From Actinomycetota bacterium (GTDB taxonomy: Bacteria > Actinomycetota > Actinomycetes > Streptosporangiales > Streptosporangiaceae), in contig DAHVDE010000037.1 of NCBI GenBank assembly GCA_027313705.1, positions 1 to 64,000 of the forward strand: 64,000 bases of DNA, given 5' to 3'. Below the pieces are notes generated by a model. That model was not told where the DNA came from, did no database searches, and worked only from the letters and a program-made list of their open reading frames with translations. Made by a program: the position numbers and the translations under genes. The stretch's first letter is position 1, and each line of letters opens with the position of its first letter. Below, piece after piece: positions 1 to 64,000 of the stretch.

Positions 1-1308
<1,308 letters not shown>

Positions 1309-1317
1309 ACGCTGCAC

Positions 1318-1347
1318 AACGTAGCCGCCGATAGCCAATCCTGGCAA
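1318..1347 (-). promoter_or_regulatory. Candidate thiC promoter
   Basis: On the minus strand TTGCCA (1347-1342) and TACGTT (1323-1318) are 18 bp apart and end about 10 bp before the riboswitch, where a housekeeping sigma promoter would be expected. Pattern match only. Confidence 0.45.
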
Positions 1348-1830
1348 GGGCGGCCCCTGGAAGGCCGGCAGACCTCCGGTCCGCATGAGCGGGCACTCCC
1401 CCTCTCCCGGTTACAGGAAGGGCCGGTTATGCCGGATCGCCCCGGGAAGCTCGGAGGCTCTGATTCCTGCGGGGAAGGGGCCCATGGCGGCACAGCGGAA
1501 GTTACCCCGGGGCTGCGTGCGGTGAAATGGTGCCGAAGATCACGAAGGGGATCCGGAGGGCGGACTGTCCCGTAGTAGTCACGAGGCTGCTGTAATGGCG
1601 GCGGAGCGAAGGGTGCGGGCTATCCGCAGGAAGTTCACGAGTCAGCCGGGAACCGGAGGAACGAGTGAGTGGCCTGAAGCGGAAGGCACTCCTCGCCGGG
1701 GACGGTCAGAGCCCCCTCTCGCTCAGCCCGGAGACGACAACGCCAGGTCGCAATCATTAGCAACGTCAAGTCGTCAGGTTGCGTTGCCTAACTGCGGCCT
1801 GGCGTTGCCGCAGAGCACACGGTCCGGAGC
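1348..1830. other. Intergenic stretch without a recognised gene
   Basis: Between the thiC promoter and the end of the PhyH-like gene. Short open frames exist on both strands but look like chance high-GC frames. I looked for SRP RNA, RNase P and known riboswitch motifs and saw none. GC-rich inverted segments around 1400-1490 may form structure, but nothing identifiable. Confidence 0.5.
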
Positions 1831-2646
1831 TCAGGCCAGGACGCCGAGCAACTTCAGGCGTTCCGCGGCGATCGCGCGGGAGGGACTCGTGCCCGCGCTC
1901 GCGGCCCATTCGCGCCAGACTGGCCAGCGGCTCCTGTCATAGTTCTCGTGCTCGAACCCGTCCTCAAGCGTCAGGTCGCGGAGGAGTTGCAGCTCAGCCG
2001 GATCGCCGGTCCCTGGCCAGGCCAGGTAATCGATTGTCCAGGTAAGCCGCGGGGTGCCGCCGCGGGCGCAGTTGAACAGGTGCGAGTGAAGGGCGACGAC
2101 ATCACCAGGCTGGGTCTCGACCACGACGTGCGGCCACTGCGGCCAGTCCGGTTCTGCGAAGCCCGACGCGGCTGGCGCGGCGCGGTGGTAGGCCCATAGC
2201 TGGCGCTCGTAGTCGGGCAGGTGCGATCCGGGAATCAGGCGCAGCGCGCCGGTGCGCGCCGTCCGGGGCCCGAGGTCCACCCAGAGGGTCAGGCCAGGAA
2301 GGGCCGGGCCAAGCCGGGTATGCCAGCCGGAGTCCCCGGTGAAACAGGTGGCGATGCCGACCGACGGCACCGTCGGGCCGCCGAGCAGTTCGGCGGACAG
2401 CAGGAAGGTTCTTTCGTCGTCGGCGATGAGCGACTGGCTGAACGGCGCCCGGTCCACAGAAAGCGGCAGGTAGTCGCCGCTGATGCCGTCAGCTTCACCG
2501 GGCTCAGTGCCGAGGCAACCAAAGGCGCCGGTCAGGGCAGTGCTGACCTCATCATGTAGTGCTGTCATCTCCGACGGGCTGAACAGCCCGCGCAGCGTCA
2601 GGTACCCGAAGGTACCGAAGTGCAGAATCTGCTGGTGCGTAAGCAT
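1831..2646 (-). CDS. PhyH-like (phytanoyl-CoA dioxygenase superfamily) protein with altered metal motif
   Basis: 271 residues. The start is the ATG at 2646, preceded by AAGGAG at good spacing; an upstream in-frame ATG at 2688 has no ribosome-binding site. The pattern is that of the PhyH double-stranded beta-helix: N-terminal FGTFGYLTLRGLFSP, a central WHTR at residues 108-111, LRLIPGSH at 136-142, and a distal GDVVALHSHLFN with TPRLTWTIDY around 181-206. Fe(II)/2-oxoglutarate members normally have HxD or HxE at the first site; here it is H109-T-R111, so the carboxylate ligand is replaced by arginine. The distal His (187 or 189) and the 2OG-binding Arg (200) seem present. Substrate unknown; it may be inactive or use another mechanism. 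Divergent from the ArsR gene. Confidence 0.75.
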   Translation of the reverse strand: MLTHQQILHFGTFGYLTLRGLFSPSEMTALHDEVSTALTGAFGCLGTEPGEADGISGDYLPLSVDRAPFSQSLIADDERTFLLSAELLGGPTVPSVGIATCFTGDSGWHTRLGPALPGLTLWVDLGPRTARTGALRLIPGSHLPDYERQLWAYHRAAPAASGFAEPDWPQWPHVVVETQPGDVVALHSHLFNCARGGTPRLTWTIDYLAWPGTGDPAELQLLRDLTLEDGFEHENYDRSRWPVWREWAASAGTSPSRAIAAERLKLLGVLA

Positions 2647-2748
2647 GAAAAACTCCTTGCCGGCTCGGTTGGTCATGGCTGAAGGCAAGCCGGCAGGGGG
2701 TGCACGAGCAGTTCGGGATCATTTTCGCATGGGCGCAAGCCTACCCGC

Positions 2749-3042
2749 GTGCAAGGCGCATCGCCACTCGCGCGCCAGGCAATTGGCGCTCGCCTGGCCG
2801 ACGGGCCGATGGCCGTCGGGCAGCTGGCTGCCGGGCTGCCGGTGAGCCGGTCAGCGGTTTCGCAGCACTTGAAGATCCTCAAGGACGCAGGCCTGGTAGA
2901 CGACGTGGCGCAGGGGACGCGCCGGATCTACCGGCTCAACCCGGTGGCACTTGCGGCGCTGCGGGATCAGCTCGACACGTACTGGCGCCGGGCACTGGCA
3001 GCGTATTCCGACGTCGTGCAAGCACAGGAGAAAGAGAAGTGA
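2749..3042 (+). CDS. ArsR-family winged-helix repressor
   Basis: 97 residues from a GTG at 2749; no earlier in-frame ATG is visible. The family HTH is clear: LADGPMAVGQLAAGLPVSRS followed by AVSQHLKILKDAGLV, then an RIYRL wing and a short C-terminal helix. Its N terminus is a few residues shorter than usual (the common DPTRR motif reads SPLARQ). No metal-binding ELCVCDL motif is present, so this is the metal-independent type often paired with an AHSA1/SRPBCC gene, as here. The stop overlaps the next start (TGATG), so the two are translationally coupled. Probably autoregulatory, perhaps also on the divergent PhyH-like gene. Confidence 0.85.
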   Translation: MQGASPLARQAIGARLADGPMAVGQLAAGLPVSRSAVSQHLKILKDAGLVDDVAQGTRRIYRLNPVALAALRDQLDTYWRRALAAYSDVVQAQEKEK

Positions 3043-3515
3043 TGGGCCAGACGAAGACCGAGACGGTCCGCAAGCAGATCGTCGTCGACGCTCCGATCGG
3101 ACGCGCTTTCACGGTATTCACCAGGCAGTTCGGCGACTTCAAGCCGCCCGAGCACAACCTGCTCGGATCACCCATTGCCGAAACGGTGTTCGAGCCGCGA
3201 GTCGGCGGCAGCATCGTGGACAGGGCGTCAGATGGCACCGAGTGCCGGTGGGCGCGGATCCTCGCGTTCGATCCGCCTGACCGGGTCGTGTTCAGCTGGG
3301 ACATCAGCCCGCGGTGGACCATCGAGACCGATCCAGCTCAGGCAAGCGAGGTCGAGGTGCGATTTTACGCCGAATCGCCGGACCGTACCAGGGTCGAACT
3401 GGAGCACAGGCACCTCGACCGGCATGGTTCCGGCTGGGAGGCGATCGTCATGGGCGTCGACGGACCGGAGGGCTGGCCTTTATATCTCCACAGGTATGCC
3501 GCCTTGCTGAGGTAA
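3042..3515 (+). CDS. SRPBCC (AHSA1-type) protein
   Basis: 157 residues starting at the ATG that overlaps the ArsR stop. Typical AHSA1/CalC-like pattern: IVVDAPIGRAFTVFT, FEPRVGGSIVDRASDGTECRWARILAFDPPDRVVFSWDI split across the early sheet, and VEVRFYAESPDRTRVELEHR with a C-terminal GWEAIV helix. Members form a hydrophobic cavity and pair with ArsR regulators. Ligand unknown. No signal peptide or membrane segment, so cytosolic. Confidence 0.85.
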   Translation: MGQTKTETVRKQIVVDAPIGRAFTVFTRQFGDFKPPEHNLLGSPIAETVFEPRVGGSIVDRASDGTECRWARILAFDPPDRVVFSWDISPRWTIETDPAQASEVEVRFYAESPDRTRVELEHRHLDRHGSGWEAIVMGVDGPEGWPLYLHRYAALLR

Positions 3516-3567
3516 GGCCGCTGATATCTGCGGGCGCACTCGCGGGATGCTCGCGCACGCCGGCGGG

Positions 3568-3936
3568 TCAGTCAGGCGCCTTGGCGTACGTCTCGGCGGT
3601 CGCGGTCTCGAACTCGTAGCCCACTACCGGCTGGTCGCCGGTGACCCAGGCATCGTGACCAGGCTCGATGACGTAGGCGTCGCCCGCGCCAAGATCAAGC
3701 TCGTCACCTTCTTCGTGCTTGACGTGCAGGCTGCCAGCGGTGATGGTGCCGACATGCCTGGCCTGGCAGGTCTGCGTGCCCGCTACCGGCTTGACGCACT
3801 GTGACCATCGCCAGCCAGGCTCGAGTGTCATCCGCGCCGCCTTGACCTGGCCGAGCGCGACGACCTCGAGCCTGGTCTTGTCCGGGGCACGGGTCTGGTC
3901 CGGGTGCGCGAAGCTCTTGCTTGATATTCCCGCCAC
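3568..3936 (-). CDS. Small cupin-domain protein
   Basis: 122 residues from a GTG at 3936 with AAGGAG about 7 nt upstream. The two cupin motifs are recognisable: LEPGWRWSQCVKP with RHVGTITAGSLHV, then LGAGDAYVIEPGHDAWVTGDQPVVGYEF. Single-domain beta-barrel cupins of this size are widespread in actinobacteria and mostly uncharacterised. Convergent with the SRPBCC gene. No substrate can be named. Confidence 0.75.
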   Translation of the reverse strand: MAGISSKSFAHPDQTRAPDKTRLEVVALGQVKAARMTLEPGWRWSQCVKPVAGTQTCQARHVGTITAGSLHVKHEEGDELDLGAGDAYVIEPGHDAWVTGDQPVVGYEFETATAETYAKAPD

Positions 3937-3989
3937 TTGACCGCTCCTTCCTGCTCGTCACCTGCTGCTCACTTGCTCGTCAGCCGAGG

Positions 3990-4100
3990 TCATCGACGCG
4001 CCAGGGTCGCCAGGCTCGGCGTCAGGTGCCCCTCGCTCATGAGGTACGTGATCTCGCTGATATGAGTGGAGGTGAACTCGATGGTCTGGATGAAAGCCAC
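3990..4100 (-). pseudogene. Truncated 5' fragment of a small actinobacterial protein (AFIQTIEF type)
   Basis: A GTG at 4100 with GGAAGGAA upstream opens a 36-codon frame beginning VAFIQTIEFTSTHISEI. This resembles the N terminus of a roughly 100-residue family (M-x-x-V-Q-x-I-E-F-x-T-x-x-I-D-E) recalled from actinobacterial genomes. After about residue 20 the resemblance stops and the frame ends at 3990. I infer a decayed or 3'-truncated gene; a genuine short protein cannot be excluded. Confidence 0.4.
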
Positions 4101-4215
4101 GTGCTGTTCCTTCCCGGTGGTTCCGGTCAGGCCTGGCCGGCCATCACAGCAGTGTCGCGCGCCGGTGCGAAACTGAGGCCGAGCCCGTGCGCAGATCCTG
4201 TGCAGCCCGGCCAAA

Positions 4216-4232
4216 ATACCCTAGGGGGGTAT
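4216..4232. promoter_or_regulatory. CsoR-type copper operator overlapping the copZA promoter
   Basis: The near-palindrome ATACCC-TAGGG-GGGTAT matches the G/C-tract operator of CsoR copper repressors. A TATAGT -10-like hexamer overlaps its right half (4230-4235), about 55 bp before copZ, so repressor binding would block the promoter. No csoR gene is in the window. Confidence 0.7.
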
Positions 4233-4287
4233 AGTATTCTGGGCCGGAGGGGAAAGAGCAGTAACGAGCGGAAATAAGGAGCGCGCG

Positions 4288-4509
4288 ATGGTGCAGGCGA
4301 CGTACACGGTGACCGGGATGACCTGCGAGCACTGCGCGCGTGCGGTCACCGGGGAACTGACTCAGATCACCGGCGTCACCGAGGTGAACGTCAGCCTGGT
4401 GCCCGGCGGGGATTCTGTGGTGACGGTGACGAGCCAGAGCGCTCTGCCGACCGACTCGGTGATCGCCGCGCTTGACGAGGCGGGCGACTACCGCCTGGCC
4501 GGTGCCTGA
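4288..4509 (+). CDS. copZ: Copper chaperone CopZ (HMA domain)
   Basis: 73 residues, one heavy-metal-associated domain with metal motif GMTCEHC near residues 10-16 (MTCxxC). Start supported by AAGGAG 5-6 nt upstream. HMA proteins of this size carry Cu(I) in the cytosol and hand it to CopA, encoded 44 bp downstream. Expected to be induced by copper through the operator at 4216-4232. Confidence 0.93.
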
Positions 4510-4553
4510 CCGCGGCATTTCCGAAGCTGGCTGGCTGGCGAGAGGAGCCTTCG

Positions 4554-6878
4554 ATGGGCACGGTCGTCGATGGCAGGGAACAGGACATCGCTGATGCCGG
4601 GCAGCGGTCAGCGGAACTCGACATTGGCGGTATGACATGCGCCTCGTGCGCGGCTCGGATCGAGAAGAAGCTGAACCGCGTGCCAGGCGTGACCGCGACG
4701 GTGAACTATGCGACCGAGAAGGCGCGGGTGACCTTCCCTGAGGGCGTGACCGCAGAAGACCTTATCGGCGTGGTCGAGCAGACCGGCTATACGGCGACGC
4801 GGCCGGCTCAGGCCGTGCCTGACGAGCCGGCGGCGGGCGCTGCGGAGGCGGCGGGGGAGTCGCGGGAGGAGACGGCTGGGCTCAAGGACCGGCTGCTGAT
4901 CTCGCTCGCTTTGACGGTGCCCGTCGTGGCGCTTGCCATGATTCCCGCGCTGCAGTTCCGTAACTGGCAGTGGGCGTCCCTGGCGCTTGCCGCGCCGGTG
5001 GCGGTCTGGGGGGCATGGCCGTTCCACCGTGCCGCCTGGCGCAACGCCAGGCACGGTGCGGCGACGATGGACACCCTGATCTCGGTCGGTGTCAGCGCCG
5101 CGTTCTGCTGGTCGCTTTACGCGCTGTTCTTCGGCCGTGCCGGGATGGCCGGCCTGCACGCCAGCTTTACGCTGCTCGCGGGGAGCGCGGCGACCGACGC
5201 GACCTACCTTGACGTCGCCACCGGGGTCACGGTGCTGATCCTGACCGGCCGCTACTTCGAAGCCCGTGCCAAGCGCCGGTCAGGTGAGGCGCTGCGCGCG
5301 CTGCTCGCCATGGGAGCCAAGGACGTGACCGTGCTGCGGGACGGCAGGGAAAGCCGGGTGCCCGTCGGCCAGCTCACGGTCGGTGAGCTGTTCGTGGTGC
5401 GGCCGGGAGAGAAGATCGCCGCCGACGGGGTCATCGAGTCAGGTTCCTCGGCGATCGACGCCTCGATGCTCACCGGAGAGCCGGTGCCGGTCGACGTCGG
5501 GCCCGGCGATGCGGTGACTGGCGCGTGCGTGAATGTTTCCGGCCGGCTGGTGGTACGGGCCACCAGAGTGGGAGCCGACACCCAGCTCGCCCAGATCGCC
5601 CGAATGGTCGAGGAGGCGCAGATCGGCAAGGCGCGGGTGCAGCGCCTGGCCGACAGGGTCTCCGCCGTCTTCGTCCCCGTGGTGATCGCCATCGCCATCG
5701 TGACCTTGCTGGCCTGGCTGGCGGCCGGCCAGCCGGCCGTGGCGGCGTTCACCGCCGCCGTGGCCGTGCTCATTATCGCCTGCCCGTGCGCGCTCGGCCT
5801 GGCAACGCCGACCGCGCTGCTGGTCGGCACCGGCCGCGGCGCCCAGCTCGGCATCGTGATCAGGGGCCAGGAAGTGCTCGAGTCCACCCGCGCTGTCGAC
5901 ACGATCGTGCTCGACAAGACCGGCACGGTCACCACGGGGAAGATGAGCCTGGCCGGCGTGATCGCCGTCGAGGGCGAAGACGCCGACCGGGTGCTCCGGC
6001 TGGCTGGCGCGGTCGAGCACGCATCGGAGCACCCCGTCGCCGTGGCGGTCGCGGCCGGGGCCGCCGAGCGCCTGGCGACGGCATTGCCTGAGGCGGAAAG
6101 CTTCAGCACCAGTCAAGGGCTCGGGGTGTCCGGCGTTGTCGAGGGTCATGCCGTCGTCGTCGGCCGGGCGGGCTGGCTGGAAACCGAGTGGGGCCAGCAG
6201 ATCCCGCCTGGCCTGGCCGCCCGCGCGCAAGAGGCGGAAGCGGCCGGCCAGACCGCGGTGTACGCGGGCTGGGACGGCCAGGTGCGCGGGCTGCTTGCCG
6301 TCGCCGACACCATCAAGCCGACCTCTGCCGCCGCGATCGCCAGGCTGCGCGGGCTCGGCTTGTCACCAGTGCTGCTCACCGGTGACAACGTACGGGCCGC
6401 CCGCACAGTGGCCGCCGCCGTCGGCATCGATGAGGTCATCGCCGGAGTCCTGCCCGCAGGCAAGGTGGAGGCAATCAAGCGGCTGCAGGCCGGCGGCCGG
6501 GTGGTAGCGATGGCCGGGGACGGCATCAACGACGCGGCCGCGCTCGCCCAGGCCGACCTCGGCCTCGCCATGGGCACCGGCACAGACGCCGCCATCGAAG
6601 CGGCCGACCTTACCCTGGTCCGCGGTGACCTGCTCGTGGTGGCGGACGCGATCCGCCTGTCCAGGCGGACGCTGCGCACCATCAAGGGCAACCTGTTCTG
6701 GGCCTTCGCCTATAACGTCGCCGCCTTGCCGCTTGCCGCGCTCGGCTTCCTCAACCCGCTGATCTCCGGTGCCGCGATGGCGTTCAGCTCGCTGTTCGTC
6801 GTCACCAACAGCCTGCGGCTGCGCCGATTCCAGCCAGGTCCCGCCGAGCATTACGATTCGGGCATAGCGTCAAGTTAA
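4554..6878 (+). CDS. copA: Cu(+)-exporting P1B-type ATPase CopA
   Basis: 774 residues. One N-terminal HMA domain (GGMTCASC, Cys29 and Cys32), then a membrane domain with the Cu-transport motif CPC near residue 410 ([13 protein letters not shown]), the phosphorylation motif DKTGT near 453, the P1B-specific SEHP near 491 and the hinge GDGIND near 655. A last pair of membrane helices follows. AGAGGAG precedes the ATG. The order copZ-copA is a normal export operon. The NMO-like gene begins 12 bp after the stop and its Shine-Dalgarno overlaps the copA stop, so it may be co-transcribed. Length and motifs are complete. Confidence 0.96.
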
Positions 6879-6890
6879 GGAGTATCACCC

Positions 6891-8024
6891 GTGAAAACTC
6901 CGATCTGCGACATGCTCGGCATCGACCTGCCGCTGCTCGCGTTCAGCCACTGCCGTGACGTGGTCGCCGCGGTGACGAACGCGGGCGGCTTCGGCGTGCT
7001 CGGGGCTTCCAGCCACACCCCAGAGCAGCTTGAACGCGAGCTGGCCTGGATCGACGATCACGTGGACGGCCGGCCGTACGGCGCCGACATCCTCGTGCCG
7101 GAGAAGTTCGCGGGCAAGGGCGAGGGACTTGACGGCGCCGCCATGCGGGCGCTGATCGGTCAGCCGCAGCGGGACTTCGTCGCCGCGCTGCTCGAAGAGC
7201 ACGGGATCGAGGCAGGCAGCCTCGCCGGGCCGTCGAACGCGGCCGCGTCTGTCATGATCAGCGACACGGCCGGGGAACAACTGCTCGACGTGGCGTTCAG
7301 GCATCCGATCAAGCTGATCGCGAGCGCGCTTGGCACTCCGCCCGCATTCATGATCGAGCGGGCCCGCGCCGCGGGCGTGCCGATCGCTGCCCTGGTCGGC
7401 GCGAAGGAACACGCGATCAGGCAGGTGAACGCCGGGGTCGACATCTTGGTGGCGGCAGGCACAGAGGCGGGCGGCCACTGCGGTGAGGTCACCACCATGG
7501 TGCTTGTGCCAGAGGTCATCGAGGCGATCGCGCCGGTCAGGAAGGTGCCGGTGCTTGCCGCTGGCGGCATCGTGACCGGCAGGCAGCTGGCGGCCGCGAT
7601 CGCGCTCGGCGCGGACGGTGCGTGGACCGGCTCGGTCTGGCTGACCACGGAAGAAGCCGAGACCGCGCCTTATACCAAGCAGAAGATGATCGCCGCCACG
7701 TCGCGGGACACGGTCCGCTCCCGCAGCCGCACCGGTAAGCCTTCCAGGCAGCTCAAGTCGGCGTGGACGGAAGGCTGGGAAGGCGAGCGCAGCCCTGGCG
7801 CGCTGCCGATGCCGCTTCAGTCGCTGCTCAGCGAGCCGGCGCTGCACCGGATCGACAAGCTTGCCGAGCAGGGCAACCCTGGTGCGCAGGAACTCGCGAC
7901 CTACTGGGTCGGGCAGGGCGTCGGGCTGATGAACAAGGCCACCACGGTGCGCGACGTGGTGTATGAGATGGCCATGGATTTCGCGGCCGCCGCCGGGCAC
8001 CTTGCTGAGGTGGCAGGCGACTAG
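6891..8024 (+). CDS. Nitronate monooxygenase-family FMN enzyme
   Basis: 377 residues from a GTG with AAGGAG 8 nt upstream. TIM-barrel flavoprotein of the NMO/2-nitropropane dioxygenase family: N-terminal CDMLGIDLPLLAF, VTNAGGFGVLG near residue 35, VDILVAAGTEAGGHCGEV near 180-197 (includes the family His), and PVLAAGGIVTGRQLAAAIALGADG near 210 for phosphate binding. Such enzymes oxidise nitronates or act as NADH:quinone reductases; the substrate cannot be told. Location right after copA suggests co-transcription, but a copper role is unproven. Confidence 0.85.
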   Translation: MKTPICDMLGIDLPLLAFSHCRDVVAAVTNAGGFGVLGASSHTPEQLERELAWIDDHVDGRPYGADILVPEKFAGKGEGLDGAAMRALIGQPQRDFVAALLEEHGIEAGSLAGPSNAAASVMISDTAGEQLLDVAFRHPIKLIASALGTPPAFMIERARAAGVPIAALVGAKEHAIRQVNAGVDILVAAGTEAGGHCGEVTTMVLVPEVIEAIAPVRKVPVLAAGGIVTGRQLAAAIALGADGAWTGSVWLTTEEAETAPYTKQKMIAATSRDTVRSRSRTGKPSRQLKSAWTEGWEGERSPGALPMPLQSLLSEPALHRIDKLAEQGNPGAQELATYWVGQGVGLMNKATTVRDVVYEMAMDFAAAAGHLAEVAGD

Positions 8025-8027
8025 GCT
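8022..8027 (+). promoter_or_regulatory. -10 box of a probable leaderless promoter
   Basis: TAGGCT followed by 6 nt and the ATG at 8034, with no Shine-Dalgarno. The box overlaps the stop codon of the upstream gene. Confidence 0.5.
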
Positions 8028-8033
8028 GCATAC

Positions 8034-8483
8034 ATGCCAATTCAGGGTGAATACCAGCCAAGTCCGAGTGCCTGGGTACGCGAGCAGGTCGACCAGTTCG
8101 AGGCATCGGGCGGCACCGAGGCGACTACGCTTGGCGATACCGGCCTGCCGATCGTCGTGATCACTAATCTCGGCGCCAAGTCGGGCAAGGTGCGCAAGAC
8201 CCCGCTGATGCGAGTCGAGCATGCCGGCAAGTACCTGGCTGTCGCCTCCCAGGGCGGTGCACCCAAGAATCCGCTGTGGTACTACAACTTCCTGGCCAGC
8301 CCGAACGTCGTGCTCCAGGACGGTCCCGAGATCATCGATATGGTCGCCAGGGAGCTCACCGGCGAAGAGAAGGCGGAATGGTGGGAGCGCGCCGTCGCCG
8401 CCTACCCGCCTTACGCCGAGTACCAGGCTAAGACCAGCCGGCAGATCCCGGTTCTCCTGCTCGAGCCGGCCAGCGGCGACTGA
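8034..8483 (+). CDS. Deazaflavin (F420)-dependent nitroreductase-family protein (Ddn-like)
   Basis: 149 residues. Shows the DUF385/Ddn pattern: [55 protein letters not shown] spread over residues 39-92, then a C-terminal [22 protein letters not shown]. This split-barrel family binds F420H2 and reduces quinones and other acceptors; a Ddn-like protein implies that the host makes F420. Cytosolic or membrane-associated. ftsH starts four bases after its stop. Confidence 0.9.
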
Positions 8484-8487
8484 GCGC

Positions 8488-10431
8488 ATGAGCAAGCAGC
8501 CGAGTTCGCCGCCGCCTGGTGACAAGCCCATGCCGACGGCACCGCCCCCGCCGCCTGGCTGGCGGCACTGGCTATGGCCGATCGCGCTGATCGTGATGCT
8601 GGCGCTGTACTTCTTCCTGCCAGGGATCGGCTCGACGGGAACGGTCACGCTGAGCTATTCGCAGTTCCTGAGCGACGCGGCCGGGCATCAGGTCAAGACC
8701 GTCGAGGTGAGCAGCCCGTCCAACGGCAGCAACACCACGATCACGGGCACGCTGAAGAACGGCAAGAACTTCACCACGGTCGGCCCGCCTGACACCTACT
8801 CGCTCGCGAACCAGTTGCGGGCCGACGGCGCGGACGTGAACCTGTCCGCGCCGAGTTCTTCGCTCGGCGGCGTCCTGCTCTACCTGCTCGTCATCTTCGC
8901 TCCGCTGATCGTCGTGTTCTGGCTGTTCCGGCGGATGTCACGGGCCAGCGGCGGATCGGCGGGACTCGGCGTGCTCGGCGTCGGCAGGTCGCGCGCCAAG
9001 GTGTTCGACGCCGAGCGGCCAGATACCAAGTTCTCCGATGTCGCCGGCTATGAGGGTGCCAAGGAAGAGATCACTGAGGTCGTCGACTTCCTGAAGAACG
9101 CCGACCGGTATCAGCGAGCGGGCGCGATGGCGCCGAGGGGCCTGCTGATGATCGGCCCGCCAGGAACAGGCAAGACGCTGCTCGCCCGCGCCGTCGCCGG
9201 GGAGGCCAGTGTTCCCTTCTTCTCGGTCACCGGCTCGAGCTTCGTCGAGATGTTCGTCGGAGTGGGCGCGGCGCGGGTGCGTGACCTCTTCGCCGAAGCG
9301 CGCAGGCGCGCCCCGGCGATCATCTTCATCGATGAAATCGACGCGATCGGCCAGCGCCGTGCAGGCTCAGGCGCGGTAGTCGCCAACGACGAGCGCGAGC
9401 AGACCCTGAACCAGCTGCTGTCCGAGATGGATGGCTTCGATATGGCTCAGGGCATCGTGGTGCTCGCCGCGACCAACCGCCCAGAGGTGCTCGACCCGGC
9501 GCTGCTCAGGCCGGGGCGATTCGACCGGCAGATCACGATCCCGCTGCCGACCCTGGACGAGCGCGCCGCGATCCTGGCCGTGCATTGCCGCGGCAAGCAG
9601 CTGGCGCCTGACGTCGACCTGAACGTGGTCGCCAGGGCCACCCCTGGATTCTCCGGTGCCGACCTGGCGAACCTCGCCAACGAGGCCGCGATCTTCGCGG
9701 TCCGCCGGGGCAGGGAGATCATCAGCGCCGCGGACTTCGACGACGCGCGCGACCGCATCCTGCTCGGCCGCCGCGAGGGATCGAACGTGCTGCTGCCGGC
9801 GGAGAAGCACGCCGTCGCCGTGCACGAGAGCGGTCACGCGATCGTGCTTGCCCTCTCCGACCACGCCGACCCGGTGGCGAAGGTCACGATCTTGCCGGCC
9901 GGCCAGGCGCTCGGCGTGACCCAGCAGTTGCCGTTGATCGAGCGGCACCTGTACGGCGAGGACTACCTGCGGGAGACCCTGGCTGGCCGCCTCGGCGGCC
10001 GGGCAGCGGAGCTGGTAGTGCTCGGCCAGGGTTCCACGGGTGCCGCCAATGACCTGTCTACCGCGACCGACCTGGCCACCAAGATGGTGCGCGAGTTCGG
10101 CCTGTCGGCCGAGCTTGGCCCGGTCGGCTACCCGGAAGGCGGCTCGGTGTTCCTCGGCGGCGGCGGCGGACTGTCGAGCCGGCCGTTCTCCGAGCAGACA
10201 CAGGCCGTCATCGACACGGAAGTTGCCAGGCTGCTGCGCGAGGCCGAGCAGGCCGCCATCGAGCTCATCCGCTCACACCGTTCCCAGCTTGACGAGCTCG
10301 TCGCACTGCTGCTCGAGCACGAGACGGTGGACTCCGCCCAGGTGTACCGTATCGTCGGCAGGCCAGTACCAGGCGGCCACCGCCCCGAGGACCTCGTGCT
10401 CGCCCCTCTGGTGGCCGGCGAGGAGTCATAA
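8488..10431 (+). CDS. ftsH: ATP-dependent zinc metalloprotease FtsH
   Basis: 647 residues. Pro-rich N terminus, TM1 at about 27-44, extracytoplasmic domain, TM2 at about 128-148, AAA+ domain with Walker A GPPGTGKT (222-229), Walker [12 protein letters not shown] (near 278) and second-region-of-homology [19 protein letters not shown] (near 327), then the M41 domain with HESGH near 447 and the third zinc-ligand region NDLSTAT near 520. Start at ATG 8488. The neighbourhood is not the usual tilS-hpt-ftsH-folE, so this may be an additional copy; that needs the whole genome. Confidence 0.95.
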
Positions 10432-10438
10432 TCGGCAC

Positions 10439-11443
10439 GTGACGACGCGACTTCTCGTACTGTCAGCCAGCGCGGTCCGTTCCGTCCTCGGTTACCGTGA
10501 GTGCGCCGGCGCGATGCGTGCCGCACTGGTGGCGCGGGCCAGGGGAGAGGTCTTCCAGCCGCTGCGCTCGGTACTCAGGCCGCCCGGCGCGCCAGGCCTG
10601 ATGGCGCTCATGCCCGTCTACCATCAGGACCAGCCAGCAGGCTACGGACTCAAGGCGATCACCATCACGCCCGCAAACCCGGCGGCCGGCCTCGACACGC
10701 ACCAGGGCATCGTCTTGCTCGCCAGCACGGACACCGGGCAGCCGCTGGCCGTGCTCAACGCCAGCGCCGTCACCGAGATCAGGACCGCCGCGGTCTCCGC
10801 GGTGGCTACCAGCCTGCTGGCCAGGGAAGACGCCGACGTGCTCGCGATCATCGGGACCGGCGTCCAGGCCAGGTCGCACTTCCTGGCGATCGGCGGTACC
10901 AGGAACCTGGCCGAGATCCGGGTAGCAGGCACCAGCAAGGACAAGGCTGCCAGGTTCGCCGCCGACCTGACGCCATTCGCCGGCCTGGCCAGGGTGGTCG
11001 CATGCGAGACAGCAGAACAGGCCGTGCAGGGCGCGGGGATCGTCGTCACCGCGACGAACTCGGCCAGCCCTGTGCTGCGCCGAGAGTGGCTGAGCCCTGG
11101 CACGCACCTCAACGCGGTCGGCGCCTGCCTGCCTGACCAGCGCGAGCTGGATACCGCGACGGTCGCGGGCGCCGCCTTGTACGGCGACAGCCGTGAGTCG
11201 GTGCTGGCCGAGGCGGGAGACTATGTCATCGCCGCCGCCGAGGGTGCCTTCGGGCCCGATCACGTGCGGGCCGAACTCGGCGACCTCCTGGCCGGCCAGG
11301 CCGGGGCGCACGGCCGGGGCAGCGAAGACGAGATCACGATCTTCGAGTCGCTCGGCCTCGCTATCGAGGATCTGGCCGCCGCTGCGGTAGCTTACGAGGT
11401 GGCACGGGAGACGGGAATAGGAACACTGGCCGACTTCGGGTAG
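10439..11443 (+). CDS. Ornithine cyclodeaminase / mu-crystallin family protein
   Basis: 334 residues from a GTG 7 bp after ftsH. Family features: substrate-binding GYGLKAITITP near residue 64, VLNASAVTEIRTAAVSAVAT near 105, Rossmann nucleotide motif IIGTGVQARSH near 138, and GTHLNAVGACLPDQRELD near 220. The family includes ornithine cyclodeaminase, alanine and lysine-type dehydrogenases and ketimine reductases; the substrate cannot be assigned. A CATAAT box lies 6 nt before the GTG, so it may have its own leaderless transcript. Confidence 0.85.
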   Translation: MTTRLLVLSASAVRSVLGYRECAGAMRAALVARARGEVFQPLRSVLRPPGAPGLMALMPVYHQDQPAGYGLKAITITPANPAAGLDTHQGIVLLASTDTGQPLAVLNASAVTEIRTAAVSAVATSLLAREDADVLAIIGTGVQARSHFLAIGGTRNLAEIRVAGTSKDKAARFAADLTPFAGLARVVACETAEQAVQGAGIVVTATNSASPVLRREWLSPGTHLNAVGACLPDQRELDTATVAGAALYGDSRESVLAEAGDYVIAAAEGAFGPDHVRAELGDLLAGQAGAHGRGSEDEITIFESLGLAIEDLAAAAVAYEVARETGIGTLADFG

Positions 11444-11454
11444 CGGAAACCTGC

Positions 11455-11460
11455 TACGCT
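11455..11460 (+). promoter_or_regulatory. -10 box of the trp leader promoter
   Basis: TACGCT followed by 7 nt and the leader ATG at 11468, so the leader peptide would be translated from a nearly leaderless transcript. Confidence 0.5.
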
Positions 11461-11467
11461 GCCCGCC

Positions 11468-11512
11468 ATGACGCACGTGAACCTCAGCTCAAGCTGGTGG
11501 CGCCGCCAATAG
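11468..11512 (+). CDS. trpL: Trp leader peptide (attenuation)
   Basis: 14-codon frame MTHVNLSSSWWRRQ with two adjacent Trp codons (11495-11500) and a stop inside a GC-rich hairpin, followed by a strong hairpin and then the anthranilate synthase gene. This is the standard layout of ribosome-mediated trp attenuation: stalling at the Trp codons favours an antiterminator. Actinobacterial and rhizobial trpE leaders have the same kind of run of Trp codons. Confidence 0.9.
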   Translation: MTHVNLSSSWWRRQ

Positions 11513-11579
11513 GCGGCCAGGGTTCGCGTACCTAAGAACCAGTTACCCAAGGCGACCGCCCAGGCAAGGCGGCCGCCTT
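11502..11579 (+). promoter_or_regulatory. trp attenuator: leader-end hairpin and terminator-like hairpin
   Basis: Hairpin 1: GCCGCC (11502-11507) with GGCGGC (11512-11517), spanning the leader stop. A short GGTTC/GAACC stem lies at 11521-11540. Main hairpin: AAGGCGACCGCC (11549-11560) with GGCGGCCGCCTT (11568-11579), 11 of 12 positions paired around a 7-nt loop. There is no U-tract, which is usual for actinobacteria. The GGCGG segments repeat between hairpins, so alternative pairing is available. Confidence 0.8.
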
Positions 11580-11625
11580 CATGGTTTCCGCCGCCATCTG
11601 GGCATGATGAGGCAGGACGGATCCG

Positions 11626-13914
11626 ATGACCCACGGTGCAGACCGGCACGGCGCCGATAACGGCGTCGATTACAGTTCCGACTTCGGTGCCACGCCGTCA
11701 CGCGGCATGACCGGCTTCGTCACCGCTGGCGGGATAGCCGTGACGAGGACGGTGACGCCGTGTGAGCCCGGTGAGCTGGCCGCGATCACCAGGGGCGTGG
11801 ACGAGCGGCGCGGCGGGGTGTTCAGCTCAGGCATGGAGTACCCCGGCCGGTACAGCAGGTGGCACACCGGCTATATCGACCCGTGCGTCGAGTTCACCGG
11901 CCGGCGCCGCGAACTCACCGCTACGGCTCTCAACGAGCGCGGCACCGTGATCTTGCCTGCCATTGCCCTGGCGCTCGCCAGGGCAGGCACCGCTACGGTG
12001 CGCCAGGAAGCCAGCCTGACGATCGAGATACCGCAGCCGCATGGCCAGGTACCGGAAGAGCAGCGCAGCCGACGGCCGACCGTCTTCAGCGCGATCAGGG
12101 AAATCATCGCCTTGTTCGCCGGCCAGGACCCGCATCTTGGCCTGTACGGCGCGTTCGGCTATGACCTGGCGTTCCAGTTCGAGCCGCTCAGGCTGCGACT
12201 TGACCGGGACGAGTCCTTCCAGCGTGACCTGGTGCTCCACCTGCCAGACGAGCTCTACGTAATCGACAGGAAGCGGGAAACCGCCCTGCGGTACAGCTAC
12301 GACTTCTCCGTCGGCGGCCGCTCCACGACCGGCCTGGAGCGGACTACGCCCCGTTCGGCACCTGCCCGCGGCCGCGGAGCCGGGCCTGGTGGCCAGCTGG
12401 CGGACCGTGAATGTCCTTCAGATCCGGTGCCAGGAGCGTATGCCAGCGTAGTCGAGCGGGCCAGGGAACGATTCGCGGCAGGCGACCTGTTCGAGGTGGT
12501 ACCCAGCCACGAGTTCTGGGCTCGATGCGGTTCTCCGGCCGCGTTCTACGAGCGGCTGCGGCGCCGCAACCCGGCACCTTACGAGTTCTTCATCAACCTG
12601 GGCGAGGGTGAATACCTGGTCGGCGCGTCGCCTGAGATGTACGTCAGGGTTACCGGCGACCGGGTCGAGACCTGCCCGATCGCGGGTACGATCGCCCGCG
12701 GCGCGACCCCGCTTGAGGACGCGGAAAACATCAGGACGCTGCTGGCCTCGGCCAAGGAAGAGTCCGAGCTCACGATGTGCACCGACGTCGACCGCAACGA
12801 CAAGTCGCGCATTTGCGTGCCCGGCAGCATCAAGGTGATCGGCAGGCGGCAGATCGAGCTTTACAGCCGGCTCATCCACACCGTCGACCACGTCGAAGGA
12901 CGGCTGCGGCCCGAGTTCGACGCGCTCGACGCGTTCTTGACGCACATGTGGGCGGTTACGGTGACCGGCGCGCCGAAGACCTGGGCCATGCAGTTCATCG
13001 AGGATCACGAGACCAGCCCGCGCCGCTGGTACGGAGGGGCGGTCGGCGCACTCGGTTTCGACGGCAACATGAACACCGGTCTCACCCTGCGCACCGCGCA
13101 CATCCGCCACGGCCTCGCGTGCGTGCGCGCGGGAGCCACGCTGCTGTTCGACTCCGATCCGGCGGCAGAAGAGCTTGAGACGAGGCTGAAGGCCAGGGCG
13201 CTGCTCGAGGTCCTGGCTAGCGTTCGCGAAGACCCTCAGGATCTGCCAGAAAGCACCGCGGCGACAGCCGTGCCAAGCCGGCCGGGCGACGGCGTCCGGG
13301 TGCTGCTCGTAGACCATCAGGACTCGTTCGTGCATACTCTGGCCGGATATTTCGCCGAGCAAGGTGCGCAGGTGACGACGCTGCGGGCGGGGTTCGACCT
13401 GGCTTTGCTCGATGCTTGCGCACCTGACCTGGTGGTCCTGTCGCCCGGTCCTGGCCGGCCCGCCGACTTCGGCTGCGCTGAGCTGCTCGACGAACTCGGC
13501 GCCCGCGGGCTGCCCGCGTTCGGCGTGTGCCTGGGCCTCCAGGCCATGGTCGAGCACTCGGGCGGCAAGCTCGGCTTGCTCAGCTTTCCCGCGCACGGCA
13601 AGCCGGGGGAGGTGCGGGTGCTCGGCGGGGAGTTGCTGGCCGGCCTGCCCGCCTCGTTCACGGCCGGGCGGTATCACTCGCTGCACGCCACCCCCGCTAC
13701 CGCGGGCGCCGGGTTCACCGTTACCGCCGTGACCGAGGACCTGGCAGCCGCCGATTCGTCCGGTCAGGTGGTGATGGCGATCGAGGATCCGGTCAGGCGG
13801 AGGTGGGGCGTCCAGTTCCACCCCGAGTCGATACTCACCGCCTCGGGAGACGCGGGACAGATCATCGTGGCGAACGTGCTCCGGCTGTGCCGTGCCGCGA
13901 AATCCGAGCCGTAG
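11626..13914 (+). CDS. trpE: Fused anthranilate synthase (TrpE-TrpG)
   Basis: 762 residues. Residues 1 to about 530 are the TrpE chorismate-binding half, with DLFEVVPSHEFWARC, YLVGASPEMYVRV, CPIAGTIARG, CTDVDRNDKSRICVPGS and VTGAPKTWAM. Residues from about 558 form a class-I glutamine amidotransferase: VDHQDSFVHTLAGYF, nucleophile Cys near 635 in FGVCLGLQ, and His/Glu near 731/733 in VQFHPES. The single chain makes anthranilate from chorismate and glutamine; the same fusion is known in rhizobia and some actinomycetes. It is preceded by a Trp leader and attenuator and followed by a perfect hairpin, so it is a single-gene unit. No other trp genes are here. Confidence 0.95.
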   Translation: MTHGADRHGADNGVDYSSDFGATPSRGMTGFVTAGGIAVTRTVTPCEPGELAAITRGVDERRGGVFSSGMEYPGRYSRWHTGYIDPCVEFTGRRRELTATALNERGTVILPAIALALARAGTATVRQEASLTIEIPQPHGQVPEEQRSRRPTVFSAIREIIALFAGQDPHLGLYGAFGYDLAFQFEPLRLRLDRDESFQRDLVLHLPDELYVIDRKRETALRYSYDFSVGGRSTTGLERTTPRSAPARGRGAGPGGQLADRECPSDPVPGAYASVVERARERFAAGDLFEVVPSHEFWARCGSPAAFYERLRRRNPAPYEFFINLGEGEYLVGASPEMYVRVTGDRVETCPIAGTIARGATPLEDAENIRTLLASAKEESELTMCTDVDRNDKSRICVPGSIKVIGRRQIELYSRLIHTVDHVEGRLRPEFDALDAFLTHMWAVTVTGAPKTWAMQFIEDHETSPRRWYGGAVGALGFDGNMNTGLTLRTAHIRHGLACVRAGATLLFDSDPAAEELETRLKARALLEVLASVREDPQDLPESTAATAVPSRPGDGVRVLLVDHQDSFVHTLAGYFAEQGAQVTTLRAGFDLALLDACAPDLVVLSPGPGRPADFGCAELLDELGARGLPAFGVCLGLQAMVEHSGGKLGLLSFPAHGKPGEVRVLGGELLAGLPASFTAGRYHSLHATPATAGAGFTVTAVTEDLAAADSSGQVVMAIEDPVRRRWGVQFHPESILTASGDAGQIIVANVLRLCRAAKSEP

Positions 13915-13918
13915 TGAC

Positions 13919-13947
13919 GCGGGGGGACACCCGCGGCGTCCCCCCGC
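13919..13947. terminator. Bidirectional terminator hairpin
   Basis: Perfect 10-bp stem GCGGGGGGAC (13919-13928) and GTCCCCCCGC (13938-13947) around a 9-nt loop, located 5 nt after the trpE stop and 9 nt from the stop of the convergent gene. It probably ends transcription from both sides. Confidence 0.8.
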
Positions 13948-13955
13948 GCTCTCGG

Positions 13956-14504
13956 TCAGACCCGGACGAGGCCGCGCGCGAAGCTGAGCAGCACGCTGGC
14001 AGGCTCGCCGAAGGACGAGACCTGGCTGTAGATGCCACCCCTGCCCCAGGTCAAGAACATGAAGATCTTGGCCGCCGAGCAGGAGGGCAGTCCCCTGGCG
14101 TCGCAGTCGCCTGTCAGGTAGGCCTTGACACCGTTGACCTTGTAGGTGCCGAGCGCCTTACTTCTGCGCAGGTGCGTGCACGGGCCGTTCGAGTTGTTCT
14201 GGCTGATGGTCAGGCCTCTGGGCGCAGTTGTCGCGTACTGACCGATGACATTGCGTTTCGAGGCCGTCTTCTTGCTGATTTCGCACCGTGCGACGATGAT
14301 GTCGCCCGCCTTGGTCAGGCCAAAGGTCTTCGTGGGCTTCATCAGCCTGAATCCAGCCGCGCGCTGGGCACCACGCCAGGTCGCGAACAGTCCGGTCCTG
14401 CCTGATGCCTGCGGCGCCGCGGTCGCGATCGTGGCAACCGACATCAGGCTCGCCACTGCCGCGATGCCCATGACCGTGGCGGCTGCCATTCGGTTCCTGC
14501 GCAT
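13956..14504 (-). CDS. Secreted protein of unknown function
   Basis: 182 residues from the ATG at 14504 (GGGATG upstream). N-terminal RRNR, then a hydrophobic stretch (about residues 8-30) ending ATAAPQA, a classical Sec signal peptide. The mature part has four cysteines (in ARCEIS, GPCTHL, TGDCDARG and PSCSAAK) that could form two disulfides. No family recognised. Divergent from thyX, with AT-rich DNA and a CACAA/TTGTG inverted pair (around 14614-14630) between them. Confidence 0.65.
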   Translation of the reverse strand: MRRNRMAAATVMGIAAVASLMSVATIATAAPQASGRTGLFATWRGAQRAAGFRLMKPTKTFGLTKAGDIIVARCEISKKTASKRNVIGQYATTAPRGLTISQNNSNGPCTHLRRSKALGTYKVNGVKAYLTGDCDARGLPSCSAAKIFMFLTWGRGGIYSQVSSFGEPASVLLSFARGLVRV

Positions 14505-14739
14505 GATCACATCCCTTTTTTCTGTAACTGGTGAATTCAGAAACTCGGGCCTCAAGGCTCGGGACCGAGATGACGTGCTGCGATCCTAAAAGCCAGGCGG
14601 CGCGCGCGCTATCACAATATGAACTTGTGTAGCTACTCACAGTTATGAACGTTGAGCGGATTCCGCCGCCTTTAGTCCCGCGCGGCATCCGCACAGGCGA
14701 GAAGAGGGGCGGGTGGGGGTGACTGTCGGAGCGCGCCGG

Positions 14740-14745
14740 TAGGGT
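14740..14745 (+). promoter_or_regulatory. -10 box of a probable leaderless thyX promoter
   Basis: TAGGGT followed by 6 nt and the thyX ATG at 14752; no Shine-Dalgarno is present. Confidence 0.5.
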
Positions 14746-14751
14746 GCCCGC

Positions 14752-15537
14752 ATGAAGAGCGTGCAGCCTGAGGTGTTCCTAGTCTCCCGTCCGCAACTCG
14801 ATTACCAGGCCCTCGCCGCCTACCTGACCGAGGTTGGCGGCGAGGGCTGGCTTGAGCGGCTGGATCGCGGTGATCTCGACGACGCGCAGAACCTGGCCGA
14901 GTTCGCCGGGAAGATCTGCTACCGGGCCTGGGAGCCTGGCCTGAACCCCAATGTCGTCAGGGTGCGCAATGATCATCAGACCTATCTGGAGAACATCCTG
15001 CGGCAAGCGCACGGTTCAGTGCTCGAGCACGCCATGTTCGGCTTCGTGCTGCACAACGTGAGCCGGGTGGCGACGCACGAGCTAGTCAGGCACCGGCCGG
15101 GGGTGGCGATCTCGCAGGAGTCACTGCGGTTCGTCAGGCTCAGCGACATACCGTTCTGGTTTCCTGACTGGGCGCAGGGCGACGACGAGCTCATGAAGCG
15201 CGCGACGGCGCTGATCGGGCAGATGGAAGAGTTCCAGAACTGGATGGCCGGCCACTTCGGGCTCGACGAGCAAGGGCTCAAGTTCGAGGAGAAGAAGCAC
15301 AAGACCTCGTTTATGCGCAGGTTCGCGCCTGACGGCGTGGCGACCGGGCTGCTCTGGTCGGCCAATATCCGCACGCTGCGGCACACGATCGAGGCACGTA
15401 CCGATAAAGGCGCGGAGGAGGAGATAAGGCTGGTGTTCGGCAAGATCGCGGAGATCATGCGTGCCGAGGCACCCGCCCTGTTCGGCGATTACACCGTGGA
15501 GGACGGCGCCTGGATACCGCGCTGGCGCAAGGTCTAG
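14752..15537 (+). CDS. thyX: Flavin-dependent thymidylate synthase ThyX
   Basis: 261 residues. The ThyX signature RHR-x7-S appears as RHRPGVAISQES near residues 112-123, with upstream HGSVLEHAMFGFVLHNVSR (FAD and dUMP contacts) and C-terminal LLWSANIRTLRHTIEARTD. Makes dTMP from dUMP using methylenetetrahydrofolate, NADPH and FAD. Somewhat longer at the N terminus than many ThyX proteins, but the ATG is fixed by the leaderless promoter pattern. Not in the common dapB-thyX-dapA context. Confidence 0.95.
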   Translation: MKSVQPEVFLVSRPQLDYQALAAYLTEVGGEGWLERLDRGDLDDAQNLAEFAGKICYRAWEPGLNPNVVRVRNDHQTYLENILRQAHGSVLEHAMFGFVLHNVSRVATHELVRHRPGVAISQESLRFVRLSDIPFWFPDWAQGDDELMKRATALIGQMEEFQNWMAGHFGLDEQGLKFEEKKHKTSFMRRFAPDGVATGLLWSANIRTLRHTIEARTDKGAEEEIRLVFGKIAEIMRAEAPALFGDYTVEDGAWIPRWRKV

Positions 15538-15598
15538 GCAGCGCGTTCGCCCGGCAACTGCGGACTGACCAGGAAATTAGCCAGACGCGTGAGATCGT

Positions 15599-16327
15599 AT
15601 GTCCGTGACGGACATGTCGTTTGCAGTGCGCGACCGGAGCGTCCCCGGCTATCTGGCGGTGCCGCCGGCTGATGACGGCCGGACTCGGTCATGGCCTGGC
15701 GTGGTAGTGATCCACGAGATCTTCGGCCTGAGTGATGACATCAAGGGCAAGGCCCGTGAGTTCGCGGCCAGCGGTTACCTCGCGCTCGCGCCTGACCTGT
15801 ACGAAGGCAAGTCCTGGCCTGGCTGCGTGTGGTCGGCCTTCAGGCAGCTCAGGGCAGGCGCGGGTCAGGCGTTCGACATCATCGACGGCGCGCGCGAACT
15901 GCTCGCCGAGCGAGCCGACTGCAGCGGGAAGATCGGCGTGATCGGTTTCTGCCTGGGCGGTGGTTTCGCGCTGCTCTGCGCGCCCGGCCATGGGTTCGAT
16001 GCCGCCGCGGTCAACTACGGCCAGGTGCCCGCAGATGCCGAAAACGCGCTGGCCGGCACTTGCCCGGTTGTCGCCAGCTTCGGCGGCCGTGACCAGATGG
16101 GCACCAAGCCGCCTGAGCGGCTGCAGCGAGCGCTTGCCGTGCTCGAGGTCAGGCATGACGTTAACGTGTACCCGAACTCCGGGCACCGCTTCATGAGCCA
16201 GGCCAACGGCGCGGGCGCGGTCTTCGCGAAGATGACCAGGATGAGCTACAACGAGCAGGACGCAGCCGACGCCTGGCGCCGTATCTTCGCCTTCTTCGCC
16301 GAGACGCTCGGCACGGCCGGCGAGTAA
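15599..16327 (+). CDS. Dienelactone hydrolase-family protein
   Basis: 242 residues. Alpha/beta-hydrolase with the DLH nucleophile elbow GFCLGGG (Cys near 119), acid in FGGRDQMG (Asp near 164) and His in NSGHRFM (near 200), the Cys-Asp-His triad of dienelactone hydrolases. N-terminal GYLAVPP and WPGVVVIHEIFGLSDDIKGKARE fit the family. Cytosolic. Real substrate unknown; no aromatic-catabolism genes are nearby, so a general esterase or lactonase role is likely. Confidence 0.88.
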   Translation: MSVTDMSFAVRDRSVPGYLAVPPADDGRTRSWPGVVVIHEIFGLSDDIKGKAREFAASGYLALAPDLYEGKSWPGCVWSAFRQLRAGAGQAFDIIDGARELLAERADCSGKIGVIGFCLGGGFALLCAPGHGFDAAAVNYGQVPADAENALAGTCPVVASFGGRDQMGTKPPERLQRALAVLEVRHDVNVYPNSGHRFMSQANGAGAVFAKMTRMSYNEQDAADAWRRIFAFFAETLGTAGE

Positions 16328-16394
16328 AAGTTCGCCGCGCCGTCATATGCCCGATAACCGTCCGTTCCCTGCCAATGATTGGCTGCCATGCAGT

Positions 16395-16442
16395 GTGCGT
16401 AACAGCGTGCGTAACAGCGTGCGTAACAGCGTGCGTAACAGC
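16395..16442. repeat. 12-bp tandem repeat, four perfect copies
   Basis: GTGCGTAACAGC occurs four times head to tail (16395, 16407, 16419, 16431) in the gap before the secreted phosphoesterase gene, flanked by partial copies. Not a CRISPR array: there are no spacers. Confidence 0.95.
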
Positions 16443-16507
16443 GTGCTCTAGCGGCTATAACGCACAGGTATGACGTGATCTGGCTGGCATCACCGGAGGT
16501 GACGAGC

Positions 16508-18697
16508 GTGACAAAAGGCTCCCTGTTCGCCGCGCTGACTGCCGTGGCGCTTTCCCTGAGCGCCGCCGCGGCGGCCTGCGCCACGACTGCGGGCACGGCA
16601 CTCGCCGCAGGCACGGCACCCGCCGCGGTCGGGACGGCTGGCCGGCCAGGCGGCGCCGGCTGCGCACTCGGCAGGAACAAGGCGATCAAGCATGTCATCT
16701 ACCTTCAGTTCGACAACACGCACTACACCAGGGACAACCCGCGTGTTCCGAGCGACCTCCAGCAGATGCCAAGCTTGCTCAACTTCATCAGGGGCAGCGG
16801 CACGCTGATCACCCATGAGCACACGCCGTTGATCGCGCACACCGCCGGCGACATCGTGACCTCTGAGACCGGCCTCTACGGAAGCGATCAGGGAATGCCG
16901 ATCGCGAACGAGTACCGTTACTACACCCCCGGCGGTGCCACCGACCTGGCGGGCTCGTTCGCCTACTGGACAGACCCGATAGTCGACTACAACACCGGCC
17001 TTGCAAGCAAGCCGGTCGGCGACGCCAGCCCGACGCTCGTCGGGGCGAACGGCAAGAATGCCCCGGCACCCTGGGTGCCTTACACCAGGGCCGGGTGCGA
17101 TTTCGGCACGGTGGCTGGCGCCGATACCGAGCTTGAGAACACGCTGCCTGACGTGCCGCACGTCTTCGGCGCCTCGTCTCCAGAGGCGAAAGAGGCAGAG
17201 AACCCGAGCGCACGCGGTCAGGCCAAGGCGGAGGCCGACTTCATGGGCCTGGCCGTGCACTGCGCGCGGCACTCTCGCATCTGCGGCTCAGGTTCCCGGC
17301 CAGACGTGCTTACCGACGAGCCTGGCGGCTATCGCGGCTTCCGTGCCCTTTACGGCAGCAAGTTCATCCAGCCGGTTATCAGTCCCGAGGGCCCTGTTCG
17401 CAATCTCAACGGCCAGGTCATCAAAGATTCCTACGGCCAGGCGGGTTTCCCTGGCTATGACGGCATGACCGGCCCCAACGCGCTCGCCTACACCCTGGAT
17501 ATGCAATTGCATGGTGTTCAGGTCACCTACACCTACCTGTCTGACTTGCACGATTCCTGGACCACCGGCGAGCCATTCGGTCCTGGCCAGCCCGGCTACG
17601 AGGCACAGCTCAGGGCAGAGAACATGGCGTTCGGCGAATTCTTCACCCGCCTGGCGGCGCACGGCATCACGAAAGCCAACACGCTTTTCGTGATCACCTC
17701 CGATGAGGGCGACCATTTCGTCGGCAGCAAGCCAGTTCCCGCGAACTGCAACGGCGTGACAATCGCCTGCCACTACTCGCGGATCGGCGAGGTCAACGTA
17801 AACCTCACCGGACTGCTTGCCGCCCGCGGCGTCAAGACTCCGTTCGATGTCGAGGCCGACTCGGCCCCGGTGATCTACGTTCACCACCAGCCGGCCGCGG
17901 ACTCGGCCGCCGTCAGGACCCTGGCACGGCAGGTAGCCAAGCTCAGGGGAGATGACCTCGCCACCGGCGCCAGGGGAGTCAGGCTGGCCAACTACCTGGC
18001 CAATCCGGTCGAGATGAAGATCCTGCACATGGTCACCGGCGACCCGAAGCGTACGCCGAGCATGGTCGTCTTCGGCAACACCGACTTCTGGCAGGCAGGC
18101 GGCCCGGCGAGCTGCGGTTCCTCGTGCTTCAGCGAGCCGGCGGGCACCGACGCCTGGAACCACGGGACCGTCGGTTCCCTGATCAACACCACCTGGCTCG
18201 GCATGGTGGGGCCTGGCGTCGCGCACCTGGGCACGGACGGCACGCTCTGGTCCGATCACAGCAACATCCAGCCGACCATGATGGCGCTGCTCGGCCTGCA
18301 CGACGACTACGTGCCCGACGGCAGGGTCCTCAGCGAGATCTTCACCAGGGCGGCGACACCACCAGCGATGGAAGTGCACCGGGCCGCGCTGCTCGGCCTT
18401 GGCCGCGTCTACACCCAGCTGCAGGCTCCTGTTGGCAGGTTCGCGATGGACACACTCAGGGCGTCGACGACGGCGATGGCCAGTGATTCGCCTGGTGACC
18501 GCTTCTACCTGCGCATCGAGGCCGCGCTTGCCCGGCTCGGTGCGCGGCGCGACGCACTTGCCGCCAGGATCAGAGCTGCGCTCATGGGCGCCGAATTCCG
18601 CGGCGAGCCAGTGCGCGCGGCGGCGGCGAACGCGCTCATCCACGACGCCGCTGTGCTGTTCAGGCAGGCCGCGAGGCTGGCGAGCGAGCGACCTTAG
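16508..18697 (+). CDS. Secreted phosphoesterase/alkaline-phosphatase-superfamily-like protein
   Basis: 729 residues from a GTG with GGAGG 8 nt upstream. Signal peptide over about the first 30 residues (KGSLFAALTAVALSLSAAAAA), then an Ala/Gly-rich linker with an 18-bp imperfect duplication. The body begins IKHVIYLQFDNTHYTRDNP and has LITHEHTPLIAHTAGDIVTSETGLYG, FVITSDEGDHFVG and GTLWSDHSNIQPTMMALLGL, matching phosphoesterase-type hydrolases with metal ligands in D-x-x-H, SDEGDH and DHS. Probably an extracytoplasmic phosphate or sulfate ester hydrolase. Its stop overlaps the stop of the convergent flavohemoglobin gene. Exact substrate unknown. Confidence 0.75.
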   Translation: MTKGSLFAALTAVALSLSAAAAACATTAGTALAAGTAPAAVGTAGRPGGAGCALGRNKAIKHVIYLQFDNTHYTRDNPRVPSDLQQMPSLLNFIRGSGTLITHEHTPLIAHTAGDIVTSETGLYGSDQGMPIANEYRYYTPGGATDLAGSFAYWTDPIVDYNTGLASKPVGDASPTLVGANGKNAPAPWVPYTRAGCDFGTVAGADTELENTLPDVPHVFGASSPEAKEAENPSARGQAKAEADFMGLAVHCARHSRICGSGSRPDVLTDEPGGYRGFRALYGSKFIQPVISPEGPVRNLNGQVIKDSYGQAGFPGYDGMTGPNALAYTLDMQLHGVQVTYTYLSDLHDSWTTGEPFGPGQPGYEAQLRAENMAFGEFFTRLAAHGITKANTLFVITSDEGDHFVGSKPVPANCNGVTIACHYSRIGEVNVNLTGLLAARGVKTPFDVEADSAPVIYVHHQPAADSAAVRTLARQVAKLRGDDLATGARGVRLANYLANPVEMKILHMVTGDPKRTPSMVVFGNTDFWQAGGPASCGSSCFSEPAGTDAWNHGTVGSLINTTWLGMVGPGVAHLGTDGTLWSDHSNIQPTMMALLGLHDDYVPDGRVLSEIFTRAATPPAMEVHRAALLGLGRVYTQLQAPVGRFAMDTLRASTTAMASDSPGDRFYLRIEAALARLGARRDALAARIRAALMGAEFRGEPVRAAAANALIHDAAVLFRQAARLASERP

Positions 18698-19953
18698 TCG
18701 GCAGGGATTCCAGGCAGCGACGGATGGCTGGCGGCCCGCAGCAGGTCAAGCGGGTCGTGATGGATGCGGTCTGCGGGCACCCGGGCGCGAAGCGCCCGGG
18801 TGCCCGCAGACACGAGCCCAGCCGGGCCGGCCACGTATACCTCGGTGTTACGGAAGGACGGGTGGGTCAGCACGACGTCGGGCAGCCGGCCGGTCAGTAC
18901 CGAGTTCTCGTGGTCGGACTCGGCGACCTGGACCAGCGTCAGCGCCGGGTAGGCAAGCCGCAGCGTCGCCAGGTCCCGGATATCGTACAGGTCGCTGCCG
19001 CGCCTGGCTCCCACGTACAGCGTGACTGCCCGGCGCCTGCCTGGCCTGCCCGCGCCGACGATCGCCTCTGCGATTGCCTTGACCGGGGCGAGGCCGGTGC
19101 CGCCGGCCACGCAGACGACGTCGCGTTCAGGGTCGGCGGGCACCGTGAGATCACCGTGCGCCGCCGACAACGTGACGGTATCGCCGGTGCCGCTATGGCT
19201 GACCAGGGCCGTGCTTACCATGCCGCCAGGCACTGCCCGGACATGCAGGTCGATCAGCCCGTTGTCGCGTGGCGCGTTGGCGATCGAGTACTTCCGCCAT
19301 ACCCGCGGCCACTTGGGCACCTGCAAGGAAAGGTACTGGCCTGGCCGGTAGTCAAACGGCCGGTCCGGCCTGATCGTCAGCACGGCGATGGTCGGCGTTC
19401 GCTGGTCGTGCTGCACGATCTCGCCGATCCACCAGGCCGGCTGCCGTGTCGCGTCCGCCGCTGCGGCCGCCTTCATGGTCGCGGCGAAATAGCCGAGCAC
19501 GGCTTGCCACGCTTCGCTCAGCCCGGCTGTCCAGGCCGTGCCGCTGAGGTACGCGACCGTGGCAAGCAGCGAGTCAAAAAATGCGGGATAATGGCTGTCC
19601 TTGACGCCGAACTTCCGGTGCGCTTGTCCGAGGTCGCCTAGCTGGCGTGCCACCGTCTCCTGGCGATCGAGATTATCGATCAGGCTGGCCAGCATCAGGA
19701 ACGTCCGTTCCCTGGTTTCCGCCATCGAGAGCGGAAAAAGCGAACGCAATTCCGGGTTATGCGTGAACAGCCGCGCGTAAAGGTACTCCATCGCGAATTG
19801 CCTGCGTCCGGCCAGCTGGCTGAACGAGTCTTTCACCTGGTGACTGTCCGCAGCCGATGGCGGGGCGCTCTCGGCAGGAACGGCAACGCCTGCCGCAGGA
19901 AGCTCACCGGGCCGCGCCGGGCTTTCCGTCCTGGCCAATCGCGTACTAGCCAC
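18694..19953 (-). CDS. Flavohemoglobin-like protein (globin + FAD/NAD reductase)
   Basis: 419 residues. Residues about 40-175 form a globin domain (DSFSQLAGRRQFAMEYLYARLF, LGQAHRKFGV with the probable proximal His, and a final helix). After about 180 comes a ferredoxin-NADP-reductase-type module with FAD motif WRKYSIANAP and NAD(P) motif VAGGTGLAPVKAI. Flavohemoglobins oxidise nitric oxide to nitrate. The N terminus has a 35-residue Pro/Ala-rich extension. The order fits Mtb FHb type-II or classical Hmp; I cannot separate them. No NsrR-like regulator adjacent. Confidence 0.88.
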   Translation of the reverse strand: MASTRLARTESPARPGELPAAGVAVPAESAPPSAADSHQVKDSFSQLAGRRQFAMEYLYARLFTHNPELRSLFPLSMAETRERTFLMLASLIDNLDRQETVARQLGDLGQAHRKFGVKDSHYPAFFDSLLATVAYLSGTAWTAGLSEAWQAVLGYFAATMKAAAAADATRQPAWWIGEIVQHDQRTPTIAVLTIRPDRPFDYRPGQYLSLQVPKWPRVWRKYSIANAPRDNGLIDLHVRAVPGGMVSTALVSHSGTGDTVTLSAAHGDLTVPADPERDVVCVAGGTGLAPVKAIAEAIVGAGRPGRRRAVTLYVGARRGSDLYDIRDLATLRLAYPALTLVQVAESDHENSVLTGRLPDVVLTHPSFRNTEVYVAGPAGLVSAGTRALRARVPADRIHHDPLDLLRAASHPSLPGIPAD

Positions 19954-20044
19954 GGGATGCAGTCTGACAGCTACACCCGGTATCTACCACTGAAACGGGA
20001 CAAGGCGCGGCTTGTTGTTCAGATCGGTTAGCCAATTCCTGCCT

Positions 20045-20050
20045 TACGAT
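20045..20050 (+). promoter_or_regulatory. -10 box of a probable leaderless promoter
   Basis: TACGAT followed by 6 nt and the GTG at 20057; no Shine-Dalgarno. Confidence 0.5.
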
Positions 20051-20056
20051 GAGCCG

Positions 20057-23000
20057 GTGACCGAATCTGGGACCGCGTCGCGTTATCTACGTTATCCGCA
20101 TTTGCGTGGCGACCTGCTGACCTTCATCGCCGACGACGACGTGTGGCTGGCGCCGGCTGACGGTGGCCGGGCCTGGCGGATCTCCGCTGATCAGGCAGCC
20201 GCGGCTTATCCGAGGCTGTCGCCGGACGGCAACCTGATCGCCTGGACAAGCTGGCGGGACGGCGTTCCCGAGATCTACCTGGCCGCGACCGGCGAAGGCG
20301 GCTCGCAGCGGGTCACCTACTGGTCGAGTCACGGCACCCAGATGCGTGGGTGGGGGCCGGCCGGCGAAATCCTGGCCACCACGGACGCCAGCCAGCAGTC
20401 TCGCCAGGCCTGGGCGCACGTCATTCCGGTCACGGCGGGCACCGCGGCATTCGCCGGGGAGCGCCAGATGGCGTTCGGCCCGGTTGACGACATCGCGATC
20501 GACTCGAACTCGATCGCGCTGCTTACCGGGGCGATCAAGGATCCGGCGTTCTGGAAGGGCTACCGAGGCGGAACGGCGGGCCGGATCTGGGTCGCGCCCG
20601 CGGCGGCGGCTGCACCGCAATCCCAGGCGGCCGAAGGCGGCAGCGGTCCCGCCTTCCGCCGTATCCTCGCTGACCTGCCCGGCCAGTTCTCCGCGCCGAT
20701 GCTGGTAGCCGGGCGCCTGGCCTTCGTCAGCGACTACGAGGGCACCGGCAACGTGTACTCCTGCGCCCTGGGCGGCACGGACCTGCGCAGGCACACCGAT
20801 CACGACAGCTTCTATGCTCGCAACGCAAGCACGGACGGCAGCCGGATTGTGTATCAGGTCGCAGGTGACATCTGGCTCCTCGGCGATCTGACGCCGGACA
20901 GCGAGCCGGTAAAGCTCGGCATAAGGCTCGGCTCACCCGCCAGCGGACTCAAGCCGCGGCTGGTCAGCGCCGAGGACGACCTTGACTACCTGTGCACCGA
21001 CCAGACTGGCCGGGCAAGTGCCGTGCAAGTACGGGGCACGGTGCACTGGCTGACGCACAAAGACGGGCCAGGCCGTGCGCTCGCCGCGGTCACCGGGCCG
21101 CCTCGCCGCCTGCCTCAGGTGCTCGGCGCTACCGGCAAGGTGGCCTGGGTAGTCGACGACGGCGGCGCCGACGCGCTTGAGATCGGCTCGGTCGACGGCG
21201 CCGGAGCAGGCACGGGACGGATCGCGAGCGGAGAGATCGGCTGGGTCGCGGACCTGACCGCGGCTCCGGACGGCTCCGTCGTGGCGATCGCCGCTCAGGA
21301 CGGCAGGCTGCTTGTGGTCGACGTGGCCTCGGCGCAGGTGACCGAACTGGCCAGGTCGGACCACGGACTGATCACCGGCCTGACGTTCGCGCCGGATTCC
21401 GGCTGGCTCGCCTGGTCCCAGGCCAGCCAGGGCAGGCAGCGGCGGATCAGGCTGGCCAGGCTCGCTGATCGCCTGATCGCCAACGTGACCGACGGCCGCT
21501 TCATCGACACCGACCCAGCCTTCACGGCGGACGGACAGTACCTGGCTTTCCTCTCTGTGCGCTCATTTGATCCAGTCCACGATCCGCTGGTCTTTGACCT
21601 GGCTTTCCCCTACGGGAGCCGGCCCTACCTGGTAACGCTCAGGGCGTCCGCGCCCGCTCCGCTCGGCCCGTTCCTTGACGGCAGGCCCGCCGGTGCCGCC
21701 AAAGACGAAGAAAAGGACGGTGATGCGCCAGCGGGGCGGCGGGCCGGGGCGAGCGAGGCCAAGCCTGGCGGGGAGCCCCCGGCCGTCGTTATCGACCTGG
21801 ACGGTCTCGGCGAGCGGATCGTGACCGTGCCGGTACCTGACTCGAAGTACGCCAGCCTGCGCGCGGTCGAAGACGGCCTGGCGTGGCTCAAGGTGCCGCT
21901 GACCGGCGAACTCGGCGATGGCGGCGCTACCCCGGACGACGACCTGCCGAGGGCGTCACTTGAGTATTTCGACATCAAGAAGTCCAAGTGCAGCGAGCTT
22001 TTCGGCGAAGCTGACTGGTTCGATGTAAGCGGCGACGGCAGCAAGGTGGTAGTCGGCGACCGGCACCGGGTGTACGTAGCGCCCGCGAACCGCAAGGCGG
22101 ACTCTGACAATTCAGAGGACAAGATCTGCGTCGACCTGTCCAGGGCCAGGTTCATGGCCGATCCGGTCGCGCTCTGGCAGGCGGCTTACGCCGAGGCCGG
22201 CCGCGCCATCAGGCACGACTTCTGGGTGCCTGACCTGGCAGGCATCGACTGGGACGGAGTTCTCGGGCAGTACCGTCCGCTGCTCGGCAAGATCTCGACG
22301 CCTGACGACTTCGCCGACGTGCTTGCCGAGGTACTCGGCGAGCTAGGCACCTCGCATGCCTACGTGCAAGGCCACGACCGGCGGCACTTGCAGGGGCAGG
22401 GTACGGGCCTGCTCGGCGCGGACCTCGAGCCAGCCGCTGATGGCTGGCGGATCCGGCGGGTGCTGCCTGCCGAGTCGTCGGACCCGAGAGCAAGGTCGCC
22501 GCTGGCCGCTCCGGGGGCCGGGCTTGCCGCCGGTGACCTGATCGTGGCCATCGACGGCCAGCCGGTCGACCGTGCTACGGGCCCCGGGCCGCTGCTCGTC
22601 GGCATGGCAGGCAAGCCGGTCGATCTGTCGGTGATCCGGGCTATGGACGGCAAGCCGCACCGTGCCGTGGTCGTGCCGTTGTCCAGCGAGCGGAGATTGC
22701 GTTATCTGGACTGGGTATCGGGCCGCAGGTCCCTGACCCGCGAGCTCAGCGGGGGCCGGGTCGGTTACCTGCACGTGCCTGACATGCAAAGCGAAGGCTG
22801 GTCGGACTTCCATCGCGACATGGGCACGGAGATGCCGAAGGAGGCGCTGATCGTGGATGTCCGCGCCAACCGGGGCGGCCACACCTCAGGACTCGTGCTT
22901 GAGAAGCTGACCAGGAAGATCATTGCCTGGGAGGTATCGCCGACCTACCAGCCGGAAAGCTACCCGTCCGAGGCGCCGAAGGGGCCGGTGCTGGTGATCG

Positions 23001-23395
23001 CCGACGAGTATTCTGGCTCAGACGGCGACATCATCACCGGCGCGGTCAAGGTGATGGGAGTTGGCCCCGTCGTCGGTGCCCGCACCTGGGGAGGCGTGCT
23101 CGGCATCAGCGGGTGGCGCGAACTGGTGGACGGCACTCACTTCACCGTCCCGCAATTCGGGTTCTGGTTCGCCGATCATGGCTGGGACGTCGAGAACTAC
23201 GGCATTGACCCAGATGTCGAGGTCCTCATCACCCCGGACGACTGGGCGGCGGGCCGCGATACCCAGCTAGAGGCTGCCGTCACGATGGCACTTGAAGCGC
23301 TCGAAACCCGCCCGGCCGCCCAGCCCCCGACCACGACTGACCGCCCGTCAAAACGCCGGCCAGCACTGCCGCCGCGGCCAGAGCGGCGAAACTGA
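20057..23395 (+). CDS. Tricorn-type protease (S41 family)
   Basis: 1112 residues from a GTG set by the leaderless promoter pattern. The N-terminal two thirds are beta-propeller repeats (YPRLSPDGNLIAWTSWRDG, FAPDSGWLAWS, FTADGQYLAFLSVRSFDP). Then come a mixed helical region, a PDZ domain near 810-880 (GLAAGDLIVAIDGQPVD) and the S41 catalytic domain with RANRGGHTSG and the nucleophile region EYSGSDGDIITGA (Ser near 985). Tricorn cuts peptides released by the proteasome; the propellers gate substrate and product. The C terminus ends in a basic, Pro-rich tail encoded partly by the first copy of a 33-bp tandem repeat. No signal peptide: cytosolic. Confidence 0.92.
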   Translation: MTESGTASRYLRYPHLRGDLLTFIADDDVWLAPADGGRAWRISADQAAAAYPRLSPDGNLIAWTSWRDGVPEIYLAATGEGGSQRVTYWSSHGTQMRGWGPAGEILATTDASQQSRQAWAHVIPVTAGTAAFAGERQMAFGPVDDIAIDSNSIALLTGAIKDPAFWKGYRGGTAGRIWVAPAAAAAPQSQAAEGGSGPAFRRILADLPGQFSAPMLVAGRLAFVSDYEGTGNVYSCALGGTDLRRHTDHDSFYARNASTDGSRIVYQVAGDIWLLGDLTPDSEPVKLGIRLGSPASGLKPRLVSAEDDLDYLCTDQTGRASAVQVRGTVHWLTHKDGPGRALAAVTGPPRRLPQVLGATGKVAWVVDDGGADALEIGSVDGAGAGTGRIASGEIGWVADLTAAPDGSVVAIAAQDGRLLVVDVASAQVTELARSDHGLITGLTFAPDSGWLAWSQASQGRQRRIRLARLADRLIANVTDGRFIDTDPAFTADGQYLAFLSVRSFDPVHDPLVFDLAFPYGSRPYLVTLRASAPAPLGPFLDGRPAGAAKDEEKDGDAPAGRRAGASEAKPGGEPPAVVIDLDGLGERIVTVPVPDSKYASLRAVEDGLAWLKVPLTGELGDGGATPDDDLPRASLEYFDIKKSKCSELFGEADWFDVSGDGSKVVVGDRHRVYVAPANRKADSDNSEDKICVDLSRARFMADPVALWQAAYAEAGRAIRHDFWVPDLAGIDWDGVLGQYRPLLGKISTPDDFADVLAEVLGELGTSHAYVQGHDRRHLQGQGTGLLGADLEPAADGWRIRRVLPAESSDPRARSPLAAPGAGLAAGDLIVAIDGQPVDRATGPGPLLVGMAGKPVDLSVIRAMDGKPHRAVVVPLSSERRLRYLDWVSGRRSLTRELSGGRVGYLHVPDMQSEGWSDFHRDMGTEMPKEALIVDVRANRGGHTSGLVLEKLTRKIIAWEVSPTYQPESYPSEAPKGPVLVIADEYSGSDGDIITGAVKVMGVGPVVGARTWGGVLGISGWRELVDGTHFTVPQFGFWFADHGWDVENYGIDPDVEVLITPDDWAAGRDTQLEAAVTMALEALETRPAAQPPTTTDRPSKRRPALPPRPERRN

Positions 23396-23463
23396 ACACT
23401 GCCGCCGCGGCCAGAGCGGCGAAACTGAACACTGCCGCCGCGGCCAGAGCGGCGAAACTGAAC
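23365..23463. repeat. 33-bp tandem repeat, three perfect copies
   Basis: The unit starts ACTGCCGCCGCGGCCAGAGC and recurs at 23365, 23398 and 23431. The first copy contains the tricorn stop codon (23393-23395) and the last ends 11 bp before the ccdA stop. Each unit has a self-complementary GCCGC...GCGGC core, so the array could give three small hairpins between convergent genes. Confidence 0.95.
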
Positions 23464-23473
23464 ACCGCCTGGG

Positions 23474-24337
23474 TTAGATCGGGGCGTTGTAGCCGGAGAG
23501 CCAGTGCAACTTCATCCACAAGATTGCCGTGGCCCAAAGCCCGGTGACCTCGAGCAGGCCGACGGCAATGAGCAGGACGCCGCCGATTCTGGTGATCAGC
23601 CTGGCGTGCCGCCTGGCGAAGCCAAACAAGGTGACGCCTTTGTCAAAGGCAAAGGCGACGGCAAGAAACGGGATGCCGATGCCGAGCGCGTACACGAAGG
23701 CAAGCAAGCCGCCGCGGAACGCGGTGCCGGTTGACAGGGTGAGCCCGAGTACGGCGGCGAGCGTGGGACCGCTGCATGGCGTCCAGCCAAGCCCGAACAA
23801 GATGCCAAGGAAAGGTGCGCTGGCCAGGCCCGCGCGCGGCCTGACCTTGAGCTTGACGATGCGGCCTGTGATGGTGAACCGGTCGAAGATCCCGGCGAAT
23901 AGCAGTCCGAGCACGATCAAGATCGCGCCGAGTATCTGCGACAGGCCCGCCTGGTGCAGCCTGAGCGTGTAGCCGATGCCGCCGAAGGCGACCCCGTAAG
24001 TCGCGTACAAGGCAGCGAAGCCGAGCACGAAAAGCAGAGCACCGGCCATTGTCCGCGACCGCGTCGGCGCGGCGGCCGTTGCAGGCAGGCGACGCGGCGG
24101 ATTCGTGGCCTCGGGCGGCGGGCCGCCCGCAAGGACAGGCACAGGCTCCGGTTCCCTGATGGCCTCTTCCTGGGCGTCAGGCTGGACCGCCGCGCCTGAC
24201 ATCCCGGTGATGTAAGAGAGATAGCCGGGTACAAGCGGCAGCACGCACGGCGAGAGAAACGTGACCGCGCCAGCCGCCGCGGCGACCGGGATCGCTAGCA
24301 GCAGCGGCCCGGCAGTGATCAGGCTGCCGACGCTCAT
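23474..24337 (-). CDS. ccdA: Cytochrome c biogenesis protein CcdA / DsbD-like thiol transporter
   Basis: 287 residues, about six membrane helices. The two redox cysteines sit in TM motifs FLSPCVLPLVPGYLSYITG (Cys near 31) and FGLGWTPCSGPTLAAVLGL (Cys near 180). A roughly 50-residue Pro/Ala-rich loop separates TM1 from TM2. CcdA moves electrons from thioredoxin across the membrane for cytochrome c maturation. The usual partners (ResA-like thioredoxin, ResB, ResC) are not adjacent, so this is an isolated copy. Confidence 0.93.
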   Translation of the reverse strand: MSVGSLITAGPLLLAIPVAAAAGAVTFLSPCVLPLVPGYLSYITGMSGAAVQPDAQEEAIREPEPVPVLAGGPPPEATNPPRRLPATAAAPTRSRTMAGALLFVLGFAALYATYGVAFGGIGYTLRLHQAGLSQILGAILIVLGLLFAGIFDRFTITGRIVKLKVRPRAGLASAPFLGILFGLGWTPCSGPTLAAVLGLTLSTGTAFRGGLLAFVYALGIGIPFLAVAFAFDKGVTLFGFARRHARLITRIGGVLLIAVGLLEVTGLWATAILWMKLHWLSGYNAPI

Positions 24338-24589
24338 GACCCTCCTCGTACGGTCTCTGGCTGACTGTCTCTGGCTAAATTATCCGCTAAGGGGCAGCAC
24401 GCCGCGGGCCGCCCCGTCGCGCCTGGCCTGCCATGTTGCCTGGCCGGCGTCCTCACTGCAATCCCGCCAAGACGTTCACTGTCAGTGGCATCTGTTATCG
24501 ATATTGGGCAAGTAGATCAGGAATGCCCTGGGTAGGTCGACGGTTGGGAGATTACGTGCCGGAGCTGCCCGACATACGCCTGGGAAGCG

Positions 24590-25978
24590 GTGATTGAGCT
24601 GCCTGCTGACACCATCAGTGCCCCAGCCGGGGTCGGCGGCCCGCCGATCTCTGAGCTTGAAGCGGAGCGGCTTATCGGCGCAATCTGCTTTAAAACCGGA
24701 CCACCAGGGACGATAGGCGCCGAGCTCGAGTGGCTGGTGGCGGACGCGGAAGACCCCTTGCTGCCTGTCCCCTTTGATCGGGTTCGCGAAATTCTGAGCG
24801 ATCTCAAGCGACCGGGCGGCATGCCCGGAGCCGGCCTGCTGACGCTGGAGCCAGGGGGCCAGGTCGAGCTAAGCACGGCTCCGGCGATCAGCCTCTCCGC
24901 CTGCGCTGCTGCGGCAGCCGACGATATGGTCGTTTTGCGGCAGGCGTTCCGTTCGGCCGGACTGACCCTTACCGGCAGTGGCCTTGACCTCCACCGCACG
25001 CCTAACCGGGTGCTCGACGTGCCGAGATATGCGGCCATGGAGGAGTTCTTTGACCGGCGCGGCCCCTGGGGCCGCCTCATGATGTGCAGTACCGCATCGG
25101 TTCAGGTCTGCGTTGACGCCGGCCTCGACGATGACGGGCCCTGCGGTTACAGGTTCAGGTGGCGGCTGATGCATGCCATCGGGCCGATTCTGGTTGCCGC
25201 CTTTGCTAACTCCCCGCTCAGCCGCGGCAGGCCAACCGGGTGGAAATGCACGCGCCAGCTCGTCTGGGCCAAGCTCGACCCGTGCCGTACCAGGGCGCCG
25301 GCCGGAGCCGAGCCTGCTCGTGCGGCCGAGGGAACGGCCGATCCGCGACTCGACATGGCCAGGTACGCGATGGAGGCCGAGGTTCTGTGCTTCCGGCGCT
25401 TCGACGGGAAGCCATGGACGGTGCCCGCCGGGCTCACCTTCCGCGACTGGCTGCGCGGCTCGGGGTCCGCCAGGGCCTTCGGCGCTGGCGGACCAGGCGG
25501 TCAAGGTCCGACCGAGGAGGACCTGAGATACCACCTGACGACCTTGTTCCCTCCGGTCAGGGCGCATGGGCACCTTGAGTTGCGGATGATCGACGCGCAG
25601 CCAGGCGAGGACGGCTGGATCGTTCCCCTGGCACTGGTGGCGGCCCTGACGGAGGACCGGGAGGCGGCGCAGGCGGCGATGGCCGCTGCAGAGCCGGTCT
25701 GGCATGACCCTGGCGCCGCAGGCGTGCCGCCGCCCACGCAGTCGCCGAGCACGGCTTCACCATGGCTGCGCGCGGCCTGGCTCGGGCCCGGCGACCCGGT
25801 GATCGGGCGGGCCAGCGCCGAGTGCTTCGCGGCAGCCGATGCCGCGCTGTCCAGGTCGGGAGCACCTGAGCGGATCAGGGCAGCGGTGAGTGACTTCGCC
25901 GAACGCTACGTGCGCACGGGCAGATGCCCGGCTGACGACGTGCTCGACATCATCGGCTCAGGAAAGGGAATGTCATGA
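24590..25978 (+). CDS. egtA: Ergothioneine biosynthesis glutamate-cysteine ligase EgtA
   Basis: 462 residues from a GTG. GCS2-type features: GAELEWLVAD near residue 43, EPGGQVELSTAP near 86, GSGLDLHRTPNRVLDVPRYAAMEEFF near 125, MMCSTASVQVCVDAG near 164 and PVRAHGHLELRMIDAQPG near 323. EgtA makes gamma-glutamylcysteine, the sulfur donor for EgtB. Its stop overlaps the egtB start (ATGA), so the genes form one operon. Complete. Confidence 0.93.
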   Translation: MIELPADTISAPAGVGGPPISELEAERLIGAICFKTGPPGTIGAELEWLVADAEDPLLPVPFDRVREILSDLKRPGGMPGAGLLTLEPGGQVELSTAPAISLSACAAAAADDMVVLRQAFRSAGLTLTGSGLDLHRTPNRVLDVPRYAAMEEFFDRRGPWGRLMMCSTASVQVCVDAGLDDDGPCGYRFRWRLMHAIGPILVAAFANSPLSRGRPTGWKCTRQLVWAKLDPCRTRAPAGAEPARAAEGTADPRLDMARYAMEAEVLCFRRFDGKPWTVPAGLTFRDWLRGSGSARAFGAGGPGGQGPTEEDLRYHLTTLFPPVRAHGHLELRMIDAQPGEDGWIVPLALVAALTEDREAAQAAMAAAEPVWHDPGAAGVPPPTQSPSTASPWLRAAWLGPGDPVIGRASAECFAAADAALSRSGAPERIRAAVSDFAERYVRTGRCPADDVLDIIGSGKGMS

Positions 25979-27303
25979 CCGAAGCCCCCGTGGACGATCA
26001 GGCGCTGCGCGAGGAAATCGCGGCGCTGCTGACCGCCGCAAGGACGAGGACCAGCGGCCTGACTGACTGCGTTGCAGAACCTGACTTGGTACGTCAGCAC
26101 TCGCCGCTGATGTCGCCACTCGTCTGGGACCTGGCCCACGTGGCCAACCAGGAAGAGCTCTGGCTGCTCCGCAACGTGGGCGGCCGTGATCCGATGCACC
26201 CGGAAATCGACCCGTTGTATGACGCGTTCGAGCATCCGCGTGCCGCCAGGCCGATGCTGCCGCTGCTGCCGCCAAAGGCAGCCCGCCAGTACGCGGGCGA
26301 GGTACGCGGGCGAGTGCTTGACCTGCTCGAGACGGTCAGCTTCAGCAGCGGGCGACTGGTGGACCGCGGCTTCGCCTTCGGCATGATCGCGCAGCACGAG
26401 CAGCAGCACGACGAAACGATGCTGGCCACACATCAGCTGCGTCAGGGCCCGCCGGTGCTCAGCGCTCAGGCGCCTGCTCCGCCTCCAGCCGACGTGCGGA
26501 AGCTGCCTGGCGAGGTCCTGATTCCCGGCGGGCCTTTCGCGATGGGCACCTCGACCGACCCGTGGGCACTCGACAACGAAAGGCCGGCCCACCTGGTCGA
26601 CGTGCCGTCGTTCTACCTCGACACCACGCCGGTGACCAACGCCAGTTACCTGGAGTTCATCGCGGCCGGCGGCTACCAGGACGCACGCTGGTGGACAGCC
26701 GAGGGCTGGGAGCACCGTCAGCGCGCCAGCTTGACCGCGCCGCTGTTCTGGGAGCGGGACGGCGCCGGGCAGTGGCTGCGGCGCAGGTTCGGCGTCACCG
26801 AGCCGGTGCCCGCGGCCGAGCCCGTGCTGCACGTGTGCTGGTATGAGGCCGACGCCTACGCCCGCTGGGCTGGCCGCCGGCTGCCAACCGAAGCTGAGTG
26901 GGAGAAGGCCGCCAGGCACGATCCGGCCGCTGGCCGGTCAAGGCGATACCCGTGGGGCGACGACAGCCCGACGGCCGAGCTGGCCAACCTCGGCCAGCGG
27001 CACCTTCAGCCGGCCGCGGCGGGCTCCTACCCGGCCGGCGCCGCGCCGTCAGGCGCGAGGCAGCTGATCGGTGATGTCTGGGAATGGACCGCGAGCGACT
27101 TCCTGCCCTATCCGGGCTTTGCCGCCTGGCCGTATAAGGAGTACTCAGAGGTGTTCTTCGGGCCCCAATACAAAGTGCTGCGCGGCGGCGCGTTCGCCGC
27201 CGACCCCGTCGCCTGCCGCGGGACGTTCCGCAACTGGGATTACCCGATCAGGCGGCAGATCTTCAGCGGTTTCCGCACCGCTCGCGATGCGGACTTCGCC
27301 TGA
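25975..27303 (+). CDS. egtB: Ergothioneine synthase EgtB (iron-dependent sulfoxide synthase)
   Basis: 442 residues. N-terminal DinB-like domain supplies the iron ligands (VWDLAHVANQEELWLLR, then MIAQHEQQHDETM with HxxxH). The C-terminal half is a formylglycine-generating-enzyme-type domain (LIPGGPFAMGTS, RRLPTEAEWEKAARHDP, VWEWTASDFLPYPGF, KVLRGGAFAADP, RNWDYPIRRQIFSGFR). It joins hercynine to gamma-glutamylcysteine with O2 and forms the sulfoxide. TGATG overlap with the following egtC frame shows tight coupling. Confidence 0.95.
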   Translation: MTEAPVDDQALREEIAALLTAARTRTSGLTDCVAEPDLVRQHSPLMSPLVWDLAHVANQEELWLLRNVGGRDPMHPEIDPLYDAFEHPRAARPMLPLLPPKAARQYAGEVRGRVLDLLETVSFSSGRLVDRGFAFGMIAQHEQQHDETMLATHQLRQGPPVLSAQAPAPPPADVRKLPGEVLIPGGPFAMGTSTDPWALDNERPAHLVDVPSFYLDTTPVTNASYLEFIAAGGYQDARWWTAEGWEHRQRASLTAPLFWERDGAGQWLRRRFGVTEPVPAAEPVLHVCWYEADAYARWAGRRLPTEAEWEKAARHDPAAGRSRRYPWGDDSPTAELANLGQRHLQPAAAGSYPAGAAPSGARQLIGDVWEWTASDFLPYPGFAAWPYKEYSEVFFGPQYKVLRGGAFAADPVACRGTFRNWDYPIRRQIFSGFRTARDADFA

Positions 27304-29144
27304 TGTGCCGGCACCTCGCCTACCTGGGCGATCCGGTCAGCATCGGCTCGCTCGTGCTTGACCCGCCGCACAGCCTGGCCGAGCAGGCGTGGCGGCCACG
27401 CCGTCAGGTACACGGGACGATGAACGTCGAGGGTTTCGGCATAGGCTGGTACGCAGACGGCGACCCGATCCCTGCCAGGTACCGTCGCGAGGGTCCGATC
27501 TGGGCGGACGAGTCGCTGCCAGACATCGCACGGGTGACCAGGACCAGGGCACTCGTCGCCGCAGTCAGGTCAGCCTCGGCCGGCACGGAATCCGGTGCGG
27601 CGGCGGCCGCGCCTTACGCCGAGGGCAAGTGGCTGTTCAGCCACAACGGCAAGCTCATGGGCTGGGCGGCAGCCGCCGGCGCGGAGATGGCCTGGCCGGC
27701 TGTTCCCGACGATGCCGCGACCTGCCAGGCTGACGCCGGGCCGGCCGGTCCTGACCCTGACGCCGCCGCCGTGCGCAGGCTCGCCGAGCAGCTATCCGCC
27801 GCGGAGCTCCTCCAGCTGCGGTCGCACTGCGATACGGCGCTGATCTGGGCGCTGGTGGTGAAGCGGTTGCGCGCGGGGGAGCCGCCTGCGCAGGCGCTTA
27901 GCGGCACCGTTGCCGACGTGCGGGCGGCCGGCGGCACTGGCAGGCTCAACCTGCTGCTGACCGATGGCTCGGTGATCGCGGCCACGGCGGCGGGTGACTC
28001 ACTTTGCTACCGCGAAGTGCCCGCCGGGGTAGTCGTGGCATCCGAGCCGTATGACGACGAGCAGGACTGGCAGGAGGTACCGCAGGAAAGCGTGCTCGAG
28101 GCGACCACGGCGGGCGTGGCCGTGCGGCCGCTGTCTTCACCCATCGCGATCGGCCGGGAGGAGATGCCAGCCATGACGACCGTCCAGATCGACCGCCGGC
28201 TGCCCGAACGGTTCTTTGAGGCCTCGCTCCGCGCCGACGTGCTGGCCGGCCTGAAGGCGACGCCGAAGTCGCTGCCGCCGAAGTGGTTTTACGACGAGCG
28301 CGGCAGCGAGCTCTTCGACAAGATCACCCGGCTCGACGAGTATTACCCGACCCGGGCGGAACGCTCGATCCTGGCCGAGCGGGCCGCAGAGATCGCCCGT
28401 TTGACCGGGGCTGACACGCTGGTGGAACTCGGCGCGGGCACGGCGGACAAGACCACGCTGCTGCTTGACGCGCTCCGCGACCACGGCACGCTCGCCGAAT
28501 ACGTACCTGTCGATGTCAGCGAATCTGCCCTGGTAACCGGGGCAGAGCGGATGCTCGCCAGGTATGCGGGGCTGACCGTGCAGGCGGTCCTTTCCGACTT
28601 CACCGAGCACCTCGGCCTGCCAGAGTCCGGCGGCCGCAGGCTGGTCGCCTTCCTCGGCAGCACGATCGGGAACCTGCTGCCGGCCGAGCGCGCCGGATTC
28701 CTGGCCGGCTTGCGGAACAGGCTGCGGGAAGGCGACTCGCTGCTGCTCGGTACCGACCTGGTGAAGGATCCCGCCGTCCTGGTCGCCGCGTACGACGACG
28801 CGGCGGGCGTCACCGCAGACTTCAACAAGAACATGCTCAGCGTCCTCAACGCCGAGCTCGGCGGGAACTTCGACCTCGACCAGTTCGAGCACGCGGCGCT
28901 CTGGAACCCGGATGCGGAATGGATCGAGATGCGCCTGCGCTCGACGGCCGACCAGGTGGTCGAGCTTGCGGCGATGTCGCTGACCATCCCGTTCGCCGCC
29001 GGCGAGGAAATGCGGACCGAGATCTCGGCCAAGGTCCGCCGGGCCGGCATCGCCGCGGAACTAGCCGCCGCCGGCCTGGCCATGCGGCACTGGTGGACTG
29101 ACGAACGCGGCCGCTTCGGCCTGTCACTGTCAGTCCTGGCCTAG
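27303..29144 (+). CDS. egtC-egtD: EgtC-EgtD fusion: class-II glutamine amidotransferase + histidine methyltransferase
   Basis: One uninterrupted 613-codon frame. Residues 1 to about 285 are EgtC: N-terminal MCRHLAYLG with nucleophile Cys2, FGIGWYADG, WLFSHNGKLMGW and RSHCDTALIWALV. It removes the glutamate from the EgtB product. From about residue 291 follows EgtD: PKWFYDERGSELFDKIT, SAM motif LVELGAGTADKTTLL, FLGSTIGNLLPAE, DFNKNMLSVLNAELGGNFDL and a C-terminal MRHWWTD. It trimethylates histidine to hercynine. The two are usually separate genes. A GGGAGGAG and two ATGs (28164, 28173) stand exactly at the junction, so EgtD may also be made alone. EgtE is not found nearby. Confidence 0.93.
   Translation: MCRHLAYLGDPVSIGSLVLDPPHSLAEQAWRPRRQVHGTMNVEGFGIGWYADGDPIPARYRREGPIWADESLPDIARVTRTRALVAAVRSASAGTESGAAAAAPYAEGKWLFSHNGKLMGWAAAAGAEMAWPAVPDDAATCQADAGPAGPDPDAAAVRRLAEQLSAAELLQLRSHCDTALIWALVVKRLRAGEPPAQALSGTVADVRAAGGTGRLNLLLTDGSVIAATAAGDSLCYREVPAGVVVASEPYDDEQDWQEVPQESVLEATTAGVAVRPLSSPIAIGREEMPAMTTVQIDRRLPERFFEASLRADVLAGLKATPKSLPPKWFYDERGSELFDKITRLDEYYPTRAERSILAERAAEIARLTGADTLVELGAGTADKTTLLLDALRDHGTLAEYVPVDVSESALVTGAERMLARYAGLTVQAVLSDFTEHLGLPESGGRRLVAFLGSTIGNLLPAERAGFLAGLRNRLREGDSLLLGTDLVKDPAVLVAAYDDAAGVTADFNKNMLSVLNAELGGNFDLDQFEHAALWNPDAEWIEMRLRSTADQVVELAAMSLTIPFAAGEEMRTEISAKVRRAGIAAELAAAGLAMRHWWTDERGRFGLSLSVLA
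28156..28163 (+). promoter_or_regulatory. Internal ribosome-binding site at the EgtC/EgtD junction
   Basis: GGGAGGAG lies 9 nt before ATG 28173 (MTTVQIDRRL, the expected EgtD start) and directly abuts ATG 28164. It looks like the remains of a separate egtD start signal inside the fused frame. Confidence 0.65.
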
Positions 29145-29187
29145 TCGCCGGCGCGCCCTGCCTGCCGTTGCCTGCCAGCCGCGACCG

Positions 29188-29577
29188 TTACCTGCTGCGA
29201 TCCAGCCTCGCGCACGTGATGCAGGTGACCGCGGCTGGCCTGGCGCCGAGACGCTCGACGCTGATCGGCTGGCCGCAGCGTTGGCAGCGACCGTAGCTAC
29301 CGGCCTCGAGCCGGCCTAGCGCCGCCTCGATCGCGTCCAGGTGCATCCTTGCCTGGCTGATGAGCGCGGCCAGGTGCTGCCGTTCGAACGCGCTGGTGGC
29401 GCCCTCAGGGTCGTGCTCGTCATCGGTGCCTGCCTGGCCGGCTGCCTCGACGATCCCGTTGAACTCGCGCTCGAGCCCGGCCAGCCGCCGCGCAGCTGCC
29501 TGCCGGCTAGCAATCAGCTGCGCCGCGAGTTCCTGCTCTGGCGAGGACGGCGCGGCCATGCGTCCCAATCTAGCCAT
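29188..29577 (-). CDS. DksA/TraR C4-type zinc-finger protein
   Basis: 129 residues (or 123 if the ATG at 29559 is used). Helical N-terminal coiled region, then LGRLEAGSYGRCQRCGQPISVERLGARPAA before a second CxxC (CITCARL): the CxxC-x17-CxxC zinc finger of the DksA/TraR family. Actinobacterial members bind RNA polymerase or remain uncharacterised. Lacks the acidic D-x-x-D-A tip seen in true DksA, as far as I can tell. Convergent with the ergothioneine operon. Confidence 0.82.
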   Translation of the reverse strand: MARLGRMAAPSSPEQELAAQLIASRQAAARRLAGLEREFNGIVEAAGQAGTDDEHDPEGATSAFERQHLAALISQARMHLDAIEAALGRLEAGSYGRCQRCGQPISVERLGARPAAVTCITCARLDRSR

Positions 29578-29601
29578 GGCCAGATAGCGCTGTTGGTGCG
29601 G

Positions 29602-30060
29602 TCACGTCCAGAACGGCGGTGATCCCCTGAGAGCGCCAGGCGACCAGTGGAATACGTATCGGTACGTCTTGCCGCCAGCCTTCCATTGCATGGCCAGCCG
29701 CGAGAAGTACCGCAAGCCGTCGTGAACGCGAATGCCCGACAAGGTCAGGATCGCGCCGGATCTGAGATAACGGCCTGACGCGCAATCTGGCGTACAGCTA
29801 TCGGCCCACCTGACCCCGCGCCCGGTGGCGCGTTGCTGGGACCAGCCTGACCACCGCAGGCCGCGCACGAACAGGCTGCCTCCGGCGCCGAAGTCGATGT
29901 CAGCCGGCTTCACCGCGCCGTGCTGCCAGCCGGTCGACCCGTCGAACCCGTATACGACCGGCGGTGGCGCAGCGCTCGACGCCGCCGTGATCGTCGCCGT
30001 CAAAACGGCTACTCCGGCCATTATCATGACAATGGCTGCGACTACCGCCACGCCCCTCAT
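29602..30060 (-). CDS. Secreted protein of unknown function
   Basis: 152 residues. Strong hydrophobic N terminus (VAVVAAIVMIMAGVAVLTATITAASSAA) that is a Sec signal peptide or membrane anchor. Mature part is Gly/Trp-rich with paired cysteines (DSCTPDCASG) and repeated YxF/W patterns (FDGSTGWQHG, KTYRYVFHWSP) typical of small beta-sandwich extracellular proteins. Not recognised. Confidence 0.6.
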   Translation of the reverse strand: MRGVAVVAAIVMIMAGVAVLTATITAASSAAPPPVVYGFDGSTGWQHGAVKPADIDFGAGGSLFVRGLRWSGWSQQRATGRGVRWADSCTPDCASGRYLRSGAILTLSGIRVHDGLRYFSRLAMQWKAGGKTYRYVFHWSPGALRGSPPFWT

Positions 30061-30093
30061 TAACCGACCCCAGTCACTTTAGCTCAACCCGTC

Positions 30094-30140
30094 AACTGCC
30101 CCGCCGCAAACTGCCCCCGCCGCAAACTGCCCCCGCCGCA
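30094..30140. repeat. 15/16-bp tandem repeat, three copies
   Basis: AACTGCCCC(C)GCCGCA occurs at 30094 (15 bp), 30109 and 30125 (16 bp each), between two divergent genes. Confidence 0.92.
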
Positions 30141-30208
30141 AACCAGGCTGCGTTGCTTCCATTGTGCCATGCAAATGTGAGGGAAAGCTGACCGCCCCGC
30201 GCTCGTAG

Positions 30209-30225
30209 AGTTTTATTACAAAACT
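30209..30225. promoter_or_regulatory. AT-rich perfect inverted repeat upstream of the HEAGH protein
   Basis: AGTTTT-ATTAC-AAAACT is a perfect 6-bp inverted repeat with a 5-bp centre, 44 bp before the ATG at 30269. It stands out in this GC-rich DNA and may be an operator or part of the promoter. Confidence 0.4.
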
Positions 30226-30268
30226 ATGCGTTTCCTTGCCCGCAGAGACGTGATATATCGTTCAGCCC

Positions 30269-30862
30269 ATGCTGACGCCGTCGCAAGGCAACGCGCTCGC
30301 GCTGATCGACGCCGAGCTTGCCAGGATGATGCGCTATGACGACGAATCGGTCGTGCACGAGACCTGGATCAGGCAGCGCTATGCCTGCGGCTGTTACCCG
30401 ACTTACGGTCCTGCCAGGCGCGCGGTGGTCAGGACGGCATGGCATGAGGCAGGTCACGCGGTCGCTGCGCTTGCGGTCGGCGCGCAGTTCAGTTCGGCCA
30501 GCATTCACCACGGCCAGCGTAGCGAGGGCCGGGTGCACAAGATCAGGGGCGCGGGCGACCAGGCTTTCGCGGTCGATGCCGCCGGGCAGATCGCCGAGCG
30601 GCTGATGAACTGGACGATGTTCGAGCGCGATGATCAACTCACCGAGTGGCTGCCGAGCTGGCGGTCAGATGGCGGTGATGCGCGGCATTTCCGCCATTCG
30701 ATGAAGGCTCGGTTCGGCGCTGACGAGATCGGTGCCTGGCGCTACAGCGAAGCCCTGCTGGTAAATTTGCGGCCAAAAATAAGGCGGCTGGCGAGAGGGC
30801 TGCTGATTTATCCGCGGCATCTGCCCTATGACGTGGTCGCCGCCATTGCCGAGGCGGGCTGA
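30269..30862 (+). CDS. Orphan M41-like zinc metallopeptidase-domain protein (HEAGH)
   Basis: 197 residues, no AAA+ domain and no membrane segment. Contains TAWHEAGHAVAALAVGAQ with zinc motif HEAGH at 59-63, then FAVDAAGQIAERLMNW, which resembles the FtsH segment before the third zinc ligand, and an acidic SDGGDARHF that could supply that ligand. Upstream is a Cys-containing segment (YACGCYP). This looks like a stand-alone relative of the FtsH peptidase domain. Substrate and partner unknown; such proteins may act with a separate ATPase or on native proteins. Confidence 0.6.
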   Translation: MLTPSQGNALALIDAELARMMRYDDESVVHETWIRQRYACGCYPTYGPARRAVVRTAWHEAGHAVAALAVGAQFSSASIHHGQRSEGRVHKIRGAGDQAFAVDAAGQIAERLMNWTMFERDDQLTEWLPSWRSDGGDARHFRHSMKARFGADEIGAWRYSEALLVNLRPKIRRLARGLLIYPRHLPYDVVAAIAEAG

Positions 30863-31104
30863 CGCGCGGCCAGCCGACGGCCGGCTCCGCAGTGGCCGGC
30901 CAGGACGGCGCGCAGGCGTGCCGCCGGCCCGCCTGCGGTGCGCGATTGTTTCCCCGGCGTTCACCCGTCCGGTCGCCGCCAGTAGCGGAGAGTGATAGAA
31001 CTGTGATGACCAGGCCAATCGTTTTGCCCCGTAGAGCCATTAACATCAATAACATCAACTCTTACCAGCATTAATCGGATAGTGAGCCCGAAGGGGCGGT
31101 TACG

Positions 31105-31509
31105 TTGCGCTTCCCCAAGCTAGCCCTGCTGACCGCGATGGCGCTGACCACGGCGGCGCTGTCTGCGACGGTGCTTGCCGTCGGCCAAGTGCCTGCCGTC
31201 GCATCGCCGGCTGTCGTGCTAGTCAATCAACCAGTCAGCTCGGTCTGCGCCGGGCACAAGTTCACCGTGGGAGTCTGGTACCAGCAGATCTCGGGCGGGT
31301 CGCGCGCCTACCGCATCTCGATCTGGGGTCCGCGCCACCGCAGGTTCTTTTACCGTTACGGTCTGGCCTCGGCCAGGGACTGGCGGTACTGGCATGTCAA
31401 GGCCGGGCGCAAGGGCCGTTACCGCGTCGTGTACTCGGGCCACCAGCCGGGGCGCAAGAAGTGGTCCAGGTACCAAGCTATCGTCCGCGCGAGGCGCTGC
31501 GGTCGCTGA
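31105..31509 (+). CDS. Small secreted protein of unknown function
   Basis: 134 residues from a TTG at 31105 (AAGGGG about 9 nt upstream). Signal peptide in residues 1-34 (LALLTAMALTTAALSATVLAVG, ending AVASPA). Mature part is basic and Tyr/Arg-rich with two cysteines (SSVCAGHKF and a C-terminal RRCGR) and a fold suggestive of a small beta-sandwich (VGVWYQQISGGSRAYRISIWG, KGRYRVVYSG). Not recognised. Confidence 0.6.
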   Translation: MRFPKLALLTAMALTTAALSATVLAVGQVPAVASPAVVLVNQPVSSVCAGHKFTVGVWYQQISGGSRAYRISIWGPRHRRFFYRYGLASARDWRYWHVKAGRKGRYRVVYSGHQPGRKKWSRYQAIVRARRCGR

Positions 31510-31530
31510 AACCATGGCAGGCTAGGCCGC

Positions 31531-32442
31531 ATGCCTGCCGAATTCGCTTCCGGCCCGCTTGGCTCTGCTGGCATCGTCGATGCTCACCAGCACGTCTGGG
31601 ACATCGCCGCGCACGATCAGCCGTGGCTGCGGCTTCCTGGCAACGAGCCGCTGCTCCGTGACTATGGCGAGGCTGACCTTCGTCCGCTGGCGGCTGCCGC
31701 AGGGGTGACCGCCACGGTCGTAGTTCAGACCATCGCCGAGCCGCAGGAAACCCCCGAGCTGCTCGCGACAGCGGCGGCCAGTGACCTGATAGCGGCGGTC
31801 GTCGGCTGGGCTGACCTGCAATCCGCCCAGATTACCGATACGATCGCTGCCCTGCAGGACCGGCCGGACGGCGACTTCCTTCGCGGTATCAGGCACCCCG
31901 TCCTGATCGAGCCAGACGGGAACTGGCTGCGCCGCCCGGCGGTGCAGCGCGGCCTGGCCGCGGTGGGAGTGGCCGGGCTCTGCTACGACCTGGTGCTGCC
32001 CGCCGCGATCCTGCCTGCCGCGATAGATGCCGTCGCCGCCTGCCAGGACACCGTCTTCGTGCTTGACCATCTCGGCAATCCAGAGCGCACTGCCGACCCC
32101 GATGAGGCGTGGACCAGCGCGATCCGCCGCCTGGCGGAGTTTCCCAACACGGTGTGCAAGCTCTCGGGCATCCTGGCCGAGCCTGTTGATCTCGACCAGC
32201 TCAGGCCCTGTTACGAGGTCGCGCTCGGTGCGTTCGGTCCTGACCGGCTCATGTTCGGCTCAGACTGGCCGCCCTGCACCCTGACTGCCGGCTACGGCAC
32301 CGTCGTAGCGGTCGCGCGGGCCTTGATCGCCGACCTGAGTCCCGGCGAGCAGGCGGCGATTCTCAGCGGAACGGCGCGGCGCATCTACCGGCTGCCGGAT
32401 TCCGGCCCGCCTGCATCCGCGGTCAGCGGTGAACCTAGCTAG
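31531..32442 (+). CDS. Amidohydrolase-family protein (amidohydro_2 / COG3618 type)
   Basis: 303 residues. TIM-barrel metal hydrolase: N-terminal IVDAHQHVWD (HxH ligand), RGIRHPVLIE, VFVLDHLGNP (His), TVCKLSGILAEP and catalytic Asp in RLMFGSDWPPCTLTAGYG. This group includes lactonases for sugar acids and 4-sulfomuconolactone-type hydrolases. The substrate cannot be named. Cytosolic. Downstream lies the GGACT repeat. Confidence 0.87.
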   Translation: MPAEFASGPLGSAGIVDAHQHVWDIAAHDQPWLRLPGNEPLLRDYGEADLRPLAAAAGVTATVVVQTIAEPQETPELLATAAASDLIAAVVGWADLQSAQITDTIAALQDRPDGDFLRGIRHPVLIEPDGNWLRRPAVQRGLAAVGVAGLCYDLVLPAAILPAAIDAVAACQDTVFVLDHLGNPERTADPDEAWTSAIRRLAEFPNTVCKLSGILAEPVDLDQLRPCYEVALGAFGPDRLMFGSDWPPCTLTAGYGTVVAVARALIADLSPGEQAAILSGTARRIYRLPDSGPPASAVSGEPS

Positions 32443-32465
32443 CTAGCGATGCCCGGGGACGGGCT

Positions 32466-32490
32466 GGACTGGACTGGACTGGACTGGACT
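32466..32490. repeat. GGACT microsatellite, five perfect copies
   Basis: GGACT repeated five times, preceded by a near copy (GGGCT). Non-coding. Confidence 0.95.
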
Positions 32491-32606
32491 GAGGCATGGT
32501 CCTGAGCTCTTCCTGGCCGCTGGCCAGGCTCCCTGGCCGGCGTGTCGCTCACAAGCACAATGCACGCCGGCATGGCGGCGAACTCCTCGCGGCTGAACGT
32601 AACTTC

Positions 32607-32622
32607 TGTGACTGAAGTCACA
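32607..32622. promoter_or_regulatory. Crp/GlxR-type operator
   Basis: TGTGA-CTGAAG-TCACA is a perfect match to the CRP-family palindrome TGTGA-N6-TCACA. It lies about 165 bp before the LytM/M23-like gene start. Actinobacterial Crp homologues are known to control genes for cell-wall and resuscitation factors. Confidence 0.65.
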
Positions 32623-32786
32623 TAGATCGGTTAAGTCCGTTTCAGTGAGTTTCGCGTTGTTTATGGTGCATCGTGGCCTGGTAACACCCAGCGTGCGTTG
32701 TCGTCTTCCTGACCCGGCAACGTCGCCTTGACCTTGCGATCTGTCCGCACGCGTGTGGGTGGTCAACGCCGGACCTGAGGCCGCGA

Positions 32787-33674
32787 GTGTCAAGGACATC
32801 GAAGCACGCCAAGCCGTCGTCGCTCGCCAGGCGGGGCGGCGGCGCGCATCGCAAGATCACGCCGGGCAGGCGGCGCAGGCCGGGCCGGGTAGCCGCTGTC
32901 CTGCTCAGTTTCGTGCTCGCGGCCGCGGGTTTCAGCTACCTAGCCGCTCACGGTTCGCGGGTCCTTGGCCAGGCCGCAGCGTTCAACCACGCCGCAGGCA
33001 CGGCGGCGACCGGCCCCCAGTCAGGTCGGGCAGACCAGGTGGCCACCTCCGCGCCCGCCATCCCGGAGCACTCGAACGGCAATCGCTTCGCCGGCCGCCA
33101 GAGCAAGCGTGGACCGGCAAGGAGACACGCCCGTCCGAGCCAGGCGCCAACTCCGTCCGCCTCGGTTACGTCTGGGTACGCCAATCCGTTGCGCGGGGTA
33201 AGCGGCCTGATCCCTGAGCGGATCGACATGGGAGTCGACTTCGGCGGAGCCGGGCCGGTTTACGCGCTCGGCGACGCGGTGATCACCAATGCGACCGCCG
33301 GCGATGCGGGCTGGCCGGGTGGCGGCTGGATCACCTACCGGCTTACCAGCGGCCCGGCGGCAGGACTCACCGTCTACCTGGCCGAGGACGTTACGCCCGA
33401 TGTCCAGGTCGGCGAGGTGGTCACATCATCGACCGTGATCGCCACCATGTTCGACGGGGGGGACGGCATCGAGTTCGGCTGGGCGCAGCCGGACGGCAGT
33501 TCAGCCGAGTCGCAACTGGCCGTGGCGGGAGGGATCAGCGGCGGCGGACCGTTCCCGACCCTCATCGGCCTCAACTTCGAGGAACTGCTGCAGACTCTCG
33601 GGGTTCCGGCCGCCAACAACCGTTACAGCCCGCCCTACGGACTGCTGCCTACCGGATATCCGGCCACCTGGTGA
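32787..33674 (+). CDS. Membrane-anchored/exported LytM (M23)-like protein lacking zinc ligands
   Basis: 295 residues from a GTG. Basic N terminus, one hydrophobic segment near 35-53 (VAAVLLSFVLAAAGFSYLAA), a low-complexity linker, then a C-terminal domain from about 145 with ERIDMGVDFGGAGPVYALGDAVI. This parallels the M23 core (RxHxGxDfxxxxGxPVxAxxdGxV) but the metal His is Asp, and the later HxH equivalent reads TVYLAEDVTP. The domain therefore looks like a non-catalytic LytM fold, perhaps cell-wall binding or a regulator. A Crp-type site lies upstream. Confidence 0.65.
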   Translation: MSRTSKHAKPSSLARRGGGAHRKITPGRRRRPGRVAAVLLSFVLAAAGFSYLAAHGSRVLGQAAAFNHAAGTAATGPQSGRADQVATSAPAIPEHSNGNRFAGRQSKRGPARRHARPSQAPTPSASVTSGYANPLRGVSGLIPERIDMGVDFGGAGPVYALGDAVITNATAGDAGWPGGGWITYRLTSGPAAGLTVYLAEDVTPDVQVGEVVTSSTVIATMFDGGDGIEFGWAQPDGSSAESQLAVAGGISGGGPFPTLIGLNFEELLQTLGVPAANNRYSPPYGLLPTGYPATW

Positions 33675-33679
33675 GTGAC

Positions 33680-33708
33680 CCCCAGGGGCCGGTTAGCCGA
33701 CCCTGGGG
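33680..33708. terminator. Bidirectional terminator hairpin
   Basis: CCCCAGGG (33680-33687) pairs with CCCTGGGG (33701-33708), with a further GGC..GCC pair inside. Located between the 3' ends of two convergent genes. Confidence 0.65.
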
Positions 33709-33741
33709 CCTACGCCCCGCTCAGGTCCTGCAGCTCGGCGG

Positions 33742-34110
33742 TCATCGCCCACCCGCGTCCCCGGTGTTCACCACCCCGCGTGGCTCGATCAGCATCGCGG
33801 CGGTTTCCGCGCTTGCCCGCGGGCAGTGCTCGACGCCGCGCGGGACCACGTACAGTTCGCCTGGCCCGAGCACCACGTCACCCGCGCGAAGCTGAATGGT
33901 CAGCTCGCCGCTGATCACCAGGAAGAACTCGTCGGTGTCCGGATGGGTGTGCCAGGTGAACTCGCCTTTCAGCTTCACGATCTTGACGTCGTAGTCGTTC
34001 AAGGCGGCGATCTTCTTAGGCTGCCAGTGCTCGCTGAACCTTGCGAACATCGCGGCCAAGTTGACCGGGCTGGCCGATCTGCCTGAGGTCGTGCCGGCGG
34101 AGGCTGTCAT
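33742..34110 (-). CDS. Cupin-domain protein
   Basis: 122 residues from the ATG at 34110. A long upstream in-frame extension exists but lies antisense to the NRDE gene and is not believable. Clear cupin motifs: GEFTWHTHPDTDEFFLVISGELTIQ (metal ligands H, H, E) and GPGELYVVPRGVEHCPRA (His). Matches the small actinobacterial mannose-6-phosphate-isomerase-like cupins. Function unknown. Divergent from the NRDE gene. Confidence 0.82.
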   Translation of the reverse strand: MTASAGTTSGRSASPVNLAAMFARFSEHWQPKKIAALNDYDVKIVKLKGEFTWHTHPDTDEFFLVISGELTIQLRAGDVVLGPGELYVVPRGVEHCPRASAETAAMLIEPRGVVNTGDAGGR

Positions 34111-34146
34111 GGACCACATTCTCGCAGCGACTACAGTGCACTCCTG

Positions 34147-34908
34147 ATGTGCACCGCATTGCTCAGCTTCGAACCGGGACTGCCGACGCTGCTCGTCGGT
34201 GTCAGGGATGAGTTCATCGACCGGTCCTGGCAGCCGCCTGGGCAGCACTGGCCGCACCTGCCTGAGCTGACCGGCGGCTTGGACTTGCAGGCTGGAGGAA
34301 CCTGGCTCGCGGTGCGTGCGGGTGGCGGCAGGGCCGCCGCGGTGCTCAACGGCCGCGGTCGTCAGGCTCCTGAGGCGGCCCGGCGGTCCAGGGGAGCGTT
34401 GCCGCTGGCCGCCGCGGCCGGCCAGCCCCTCGACCGGGCGGTGCTCCGCGACTTCGACCCGTTCCATCTTCTCACCGTGCAATATGGCCGCGCCCTCGCA
34501 CAGAGCTGGGATGGTGACACGCTCACGGAAATCACCCTGACCGCCGGCCTTCACCTCGCCGTCAACAGCGGCTGGGCCACGGCCGCGGCCGCGAGCGGTG
34601 CGGTCAACGGGCGTGCCTATGAGCTTGCCAGGATCGCCCACTTCCTGCCGCGCTTCGCGTCGGCGGCCCGCCCGGACCCGCGGCCTGGGCAACCGGTCGC
34701 CGATGCCTGGGGTGAGTGGTTTTCGCTGCTCAACGGCGACCACATCGACCCCGCCGACGACCGGGCTCTGCTGCCGCGCCGCGACCTGCGCGGAGGCCGG
34801 GTCTGGGGCACTACCTCTGTCTCCCTCGTGGCCATCTGCCCGGCCGGCTTGCGCTATGACTTCACGGCCGCTCCCGGCGACCCGGGTGCCTGGCGGAACG
34901 TGCTCTGA
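34147..34908 (+). CDS. NRDE/TANGO2-family protein
   Basis: 253 residues. Begins MCTALLSFEPGLPTLLVGVRDEF: the Cys2 and (N)RDE signature of the NRDE superfamily (Ntn-hydrolase-like fold). Later GGTWLAVRAGGGRAAAVLNGRG and LAVNSGWATA fit the family. Human TANGO2 members affect heme and lipid handling; the bacterial role is unclear. TACAGT lies 9 nt before the ATG. Here the first residue of the motif is V-R-D-E rather than N-R-D-E. Confidence 0.8.
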   Translation: MCTALLSFEPGLPTLLVGVRDEFIDRSWQPPGQHWPHLPELTGGLDLQAGGTWLAVRAGGGRAAAVLNGRGRQAPEAARRSRGALPLAAAAGQPLDRAVLRDFDPFHLLTVQYGRALAQSWDGDTLTEITLTAGLHLAVNSGWATAAAASGAVNGRAYELARIAHFLPRFASAARPDPRPGQPVADAWGEWFSLLNGDHIDPADDRALLPRRDLRGGRVWGTTSVSLVAICPAGLRYDFTAAPGDPGAWRNVL

Positions 34909-34927
34909 CGGCGGCGGGAAGCCCGTG

Positions 34928-35449
34928 CTATCCCATCGACTTGGCGCCGTCCAGCGCCTCCCTGATGATGTCGGCGTGACCGGCATGTTGCGCGGTCTCG
35001 GCCAGGATGTGCATCAGGACCCGCCTGGCCGACCAGCTCGCGCCCGGCTCGAACCAGGGCGCCTCGGGCAGGGGACGCGCGGCGTCCAGATCAGGAAGTG
35101 TCCGCACCAGGTCGTCGGTATTCGCCGCCACCTCCTCATATCGCTTGAGCAGCCCGGCCAGCGTCTCCCCTTCAGTCAGCTGGAATCCTCGTTGCCAGGT
35201 CCGCGCCGACGACTCCGAGGCATCGAAAGCCATCGCGGACGGCCCCGTCATGATGAACCGCACCCATCGCGCCTCCACGAAGGCGACATGCTTGATCAGG
35301 CCGCCGACGGTCAGCTCACTGACGGTCGTCCGCGTCGCCGCCTGCTCATCGGTCAGGCCGCGGGCCGGGAACCGCATGAAGTGCCGCTGCTTGCCAAGCG
35401 CGCTGAGCAGGTCCGCGCGCTCGCCAGCGAGCGTGTCTGTCGTGCTCAT
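34928..35449 (-). CDS. DinB-superfamily protein
   Basis: 173 residues from the ATG at 35449 (GAGGTGG upstream). Four-helix DinB fold: RADLLSALGKQRHFM, TVSELTVGGLIKHVAFVEARWV (first His) and SARRVLMHILAETAQHAGHADIIREALDG (HxxxH). Members are metal-binding and include mycothiol-, bacillithiol- and glutathione-dependent transferases. Mycothiol use is plausible in an actinomycete but not shown. Convergent with the NRDE gene. Confidence 0.85.
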   Translation of the reverse strand: MSTTDTLAGERADLLSALGKQRHFMRFPARGLTDEQAATRTTVSELTVGGLIKHVAFVEARWVRFIMTGPSAMAFDASESSARTWQRGFQLTEGETLAGLLKRYEEVAANTDDLVRTLPDLDAARPLPEAPWFEPGASWSARRVLMHILAETAQHAGHADIIREALDGAKSMG

Positions 35450-35618
35450 CAAGACCACCTCTCGAAGCCGGAATCTCGTTGACACCAGGCACGCTACTGA
35501 CAGCCACCGACAATCAGCAGGACTAAGCCGCCGCGGAGCCGAGCGCAGCCGCACTCGCCTGGTGACGTTTACCCCCAGGTCATCTCCGTGCCACGATGGC
35601 CTGCGATAATTCGATTTA

Positions 35619-37103
35619 GTGAGAACAGGACCAGAACAACTTCATCTGCAATTCGGCGCCGACGCGGCGTCACAGGTCGCGGTCTCCTGGGCCGCGCACG
35701 AGGCGGTGGCCAGGCCGAAACTGCGGTTCAGCGAACTCGGCTGCCGCAGCCAAAACGAAGTGCTGGCGACCGAGCGCGGCTACACCGACGCGCTGACCGG
35801 CCAGACCTGCTACACCTACCACGTGCGGCTAGAGTCCCTCGATCCGGACACCCGTTACGCCTACGAGGTGCTGCACGACGGGGCGCCGCCGGCTCAGGGC
35901 ACGTTCCGCACCGGGCCGCGCGGCCGGTCAGGCCCGTTCCGTTTCACCAGCTTCGGCGACCAGGGCATCCCAGAGCCGGTCGGCCTCGGGCGCGGGCCCA
36001 ACTCGCAGAACGCTCGCTATGTCGTCGACGCGGTCGAGTCGCTCGAGCCGCTGTTCCATCTGGCGAACGGCGACCTCGCTTACGGGAACATCAGCGACCA
36101 GCCGGTCGCGACCTGGGAGTCTTACTTTCGCAATATCTCGCGTTCGGCAAGGTACCGGCCGTGGATGCCCGCGCTCGGCAACCACGAGAACGAGGGCGGC
36201 AACGGGCCGCATGGATTCCTTGCGTACCTGACCAGATTCGAGTTGCCTGGCAACGGCAGCGCGGAGTTCGCCGGCTACTGGTACGCCTTCACGGTCGGCT
36301 CTGCCATGGTCATCTCGCTGAGCAACGACGATGTCTGCCTGCAAGACGGCGGGTTCAGCGAGTACCGCTGCGACCACGTGCCAGGATACGACGCGCGGGG
36401 CATCGACCCTTACCTCAGCGGGTATAGCGGCGGGCGGCAGCGGGCCTGGCTCGAGCGGGTGCTCGCCCGTGCCCGTGCCTGCGGCGACATCGACTGGATC
36501 ATCGTGTGCATGCACCAGGTCGCGATGTCCTCCGCGCACTTCAACGGAGCCGACCTAGGGATCAGGAGGGAATGGCTGCCGCTGTTCGACGCCTACGGGG
36601 TCGACCTGGTCATGGCCGGCCATGAGCACCACTACGAGAGAACCTTCCCTGTGCGCGGCACGCTGCCCGGCAGCCCGCTGCTCGGGCCGGCGCCGCAAGG
36701 CAGCGAGCGGGAAGAGATGGACACCACAAAAGGCACCGTGCACGTGACTGCCGGCGGTGGCGGTCATCCGGCGACCGAGCCGTCCAGCCTCAGGCACGGT
36801 CCAGGCGAGGGCCTGGTGATCACAGCTGTCGGCGCGGGCGACCCCTGGCGGCAGCGGCGTTCCGTGCTGGCCGCCGAACCTGCGGTGTGGTCGGCGTACC
36901 AGGGGGAGGCGGGCAGGTTCGGCTTCGCGGCCTGCGATGTGGCGCCGAGCGAGCCAGGCGGTACCACCTCGATTACCGTGACCTACTACGAGGCGGAGGC
37001 GGATTGCCGTGACTACCGCCCGCGCGACACGTTCGTCCTGCGCAAGCCGCTGTCCTTCGCCACCGGGACCAGCCGCGAACTGACGCGGACAGCCGGGCAT
37101 TAG
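35619..37103 (+). CDS. Purple acid phosphatase-type metallophosphoesterase
   Basis: 494 residues from a GTG that follows GATAAT by 8 nt. An N-terminal fibronectin-like domain (QVAVSWAAHEA, LDPDTRYAYEVLHDG) precedes the metallophosphoesterase core: SFGDQG, NGDLAYGN, PALGNHENEGG, VCMHQ and AGHEHHYERTFPV, the five metal-ligand blocks. No signal peptide is visible, which is unusual because most PAPs are exported; a twin-arginine signal is not present either. Ends convergent with speD. Confidence 0.88.
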   Translation: MRTGPEQLHLQFGADAASQVAVSWAAHEAVARPKLRFSELGCRSQNEVLATERGYTDALTGQTCYTYHVRLESLDPDTRYAYEVLHDGAPPAQGTFRTGPRGRSGPFRFTSFGDQGIPEPVGLGRGPNSQNARYVVDAVESLEPLFHLANGDLAYGNISDQPVATWESYFRNISRSARYRPWMPALGNHENEGGNGPHGFLAYLTRFELPGNGSAEFAGYWYAFTVGSAMVISLSNDDVCLQDGGFSEYRCDHVPGYDARGIDPYLSGYSGGRQRAWLERVLARARACGDIDWIIVCMHQVAMSSAHFNGADLGIRREWLPLFDAYGVDLVMAGHEHHYERTFPVRGTLPGSPLLGPAPQGSEREEMDTTKGTVHVTAGGGGHPATEPSSLRHGPGEGLVITAVGAGDPWRQRRSVLAAEPAVWSAYQGEAGRFGFAACDVAPSEPGGTTSITVTYYEAEADCRDYRPRDTFVLRKPLSFATGTSRELTRTAGH

Positions 37104-37107
37104 CGGT

Positions 37108-37542
37108 TCAGCCTCGCCCGGTGCCCCTGGGCAGCTTGCTGACGGTCACCGACTCGAGCAGCAGGTCATGGATCAGTCGCTCGATCACGGCAGCTCCGTC
37201 GATCGCACCGCAGCTGAACAGGTCGATGGCGATCAGGTTCTCCTCCGGCCAGGTGTGCAGGGAAAGATGCGACTCGGCCAGGATCAGCACCAGCGTGATG
37301 GCGCCGTTCGGAAACACGACGTGCGACTCGCCGAGCACGTGGCCGCCGCCTGCGTCCACTGCCGCCCTGGCCACGGCAGTGAGCGCGACGAGGTCGCCGA
37401 CGGGCGAAGCGGCGTCGTAACAGTGCCCGTCGACCGCGTAAAGGAGCTTCGGCGAGACCGCCTCAGCCTGCCGCAGTGCCGCGAACTGCGGTGCCGCGAA
37501 CTGCGGTGCCGAGGAACCGCTGGCAGGATCTGTACCGGACAT
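37108..37542 (-). CDS. speD: S-adenosylmethionine decarboxylase proenzyme
   Basis: 144 residues. Pyruvoyl enzyme that supplies decarboxylated AdoMet for aminopropyl transfer. Self-cleavage site Glu90-Ser91 in LAESHLSLHTWPEE; His96 and Cys111 stand at +5 and +20, as in the class-1B (SpeH) enzymes. The N terminus has a 30-residue extension with a 15-bp in-frame duplication (FAAPQ twice). Divergent from the aminopropyltransferase-type gene 30 bp away, so the two probably share a control region. Confidence 0.93.
   Translation of the reverse strand: MSGTDPASGSSAPQFAAPQFAALRQAEAVSPKLLYAVDGHCYDAASPVGDLVALTAVARAAVDAGGGHVLGESHVVFPNGAITLVLILAESHLSLHTWPEENLIAIDLFSCGAIDGAAVIERLIHDLLLESVTVSKLPRGTGRG
37479..37508. 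repeat. 15-bp in-frame duplication in speD
   Basis: CCGCGAACTGCGGTG occurs twice in tandem (37479-37493, 37494-37508) and duplicates five residues in the poorly conserved N-terminal extension. Confidence 0.93.
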
Positions 37543-37571
37543 GATGTGGGAGGATACCCCAGGCGACTGAC

Positions 37572-38705
37572 ATGGACATTGACGCGATTGTGATCGAGGT
37601 GGCCGGGGCCGTTGGCCTGGCCGAAGGCGAGTCGGGCGTGCGCGACGTCCTGCGCGTGATCGCGCGGGACGAGCCGGTGCCGACCAGCGGGATCAGCCGG
37701 GTGGCCGAACTGCCCGTCCCGATTGTCACCGCGGTCTGCAACGAGCTCCGCAAGCGCGGCGTGGTCGACAGGACCAGGCCAGTGCGCCTTACCGAGGCGG
37801 CTCGCCAGATTCTCGCCGGGCCGCATCTGCCCGCCGTCTGCCCGCAGTGCGGCGGACTCGGCCTGGTTGTGCCTGCCGAGCTCGAGGTGCTGGCCGGCGA
37901 GCTGGCGGCGGATGCGGCCGGAGCCCCGCAGGCCAGGCTCGAACTTGACCAGACCCATTGCACGGTCGCCACCAAGCTGCACCGGGTGCTCAAATTGCAT
38001 GACACCGGAGCGCTCGAAGGCAAGGACATCGTCCTGATCGGGGATGACGACCTGATCTCGGTGGCGATCGCCAGGTTCGCGGCGCTGACCGGCGTCAAGC
38101 CAGGCACGGTCACGGTGGTCGATACCGATGCCGCGGTGCTCGGCTGGATCGCGGTGCGAGCGCCTGGAGTCAGCCTGGCCGAGCACGATCTGCGCCAGCC
38201 GCTGCCCGCCAGCCTGGCCGGTGCCTTCGACGTCGCCTGCACCGACCCGCCTTACACCGTTCCAGGCGCTGAGCTGTTCTTGTCCCGCGCGGTCGGCGCG
38301 CTGCGGCCGCGGCCTGGCGGGCATGTCTTCTTCAGCTTCGGCGCCCGCCGTCCGGCGGAGACTCTCGCGACCCAGCAGCTCATCACCGACCTCGGCCTGG
38401 TGACCAGGTCGCTGACCCAGAACTTCAACTCCTACACCGGAGCGGGCATCCTGGCCGGCGCCAGTCACCTCTATCACCTGCGCAGTACCGGCCAGACCGC
38501 GGCGCTAATCGAAGGCAGCTATGAGGGGCCGCTCTACACGGCCGACAGCAGGCCAGGCCAGACCCGGCCTTACCGCTGCGCGTCCTGCGGTGCGGTTCAC
38601 CTGGTCGGTACCGTTACCTGGGCCACGATCGGCCAGCTCAAGGCGACTGGCTGCCCGGCCTGCGGCGGCACCGCGTTCCGGCCGATGCCCAGGGCATCGA
38701 GGTAG
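37572..38705 (+). CDS. bpsA: Branched-chain polyamine synthase (BpsA-like)
   Basis: 377 residues. N-terminal winged-helix-like segment (VRDVLRVIARDEPVPTSGISRVAELPVP), a short CPQCGG, then a Rossmann aminopropyltransferase core with GKDIVLIGDDDLISVAIARFAALTG near 150-170 and TDPPYTVPGAELFLSRAVGAL near 226, and a C-terminal zinc ribbon (YRCASCG...GCPACGG). This is the family of archaeal/thermophile N4-bis(aminopropyl)spermidine synthase. Placement beside AdoMet decarboxylase supports an aminopropyl-transfer role. Actinobacterial homologues are uncharacterised as far as I know. Confidence 0.85.
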   Translation: MDIDAIVIEVAGAVGLAEGESGVRDVLRVIARDEPVPTSGISRVAELPVPIVTAVCNELRKRGVVDRTRPVRLTEAARQILAGPHLPAVCPQCGGLGLVVPAELEVLAGELAADAAGAPQARLELDQTHCTVATKLHRVLKLHDTGALEGKDIVLIGDDDLISVAIARFAALTGVKPGTVTVVDTDAAVLGWIAVRAPGVSLAEHDLRQPLPASLAGAFDVACTDPPYTVPGAELFLSRAVGALRPRPGGHVFFSFGARRPAETLATQQLITDLGLVTRSLTQNFNSYTGAGILAGASHLYHLRSTGQTAALIEGSYEGPLYTADSRPGQTRPYRCASCGAVHLVGTVTWATIGQLKATGCPACGGTAFRPMPRASR

Positions 38706-38732
38706 CCGGGCGGTCATGGAAAGATACAGGGC

Positions 38733-39227
38733 GTGGCGGGGAACTACCTGATCAGGCCGGCGAGTGAGGCGGACCTCGACGCCATCGCGGCGTTCGAGGT
38801 GGAAATCGCGCTGGTCTCGTTCGGTGACGAGGCGATCATCGACCAGGCCTTCCACCGTAGGCGGGTGGCCGGCTCGCTGTCCAAATCAGGCGAGATCGCG
38901 CTGGTCGCGGTCAGCGAGGCCGAGCCAGGCAAGCCGCTGGGATGGGCCTGGATGTCGGCCAGGACCAACTCGCTTACCGGCGCCAGGTACGGCAACTTCC
39001 GCTCGCTCGCGGTCGCGAACATCGCGGACCGCGGCGTGATCGGCGAACTGCTGATGGAGGCCGTGCTCGCGGCGGCGGACGAGGCTGGCTTCACGCACCT
39101 GAGCGGCAAGGTGAACGCCGGTAACCTGGCCATGCGGTCGCTGTACCGCGCATTCGGATTCACGGCCACGCACCTCACCATGGAAAAGCGCCTGTATTTC
39201 AGCAAACCACCAGGTGAACTGCCGTGA
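38733..39227 (+). CDS. GNAT-family N-acetyltransferase
   Basis: 164 residues from a GTG 27 bp after bpsA. GNAT pattern: IRPASEADLDAIAAFEVE at the N terminus, KPLGWAWMS, FRSLAVANIADRGVIGELLMEAVLAAADEAG (acetyl-CoA region) and KVNAGNLAMRSLYRAFGFTAT. Substrate unknown; beside bpsA a polyamine or amino-acyl substrate is possible. Its stop overlaps the FkbH-like start (GTGA). Confidence 0.85.
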   Translation: MAGNYLIRPASEADLDAIAAFEVEIALVSFGDEAIIDQAFHRRRVAGSLSKSGEIALVAVSEAEPGKPLGWAWMSARTNSLTGARYGNFRSLAVANIADRGVIGELLMEAVLAAADEAGFTHLSGKVNAGNLAMRSLYRAFGFTATHLTMEKRLYFSKPPGELP

Positions 39228-40282
39228 TCAAGTGCGTGATCTGGGACCTGGATAACACTTTGCTCGCCGGCACCTACCTGGAGTCGCCTGATCAGCGCCT
39301 GTGCGCTGATCCCGACGCCGCACGTGCGCTGGCTGAACTAGCCGGCCGTGGCATCCTGCACGCGATCGCGAGCCGCAACCCGCCTGAGGCGGCCGCCTGT
39401 GCCGCCACACTCACCGGCCATGCATTCGCCGCCGCCCGCCTCGGCTGGGGCAAGAAGTCGGCGGCGGTGGCCGGGATACTCGGCGAACTCGGGTTGAGCG
39501 CCGGCGAGGCGGCATTCGTCGACGACGATCCGCTTGAGCGAGGCGAGGTCGGCCGTGCCCTGCCCGAGGTGCTGGTACTTGCGCCAGAGGACCTGGCAGA
39601 AGCGATCGGCTGGCCCGAGTTCAGCCCGCCAGTGATCACGCCGGAGGCTCGCCGCCGCGGCGACATGTACGCCAGCCGCCGGGTCAGGCAGGAAGAAGCG
39701 GCAGCCTTCGGTGGCTCTGCGGACGAGTTCCTGCGCTACTGCCGCACCGAGGTCCGGATCGCCGAAGCTACCGAGGCGGACCTGCCCAGGCTGCATGAGC
39801 TTTCCTTCCGCACCCACCAGTTCAACTCGGTCGGCGTGCCGGTTGGCGCGGAGATCTTCGCGCGGCTGGCGGGCGGGCCGCAGGGACCGAGCCGGGTGGT
39901 GACGGTCAGGCTCAGCGACAAGTTCGGCGACGACGGTCTCGTCGGCGGCTGCGTCATCACGGTCAGCGGCGGCACCTGGCACGTGCCGCTGCTCATGATG
40001 TCCTGCCGCGCGCTCGGCCGGGGAGTGATCGGGGCGCTGCTGGCGTGGATCCGCCGGGCAGCGAGCCTGGCAGATGCCAGCGAGGTCGTCGTCACCTGCG
40101 TGATCACCGACCGGAATGTCCCGCTGCGGATCGCGCTGACCGGTGCGGGCTTCCGCGCGGACATGGCGGCCAAGATCACCCTGCCCGACTGGGCGCAGTC
40201 GGGGGAACATGCCCGCGTGGCCGCTTACCATGCCGCCCCGGGGCAGCCCGAACTGCCCCACTGGGTAGTCGAGGTGCCGTGA
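39224..40282 (+). CDS. FkbH-like protein (HAD phosphatase domain + acyltransferase-like domain)
   Basis: 352 residues. HAD motif I CVIWDLDNTLLAG (Asp nucleophile near 8), motif II-like HAIASRNPP, Lys region GWGKKSAAV and AFVDDDPLERGEV, then a C-terminal GNAT-like half (VRIAEATEADLPRLHELSFRTHQFNSVG, ALGRGVIGALLAW). FkbH/OzmB/Bryotype proteins move a glyceryl group from 1,3-bisphosphoglycerate to an acyl carrier protein. An ACP gene follows by TGATG overlap, so glyceryl-ACP formation is the natural inference. Confidence 0.88.
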   Translation: MIKCVIWDLDNTLLAGTYLESPDQRLCADPDAARALAELAGRGILHAIASRNPPEAAACAATLTGHAFAAARLGWGKKSAAVAGILGELGLSAGEAAFVDDDPLERGEVGRALPEVLVLAPEDLAEAIGWPEFSPPVITPEARRRGDMYASRRVRQEEAAAFGGSADEFLRYCRTEVRIAEATEADLPRLHELSFRTHQFNSVGVPVGAEIFARLAGGPQGPSRVVTVRLSDKFGDDGLVGGCVITVSGGTWHVPLLMMSCRALGRGVIGALLAWIRRAASLADASEVVVTCVITDRNVPLRIALTGAGFRADMAAKITLPDWAQSGEHARVAAYHAAPGQPELPHWVVEVP

Positions 40283-40575
40283 TGGAAAGGTCAGCGACGG
40301 GCGGTGCCGGCCAGGGCGGTGCCGTGCTGGCTGACCTGAAGCTGATGCTGGCCGACATTACCTCCGACGACGCTGCGCTCACGGCGGCACCTGACACTCC
40401 GCTGCTGCGTGATGGCCTCGGTCTGGATTCCCTGGGCGGGGCATTGCTGCTGGTCAGGGTGCGGGCCGAGTTCGGGGTCGACGTCGCGGACGAGGACCTG
40501 AACCTGGATTGCCTGGCCTCCATCGGGACGCTGGCCGCCTTTGTGGCTGACCGGATGGCTGGCCGTTGTCGTTAG
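40282..40575 (+). CDS. Acyl carrier protein
   Basis: 97 residues. Phosphopantetheine site Ser50 in DGLGLDSLGGALLLVRV, followed by the usual helix III (VADEDLNLDCLASIGTLAAFVADR). The start overlaps the FkbH-like stop (TGATG), a pair well known from glycerate-derived extender pathways. Twenty-residue N-terminal Gly-rich extension. Likely the carrier loaded by the FkbH-like protein. Confidence 0.9.
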   Translation: MERSATGGAGQGGAVLADLKLMLADITSDDAALTAAPDTPLLRDGLGLDSLGGALLLVRVRAEFGVDVADEDLNLDCLASIGTLAAFVADRMAGRCR

Positions 40576-40608
40576 TCTTGAACGGGACAGCACGGAATGA
40601 GGTAGCCG

Positions 40609-41793
40609 ATGTCAGCCGTTTTCGCCGTCGATGCGTGCCGCACGCCGATCGGGAAGATCAAGGGTGCCCTGGCCGGTGTCCGCCCCGACCACCTGACTGC
40701 GGACGTCATCGCCGCTTTGATGGCCAGGAACCCGTGGCTTGATCCGCTCTGTGTCGACGACGTGTACTGGGGTGCGGCCAACCAGGCAGGCGAAGACAAC
40801 AGGAACGTCGCACGGATGGGCGTGCTGCTGGCTGGCCTGCCGGTCGACGTGCCAGGGGCGACGGTCAACCGGCTGTGCGGCTCGGGCATGGAGGCGATCT
40901 GCTCGGCCGCCAGGGCGATCGCGGCAGGCGACGCTGATGTCTGCATCGCAGGCGGTGCCGAGTCGATGACCAGGGCGCCCTTCGTGCTGCCGCGTGCCGC
41001 GGACCCCTTCCCGCGTGAGGCGGGCCTGGCTGACACCAGGCTGGGCTGGCGGCTGGTCAGCCCGCGCATGGCCGAGCTTTACCCGCCGGTCAGCCTGGGC
41101 GAGACGGCGGAGAACGTCGCGGCGAAGTACGGCATCGACCGGGCAAGGCAGGACGAGTTCGCGCTGCTCAGTCACCACCGGGCGGCCGGCGCAGCGCAGG
41201 CGGGCCGGTTCGGCGACGAGATCATCCCGGTCGCGGTCAAGGCCGGGCAGGTGACCGAGGACGAGGGCATCAGGCCCGACCTGACCGCGGCGGAACTCGC
41301 TTCGAAGAAGCCGGCCTTCCGTGCCGGCGGAACCGTGACCGGCGGCAATTCCTCGCCGCTCAACGACGGCGCGGCCGGGCTGCTGCTGATGTCCGAGCGG
41401 GCCATGCGCGCGGCCGGGGCTGAGCCTTTGGCCAGGTACGCGGGTAGTGCGTCGGCCGGGGTCCACCCGGACTACATGGGCATCGGCCCGGTTCCCGCGA
41501 TGGCCAAGGTTCTACGCCGCTCCGGCTGGCAGATCGGCGACCTTAGGCTGCTCGAGATAAACGAGGCGTTCGCTGCCCAGGTGGCAGCCGTGGTCGACCA
41601 GCTCAAGTGCGACCCTGACCTGGTAAACGTGAACGGCGGCGCGATCGCGATCGGGCACCCGCTTGGCTGCTCAGGCGCCAGGATCACCACGACCTTGTTG
41701 CATGAGCTACGCCGTCGCGGCGGCGGCATGGCGGCCGCCACCATGTGCATCGGCGTCGGCCAGGGTATCGCCAGCCTGTGGCAGGCGGACTAG
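40609..41793 (+). CDS. Thiolase (acetyl-CoA acetyltransferase type)
   Basis: 394 residues. Nucleophile Cys90 in VNRLCGSGMEAI, GGAESMTRAPFV, GNSSPLNDGAAGLLLMSE, INEAFAAQ, the His block GGAIAIGHPLGCSGAR and the final Cys in MCIGVGQG. All catalytic residues are present. The PcaF/FadA-type subfamily fits best (REA-x-x-D spacing and SMTRAP). It follows the ACP gene by 33 bp on the same strand and may extend the FkbH/ACP operon; an ordinary beta-oxidation role is equally possible. Confidence 0.92.
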   Translation: MSAVFAVDACRTPIGKIKGALAGVRPDHLTADVIAALMARNPWLDPLCVDDVYWGAANQAGEDNRNVARMGVLLAGLPVDVPGATVNRLCGSGMEAICSAARAIAAGDADVCIAGGAESMTRAPFVLPRAADPFPREAGLADTRLGWRLVSPRMAELYPPVSLGETAENVAAKYGIDRARQDEFALLSHHRAAGAAQAGRFGDEIIPVAVKAGQVTEDEGIRPDLTAAELASKKPAFRAGGTVTGGNSSPLNDGAAGLLLMSERAMRAAGAEPLARYAGSASAGVHPDYMGIGPVPAMAKVLRRSGWQIGDLRLLEINEAFAAQVAAVVDQLKCDPDLVNVNGGAIAIGHPLGCSGARITTTLLHELRRRGGGMAAATMCIGVGQGIASLWQAD

Positions 41794-41852
41794 GCCGCTT
41801 GTCACCAGCTTCCCGTGGCCGCGTAACGTTCTTGGCGGGAGGGATGCGAACT

Positions 41853-42482
41853 ATGCCGGCAGGCCAGCGGGTCTTCACCATCCCCAACCTGATCAGCCTG
41901 GCCAGGCTGGCGGGCGTCCCCGTGTTCATCTGGCTGGTGCTTGTAGTGCGGAGCCAGGCCGGGGACTGGTGGGCAGTCGGGCTTCTTGCCCTGGCCGGGA
42001 TCTCCGACTGGCTTGACGGCAAGATCGCGCGTGCGCTTAACCAGCAGAGCAGGCTGGGCGAGATGCTTGACCCGGCCGCCGACCGGCTCTATATCGTCGC
42101 TACGATCATCGCGCTGGCGGTGCGCTCGATCATCGGCTGGTGGCTGGTCATCGTGCTTGCCGTCCGTGAGCTTACGCTTGGCGTCGCGCTGCTCTTGCTG
42201 AGGCGAGCCGGATACGAGCCGCTCAAGGTCAGCTTCGTCGGCAAGGCCGCGACGTTGAACCTTCTTTACGCATTTCCGCTGCTTTTCCTCGGCGCCCATC
42301 CGACCTCTTACGCAGACATCGCGCGGGTATTCGGTTGGGCCTTCGCTTTGTGGGGAACTGCACTCTACTGGTGGGCTGCCGCGCTCTATCTCAAGCAGAC
42401 CCGCCGGCTGCTCAGAGCTGACCGTGCCGGGCAGCCGGGCGGAAAGTCCAGCACGGCGCCAGGGCAGCGCATCAGTGGCTAG
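41853..42482 (+). CDS. CDP-alcohol phosphatidyltransferase-family membrane protein
   Basis: 209 residues. Chosen start ATG 41853 has GGGAGGG 9 nt upstream; ATG 41844 is too close to that site. The CDP-alcohol motif DG-x2-AR-x8-G-x3-D-x3-D is intact in SDWLDGKIARALNQQSRLGEMLDPAADR near residues 50-76, with about five membrane helices around it. It makes a phospholipid such as phosphatidylglycerophosphate or cardiolipin; the subtype cannot be told. Placed 24 bp before the guanylyltransferase gene, so probably co-transcribed. Confidence 0.9.
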   Translation: MPAGQRVFTIPNLISLARLAGVPVFIWLVLVVRSQAGDWWAVGLLALAGISDWLDGKIARALNQQSRLGEMLDPAADRLYIVATIIALAVRSIIGWWLVIVLAVRELTLGVALLLLRRAGYEPLKVSFVGKAATLNLLYAFPLLFLGAHPTSYADIARVFGWAFALWGTALYWWAAALYLKQTRRLLRADRAGQPGGKSSTAPGQRISG

Positions 42483-42505
42483 GGGAGAGAGGAGCGCTGG
42501 CGACG

Positions 42506-45022
42506 GTGAGGGCTGTAGTCATGGCGGGCGGTGAGGGGACAAGGCTGCGCCCGATGACCGCTAACCAGCCAAAGCCGCTGCTGCCCGTGGTCAACAAGCC
42601 GATCATGGAACACGTGCTGCGGTTGCTACGCAAGCACAGCTTTGACGAGACCGTGGTCACGGTGCAGTTCCTCGCCTCGATGGTGCGGAACTACTTCGGT
42701 GACGGCGAAGAGTGGGGCATGGCGCTCCAGTACGCCACCGAGGACATCCCGCTTGGCACCGCCGGCAGCGTCAAGAACGCCGAGGACGCGCTGAAAGACG
42801 GTCCCTTCCTGGTCATCTCAGGCGACGCGCTGACCGACATCGACCTGACCGACCTGGTGAAGTTCCACAAGGACAAGGGCGCACTGGTCACGGTCGCGCT
42901 GGCGCGGGTGCCAGATCCGCTTGAGTTCGGCATCGTAATCGCGGACGAGGACGGCCAGATCCAGCGCTTCCTCGAGAAACCCACCTGGGGCCAGGTCTTC
43001 TCAGACACGGTGAACACCGGCATCTACGTGATGGAACCTGAGGTACTCGAACGAGTGCCCTCTGGCCAGGCGGTGGACTGGTCTGGTGACGTGTTCCCTG
43101 CGCTGCTCGAGGCGGGCGCGCCGGTTTACGGCTGGGTGGCAGACGGATACTGGGAAGACGTCGGCACGCACGAGGCTTACCACAGGGTGCAGGCCGACGT
43201 CCTGTCGGGCAAGGTCCAGGCTGATATCGACGGCTTCGAGGTGTCGCCTGGGGTCTGGGTGGCTGAAGGCGCCGAGGTGGACCCTGACGCGATCTTGACC
43301 GGGCCGCTGTGCATCGGGGACTACGCCAAGATCGAAGCTGGCGCTCAGCTACGCGAGTTCACCGTGATCGGCAGCAACGTGGTGGTGAAGGAGGGCGCCT
43401 TCCTGCATCGGGCCGTGGTGCACAACAATGTCTACGTCGGGGTAGGCGCGACCCTGCGTGGTTGCGTGATAGGGAAGAACACCGACATCATGGCCTCGGC
43501 GCGGATCGAGGAAGCCGCGATCGTCGGTGACGAGTGCCTGATCGAACCTGAGGCCTACATTTCAGCGGGGGTCAGGGTCTACCCCTTCAAGACCATCGAG
43601 GCTGGCGCCGTCGTCAACACCAGCGTGATCTGGGAGTCAAGGGGGCAGCGGACGCTGTTCGGACCGCGCGGGGTGTCCGGGCTGGTGAACGTGGAAATCA
43701 CGCCTGAACTGTGCGTGCGCCTGGCCAGCGCCTACGCGACCACGCTGAAGAAGGGCTCGGCGGTGACGACCTCCCGCGACGTCTCGCGGGCCGCGCGCGC
43801 ACTGAAGCGTGCCGTGCACGGCGCGCTCAACGCGAGCGCGATCAACGTCGTCGACCTAGAAGCCCAGCCGCTGCCTGTGGCCAGGTTCGAGACCGCACGC
43901 AGCGACTGCAGCGGCGGGATCGCGATGCGGACTACACCTGGTGACCCGCAGTCTGTAGACATCATCTTTCTCGACGAGGACGGTGCTGACCTGTCTGAGG
44001 CCAAGCAGCGGAAGCTGGAACGCGTGTTCTCCAGGCAGGAGTACCGCCGCGCGTTTCCCGGCGAGATCGCCGAGCTTACCTATCCGCCCAGGGTCATCGA
44101 GGCCTACACGGCCGACCTGCTCGGTTGCGTGGACATGACCGGCGTGCGGGACGCGAACCTCAAGGTGGTCGCCGACTGCGCGGGAGGCACCGCGTCGCTC
44201 GTGCTGCCAGGGCTGCTTGGCCGGATCGGCGTTGACGTGCTCACCGTTAACAACCGGCTGGACGAGGCTATGCCGACTCAGTCGCCGGCCCAGATCAGGG
44301 CCGACTTGCACCGGCTGGCCGAGCTCGTCTATTCGTCGCGGGCCGCGTTCGGAGTCAGATTCGACCCGGTGGGCGAGCGGATCATGCTGATCGACGACAA
44401 GGGCGCGCTGGTCAGCGACGACCGAGCCCTGCTCGTGGTGCTCGACCTGGTGGCGGCCGAGCGGCGGTCAGGCCGCGTGGTGCTCCCCGTGACCACGACG
44501 AGGGTTGCCGAGAGAGTCTGCCGCTATCACGACGTCGAGGTCGGCTGGACGCCTACTTCGCCGCACGGCCTGTACGAGGCGACCGCGGCCGACGACGTGA
44601 TCTTCGCCGCGGATGGGCGGGGCGGTTTCGTGGTGCCCGAGTTCTCCAGGTCGCTCGATGGCATCGCCGCCTTCACCAGGCTGCTCGGACTTGTCGCCAG
44701 GACCAGGCTCACACTCAGCCAGATCCACGCCCGCATCCCGGTCGCCCACCTGCTCAAGCGCTCGGTGCCGACGCCGTGGGCGGCCAAGGGCAGCGTGATG
44801 CGCACCGTCATGGAGGCGGCGGGCGGACGCGAGATCGATACCACCGATGGTGTCAGGGTCATCGAGCCTGGCCGGGGCTGGGCACTGGTGCTGCCCGACC
44901 CGGCGCTGGCGATCACGCACGTGTGGGCTGAAGGCCTAGATGGCAATACTGCCCAGGAATTTATTGACGAGTGGGCTAGCGTAGTAGAACAAGCAGGGAG
45001 GGAACGCAGCGGGTCACGGTGA
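42506..45022 (+). CDS. Mannose-1-phosphate guanylyltransferase with C-terminal phosphomannomutase-like domain
   Basis: 838 residues from a GTG with AGGAG upstream. Residues 1-235 are a nucleotidyltransferase (MRAVVMAGGEGTRLRPMT, NKPIMEH, DALTDIDL, EKP). About 240-375 are left-handed beta-helix repeats (GVWVAEGAEVDPDAILTGPLCIGD). The rest resembles phosphohexomutases, but the catalytic Ser loop (TASHNP in true enzymes) reads RTTPGDP near 475, so mutase activity is doubtful. Proteins with this architecture are common in actinobacteria and are assigned to GDP-mannose supply. Confidence 0.88.
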   Translation: MRAVVMAGGEGTRLRPMTANQPKPLLPVVNKPIMEHVLRLLRKHSFDETVVTVQFLASMVRNYFGDGEEWGMALQYATEDIPLGTAGSVKNAEDALKDGPFLVISGDALTDIDLTDLVKFHKDKGALVTVALARVPDPLEFGIVIADEDGQIQRFLEKPTWGQVFSDTVNTGIYVMEPEVLERVPSGQAVDWSGDVFPALLEAGAPVYGWVADGYWEDVGTHEAYHRVQADVLSGKVQADIDGFEVSPGVWVAEGAEVDPDAILTGPLCIGDYAKIEAGAQLREFTVIGSNVVVKEGAFLHRAVVHNNVYVGVGATLRGCVIGKNTDIMASARIEEAAIVGDECLIEPEAYISAGVRVYPFKTIEAGAVVNTSVIWESRGQRTLFGPRGVSGLVNVEITPELCVRLASAYATTLKKGSAVTTSRDVSRAARALKRAVHGALNASAINVVDLEAQPLPVARFETARSDCSGGIAMRTTPGDPQSVDIIFLDEDGADLSEAKQRKLERVFSRQEYRRAFPGEIAELTYPPRVIEAYTADLLGCVDMTGVRDANLKVVADCAGGTASLVLPGLLGRIGVDVLTVNNRLDEAMPTQSPAQIRADLHRLAELVYSSRAAFGVRFDPVGERIMLIDDKGALVSDDRALLVVLDLVAAERRSGRVVLPVTTTRVAERVCRYHDVEVGWTPTSPHGLYEATAADDVIFAADGRGGFVVPEFSRSLDGIAAFTRLLGLVARTRLTLSQIHARIPVAHLLKRSVPTPWAAKGSVMRTVMEAAGGREIDTTDGVRVIEPGRGWALVLPDPALAITHVWAEGLDGNTAQEFIDEWASVVEQAGRERSGSR

Positions 45023-45148
45023 AGGCCGACGCGTCACTACCTGAGCGTGCGACAATTATCGTGGTTAAGTGACGGTTGTCTGTCCAGCGGGTAGCGGCGC
45101 GGTGTTCGGTGTTTACAGCATAGGCGCCCGGCGTCGGAGGTGTAGAGC

Positions 45149-45958
45149 GTGATCTGGCGATGGCGCCGCAAGCGGCAGCGGACTGCTGACGGGCAGGACC
45201 AGGTGCCGCAGGACTCGGGGGCACCGGCCAGCCAGAGCGGCAGCGCGCGGCAAGCCGGCCAGCGGCCGCAGCCTCAGGTAACCTGGCCGGGAGTCGCGAA
45301 CTCGGGGGGTTACGATGCGCGCACCGATGTCTTCTCCATCAACGACCTGCCTGCCGCGTCGCGGCACGGCGGTTCGCAGCACGGAGGTCCGCAGCACGGC
45401 GGTTCGCAGCACGGCAACGGCGGGCTAGGCCGCCAGATGCCAGGAATTTACTGCCCGAAGTGCGGCGCGGCCAACCAGGCGAATGCCAGGTTCTGCTCGC
45501 AGTGCGCTACGCCGCTCACCCGCGATCGCGCTACGGCGGGCGAGACGACCTCGCTGATTTTCGCCGGCGCAGAGCCGACGGAGGCCGAGCCGACCGATCA
45601 GGCCGTCGCCGACGCGGCCACGGTGGACACCTTGCCGCCCAACACGGCGCTGCTCGTGGTCAGGAGAGGCCCGAACGAGGGCAGCAGGTTCCTGCTCGAC
45701 AGTCAGGTCACCGAGGTTGGCCGTCGGCCCGACAGCGATATTTTCCTCGACGACGTCACGGTTTCCAGGCGGCACGCCGAGTTCTATCGCTCGGGCGGCA
45801 AGTTCGCTGTGCGTGATGTCGGCAGCCTCAACGGCACCTACGTCAACAGGAACCGAATCGAAGAGGCGGCGCTCAACGGCGGCGACGAGGTCCAGATCGG
45901 CAAGTTCCGCATGGTGTTCCTGCAAGGCCGCCTGTCGCACGCCGAGAGCGGCGTCTAG
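45149..45958 (+). CDS. FHA-domain signalling protein with zinc ribbon (GarA/OdhI-like)
   Basis: 269 residues from a GTG. Basic, Gln/Gly-rich N terminus, a HGGSQ tandem repeat (72-88), a zinc ribbon CPKC...CSQC (Cys102, 105, 116, 119), the motif GETTSLIF with Thr133/Thr134, and a C-terminal FHA domain (EVGRRPDSDIFLDDVTVSRRHAEF, VGSLNGTYVNRNRI). In GarA and OdhI the ETTS motif is phosphorylated by PknB/PknG and then bound by its own FHA domain, switching off control of 2-oxoglutarate metabolism. The genomic position before ftsR is typical for GarA. Confidence 0.88.
   Translation: MIWRWRRKRQRTADGQDQVPQDSGAPASQSGSARQAGQRPQPQVTWPGVANSGGYDARTDVFSINDLPAASRHGGSQHGGPQHGGSQHGNGGLGRQMPGIYCPKCGAANQANARFCSQCATPLTRDRATAGETTSLIFAGAEPTEAEPTDQAVADAATVDTLPPNTALLVVRRGPNEGSRFLLDSQVTEVGRRPDSDIFLDDVTVSRRHAEFYRSGGKFAVRDVGSLNGTYVNRNRIEEAALNGGDEVQIGKFRMVFLQGRLSHAESGV
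45365..45409. repeat. 15-bp in-frame tandem repeat in the FHA gene, three copies
   Basis: CACGGCGGTTCGCAG and two variants (45365, 45380, 45395), giving HGGSQ-HGGPQ-HGGSQ in the linker. Confidence 0.95.
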
Positions 45959-45972
45959 GTGCACGGGACGGG

Positions 45973-46761
45973 ATGAACGCTTCGTTTTCGCGATCGTACC
46001 TCGGCATTGGCGAGGTACTAGTCGAGTTGCGGGCGGAATTTCCGGATATTAGCGTCTCAAAGATTCGCTTCCTCGAGGCCGAGGGACTGATCAGCCCGGC
46101 GCGATCGCCTTCCGGTTACCGCCGGTTCAGCCCGGCCGATGTCGACCAGCTTCGCTTCATCTTGATCGCGCAGCGCGACGAGTACCTTCCGCTGAAGGTC
46201 ATCAAGGAGCGTCTTGCCGCCCGCTCGGCCGTCAGGGACAGCGCTGGCCGGGACAATGCTGAGCACGTGAACCGCATGGAGATGGTGAGCAGGCGGGAGT
46301 TGCTCGATGCCGCGGGGATCGACGAGACGCAGCTGGCCGAGCTTGAGACGCATGGCCTGATCAGGCGGGCGGGCAGGCTTTACGGTCAGGACGCACTCGA
46401 CGTGGCGGCCGCCGTGGCCGGCCTGGCGCGCTTCGGCGTGCAGGCCAGGAACCTGCGTGCGGTAGTGATCGCTGCCGAGCGTGACGTCGCGCTGATTGAG
46501 CAGTTGGCCGGCCCGGTGCTGAAGCAGCGGGACCCGTCGGCCAGGAGGTCGGCTGCCAAGACGGCACGGCAGATCGCAGTGCTGCTCCTGCGCCTGCACG
46601 GCGCGATGCTCGAGTCGGGGCTGGCAGAGGCGGGACTCGCAGAGGGGGGACTCGCAGAGGGGGGACTGGCAGAGCGGGGACTGGCAGAGGCGGGACTGGC
46701 CGGCCGGGTCGGTACCGGGCAGGCCGCCGATGGCCATGGCCGGGCGATGAAAGGGGCCTAG
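45973..46761 (+). CDS. ftsR: MerR-type regulator FtsR
   Basis: 262 residues. N-terminal MerR HTH: YLGIGEVLVELRAEFPDISVSKIRFLEAEGLISPARSPSGYRRFS over residues 9-53, with long linker helices after it. The FtsR group controls ftsZ in corynebacteria and always lies next to the GarA-type FHA gene, as here (14 bp apart). The C terminus contains a GLAEx pentapeptide repeated five and a half times, in DNA of 15-bp units; the rest of the family does not have it as far as I know. Confidence 0.87.
   Translation: MNASFSRSYLGIGEVLVELRAEFPDISVSKIRFLEAEGLISPARSPSGYRRFSPADVDQLRFILIAQRDEYLPLKVIKERLAARSAVRDSAGRDNAEHVNRMEMVSRRELLDAAGIDETQLAELETHGLIRRAGRLYGQDALDVAAAVAGLARFGVQARNLRAVVIAAERDVALIEQLAGPVLKQRDPSARRSAAKTARQIAVLLLRLHGAMLESGLAEAGLAEGGLAEGGLAERGLAEAGLAGRVGTGQAADGHGRAMKGA
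46618..46701. repeat. 15-bp in-frame tandem repeat in ftsR, 5.5 copies
   Basis: Units GGRCTSGCAGAGGCG (with small variants) begin at 46618, 46633, 46648, 46663 and 46678, then a partial one. They encode GLAEA/GLAEG/GLAEG/GLAER/GLAEA. Confidence 0.95.
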
Positions 46762-47051
46762 ATCCTTGATCGGGGTTTAGCGGCTGGCTGGAGGCTGGTT
46801 CTGGCACAACTGGATCGTCGGCGCATCCGTCAAGCGATCCCTGACCGCCTAGGACCATTAGTCCTGACCGCACCAGAATCCTCGATCAACGATCTAGCCG
46901 TCCATGCAGGGTCCTGCCCAGCACATTAGGGGGTGTACGTTGGCTAGGAGTGCCCATTGGCGGAGTGGGGTCAGCGCATAAAGGGAAAGATCGGTGTCAG
47001 CCCGAACATCGGTGAACACCATGCAGGACCGACTAGCAGGACGGAGTCGCG
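46762..47051. other. Intergenic region between ftsR and the nuclease gene
   Basis: 290 bp with no gene recognised. Lower GC than its surroundings. It probably holds the promoter of the bifunctional-nuclease gene; AGGACCATTAGTCCT near 46850 is an inverted repeat that could be an operator. Confidence 0.4.
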
Positions 47052-47522
47052 GTGAAGGAGATGGAGGTCGTCGGCGTCCGCGTCGAGATGCCAACGAATA
47101 ACCCCATCGTGCTGCTGAAGGAGACGAGCGGTGAGCGTTACCTCCCGATCTGGATCGGGCCGATGGAGGCAACGGCCATCGCACTCGCTCAGCAGGGCAT
47201 GGTTCCGGCTCGGCCGCTCACTCACGACTTGATGCGTGACATACTGACCGCGCTGAAGGTCGAGCTCAGGCAGGTCAACATCACCGCCCTGCGGGACGGG
47301 ATCTTCTTCGCTGACCTCGTCTTCTCCAACGGCACCACGGTCAGTGCCAGGCCGTCAGACTCGATCGCCCTGGCGCTGCGCACCGGGACCGCTATCTTCG
47401 CCCACGACGACATACTCGACGAGGCTGGCGTCTCGATACCCGACGAGCAGGAAGATGAGGTCGAGAAGTTCCGCGAGTTCCTCGACAACATCACGCCAGA
47501 AGACTTTGGCAGTGCCACCTAA
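47052..47522 (+). CDS. Bifunctional nuclease-family protein (DUF151)
   Basis: 156 residues from a GTG. Complete DUF151: NPIVLLKETSGERYLPIWIGPMEATAIALA, RPLTHDLMRDILTALKVE, ITALRDGIFFADLVF and ARPSDSIALALRTG (a conserved acidic pocket), then an acidic tail. Plant and bacterial members cut DNA and RNA in vitro. The family sits beside ftsR and gcv genes throughout actinobacteria, for reasons not known. Confidence 0.92.
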   Translation: MKEMEVVGVRVEMPTNNPIVLLKETSGERYLPIWIGPMEATAIALAQQGMVPARPLTHDLMRDILTALKVELRQVNITALRDGIFFADLVFSNGTTVSARPSDSIALALRTGTAIFAHDDILDEAGVSIPDEQEDEVEKFREFLDNITPEDFGSAT

Positions 47523-47613
47523 TGTGCGCTACCTGAACGACGCGCCGGCCGCGATCGTTGACCATCCCTGGCGGGTGGCCTACCGTGCGTAAGGTGGGCG
47601 CTCGGAGGTGGAT

Positions 47614-48231
47614 GTGGCGGTAACAGGCGGACATGACGAGCGCGCGCGCCATGATGCAGTTTCCTCCATGGCGGGAGAGCAGGGCCTGCTCTTTGACGAC
47701 GCGCCGCCTGCCGCGCACAGCTTCGGCCAGCAGGACGAGGAGATCGGCTTCCGCGGCACGACGGCTTGCGCGATCGCGGGCATTACCTACCGGCAGCTTG
47801 ACTACTGGGCCAGGACGGGCTTCGTAGAGCCAAGCATCAGGCCAGCCAAGGGCTCTGGTTCACAGCGCCTCTACGGTTTCCGTGACATCCTGGTGCTCAA
47901 GGTGGTCAAGCGCCTGCTCGACACCGGCATCTCGCTGCAGCAGATCCGTACGGCAGTGACGGTTCTGCGTGAGCACGGGCTGACCGACTTGGCCAAGATC
48001 ACCCTGATGAGCGATGGTGCAAGCGTCTACGCCTGCACCTCACCTGACGAGGTGATCGATCTGCTCCGGGGCGGGCAGGGCGTCTTCGGCATTGCCCTCG
48101 GCAAGGTCTGGCAGGAAGTAGAAGGCTCCCTGGCCGACTTTCCGGCCGCGACCGGCGAGGACGGCGGGGTACCAGGGGATCACTCCGGCACGGACGAGCT
48201 AGCAAGCCGCCGCGCCCGCCGCATAAGCTAA
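47614..48231 (+). CDS. MerR-family regulator of the gcvP neighbourhood
   Basis: 205 residues from GTG 47614, since GGAGG lies 5 nt before it and overlaps the alternative GTG at 47608. MerR HTH with GITYRQLDYWARTGFVEPSIRPAKGSGSQRLYGFRDILVLKVVKRLLDTGISLQQIRTAV split over residues about 57-112. Conserved neighbour of gcvP, so possibly a regulator of glycine cleavage or of the FHA/ftsR set. C-terminal part acidic and unrecognised. Confidence 0.88.
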   Translation: MAVTGGHDERARHDAVSSMAGEQGLLFDDAPPAAHSFGQQDEEIGFRGTTACAIAGITYRQLDYWARTGFVEPSIRPAKGSGSQRLYGFRDILVLKVVKRLLDTGISLQQIRTAVTVLREHGLTDLAKITLMSDGASVYACTSPDEVIDLLRGGQGVFGIALGKVWQEVEGSLADFPAATGEDGGVPGDHSGTDELASRRARRIS

Positions 48232-48344
48232 GCACGCAAAAGCCCTGCCGCCCGACTTCGCGCCGCAGTGGGTCTCGTGATCGCGGTCCGGGTCTTCCGC
48301 TGGGACGACGTCTAGAAGCGGTAAGCTCGAATCAGCCACCGACA

Positions 48345-48430
48345 CCGTCCGGGAGAGTCCGCGCGCATCCAGCGCGCGGCGCCGAAGGGGCAACCTCCCC
48401 GGAACCTCTCAGGCCAAAGGACCGGACGGG
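48345..48430 (+). promoter_or_regulatory. Glycine riboswitch aptamer
   Basis: P1 is CCGTCC (48345-48350) with GGACGG (48424-48429). The conserved blocks CGGGAGAG, GCGCCGAAGGGGCAA, CCTCCCCGGAA and CTCTCAGGCCAAAGGACC are all present in order. One aptamer is clear; a full second aptamer is not visible. It lies upstream of gcvP, the standard target, and should switch the gene on when glycine is high. Confidence 0.95.
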
Positions 48431-48441
48431 AACAGGCGACT

Positions 48442-48514
48442 CTGGAGTGCCGTGCCGCGAGCACGCTGCATGACTGAGGGGGAGCGGCCTATCAGCGACC
48501 CCCGACTCCAGGAG
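48442..48514 (+). promoter_or_regulatory. Probable expression platform of the glycine riboswitch
   Basis: CTGGAGT (48442-48448) is complementary to ACTCCAG (48505-48511), enclosing a GGGGG/CCCCC pair (48478-48482 with 48499-48503). The distal strand includes the first bases of the AGGAG Shine-Dalgarno (48510-48514) for the gcvP GTG at 48522. It could hide the ribosome-binding site. Pairing is read by eye, not computed. Confidence 0.55.
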
Positions 48515-48521
48515 CGCGCCA

Positions 48522-51317
48522 GTGAAGTTCTCTGACCGGCACATCGGCCCGGACCGCGCCGAGCAGCAGCGCATGCTGGAAACCCTCGGATACGCCAGCC
48601 TCGATGCTTTGACGCAAGCGGCGCTTCCGCCCGGCCTGGCCGCCGCCAAGCCGCTGAACCTCCAGGCAGAAGGCCTGAGCGAGGACCAGGTACTCGCGGA
48701 ACTGCGCCGCCTGGCGGCGAAGAACCAGGTCCTGACCTCGATGATCGGCCTGGGCTATTACGGCACCATCACTCCGCCGGTGATCAGGCGTAACGTGCTC
48801 GAGAGCCCGGCGTGGTACACGGCCTATACCCCATACCAGCCAGAAATCTCCCAGGGCCGCCTCGAGGCATTGCTGAACTTCCAGACCATGGTCGAGGACC
48901 TGACCGGGCTGCCTGTCGCCGGAGCTTCCATGCTCGACGAGGCGACGGCCGCGGCCGAGGCGATGACGCTGGCACATCGCTCGACCAAGCGGGGCAAGAT
49001 TTTCCTCGCCGACGCCGACTGCCTGCCCCAGACGCTCGCCGTCCTCGCCACCAGGGCCGAGCCGCTCGGCTTCGACCTGGTGACCGGCGAACTGACGCCC
49101 GAGCTCATCGCCGGGCAGCAGGAAGGCGAACTGTTCGGAGTTCTCCTTCAGTACCCGGGCGCGAGCGGCCGCGTCGGTGACCCGCGCCAGGTGATCGAGG
49201 CCGCGCACGCCAAGGGCGCTCTGGTGGTGATGGCCGCTGACCTGCTGGCCCTGGCGATGCTGACGCCGCCTGGCGAGCTCGGTGCCGACATCGCGGTCGG
49301 CAGCACGCAGCGCTTCGGCGTCCCGATGGGTTACGGCGGCCCGCACGCCGGCTATATCTGCGTCCGCGACGATCTCAAGCGCCAGCTTCCCGGCCGCCTC
49401 GTGGGAGTCTCGGTCGACGCGGACGGCCACCCGGCCTACCGCCTGGCGCTTCAGGCGCGAGAGCAGCACATCAGGCGCGAGAAGGCGACAAGCAACATCT
49501 GCACCGCCCAGGTATTGCTGGCCGTGATCGCCGCCATGTATGCGACGTACCACGGTCCCGGCGGGCTCAGGGAGATCGCGCGACGGGTCGCGGGGAAGGC
49601 CGCGACCCTGGCGGCGACCCTCACGGCCGCGGGCTTCTCGCTGCGGGCAGATGACTACTTCGACACGGTGGCCGTCGAGGTGCCGGACGCGGCGGCGGCG
49701 TTGGAGCGCGCGCTTGCCGCTGGCTACAACCTCTACCTCGCGGCGGCGGATACCATCCAGATCGCCTGCGACGAGACCACGACCGACCAGCACCTGCTCG
49801 ATGTGGCGGGCGCCATCGCCGGGCGCCAGGTCGGGCTCGTGCCCGCGGCTCCGGCTGTGCCGGCCGGCCTGGCGCGCACCAGCGGGTTCCTGACTCACCC
49901 GGTCTTCAACAGCCATCACAGCGAGACGTCGATGCTCCGCTACCTGCGGCGGCTCTCCGACTTCGACATCGCGCTCGACCGGTCGATGATCCCGCTCGGC
50001 TCGTGCACGATGAAGCTGAACGCCACCGCCGAGATGGAGCCGATCTCCTGGCCGCAGTTCGCCAGCCTGCACCCGTTCGTGCCTGCAGCTCAGGCGGCCG
50101 GCTACCGCGAGCTGATCTGCGACCTGGCCGACGCCCTGGCCGAGATCACCGGTTACGACGCGGTCAGTCTCCAGCCCAACGCGGGTTCCCAGGGTGAGTT
50201 GGCCGGCCTGCTGGCGATCAGGAACTACCACCGCTCGCGTAACTCGCCGCAGCGCACCGTCTGCCTGATTCCCGAGTCTGCCCACGGCACCAATGCCGCC
50301 TCGGCCGTGCTGGCCGGCCTGCGGGTCGTGGTCGTCAAGTGCGGTGGTGACGGCGCGATCGACCTGGACGACCTGCGTGCGAAGCTCGACGCGCACGCGG
50401 GCTCGGTGGCCGCGATCATGGCGACCTACCCGTCGACCAACGGCGTGTTCGAGTCGACGGTCGCGAAAGTCTGCGACCTGGTGCACGAGGCGGGCGGCCA
50501 GGTCTACGTGGACGGCGCGAACTTGAATGCCCTGGTCGGCCTGGCCAGGCCGGCCGAGTTCGGTGCCGACGTCTCGCACCTGAACCTGCACAAGACGTTC
50601 TGCATTCCGCACGGCGGCGGCGGTCCCGGTGTCGGCCCGGTCGCGGTGCGTGCGCACCTGGCGCCTTTCCTGCCGGAAAAGGCCGGCCAGGTGGCGGCGG
50701 CGCCTTACGGCTCGGCGAGCATCCTGCCGATCTCCCTGGCCTACCTGAGGCTCATGGGCGCGGAAGACCTGCGCAGGGCCACTCAGGTCGCGATCTTGAA
50801 CGCGAACTACATCGCCAGGCGGCTTGCGCCGTACTTTCCCGTGCTGTACTCCGGCCACGGCGGCCTCGTCGCGCACGAGTGCATACTCGACCTTCGGCAG
50901 ATCACCGCGCGCACCGACGTCACCGCCGAGGACGTGGCCAAGCGGCTGATCGACTACGGCTTCCACGCGCCGACGATGTCGTTCCCGGTGGCCGGCACCT
51001 TGATGGTGGAGCCTACCGAGAGCGAGAACCTAGCCGAGATCGACAGGTTCTGCGACGCGATGATCTCGATCGCCGGCGAGATCGCGAAGGTCGGCACCGA
51101 GTACGACGCCAAGGACAACCCGCTGAAGAACGCGCCGCACACCGCGTCGATGCTGCTCGCCGACGAGTGGGAGCACGGGTATTCGCGGACGGTCGCCGCC
51201 TACCCGGTCGGCGGCGACCGGCGCGGCAAGTACTGGCCGCCGGTCCGCCGGATCGAAGCCGCTTACGGCGACCGTCACCTGGTCTGCGCCTGCCCGCCGC
51301 CCGAGGCGTTCGAGTAA
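48522..51317 (+). CDS. gcvP: Glycine dehydrogenase (decarboxylating) GcvP
   Basis: 931 residues, the long single-chain P protein. N-terminal [61 protein letters not shown] and the PLP lysine in [17 protein letters not shown] near residue 689. Catalyses the PLP-dependent decarboxylation of glycine with transfer to the lipoyl H protein. GTG start chosen from AGGAG at 48510. gcvH and gcvT are not in this window. The 3' end overlaps hpnB by 43 bp, convergently. Confidence 0.97.
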
Positions 51318-52441
51318 GCGAATCGCCCCTTCCACTCTCCGCCCCGGCCCGTATGGTGCCGCCAGCCAGAACTGATCGTCATGGCCGCGTACACGGCCGC
51401 GATCAGCGGCAGGCTCGGCGCGCGGGCCGGGGACAGCCGGCTGAGCCTCAGCACCGGCAGGTAGGTCGCCGACATGATCGCCCACGCGCAGAAACCCGCG
51501 CCCGTCAGCCAGGGGTCCGCCAGCGCGGCGCCCGCGAGCGCCGCGGCAGGTGGCAGCAGGTACAGCCAGCCAAGCCCGACCACGGTCATGGCCAGCGCGA
51601 CGGGGGAGTACCTCAGCTGGGTATAGGCACTGCGTGCCACCATGTCCCAGATCGGCGCCAGGCCGGCGTACCTGCGGATGCTCCTGACGTTGGTGGTGAA
51701 CCCGAGCCAGATGGAGTTACCCGCTCGCGCCAGCAGCGTGCCGAGGGCGACGTCGTCGATCCTTGCGCCGCGGATCCCGGCAAGCCCTCCGGCCGAGACC
51801 AGCGCCGACCTGCGCACCAGCATGCACCCGCCAGCGGCTGCCGCCGTCTTGCCCAGGTTGACCCGCCTGAACGGGTAGAGCATGGCGAAGAAGTAGACGA
51901 AAGCGGGAATCAGCAGCCGTTCGGCGGCGCTGTCGCACCGCAGCAGCGCCATCTGCGACACCAGTGCCCGGCCGTCCGCGCAGGCGACTAGGCCGCGCAC
52001 GACGTCAGGCTCGCAGGCAATGTCAGCGTCGGTGAACAGCAGGTACTCCGGGTCGCCAGCTGCCTGGACGCCCTGCGCCATCGCCCAGACCTTGCCTGCC
52101 CATCCGGCGGGCGGCTGACTGCCTGAGACCACCTTGACCCCGAGTCCGCGCGCGACTTCGCCGGTGCCGTCCGAGCTCTCGTCGTCGACAAGGACAACGC
52201 CGAGCTTGCCGGGATAGTCCTGGCCGAGCAGGGCAGGCAGGGTCAGCGGCAGCACGTCGGCCTCGTTCCTTGCCGGGATGACCGCGACGACGTCCGGCCA
52301 GGTCGCAGGAGGGCAGGGTGGAGGAAGCCGCTGGTCAGTACGCCAGAAGCGGCCGTGGCAGGCGGCCAGGTACACCCAGGCGAGCAGGGCGAGGCACGCG
52401 GCGGAGAAGGCGACTGGCAAGGCGTCAGCAAGCACGGGCAC
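51275..52441 (-). CDS. hpnB: Hopene-associated glycosyltransferase HpnB
   Basis: 388 residues from a GTG at 52441 (or 386 from 52435). N-terminal helix, then a GT2 domain: [104 protein letters not shown] and [12 protein letters not shown], then three or four C-terminal membrane helices and GGEWKGR. This matches HpnB of hopanoid gene sets. The last 14 codons lie inside the gcvP 3' end. No other hopanoid gene (shc, hpnC-H) is here. No ribosome-binding site is visible at either GTG. Confidence 0.87.
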
Positions 52442-52450
52442 AGCCTGGCA

Positions 52451-52456
52451 TATGCT
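52451..52456 (+). promoter_or_regulatory. -10 box of a probable leaderless promoter
   Basis: TATGCT, then 6 nt, then ATG 52463; no Shine-Dalgarno. Only 21 bp separate this ATG from the divergent hpnB start, so the two promoters must overlap. Confidence 0.55.
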
Positions 52457-52462
52457 GCCGGC

Positions 52463-53119
52463 ATGCAGGTGATTGCTGGCGCCGGTGACTTCAACAGGCC
52501 GGTCCCGCCGTTTCGCGCGCACTGGACCGAGCAGTTCCGGGTACCCGACCTGTCGGTGGGCACCTATTCGATCCCGGCCGGCGGCATGGACGACCAGGAA
52601 CCGCACACCGAAGACGAGATCTACGTGATCATGGCCGGCAAGTCCGGCTTTGAGTCCGGTGGCAAGCGGGTCGAGGTGGGACCAGGCTCGGTCATCTTCG
52701 TGCCTGCCAGGGAGCCGCACAGGTTCGTGGACATCACCGAGGACCTGGCCGCGCTCGTGTTTTTCGGGCCGGCCGAAGGTTCGAGATCGGTGACCCGCGT
52801 GGTCGCCTTCGTGACGAGCCTGACCGACGCCTACAACGACGCGGTCGCCAGCGGCAGCTACGGCAGGCTGATCTCGATGTTCACCGACGACGCGGTGCTC
52901 AGGTTCGGCGCGGAACTCACCTACGCCGGCCGCCAGGCGATCGCCGCCGCCTACGCCGAGCGCCCGCCGGACGACCAGATCGAGCTGACCGGCGATCCGC
53001 GCGAGGAAGCGGGCTCGGTGATAGCCGAGTTCACCTGGCGCCGCAGCAAGTCACCAGGGACGATGCGCCTCGCGGTCACCGACGACGATCTGATCAGTGA
53101 AATGGTAGTCAGCAGCTAG
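52463..53119 (+). CDS. Cupin-SnoaL-like fusion protein
   Basis: 218 residues. Residues 1-112: cupin with MDDQEPHTEDEIYVIMAGKSGFESGG (metal His/Glu) and GPGSVIFVPAREPHRFVDI. Residues about 113-215: a SnoaL/NTF2-like domain (LTDAYNDAVASGSYGRLISMFTDDAVLRFGAELTYAGRQAIAAAYAE). Each domain is common alone; the fusion is less so. A small-molecule binding or isomerase/oxygenase role is possible but unproven. Ends 15 bp before uvrC. Confidence 0.8.
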   Translation: MQVIAGAGDFNRPVPPFRAHWTEQFRVPDLSVGTYSIPAGGMDDQEPHTEDEIYVIMAGKSGFESGGKRVEVGPGSVIFVPAREPHRFVDITEDLAALVFFGPAEGSRSVTRVVAFVTSLTDAYNDAVASGSYGRLISMFTDDAVLRFGAELTYAGRQAIAAAYAERPPDDQIELTGDPREEAGSVIAEFTWRRSKSPGTMRLAVTDDDLISEMVVSS

Positions 53120-53134
53120 AATTAAAGTTCTAGC

Positions 53135-55159
53135 GTGGCAGATCCGGCAACGTACCGACCAGCTCCAGGTTCTATACCCGAATCACCGGGTGTGTACCGG
53201 TTTCGCGATGCGCGCGGCCGGGTGGTGTACGTCGGCAAGGCCAAAAGCCTGCGGTCAAGACTCAACTCCTACTTCGCCGACTTCGCCAGCTTGCACCCGC
53301 GCACCCAGAACATGCTGCTCGACGCCGCCGGCGTGGAGTGGACGGTGGTCGGCACCGAGGTCGAGGCCCTTCAGCTTGAGTACTCCTGGATCAAGGAATT
53401 CGACCCGCGCTGGAACATCAGGTACCGCGACGACAAGAGCTACCCGTACCTGGCGGTGACGCTCAACGAGGAGTACCCGAGGGTGACGGTGATGCGCGGT
53501 GCGAAGCGGCGCGGCGTGCGGTACTTCGGCCCCTATTCGCACGCCTGGGCCATCAGGGACACCGTCGACACGCTCCTGCGGGTGTTCCCCGTGCGTACCT
53601 GCTCGGCCGGCGTGTTCAAGCGAGCCGGCCAGATCGGCAGGCCCTGCCTGCTCGGGTACATAGGAAAGTGCTCGGCACCGTGCGTCGGCCGGGTATCGCA
53701 GGCCGAGCACAGGGAACTTGCCGAGGAGTTCTGCGACTTCATGGCCGGCCAGACAGGCAAGTTCACCAAGCGGCTTGAAGCGCAGATGCGCGAGGCGGCG
53801 AAGGCCGAGGAGTTCGAACTCGCCGCGCGGCTTCGGGATGACCTTCAGGCACTCGCGCGAGCGCTGGAAAAGCAGGCGGTCGTGCTGCCTGACGGGACCG
53901 ACTGCGACGTGATCGGACTGGTCGAGGACCAGCTCGAGGCGGCGGTGCAGGTGTTCTATGTGCGCGGCGGCCGGGTGCGCGGGCAGCGCGGCTGGGTCGT
54001 CGACAAGGTCGAGGACGTGAGCACTGGCGCGCTTGTCGAGCAGTTCCTCGGCCAGGTATATCGAGACGATCCCGTCTCGCAAAATGGGGGGAGCCCCGTG
54101 CCTGAAACTGCCGTGCCTGAAACTGCCGTGCCGCGCGAAGTGCTTGTCCCTGAGCTCCCCCCCGACGTGGACGCTGTTCAGGACTGGCTGTTCGCCAGGC
54201 GCGGCGGCCGGGTGCGCCTGCGGGTGCCGCAGCGCGGGGACAAGCGGGCGCTGCTCGACACGGTGACCAAGAACGCAGCCGAGTCGCTCGCGCTGCACAA
54301 GACCAGGCGGGCCAGCGACCTGACCACCAGGAGCCAGGCCCTGCATGAGATACAAGAGGCGCTCGGGCTCGATACCGCGCCGCTGCGGATCGAGTGCTTC
54401 GACGTGTCGAACTTGCAGGGCACGCATGTGGTCGCTTCCATGGTCGTGTTCGAGGACGGCCTGGCCCGCAAGTCTGAGTACCGCAAGTTCTCGCTCAAGG
54501 CAGGCACTGATGATCTGGCCGCCATCTACGAGGTGATCACCCGAAGGTTCAGGCGGTACCTGTCAGAGCGGGAGGCCCAGGATGCCGCTGCTGCCCAGCT
54601 AGATACCGCTACCGCCGGGGATCTCGAAGCGATGCTCGACGAGGCGGCCAAGCGCAAGTTTGCCTACCCGCCGAGCCTGCTTGTCATCGACGGCGCCGCC
54701 GGGCAGGTCGACGCCGCGGTACGGGCGCTGAGCGAGCTGGGGATCACCGACGTGGCCGTCTGCGGCCTGGCCAAGCGCCTTGAAGAGGTCTGGCTGCCCG
54801 GCGAGGACAGCCCGGTGATCTTGCCGCGCAGCAGCGAAGGGCTCTACCTGCTCCAGCGCGTGCGGGACGAGGCGCACCGGTTCGCGATCACCTACCACCG
54901 CGCCAAGCGCGGTGCGGCCCAGACAGTCAGCGAGCTTGATGACCTGCCAGGAGTCGGGTCGGCCAGGCGGACCGCGCTGCTTCGGCACTTCGGCTCGGTG
55001 CGCAAGCTGCGGGCCGCGACCGCGGCGCAGATCGAGGAAGTCGACGGATTCGGCCCCAGGTTGGCTCAGGCGGTCGCGACCGCCCTGGCGGCACGGCAGG
55101 ATGATGGGACAGCGTCAGGTCGGGCGCGCGAAGATCGGGGGCAGTCAGGTGGCGTCTGA
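53135..55159 (+). CDS. uvrC: Excinuclease ABC subunit UvrC
   Basis: 674 residues from a GTG. GIY-YIG nuclease at the N terminus ([31 protein letters not shown]), a UVR motif near 205-240 ([19 protein letters not shown]), the RNase H-like nuclease ([36 protein letters not shown]) and C-terminal HhH repeats ([29 protein letters not shown]). An inserted PETAV duplication lies near 322-331 in the linker. Makes the dual incisions in nucleotide excision repair. Overlaps rapZ by 11 bp, the usual actinobacterial gene order. Confidence 0.97.
54098..54127. repeat. 15-bp in-frame duplication in uvrC
   Basis: GTGCCTGAAACTGCC occurs twice in tandem (54098, 54113), giving VPETA twice in the linker before the second nuclease domain. 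Confidence 0.95.
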
Positions 55160-56006
55160 GATCGTGATCATTACCGGCATGTCTGGCGCTGGCCGCTCGA
55201 CGGCGGCCAAGTCGCTCGAGGACCTTGACTGGTTCGTCGCCGACAACCTGCCGCCTGCCCTGCTGGTGACCATGCTTGACCTGGCGAGGCGGGCGAGCGC
55301 GGTTCCGAGGGTAGCGGCGGTGGTCGACGTTCGCAGCCGTGCGTTCTCCACCGACCTGAAGTCGGCCCTGACCGAGCTCGAGGCGATCGGCGCCAGTCCT
55401 TTCGTGGTCTTCCTCGAAGCAAGCGACGAGACGCTGGTGCGCCGGTTCGAGAACGTGCGGCGGCCGCACCCGCTTCAGGAGAGCGGCCGGGTCATCGAAG
55501 GCATCGCCGCCGAACGCGAGCAGCTGCACGTGCTCCGCGACAGCGCCGACCTGGTCATCGACACCTCGGCCCTGAACATTCATGAACTGCGCGGGCGGAT
55601 GCGCGACGTGTTCGGTGACGGTCAGGAAACCGCAGTCCGCGTCACGATCGTGTCTTTTGGTTATAAATACGGCCTTCCCGTTGATGCGGACATGGTGGTG
55701 GACTGCCGCTTCCTGCCTAATCCGCACTGGGTGCCAGAGCTGGCGCCGCAGACCGGGCTCGACGCTCCGGTGCGCGATTACGTGCTCGGTCAGCCTGGTG
55801 CGGGTGATTTCTTGCGTGCCTATATCGAGGCGCTTGAGATCACGCTGGCCGGCTATGACCGGAGCGGCAAGCACTTCGTGACGCTCGCCGTCGGGTGCAC
55901 GGGCGGCAAGCACCGTAGCGTCGCCATCGCCGAGGAGATCGCCGCCAGGTTGTCTGCTGGCTGGCAAGGGATACAGGTCACCCATCGCGACCTCGGACGT
56001 GAATAA
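55149..56006 (+). CDS. rapZ: RNase adapter / nucleotide-binding protein RapZ
   Basis: 285 residues from GTG 55149, inside the uvrC 3' end. Walker [10 protein letters not shown] at 9-17, [45 protein letters not shown], and a C-terminal [25 protein letters not shown] and [15 protein letters not shown]. In enterics RapZ controls GlmS RNA decay; in actinobacteria the gene always sits in uvrC-rapZ-yvcK-whiA, with an unclear role. Its 3' end overlaps yvcK by 8 bp. Confidence 0.96.
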
Positions 56007-56985
56007 CAGGCCCGCGCGCCCGCGGGTAGTTGCGCTCGGCGGCGGGCACGGGCTGCACGCGTCGCTCTCCGCGCTCCGCCGGGTGACGCGCGACCTGACG
56101 GCGATCGTGACCGTCGCCGACGACGGCGGTTCGAGCGGCCGGCTGAGACGCGAATACGGCGTGCTGCCGCCAGGTGACCTGCGGATGGCGCTCGCCGCCC
56201 TGTGCGGCGATGACTCCTGGGGCACGACCTGGAGCAAGGTGGTGCAGCACAGGTTCAGCGGCAACGGCGAGCTGGGCGGCCACGCGGTCGGCAATCTCCT
56301 GATCGTGGCGCTTTGGGAATTGCTTGGCGACACCGTGCAAGGGCTTGACTGGGTTGGCCGACTGCTCGGCGCGCACGGCCGGGTGCTGCCGATGACCGCG
56401 GTGCCGCTTGAACTTCAGGCCGAGGTGGCCGGAATTGACCCCGAGTACCCGGATCGGATCACCCTCGTTCGAGGCCAGGTCGCCTGCGCGAAGACCACGG
56501 GCCGGGTACGGTCGATCTCGTTGGTCCCTGCCGACCCTCCCGCGTGCGCGGAGGCGGTGCAGGCGGTAGCGGAGGCAGACTGGGTGGTGCTCGGGCCCGG
56601 CTCGTGGTTCACCAGCGTGCTGCCGCACCTGCTGGTGCCCGAGCTTTCCTGCGCCCTGGTCGCTACCCAGGCGCGGAGGCTGGTCACGCTGAACCTGGCA
56701 CCCCAGCCGGGGGAGACCGAGGGTTTCTCGCCACACGCACATCTGGAGGTGCTCGCAAGTCATGCCCCGGACCTGGTGTTCGACGTCGTGCTAGCTGACC
56801 GGGCAGCGGTGGAAGGCACCGCACGCGGCACCACGCGAGAGCTGAAGAAGGCCGCCGATCTGCTCGGCGGGCGGCTGGTGCTCGCCGACCTCGCGATGGC
56901 CGGCCGGCCTGACCGGCATGACCCGCGGCGGCTGGCCGGCGCATTCGCCAGGCTTTTCGATGCGCAGCTAGACAAGGGGGAGTGA
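55999..56985 (+). CDS. yvcK: Gluconeogenesis factor YvcK (CofD-like)
   Basis: 328 residues from a GTG. CofD/YvcK pattern: VVALGGGHGLHASLSALR, TVADDGGSSGRLRREYGVLPPGDLRMALAALC, GHAVGNLLIVALWELLGD and VLGPGSWFTSVLPHLLVP. Binds UDP-sugars in other bacteria and is needed for growth on gluconeogenic carbon and normal cell shape. It is not CofD itself: the F420-specific partners are absent and the neighbours are rapZ and whiA. Confidence 0.93.
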   Translation: MNNRPARPRVVALGGGHGLHASLSALRRVTRDLTAIVTVADDGGSSGRLRREYGVLPPGDLRMALAALCGDDSWGTTWSKVVQHRFSGNGELGGHAVGNLLIVALWELLGDTVQGLDWVGRLLGAHGRVLPMTAVPLELQAEVAGIDPEYPDRITLVRGQVACAKTTGRVRSISLVPADPPACAEAVQAVAEADWVVLGPGSWFTSVLPHLLVPELSCALVATQARRLVTLNLAPQPGETEGFSPHAHLEVLASHAPDLVFDVVLADRAAVEGTARGTTRELKKAADLLGGRLVLADLAMAGRPDRHDPRRLAGAFARLFDAQLDKGE

Positions 56986-57000
56986 GATGGCGGTACTGAT

Positions 57001-57981
57001 ATGGCACTGACCAGCCTGGTCAAGGACGAGCTCAGCCGGGTCAGCGTGCTCAAGCCATGCTGCCGCAAGGCCGAGGTTTCCACGCTGCTGCGGTTCGCAG
57101 GCGGCCTGCACCTGAGCAACGGCCACATCATGGTCGAGGCCGAGCTGGACACCGGGGCGGCCGCGCGGCGTCTGCGCAAGGACATCAGCGAGATCTTCGG
57201 CCATTCGCCCGAGCTGATCGTGCTCGCGCCGAGCGGCCTGCGCAAGGGCAACAGGTACGTGGTCAGGGTGACCAGGGAAGGCGACAGCCTGGCCAGGCAG
57301 ACCGGCCTGGTCGACGGTCAGGGCAGGCCGGTTCGCGGGCTGCCCAGGCAGGTAGTGGCCGGCGCCATCTGTGACTGCGAAGCCGCCTGGCGCGGCGCGT
57401 TCCTCGCGCACGGCTCACTGACCGAGCCAGGCCGGTCGATGTCGCTCGAGCTGACCTGTCCAGGGCCTGAAGCGGCGCTGGCCATGGTCGGTGCCGCGCG
57501 GCGGCTCAAGATCGGCGCCAAGGCGCGTGACGTGCGCGGCGTTGACCGGGTGGTGATCCGCGACGGCGACGCGATCAGCGCGATGCTGACCAGGCTAGGT
57601 GCGCATGACAGCGTGCTCGCCTGGGAGGAGCGCCGGATCCGCCGTGCGGTGCGGGGCACGGCCAACCGGCTGGCCAACTTCGACGACGCGAACCTGCGGC
57701 GCAGCGCCAGGGCAGCGGTGGCGGCCGGCGCGCGGGTGGAGCGCGCGCTTGAGATACTGGGAGATGAGGCGCCGGAACACCTGATCGTGGCCGGCCAGCT
57801 GCGGATCAAGCACCGCCAGGCGAGCCTGGAGGAGCTCGGCCAGCTGGCCGACCCCCCGCTTACCAAAGACGCGATCGCGGGGCGGATCAGGCGACTGCTT
57901 GCGCTGGCGGATAAGCGGGCGACGGAGCTAGGGATTCCGACTACTGAAGCGCACCTCACGCCTGACATGCTGGTGCCGTGA
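57001..57981 (+). CDS. whiA: Sporulation/cell-division regulator WhiA
   Basis: 326 residues. N-terminal LAGLIDADG-like domain ([53 protein letters not shown]) and C-terminal HTH ([29 protein letters not shown]), the WhiA architecture. In Streptomyces it works with WhiB on sporulation-septation genes. Conserved fourth gene of the uvrC-rapZ-yvcK-whiA set, 15 bp after yvcK. Confidence 0.96.
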
Positions 57982-58010
57982 CGGATCGATCGTGAATGAA
58001 GGAGCAGCGG

Positions 58011-59033
58011 GTGACTGTCCGGGTAGGAATCAACGGGTTCGGCCGGATCGGCAGGAACCTCTGGCGCGCGGTGCACGCGAAGCCGGGTCTTGGCATCGAG
58101 ATCGTCGCCGCTAACGATCTCGGGGATATCGACACGTTCGCCCACCTGCTCAAGTTCGACACGGTGCTCGGCACGCTTGACGTCAACGTGTCAGTGGCCG
58201 ATAACAGCATCGTGGCGGGGGATTCGAAGATCACCTGGCTGGCACAGCGTGACCCGGCCACGCTGCCCTGGGCCGACCTGGGCGTGGACGTGGTCATCGA
58301 GTCCACAGGTCACTTCACCGACGCTGCGGGCGCCGGTAAGCATCTGCAAGCAGGCGCCAAGAAAGTCATCATCTCCGCGCCGGCCAAGAACGAGGACATC
58401 ACGATCGTGATGGGGGTGAACGACGGCACTTACGACCCGGCGAGGCACCACATCATCTCCAATGCGTCGTGCACCACGAACTGCGTGGCCCCGCTGGCCA
58501 AGGTGCTGCTCGACAGCTTCGGCATCGTGCGCGGCATGATGACCACGATCCACGCCTATACCAATGACCAGGTGATCCTGGACTTCGCGCACAAGGACCT
58601 GCGCCGGGCCAGGGCGGCCGCGCAGAACATCATCCCGACCACGACAGGCGCGGCCAAGGCGACCTCGCTGGTGATCCCCGAGCTGAAGGGCAAGCTCGAC
58701 GGCATCTCGATGCGGGTGCCAGTGCCAGACGGCTCGGTGACCGACCTCGTGGTGCAACTCGAGCGCGAGGTCACTGCGGCGGAAGTCAACGCCGCCTACC
58801 TGGCCGCCGCCATCGAGGGACCACTCCAGCCCTACCTGCATTACACCAAGGATCCGATCGTGTCCGCCGACATCGTGGGCACGCCGTGGTCGTGCACCGT
58901 CGATTCGCTGCTCACGATGGCGTACAAAGACCAGGTGAAGGTCATCGGCTGGTACGACAACGAATGGGGTTACTCGAACCGGCTCGCCGACCTGACCGCG
59001 ATGGTCGCGGCGAAGCTGCCTGGTGCGGGCTGA
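58011..59033 (+). CDS. gap: Glyceraldehyde-3-phosphate dehydrogenase (type I)
   Basis: 340 residues. GTG 58011 chosen because AAGGAG (57999-58004) lies 6 nt before it; ATG 57996 would put that site inside the gene. VGINGFGRIGRNLWRA, SNASCTTNCVAPLAKVL (catalytic Cys near 153), TTIHAYTNDQ and WYDNEWGYSNRLADL are all present. Catalyses the NAD-linked phosphorylating oxidation in lower glycolysis. Its TGA overlaps the pgk start (TGATG). Confidence 0.97.
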   Translation: MTVRVGINGFGRIGRNLWRAVHAKPGLGIEIVAANDLGDIDTFAHLLKFDTVLGTLDVNVSVADNSIVAGDSKITWLAQRDPATLPWADLGVDVVIESTGHFTDAAGAGKHLQAGAKKVIISAPAKNEDITIVMGVNDGTYDPARHHIISNASCTTNCVAPLAKVLLDSFGIVRGMMTTIHAYTNDQVILDFAHKDLRRARAAAQNIIPTTTGAAKATSLVIPELKGKLDGISMRVPVPDGSVTDLVVQLEREVTAAEVNAAYLAAAIEGPLQPYLHYTKDPIVSADIVGTPWSCTVDSLLTMAYKDQVKVIGWYDNEWGYSNRLADLTAMVAAKLPGAG

Positions 59034-60253
59034 TGCCCGCTGTCATGCGCGCGGTCACCGACCTGGAGGTGACAGGGCGGGTCGTCTTCCTGCGGGCCGA
59101 CCTGAACGTGCCGCTCGCCGGCGCCACGATCACCGACGACGGCAGGATCAGGGCCAGCCTGCCCACGATCAGCGAGCTGACCAGCCGGGGCGCACGGGTC
59201 CTGGTCTGCGCGCACCTCGGCAGGCCGAAAGGGGGCGACTTCGCCGGGCGGGCGGCGGGAGGACCCTCGCTGCGGCCGGTCGCCAACCGGCTGAGCGAAC
59301 TGACCGGCCAGGACGTGGCGTTCGCCGCTGACGTGGCCGGGCCTGCCGCGGCACAGGTCGCGGGCTCGCTGGCGGACGGCCAGATTGGCTTGCTGGAGAA
59401 TGTCAGGTTCGAGCCGGCTGAGACGGCGGTGTCCGACGCGGAACGGGGCGAATTCGCCGCCCGCCTCGCCGGGCTCGCATCCTGTTACGTCGGCGACGGG
59501 TTCGGCGCGCTGCACCGCAAGCACGCCAGCGTCTACGATGTGCCCTCGCTGCTGCCGCACGCGGCGGGTCAGCTCGTCGTCAAGGAGATCGAGGTGCTGG
59601 GGGCGCTGACCGAGCACCCGAGGCGCCCGTACGTGGTCGTGCTCGGCGGCGCCAAGCCTTCAGACAAGCTCGGCGTCATCGCCAACCTGCTCGGCAAGGC
59701 CGACCGCCTGATCATCTGCGGTGGCATGTCGTATACCTTCCTCGCCGCCCAGGGCTTCGAGGTCGGCAAATCCCTGCTCGAGCGCGACCAGATGGAGAAC
59801 GTGCGGCAGGTCATGGCGGACGCCGCCGCCAGGGGAGTAGAGATCGTATTGCCTGTCGACCTGGTCGGAGCGACCGGATTCGCGGCCGACGCAGAGCACT
59901 CGGTCTTTCCTGCGACCGGTTTTCCCGCCGACCTGGAGAGCCTGGACATGGGTCCCGCAACGCGGGAGTTGTTCGCGAGCAAGCTGGCCGACGCGAAGAC
60001 GGTGTTCTGGAATGGCCCCGCCGGGGTGTTCGAATTCCCCGCGTTCGCGGCTGGTACCCGCGCGCTGGCGGAGGCGATCAGCACGGTGGACGGGCTGACC
60101 GTGGTCGGCGGGGGGGACTCCGCCGCGGCGGTGCGGCAACTCGGGTTCCCGGACTCTGCCTTCGGCCACATTTCCACCGGTGGCGGCGCGAGCCTTGAGT
60201 ACCTGGAGGGCAAGACGCTGCCCGGCCTGGCGGCGCTGGGCGGCGGTGCCTGA
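59033..60253 (+). CDS. pgk: Phosphoglycerate kinase
   Basis: 406 residues from the ATG overlapping the gap stop; ATG 59045 (MRAVTDLEV) is the other candidate and fits the family length slightly better. [61 protein letters not shown] and [15 protein letters not shown] show an intact enzyme. Makes ATP from 1,3-bisphosphoglycerate. TGATG overlap with tpiA. Confidence 0.97.
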
Positions 60254-61035
60254 TGGGCAAGCGCACGCCGCTGGTGGCCGGCAACTGGAAGATGCACAAT
60301 AACCACCTTGAGGCGCTGGCCCTGACCCAGCAACTCGCGTTCCGGCTGAAAGACAAGGACTTCAACGCGACCGACATCGCCGTGCTGCCGCCGTTCACTG
60401 CGCTGCGCAGCGTGCAGACGCTCATCCAGGGTGACAAGCTCCGGCTGCTCTACGGTGCGCAGGACATCTCGCCGCATGCCGACGGTGCCTATACCGGCGA
60501 CGTCAGCGGCCGGATGCTGGCCAAGCTCGGCTGCACCTTCGTGCTGGCCGGGCATTCCGAGCGACGGCAGTACCATCGCGAAGATGACGCGCTAGTCAAC
60601 GCTAAGGTCAGGGCGGCACTCGCGAGCGAGATGACCCCCGTGCTCTGCATCGGCGAGTCGCTTGCCATCCGCGAGGACGGCGGGCAGCTAGCCCACTGCG
60701 CCGCGCAGCTAGACGCCGGGCTTGCCGGGCTGAGCGCCGAGCAGGCTGGCGGGATGGTAATCGCTTATGAGCCGGTCTGGGCGATCGGTACCGGTGAAGT
60801 GGCCAGCCCGGAAGATGCTCAGGAGGTCTGCGGGGCGGTCAGGGAACGGATTTCCGGTGTCCACGGTCCCGAATGCGCCGCCGCTGTGCGTATCCTGTAT
60901 GGGGGATCAGTCAAGCCAGACAACATGCCTGCCATCATGGCGCAGCCAGATATTGACGGTGCTCTGGTCGGTGGCGCCAGCCTCGATTACGAAGGATTCG
61001 TGAGGATCTGCCGGTATCGTGAGGCGTACACCTGA
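60253..61035 (+). CDS. tpiA: Triosephosphate isomerase
   Basis: 260 residues. N-terminal [10 protein letters not shown] (substrate Lys), [15 protein letters not shown] (catalytic His), [13 protein letters not shown] (catalytic Glu) and [31 protein letters not shown] (phosphate loop). Complete. Third gene of the coupled gap-pgk-tpiA operon. Confidence 0.97.
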
Positions 61036-61056
61036 CCGGCGCCTGGAGGGAACGCA

Positions 61057-61284
61057 TTGATTATCGCATTCTCTATCGTCCTGATTCTTACGAGCCTGCT
61101 CATGGTCGTGCTCGTGCTGCTGCACAAGGGCAAGGGCGGTGGACTGTCCGACATGTTCGGCGGGGGCATGTCGTCTTCGCTCGGCTCTTCGTCAGTAGTA
61201 GAGCGCAACCTTGACCGGATCACGGTTTTTACGGGCATCTTGTGGTTCGTCTGCATTGTCGCGCTGGGTCTGCTATTGAAGTAG
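61057..61284 (+). CDS. secG: Preprotein translocase subunit SecG
   Basis: 75 residues from a TTG at 61057 with GGAGGG 6 nt upstream. Two membrane helices (IIAFSIVLILTSLLMVVLVLLHKG and ITVFTGILWFVCIVALGLLL) flank a Gly/Ser loop (GGGLSDMFGGGMSSSLGSSSVVERNLD), the SecG pattern. Third subunit of the SecYEG channel. Follows tpiA by 21 bp as in other actinomycetes. Confidence 0.95.
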   Translation: MIIAFSIVLILTSLLMVVLVLLHKGKGGGLSDMFGGGMSSSLGSSSVVERNLDRITVFTGILWFVCIVALGLLLK

Positions 61285-61423
61285 CTGAACCCGGCTTGCG
61301 GCTGACTTAGCACTGCAGCTAGGTGTTCGGCGCGGCCAGGAGTTCGGCGCAGCAGGTAGTTCGGCCCTGACCCGTTGGTGCAGGGCTCGCGTGGTGAGAG
61401 TTCACCTGGAAAGAAGGCTTGTA

Positions 61424-61774
61424 GTGAGTAGTGGTAACGCCATTCGCGGCAGCCGCGTCGGCGCCGGGCCCATGGGTGAGGCAGAGCGCGGGGAGGCCGC
61501 ACCTCGCGTACGGGTAGCCTTCTACTGCTGCAATGGTCACGAGACCGTGCCTAGCTTCGCCAATGACGCCCCGGTCCCCGACACCTGGGACTGCCCGCGG
61601 TGCGGCGTGCCCGCCGGACGCGACCAGACCAGCCCGCCGTCGCCGCCGCACGCCGAGCCTTACAAGACGCACCTGGCCTACGTGAAGGAGCGCCGGTCGG
61701 CCAAGGACGGTGCCGCGATCCTGGCCGAGGCACTCGACCGGCTGCGTCAGGGCGCAGGTACCCGCGCCTACTGA
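61424..61774 (+). CDS. rbpA: RNA polymerase-binding protein RbpA
   Basis: 116 residues from GTG 61424 (GAAGG 6 nt upstream), which matches the family start VSSGNAIRGSRVGAGPMGEAERGE. Zinc-binding core FYCCNGHETVPSFA...DTWDCPRCGVPAG and C-terminal sigma-binding region KTHLAYVKERRSAKDGAAILAEALDRLR. RbpA stabilises the open complex of RNA polymerase with the principal sigma factor; found only in Actinomycetota. Its last 7 bp overlap the convergent reductase gene. Confidence 0.96.
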   Translation: MSSGNAIRGSRVGAGPMGEAERGEAAPRVRVAFYCCNGHETVPSFANDAPVPDTWDCPRCGVPAGRDQTSPPSPPHAEPYKTHLAYVKERRSAKDGAAILAEALDRLRQGAGTRAY

Positions 61775-62538
61775 CGCGCGTACCTGCTGAACAGGAAGCC
61801 GTAGTCTTCCAGCACTGACCGCAATTCCAGCGGTGCCGGGTCAGGCTGTCCAACTTCGTGCGATTCTCCCGTGCTGGCGGCTCCCGTGCTGGCGAGAACC
61901 ATCCTGGCGGGTGAGTAACCGCCTTCCAGCAGGGGGCTGGTGGTGACGCAGAGCTCCTGCAGCAGGCCGGCTACGGCGAACTGGCCGAGCAGGCTCGGTC
62001 CGCCCTCGACTAGGAGCTTGCGGTAGCCGCGCCCGGTCAGTTCGCTGATGATGCCGTTCGCCGGGACGCTCTGCGCGCCGATGACGACGACGTCGGCTGT
62101 CTTCCTGACCTCGAGCACCGCCTGCGCTGGCGCCTGCTCCGTGGTGAGCACGATGGTTCGTGGTACCGAGTCCCTGATCAGGGGACTGTCTGGGGCGAGA
62201 CTGAGCCATTTGGTCACCACGGCGATCGGCGGGACGTGCCCGGCACGCACCCACTTGCTCCGCGACGCCGGCCCGTAGCGCTCCGCGCGGGCAGTACCGG
62301 CCCCGACGACGATCACGTCGGCCAGGCTCCGCAGCACCTGGAAGAGCAGCCGGTCACCAGGGCCGGACAGGGCGCCAGATCGCCCGGCTACCGCGATCGC
62401 GCCGTCCACGCTCGCGATCATGTTCGCCCGGACGCAGGTACCGCTTTCTGGGTACGCGTAGATGTGCCTGAGTTCGCTCGCGAGCTCGTTCTCGTCCTCG
62501 CCCAGATCACGGCCGGGCGCGGGATAGATCTGGCGCAT
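61768..62538 (-). CDS. RibD C-terminal-type (pyrimidine/dihydrofolate reductase-like) protein
   Basis: 256 residues. N-terminal CVRANMIASVDGAIAVAGRSGALSGPGDRLLFQVLRSLADVIVVGAGTARAE (split over the NADPH fold), LLVEGGPSLLGQFAVAGLLQELCVTTSPLLEGG and a C-terminal SVLEDYGFLFSRY. Matches the reductase half of RibD as a stand-alone protein; it may act in riboflavin or F420-related metabolism, or reduce folates. A 15-bp duplication gives STGAASTGE near residue 218. Actinobacteria usually keep this gene near glycolysis/secG loci. Confidence 0.88.
   Translation of the reverse strand: MRQIYPAPGRDLGEDENELASELRHIYAYPESGTCVRANMIASVDGAIAVAGRSGALSGPGDRLLFQVLRSLADVIVVGAGTARAERYGPASRSKWVRAGHVPPIAVVTKWLSLAPDSPLIRDSVPRTIVLTTEQAPAQAVLEVRKTADVVVIGAQSVPANGIISELTGRGYRKLLVEGGPSLLGQFAVAGLLQELCVTTSPLLEGGYSPARMVLASTGAASTGESHEVGQPDPAPLELRSVLEDYGFLFSRYARQ
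61866..61895. repeat. 15-bp in-frame duplication in the RibD-type reductase
   Basis: CTCCCGTGCTGGCGG and CTCCCGTGCTGGCGA in tandem (61866, 61881; differ at the last base), duplicating ASTG(A/E) in a surface loop. Confidence 0.9.
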
Positions 62539-62545
62539 CAGGAAA

Positions 62546-62767
62546 GGCTACTAGCGCACCGGATTGTCGCGCTGAAGGACCTCGGGCTCTCCCTTGCCCT
62601 GGCCAGGCAGTTGCTCGGCGGAATCACCGTCGGGGAGCTGCGCGGAATGCTGCTGCTGCGGCGCGGGTGTCGCGGGAGGTCCGGCGGAACGCGACGAGGG
62701 CCAGGTCTTCCAGAAGCTGCTGCTCGACAACGAGGCCAAGCCCGAGCCCGTTGCTACGACGAGTTGA
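62546..62767 (+). pseudogene. Remnant of a MerR-type regulator
   Basis: The frame at 62546 reads LLAHRIVALKDLGLSLALARQLLGGITVGELRGMLLLRR, which is the segment after the HTH in MerR regulators with GyrI-like effector domains. There is no HTH or start in front and the resemblance stops after LLLRR. A second frame continues to a TGA at 62765-62767 with a helical, charged tail (RDEGQVFQKLLLDNEAKPE). This suggests a frameshifted internal fragment, not a working gene. Confidence 0.5.
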
Positions 62768-62913
62768 CACCGCCCCAGATAACCAGGAACTTAAGGGAAG
62801 GAATCCATCACATATTAACCAGCGGAACAGAAATGGACACAGTGCCATCGGGCACCCAGAACTTCTCGCGTCGCGTCATGTGGGACAGCCGTAACACGAC
62901 CTAGGAGCACCAG

Positions 62914-63316
62914 GTGTCAGTACGCCGGAACAATACACTGGTCGCCGCTGGTGCGGTGCTGGCCAGCGCTTTGGTTTGACTGCATGCGGGACGGTGAGGT
63001 CGCCCGGTCAAGGCCATGCAAGCGGAAACCACGCGGGCAAAGGCCACGTGGCGACCGTATCCGCAGTGACAAAGACCATCGTCATTGACCCCCAGGTCGG
63101 AGAAAGGCTGGCGCCGCCGACGGCCAACCACTCACCCGCTCTTACCCCGCAGCAGGCGTGGGATAAGTTCATGGGACGAATTTCTGACCCAGTTGGCATA
63201 GCTGTCCCACGTCGATGAACCCAAAGCATCCGAAGCTACCGCACAATCCGTGCATCGAGTGGGGTTTCCTTAACGCCAATACGGGCCACGAGATAGACCT
63301 TACCTGGCAGCAGTAG
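62914..63316 (+). pseudogene. Frameshifted lipoprotein/secreted-protein pseudogene
   Basis: A GTG at 62914 (AGGAG upstream) starts a signal peptide VSVRRNNTLVAAGAVLASALV that stops at once. One base out of frame the lipobox continues as LTACGTVR and goes on to VTKTIVIDPQVGERLAPPTANHSPALTPQQAWDKFMG. A third frame at 63251 gives CIEWGFLNANTGHEIDLTWQQ and a stop. Together they match the start, middle and end of a secreted actinobacterial family (LTxxQAW..., WxFLNANTGxxI), with at least two frameshifts and a missing centre. Confidence 0.65.
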
Positions 63317-63557
63317 CGAGCAGTTTAAGCAGAGTCATGCCGCTGGCTGCTTGTGCGGCACCGGGGGCCGAGGAGAGCGGGCTCCAACCGACCCGGGGTA
63401 AGCGTGCGTCAGAATGGGCAGTTCGCTCGGTACCCGGTAAACCCCTGGGCAGGTCGTGCTGTACCCGTGTCCCGGCCAGGGCCGGGACCTCGACTTGCCT
63501 GCCGCAGCCGGAGTCCCGAACGGCCTGCCACCTTGACGGCCATCTGAGGCGCACGTG
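63317..63557. other. Intergenic region
   Basis: Between the lipoprotein pseudogene and the HNH gene. No believable frame or RNA was recognised. Confidence 0.4.
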
Positions 63558-64000
63558 TCAGGCTGCATTGGGCGGACTGTGGCTGTGATACACCCGTGCT
63601 CCATCGGGGCTCGTCATGGTCGTGGTGCCATCGGGGTTGAGGGTGATGGTGAAGCCCCACTGGTGGACGGCGATGAGGTGATGGAAGGTGCAGAGGAGCA
63701 GGAGGTTAGTGAGCTTGGTGCGGCCGCCTTGGCTTCTGGGTTTCAGGTGGTGCACCTGGCAGGCGGCGGGCGGCTGGTCACAACCAGGGGCGGCGCAGTG
63801 CTGGTCTCGCAGGGTGACTGCGCGGCGCAAGTGCGGCGGGATGGTCTGGGTGGCATTGCCGGTGTCCAGCGGCAGGCTGACCGATCCGGCAATTCCGGCG
63901 AGTTCGCGGCGGCGCAGCCAGGAGGCGAGGCCGCGTGGTCCGGAGAGCAGGGCGGCGGCATTGGCGATGATGAGGTCCCGCACAGTGTCGGTGTTGAGCC
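63558..64000 (-). CDS. DUF222/HNH endonuclease (13E12-type), 3' part
   Basis: Minus-strand frame open to the right edge; 146 C-terminal residues are visible and the 5' end is outside the window. Shows HLRRAVTLRDQHCAAPGCDQPPAACQVHHLKPRSQGGRTKLTNLLLLCTFHH split over the HNH core (His-His, Asn, His) and two zinc-type cysteines, then WGFTITLNPDGTTTMTSPDG. These 13E12/REP-family proteins are abundant and often repeated in actinomycete genomes; function unknown, perhaps mobile or defence-linked. Confidence 0.9.
   Translation of the reverse strand, partial: LNTDTVRDLIIANAAALLSGPRGLASWLRRRELAGIAGSVSLPLDTGNATQTIPPHLRRAVTLRDQHCAAPGCDQPPAACQVHHLKPRSQGGRTKLTNLLLLCTFHHLIAVHQWGFTITLNPDGTTTMTSPDGARVYHSHSPPNAA

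Follow-up and report, generated by a model that had tools for sequence, protein, structure and literature searches.

A conserved speD-bpsA-GNAT-fkbH-ACP cassette in actinobacteria and a possible carrier-protein-dependent route to acylated polyamines

Within a 64,000-nucleotide stretch from an actinobacterium of the family Streptosporangiaceae (contig DAHVDE010000037.1; hereafter the window), speD lies beside genes for a BpsA-type aminopropyltransferase, a GNAT N-acyltransferase, FkbH and an acyl carrier protein (ACP). That these five genes are a real cassette encoding one small pathway is well supported, because the linkage of fkbH, ACP and speD to bpsA recurs in other genomes, BpsA and the GNAT are fused in some of them, and the cassette FkbHs group apart from other FkbHs. 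Our preferred reading, to which we give a probability of a little under one half (about 0.48), is that the cassette makes an N-acylated aminopropyl amine with the carrier protein as acyl donor. A more specific version, in which BpsA replaces SpeE in an ACP-dependent polyamine pathway and the GNAT adds a glyceryl or other C3 group from FkbH-loaded ACP, is put forward more tentatively.

In the proposed sequence of steps, decarboxylated AdoMet made by SpeD would be the source of the aminopropyl group that BpsA attaches to an amine. The ACP would be armed by a phosphopantetheinyl transferase, a gene for which lies near the cassette in other families, and FkbH may then charge the carrier with a C3 acid; by analogy with known FkbH systems, glycerate derived from 1,3-bisphosphoglycerate is the likeliest. 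The GNAT, with its degenerate CoA loop, would finally pass the acyl group from the ACP to the BpsA product. We infer the amine acceptor, the acyl group, the transfer from ACP to GNAT and the product. Acetyl-CoA-based modification of polyamines is established, as is carrier loading by FkbH in polyketide and nonribosomal pathways; combining the two in one conserved cassette would be a new metabolic route. If the proposal is correct, glycolytic 1,3-bisphosphoglycerate would feed polyamine metabolism directly through carrier-protein chemistry. The data suggest an unrecognised way to modified polyamines in soil actinobacteria, and no description of this cassette was found in the open-licence PMC papers searched.

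Gene order and conservation of the cassette

The genes are tightly packed (Table 1). Read from the sequence, bpsA and the GNAT gene are separated by 27 bp and ACP and the thiolase gene by 33 bp, while the GNAT gene and fkbH overlap by four bases (GTGA) and fkbH and ACP overlap at TGATG. The initial annotation placed all six genes correctly, but its 30 bp between speD and bpsA should be 29 bp. The matches to AdoMet_dc, BpsA_C, Acetyltransf_1, PP-binding and both Thiolase domains all exceed their Pfam cut-offs.

Table 1. Genes of the cassette and the adjoining thiolase gene in the window
Gene	Position	Strand	Product and features	Domain match
speD	37108..37542	-	Pyruvoyl AdoMet decarboxylase; divergent from bpsA	PF02675 AdoMet_dc, 72.6 bits
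bpsA	37572..38705	+	BpsA-type aminopropyltransferase; zinc-ribbon-like C-terminal tail	PF01861 BpsA_C, 113.3 bits
GNAT	38733..39227	+	GNAT N-acyltransferase; GTG start	PF00583 Acetyltransf_1, 27.1 bits
fkbH	39224..40282	+	FkbH; GTG start; HAD-IIIC domain and GNAT-like C-terminal domain	TIGR01686, 186.3 bits
ACP	40282..40575	+	Acyl carrier protein; ATG at 40282; GLDSL motif	PF00550 PP-binding, 34.6 bits
thiolase	40609..41793	+	Thiolase; adjoins ACP	Pfam Thiolase N and C

Since the same order recurs in other genomes, the arrangement is more than chance. BpsA of the window type (class I) occurs in 16 of 200 genomes surveyed from the window's family, spread over six genera. Among these carriers, fkbH adjoins bpsA in all 14 that could be assessed, ACP lies beside it in 12 of 12 and speD in 12 of 15. 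Across three families, fkbH adjoins class-I bpsA at 24 of 26 assessable loci, with FkbH identities to the window protein of 32–63%. BpsA and the GNAT form a single open reading frame in all 11 genomes of a second set, comprising 10 of a Streptomyces-like genus (g70) and one of another family (G1015); fkbH and ACP follow the fusion in 10 of the 11, speD is near it in every one, and a phosphopantetheinyl transferase match is near it in 10 (Pfam domains were checked on four fusions and four of the transferases). Thanks to this fusion, cultured members of the Streptomyces-like genus could be used to test the route. The polyamine half and the FkbH/ACP half had been connected in the initial annotation by spacing only; their link is now borne out by a neighbourhood kept in three families, and thus not limited to close strains, and by a fusion found in two.

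Other BpsA homologues served as a control. These class-II proteins form a separate group in the tree (support 100/100), with GDHDL in all five read, and the other cassette genes were absent at 14 of their loci (about 3.7 kb each) and at five read over 11 kb. Among plasmids, BpsA matched at one place, in Nonomuraea gerenzanensis, with 37% identity over half of the protein. Two class-I loci are reduced. G334 has speD and bpsA alone, and therefore BpsA can do without the other cassette genes; G867 keeps speD and the fusion, with fkbH as a remnant and no ACP.

SpeD, BpsA and the supply of amines

The window SpeD scores 69.3 bits against TIGR03330, just below the NCBIfam cut-off of 75.65. Its S91, H96 and C111 align with the pyruvoyl Ser, the His and the catalytic Cys (S63, H68 and C83) of the T. 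maritima AdoMet decarboxylase (AdoMetDC) 1tlu, residues characteristic of class 1b, and S91, H96 and P99 are invariant in 15 aligned sequences. The catalytic Cys is replaced by Tyr in G334 and in all four g70 sequences aligned (of 10 g70 genomes). The invariant P99, in the motif HTWPE, presumably corresponds to the Pro that, in the account given in PMC10407285, separates AdoMetDC from SpeD-derived arginine decarboxylases. In the same source, a SpeD that lacks SpeE is taken to indicate an altered function. The presence of two SpeDs and no clear SpeE matches the search pattern used there, and an ornithine or arginine decarboxylase role was therefore considered. The AdoMetDC residues are present in the linked SpeD, for which BpsA is a ready partner; the decarboxylase role is thus less favoured but keeps some probability, above all in g70 with its Cys-to-Tyr change.

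In the window genome the speE model had no match, and only a distant spermidine-synthase-like protein was present. None of 22 genomes had a speE above the curated cut-off, a strict threshold (the model matched 10 of 14 control genomes, and 4 passed the cut-off); 17 of the 22 had weaker matches of 22–133 bits, and 5 (G000, G055, G093, G024 and G334) had none at E 0.001. The cassette resembles the SpeD-SpeE spermidine module in pairing an AdoMet decarboxylase with an aminopropyltransferase, but differs from it in that the partner is BpsA. The window genome also encodes an agmatinase above its cut-off (186.7 versus 174.3 bits) and a second SpeD, and free amines may therefore be made, although a pool of free spermidine or putrescine cannot be taken for granted.

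BpsA matches the solved N4-bis(aminopropyl)spermidine synthase structures 5xnc (E 4.3e-24) and 2qm3 (E 1e-25). Its GDDD157-160, D225 and Y288 are invariant in all 21 aligned sequences; Asp159 and Asp160 of the GDDD motif are described as essential in the characterised enzyme (PMC12979288). Of the acceptor-side residues, Asp225 and Tyr290 align, counted by hand, with D225 and Y288 of the window protein and Glu259 with R260, and Tyr316 falls past the end of the alignment. With Thermococcus and Thermus BpsA (EC 2.5.1.128) the protein shares the BpsA_C domain, GDDD, D225, the NFN.Y tyrosine and, at a score below the Pfam cut-off, a MarR-like N-terminal region, but the tail is different. Four cysteines (C336, C339, C361 and C364) in a CxxC...CxxC pattern, invariant in the 21 sequences, stand in place of the acidic carrier cluster, which is absent from the C-terminal tail in the same 21. 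According to PMC12979288, T. kodakarensis BpsA bears the aminopropyl group on a flexible acidic C-terminal cluster (E339, D342-E345), and the corresponding cluster in T. thermophilus is DEE. A Zn_ribbon_8 match on the window tail (23.2 bits) lies below the Pfam cut-off of 34.4. The window type also differs from the Thermococcus and Thermus enzymes in being linked or fused to a GNAT, and the window genome has no match to the speE model. The branched polyamine suggested as product in the initial annotation stays hypothetical, because the acidic carrier tail found in the characterised enzymes is missing here and the supply of spermidine is doubtful; we infer that BpsA aminopropylates an amine acceptor. 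The family of the window is not known as thermophilic, in contrast to the Thermococcus and Thermus hosts of BpsA. The cassette takes BpsA beyond thermophiles and gives SpeD a partner other than SpeE, and the different tail of class-I BpsA offers material for work on its mechanism.

The GNAT and the acyl donor

The predicted model of the GNAT (pLDDT 89.8) has an ordinary GNAT fold, with VIA Z scores of 16.2–18.2 in structure comparison among the 50 matches listed; the polyamine acetyltransferase DpA is among the tied top matches listed, at Z 18.2. Acetyl-CoA-dependent GNATs carry a pyrophosphate-binding loop, Q/RxxGxG/A. In 24 aligned sequences, with the register of the loop set by alignment to 2ge3, Arg occupied the first place in two and Gly the fourth in none, while Gly or Ala was kept at the sixth in 23. 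The CoA pyrophosphate loop is thus degenerate, which is no proof that the donor is an ACP; the fold is an ordinary one. The GNAT fold and the linkage to polyamine genes are shared with the polyamine N-acetyltransferases SpeG and DpA, whereas the loop is not kept in the cassette GNAT, which is fused to BpsA in relatives and has an ACP next door.

The ordinary fold and the DpA match would also suit a single cassette in which the GNAT acts as a common polyamine acetyltransferase, using acetyl-CoA to cap what BpsA makes, with FkbH and ACP sending the C3 unit elsewhere or by another route, such as the GNAT-like domain of FkbH. Structural matches to FkbH are HADs and GNATs, those to its C-terminal half being GNATs that include SpeG, and an acetylated branched polyamine has been reported in T. 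kodakarensis (PMC12979288). Given the degeneration of the loop across the 24 sequences, and a cassette with no other separate transferase able to use the ACP, we regard this as unlikely, if a serious alternative.

The amine may instead be handled in tethered form, BpsA aminopropylating an ACP-bound intermediate, or the GNAT coupling to one, and the outcome would then be a unit for assembling some carrier-bound metabolite, not a free acyl-polyamine. In G867 the fusion has ketosynthase, AMP-binding and thioesterase genes as neighbours, while the cassette of G777 lies beside genes for an NRPS-type protein, a thioesterase and an MFS exporter; these neighbours fit a carrier-bound product equally well and weigh slightly against the acyl-amine reading and in favour of tethered handling. 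The altered BpsA tail and the unassured spermidine and putrescine point the same way. Against this, genes of these kinds do not belong to the core that the other loci read have in common, and the agmatinase and second SpeD of the window genome may yield free amines, which leaves tethered handling improbable.

FkbH, the carrier protein and the outer neighbours

With no Pfam match above a cut-off, the window FkbH is recognised by its TIGR01686 score (Table 1; cut-off 146.65), which the FkbH of G1015, at 145.8 bits, just misses; at E 0.001, neither Pfam nor NCBIfam gave a match for the ACP of G1015. The attachment Ser of the ACP is present in 22 of 22 sequences, and FkbH D8, D10, T12, K78, D100, D101 and C261 in all 21 cassette copies. 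In the unrooted tree, the 21 cassette FkbHs and 23 others, a narrow sample of the 16 best family paralogues and 7 plasmid copies, fall on opposite sides of a branch with 100/99 support; a smaller tree with 16 others gave the same split at 100/99. Loss of the catalytic Cys at ASRN was considered and rejected, given that Ala is usual there in other FkbHs (14/16 and 4/7) and that all 44 sequences, cassette and other, retain C261.

FkbH is presumed to be the C3-acyl (glyceryl) loading enzyme for the ACP. It departs from other FkbHs in motif I, with L14 for W in 11 of 21 copies and G11 for N in 10 of 21, and has H198 in 20 of 21, where the others mostly have S or N. Such group-specific changes could mean that it is no glyceryl transferase and either charges the carrier with a different acid, phosphorylated or activated, or acts just as a phosphatase. 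As the nucleophile, the Lys, the Asp pair and C261 are retained and ACP directly follows fkbH in the complete loci read, this has little probability. The FkbH-ACP neighbourhood, the HAD residues and the conserved Cys are shared with glyceryl-ACP units such as those for methoxymalonyl-ACP and tetronates. As outlined in PMC7489565, FkbH and ACP act with two dehydrogenases and an O-methyltransferase in methoxymalonyl-ACP formation, and with FabH-like, acyltransferase and dehydratase genes in glycerate utilisation. None of the genes of either pathway was found in the conserved core of the cassette, whose outer neighbours were named in part; dehydrogenase, O-methyltransferase, FabH-like and polyketide synthase genes give way to amine-building ones, and the cassette FkbHs form their own group. 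G1015 has an acyl-CoA dehydrogenase gene two genes before bpsA.

That the polyamine genes and the acyl-carrier genes are two independent pairs, mere neighbours with no common product, as G334 might suggest, is very hard to reconcile with fkbH adjoining bpsA so regularly in three families at such divergent FkbH identities, with the BpsA-GNAT fusion and with the overlapping start and stop codons.

Further out, a purple-acid-phosphatase-like gene upstream had no match beside the cassettes of relatives, and a cardiolipin synthase gene downstream is near in several relatives at varying distance; neither was retained as a member. The thiolase gene, which the initial annotation had included, probably lies outside the cassette as well. 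It comes directly after ACP in G000, G093 and G036, but other genes intervene in G055 and G041, and the stretches read at g25 loci did not show it. ACP is instead followed by a Na+/H+ antiporter gene in L067 and L072 and by an aldo/keto reductase gene in L073. A distant thiolase match (38%) about 2 kb past the cassette in G1015 counts against its exclusion.

Gene layout and conservation in Streptosporangiaceae

The initial annotation had described speD, bpsA, GNAT, fkbH, ACP and thiolase genes, and all six were found where it had placed them. The divergence of speD from bpsA was also borne out, with a start-to-start gap of 29 bp rather than 30; the last 4 bases of GNAT, at its stop, are also the first 4 of fkbH, and fkbH shares its final base with the ACP start. 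Gene families were checked with Pfam and NCBIfam, and BpsA additionally by solved relatives; SpeD scored above the Pfam cut-off and below that of TIGR03330 (69.3 vs 75.65 bits). The window genome (5.3 Mb, completeness 98.87%, contamination 4.28%) carries this locus on contig C108.

Coordinates of the cassette and of related features
Feature	Locus	Position	Strand
speD (-) divergent from bpsA-GNAT-fkbH-ACP (+)	window	37108-40575	-/+
Thiolase	window	40609-41793	+
speD, BpsA-GNAT fusion and fkbH remnant (G867)	L115	11453-16089	
NRPS-type protein, thioesterase, MFS exporter (G777)	L118	3395-7931	
Chaplin and tyrosinase genes (g70)	L100	12800-14147	
Gene row headed by the second SpeD (window genome, C43)	L084	9484-12858	

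Across 200 family genomes, BpsA matches were obtained in 152 and fall into two classes, with a wide gap in E value between them (4e-59 vs 2e-31). Class I comprises 16 genomes in six genera, the window genome included, at 61-72% identity; the remaining matches form class II (33-42% identity among the matches listed). FkbH was searched for in the same 200 genomes; at the class-I loci, fkbH lay directly 3' of GNAT in all 14 genomes with a contig reaching that far, a count that leaves out G035 and G137, whose contigs stop within GNAT. ACP was next after fkbH in 12 of 12 assessable genomes, leaving out G019 and G105, whose contigs stop within fkbH; the loci of G036 and G159 are each split across two contigs, and the ACP of G159 is on the second. 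speD adjoins bpsA divergently in 12 of 15, leaving out G041, whose contig begins within bpsA; it was not found beside bpsA in G019, G137 or G093, where 0.9, 1.4 and 7 kb of upstream sequence, respectively, were read. In G137 alone (L003/L008), bpsA and GNAT are about 0.8 kb apart, and the gap contains an opposite-strand frame.

No match to speD, GNAT, fkbH or ACP was obtained at 14 class-II control loci (3.6-3.8 kb each) or at five class-II loci read across 11 kb, and GDHDL replaces GDDDL in the five class-II proteins read. Class-II BpsA_C proteins (L022-L035, L086-L090) are common in the family, without polyamine neighbours. The thiolase was set aside as a pathway member, since among class-I family loci it directly follows ACP only in the window genome, G093 and G036; G055 and G041 have it farther away, and in the two tested loci of genus g25 the gene next after ACP encodes a Na+/H+ antiporter.

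Carriers beyond the family

Beyond the family, taking BpsA matches with E up to 1e-35 as class I, carriers were found in 4/396 phylum, 6/297 order and 6/394 class genomes (window genome counted in each) and in 8/246 genomes of the Streptomyces-like genus g70; these genome sets overlap. The further carriers are ten g70 genomes, G1015 (family f8) and G334 (family f10). BpsA and GNAT form a single open frame in all ten g70 genomes and G1015 (11/11; Pfam on four). Ten of the 11 have fkbH and ACP after the fusion. All have speD nearby, upstream of bpsA and divergent from it in g70 and beyond ACP in G1015. Ten also show a match to a phosphopantetheinyl transferase (PPTase) at most about 1.2 kb from speD (Pfam on four). 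G867 retains speD and the fusion, together with a 172-aa frame with an FkbH-like start, an fkbH remnant; its locus gave no ACP or PPTase match. G334 carries speD-bpsA only. FkbH exceeded its curated cut-off in L100 (183 bits) and L119 (194 bits) and fell narrowly below it in G1015 (145.8 vs 146.65 bits), where ACP gave no family match at E 0.001. Overall, fkbH accompanies class-I bpsA at 24 of 26 assessable loci, and the grouping of bpsA with fkbH and ACP proposed in the initial annotation is conserved, also outside the family.

In an unrooted maximum-likelihood tree of 21 cassette FkbHs, 16 family paralogues and seven plasmid FkbHs, a single branch (support 100/99) divides the cassette copies from the 23 others, a pattern compatible with a single recruitment. 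The plasmid FkbHs L124-L127 belong to operons annotated with acyl-CoA dehydrogenase, ACP and 3-hydroxyacyl-CoA dehydrogenase, a gene content resembling methoxymalonyl-ACP pathways. BpsA classes I and II separated with support of 100/100; the branch bearing on a single origin of the fusion, computed with 8 of 11 fused rows, received 62/11. Chaplin and tyrosinase genes adjoin the cassette in L100 (Pfam) and in seven further g70 loci (by eye); in L115 and L119 neither gene was noted up to 5 kb away. The two genes are part of the grounds for taking g70 as Streptomyces or a close relative.

Protein features

SpeD S91, H96 and P99 are invariant in a 15-row alignment. The catalytic Cys is present in all eight family rows, G1015 and the window genome's second SpeD, and is Tyr in all four aligned g70 rows and G334 (L100, L114, L115, L119, L099), with the pyruvoyl Ser and His retained. 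In BpsA, GDDD157-160, D225 and Y288 are invariant (21 rows); against structure 5xnc, D225 and Y288 correspond to Asp225 and Tyr290 of the Thermococcus kodakarensis enzyme, with Arg at the place of Glu259. Whereas the T. kodakarensis and T. thermophilus enzymes have an acidic carrier tail, according to PMC12979288, the window-type tail has four invariant Cys and is read as a putative zinc ribbon (Pfam 23.2 bits, below the cut-off of 34.4).

The GNAT model (pLDDT 89.8) has an ordinary GNAT fold with a degenerate CoA pyrophosphate loop, and its matches, including the polyamine acetyltransferase DpA, tie at Z 16-18. One half of the FkbH model (pLDDT 88.7, pTM 0.67) matches HAD phosphatases and the other GNATs, including SpeG; cassette copies retain the catalytic Asp, Lys and C261, with C4 in 20/21, and show group-specific substitutions at positions 11, 14 and 198. 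The ACP attachment Ser is present in 22/22 rows, within a motif varying from GLDS to GLTS, ALTS, SLSS or GLGS.

Candidate pathway and amine supply

The best-supported reading, to which we give a probability of just under one half, is one pathway in which BpsA would make an amine product, FkbH would load an acyl group onto ACP, and GNAT would transfer that group to the amine. Glyceryl is the default group because known FkbH-ACP pairs yield glyceryl-ACP, as PMC7489565 and PMC8949500 describe; acyl group, acceptor and product are as we infer them. The strongest hint that GNAT may draw on ACP is the linkage of the BpsA-GNAT fusion to FkbH, ACP and, elsewhere, a PPTase. It is improbable that the product is instead carrier-bound, with room left for this by the ketosynthase, AMP-binding and thioesterase genes after the fusion in G867 and by the G777 genes immediately before PPTase and speD. 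The earlier hunch of a small undescribed pathway stands, minus the thiolase and with its branched polyamine product in doubt; no paper uniting these genes was found in the open-licence literature.

Searches of the window genome, leaving aside fold-I decarboxylases and the carboxyspermidine route, found two LysA-type decarboxylases, agmatinase above its cut-off, a second SpeD (TIGR03330, 96 bits) and a single spermidine-synthase-like protein, which belongs to the fused-MFS type (Pfam 28.8 vs cut-off 22.9 bits; NCBIfam MFS_SpdSyn 77.5 vs 40). The speE model had no match there at E 0.001, and its cut-off was passed by none of the 22 genomes with class-I BpsA, five of them without any match. Since this cut-off is strict (only 4/14 control genomes pass), g70 and G1015, with matches of 72-133 bits, may have a working SpeE. 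For the window's lineage, these search results suggest a possible role of BpsA as the main aminopropyltransferase, with an acceptor that may be other than spermidine. The second SpeD heads a separate gene row shared with an alanine-dehydrogenase/PNT protein, a weakly transaldolase-like protein and a methyltransferase-like protein.
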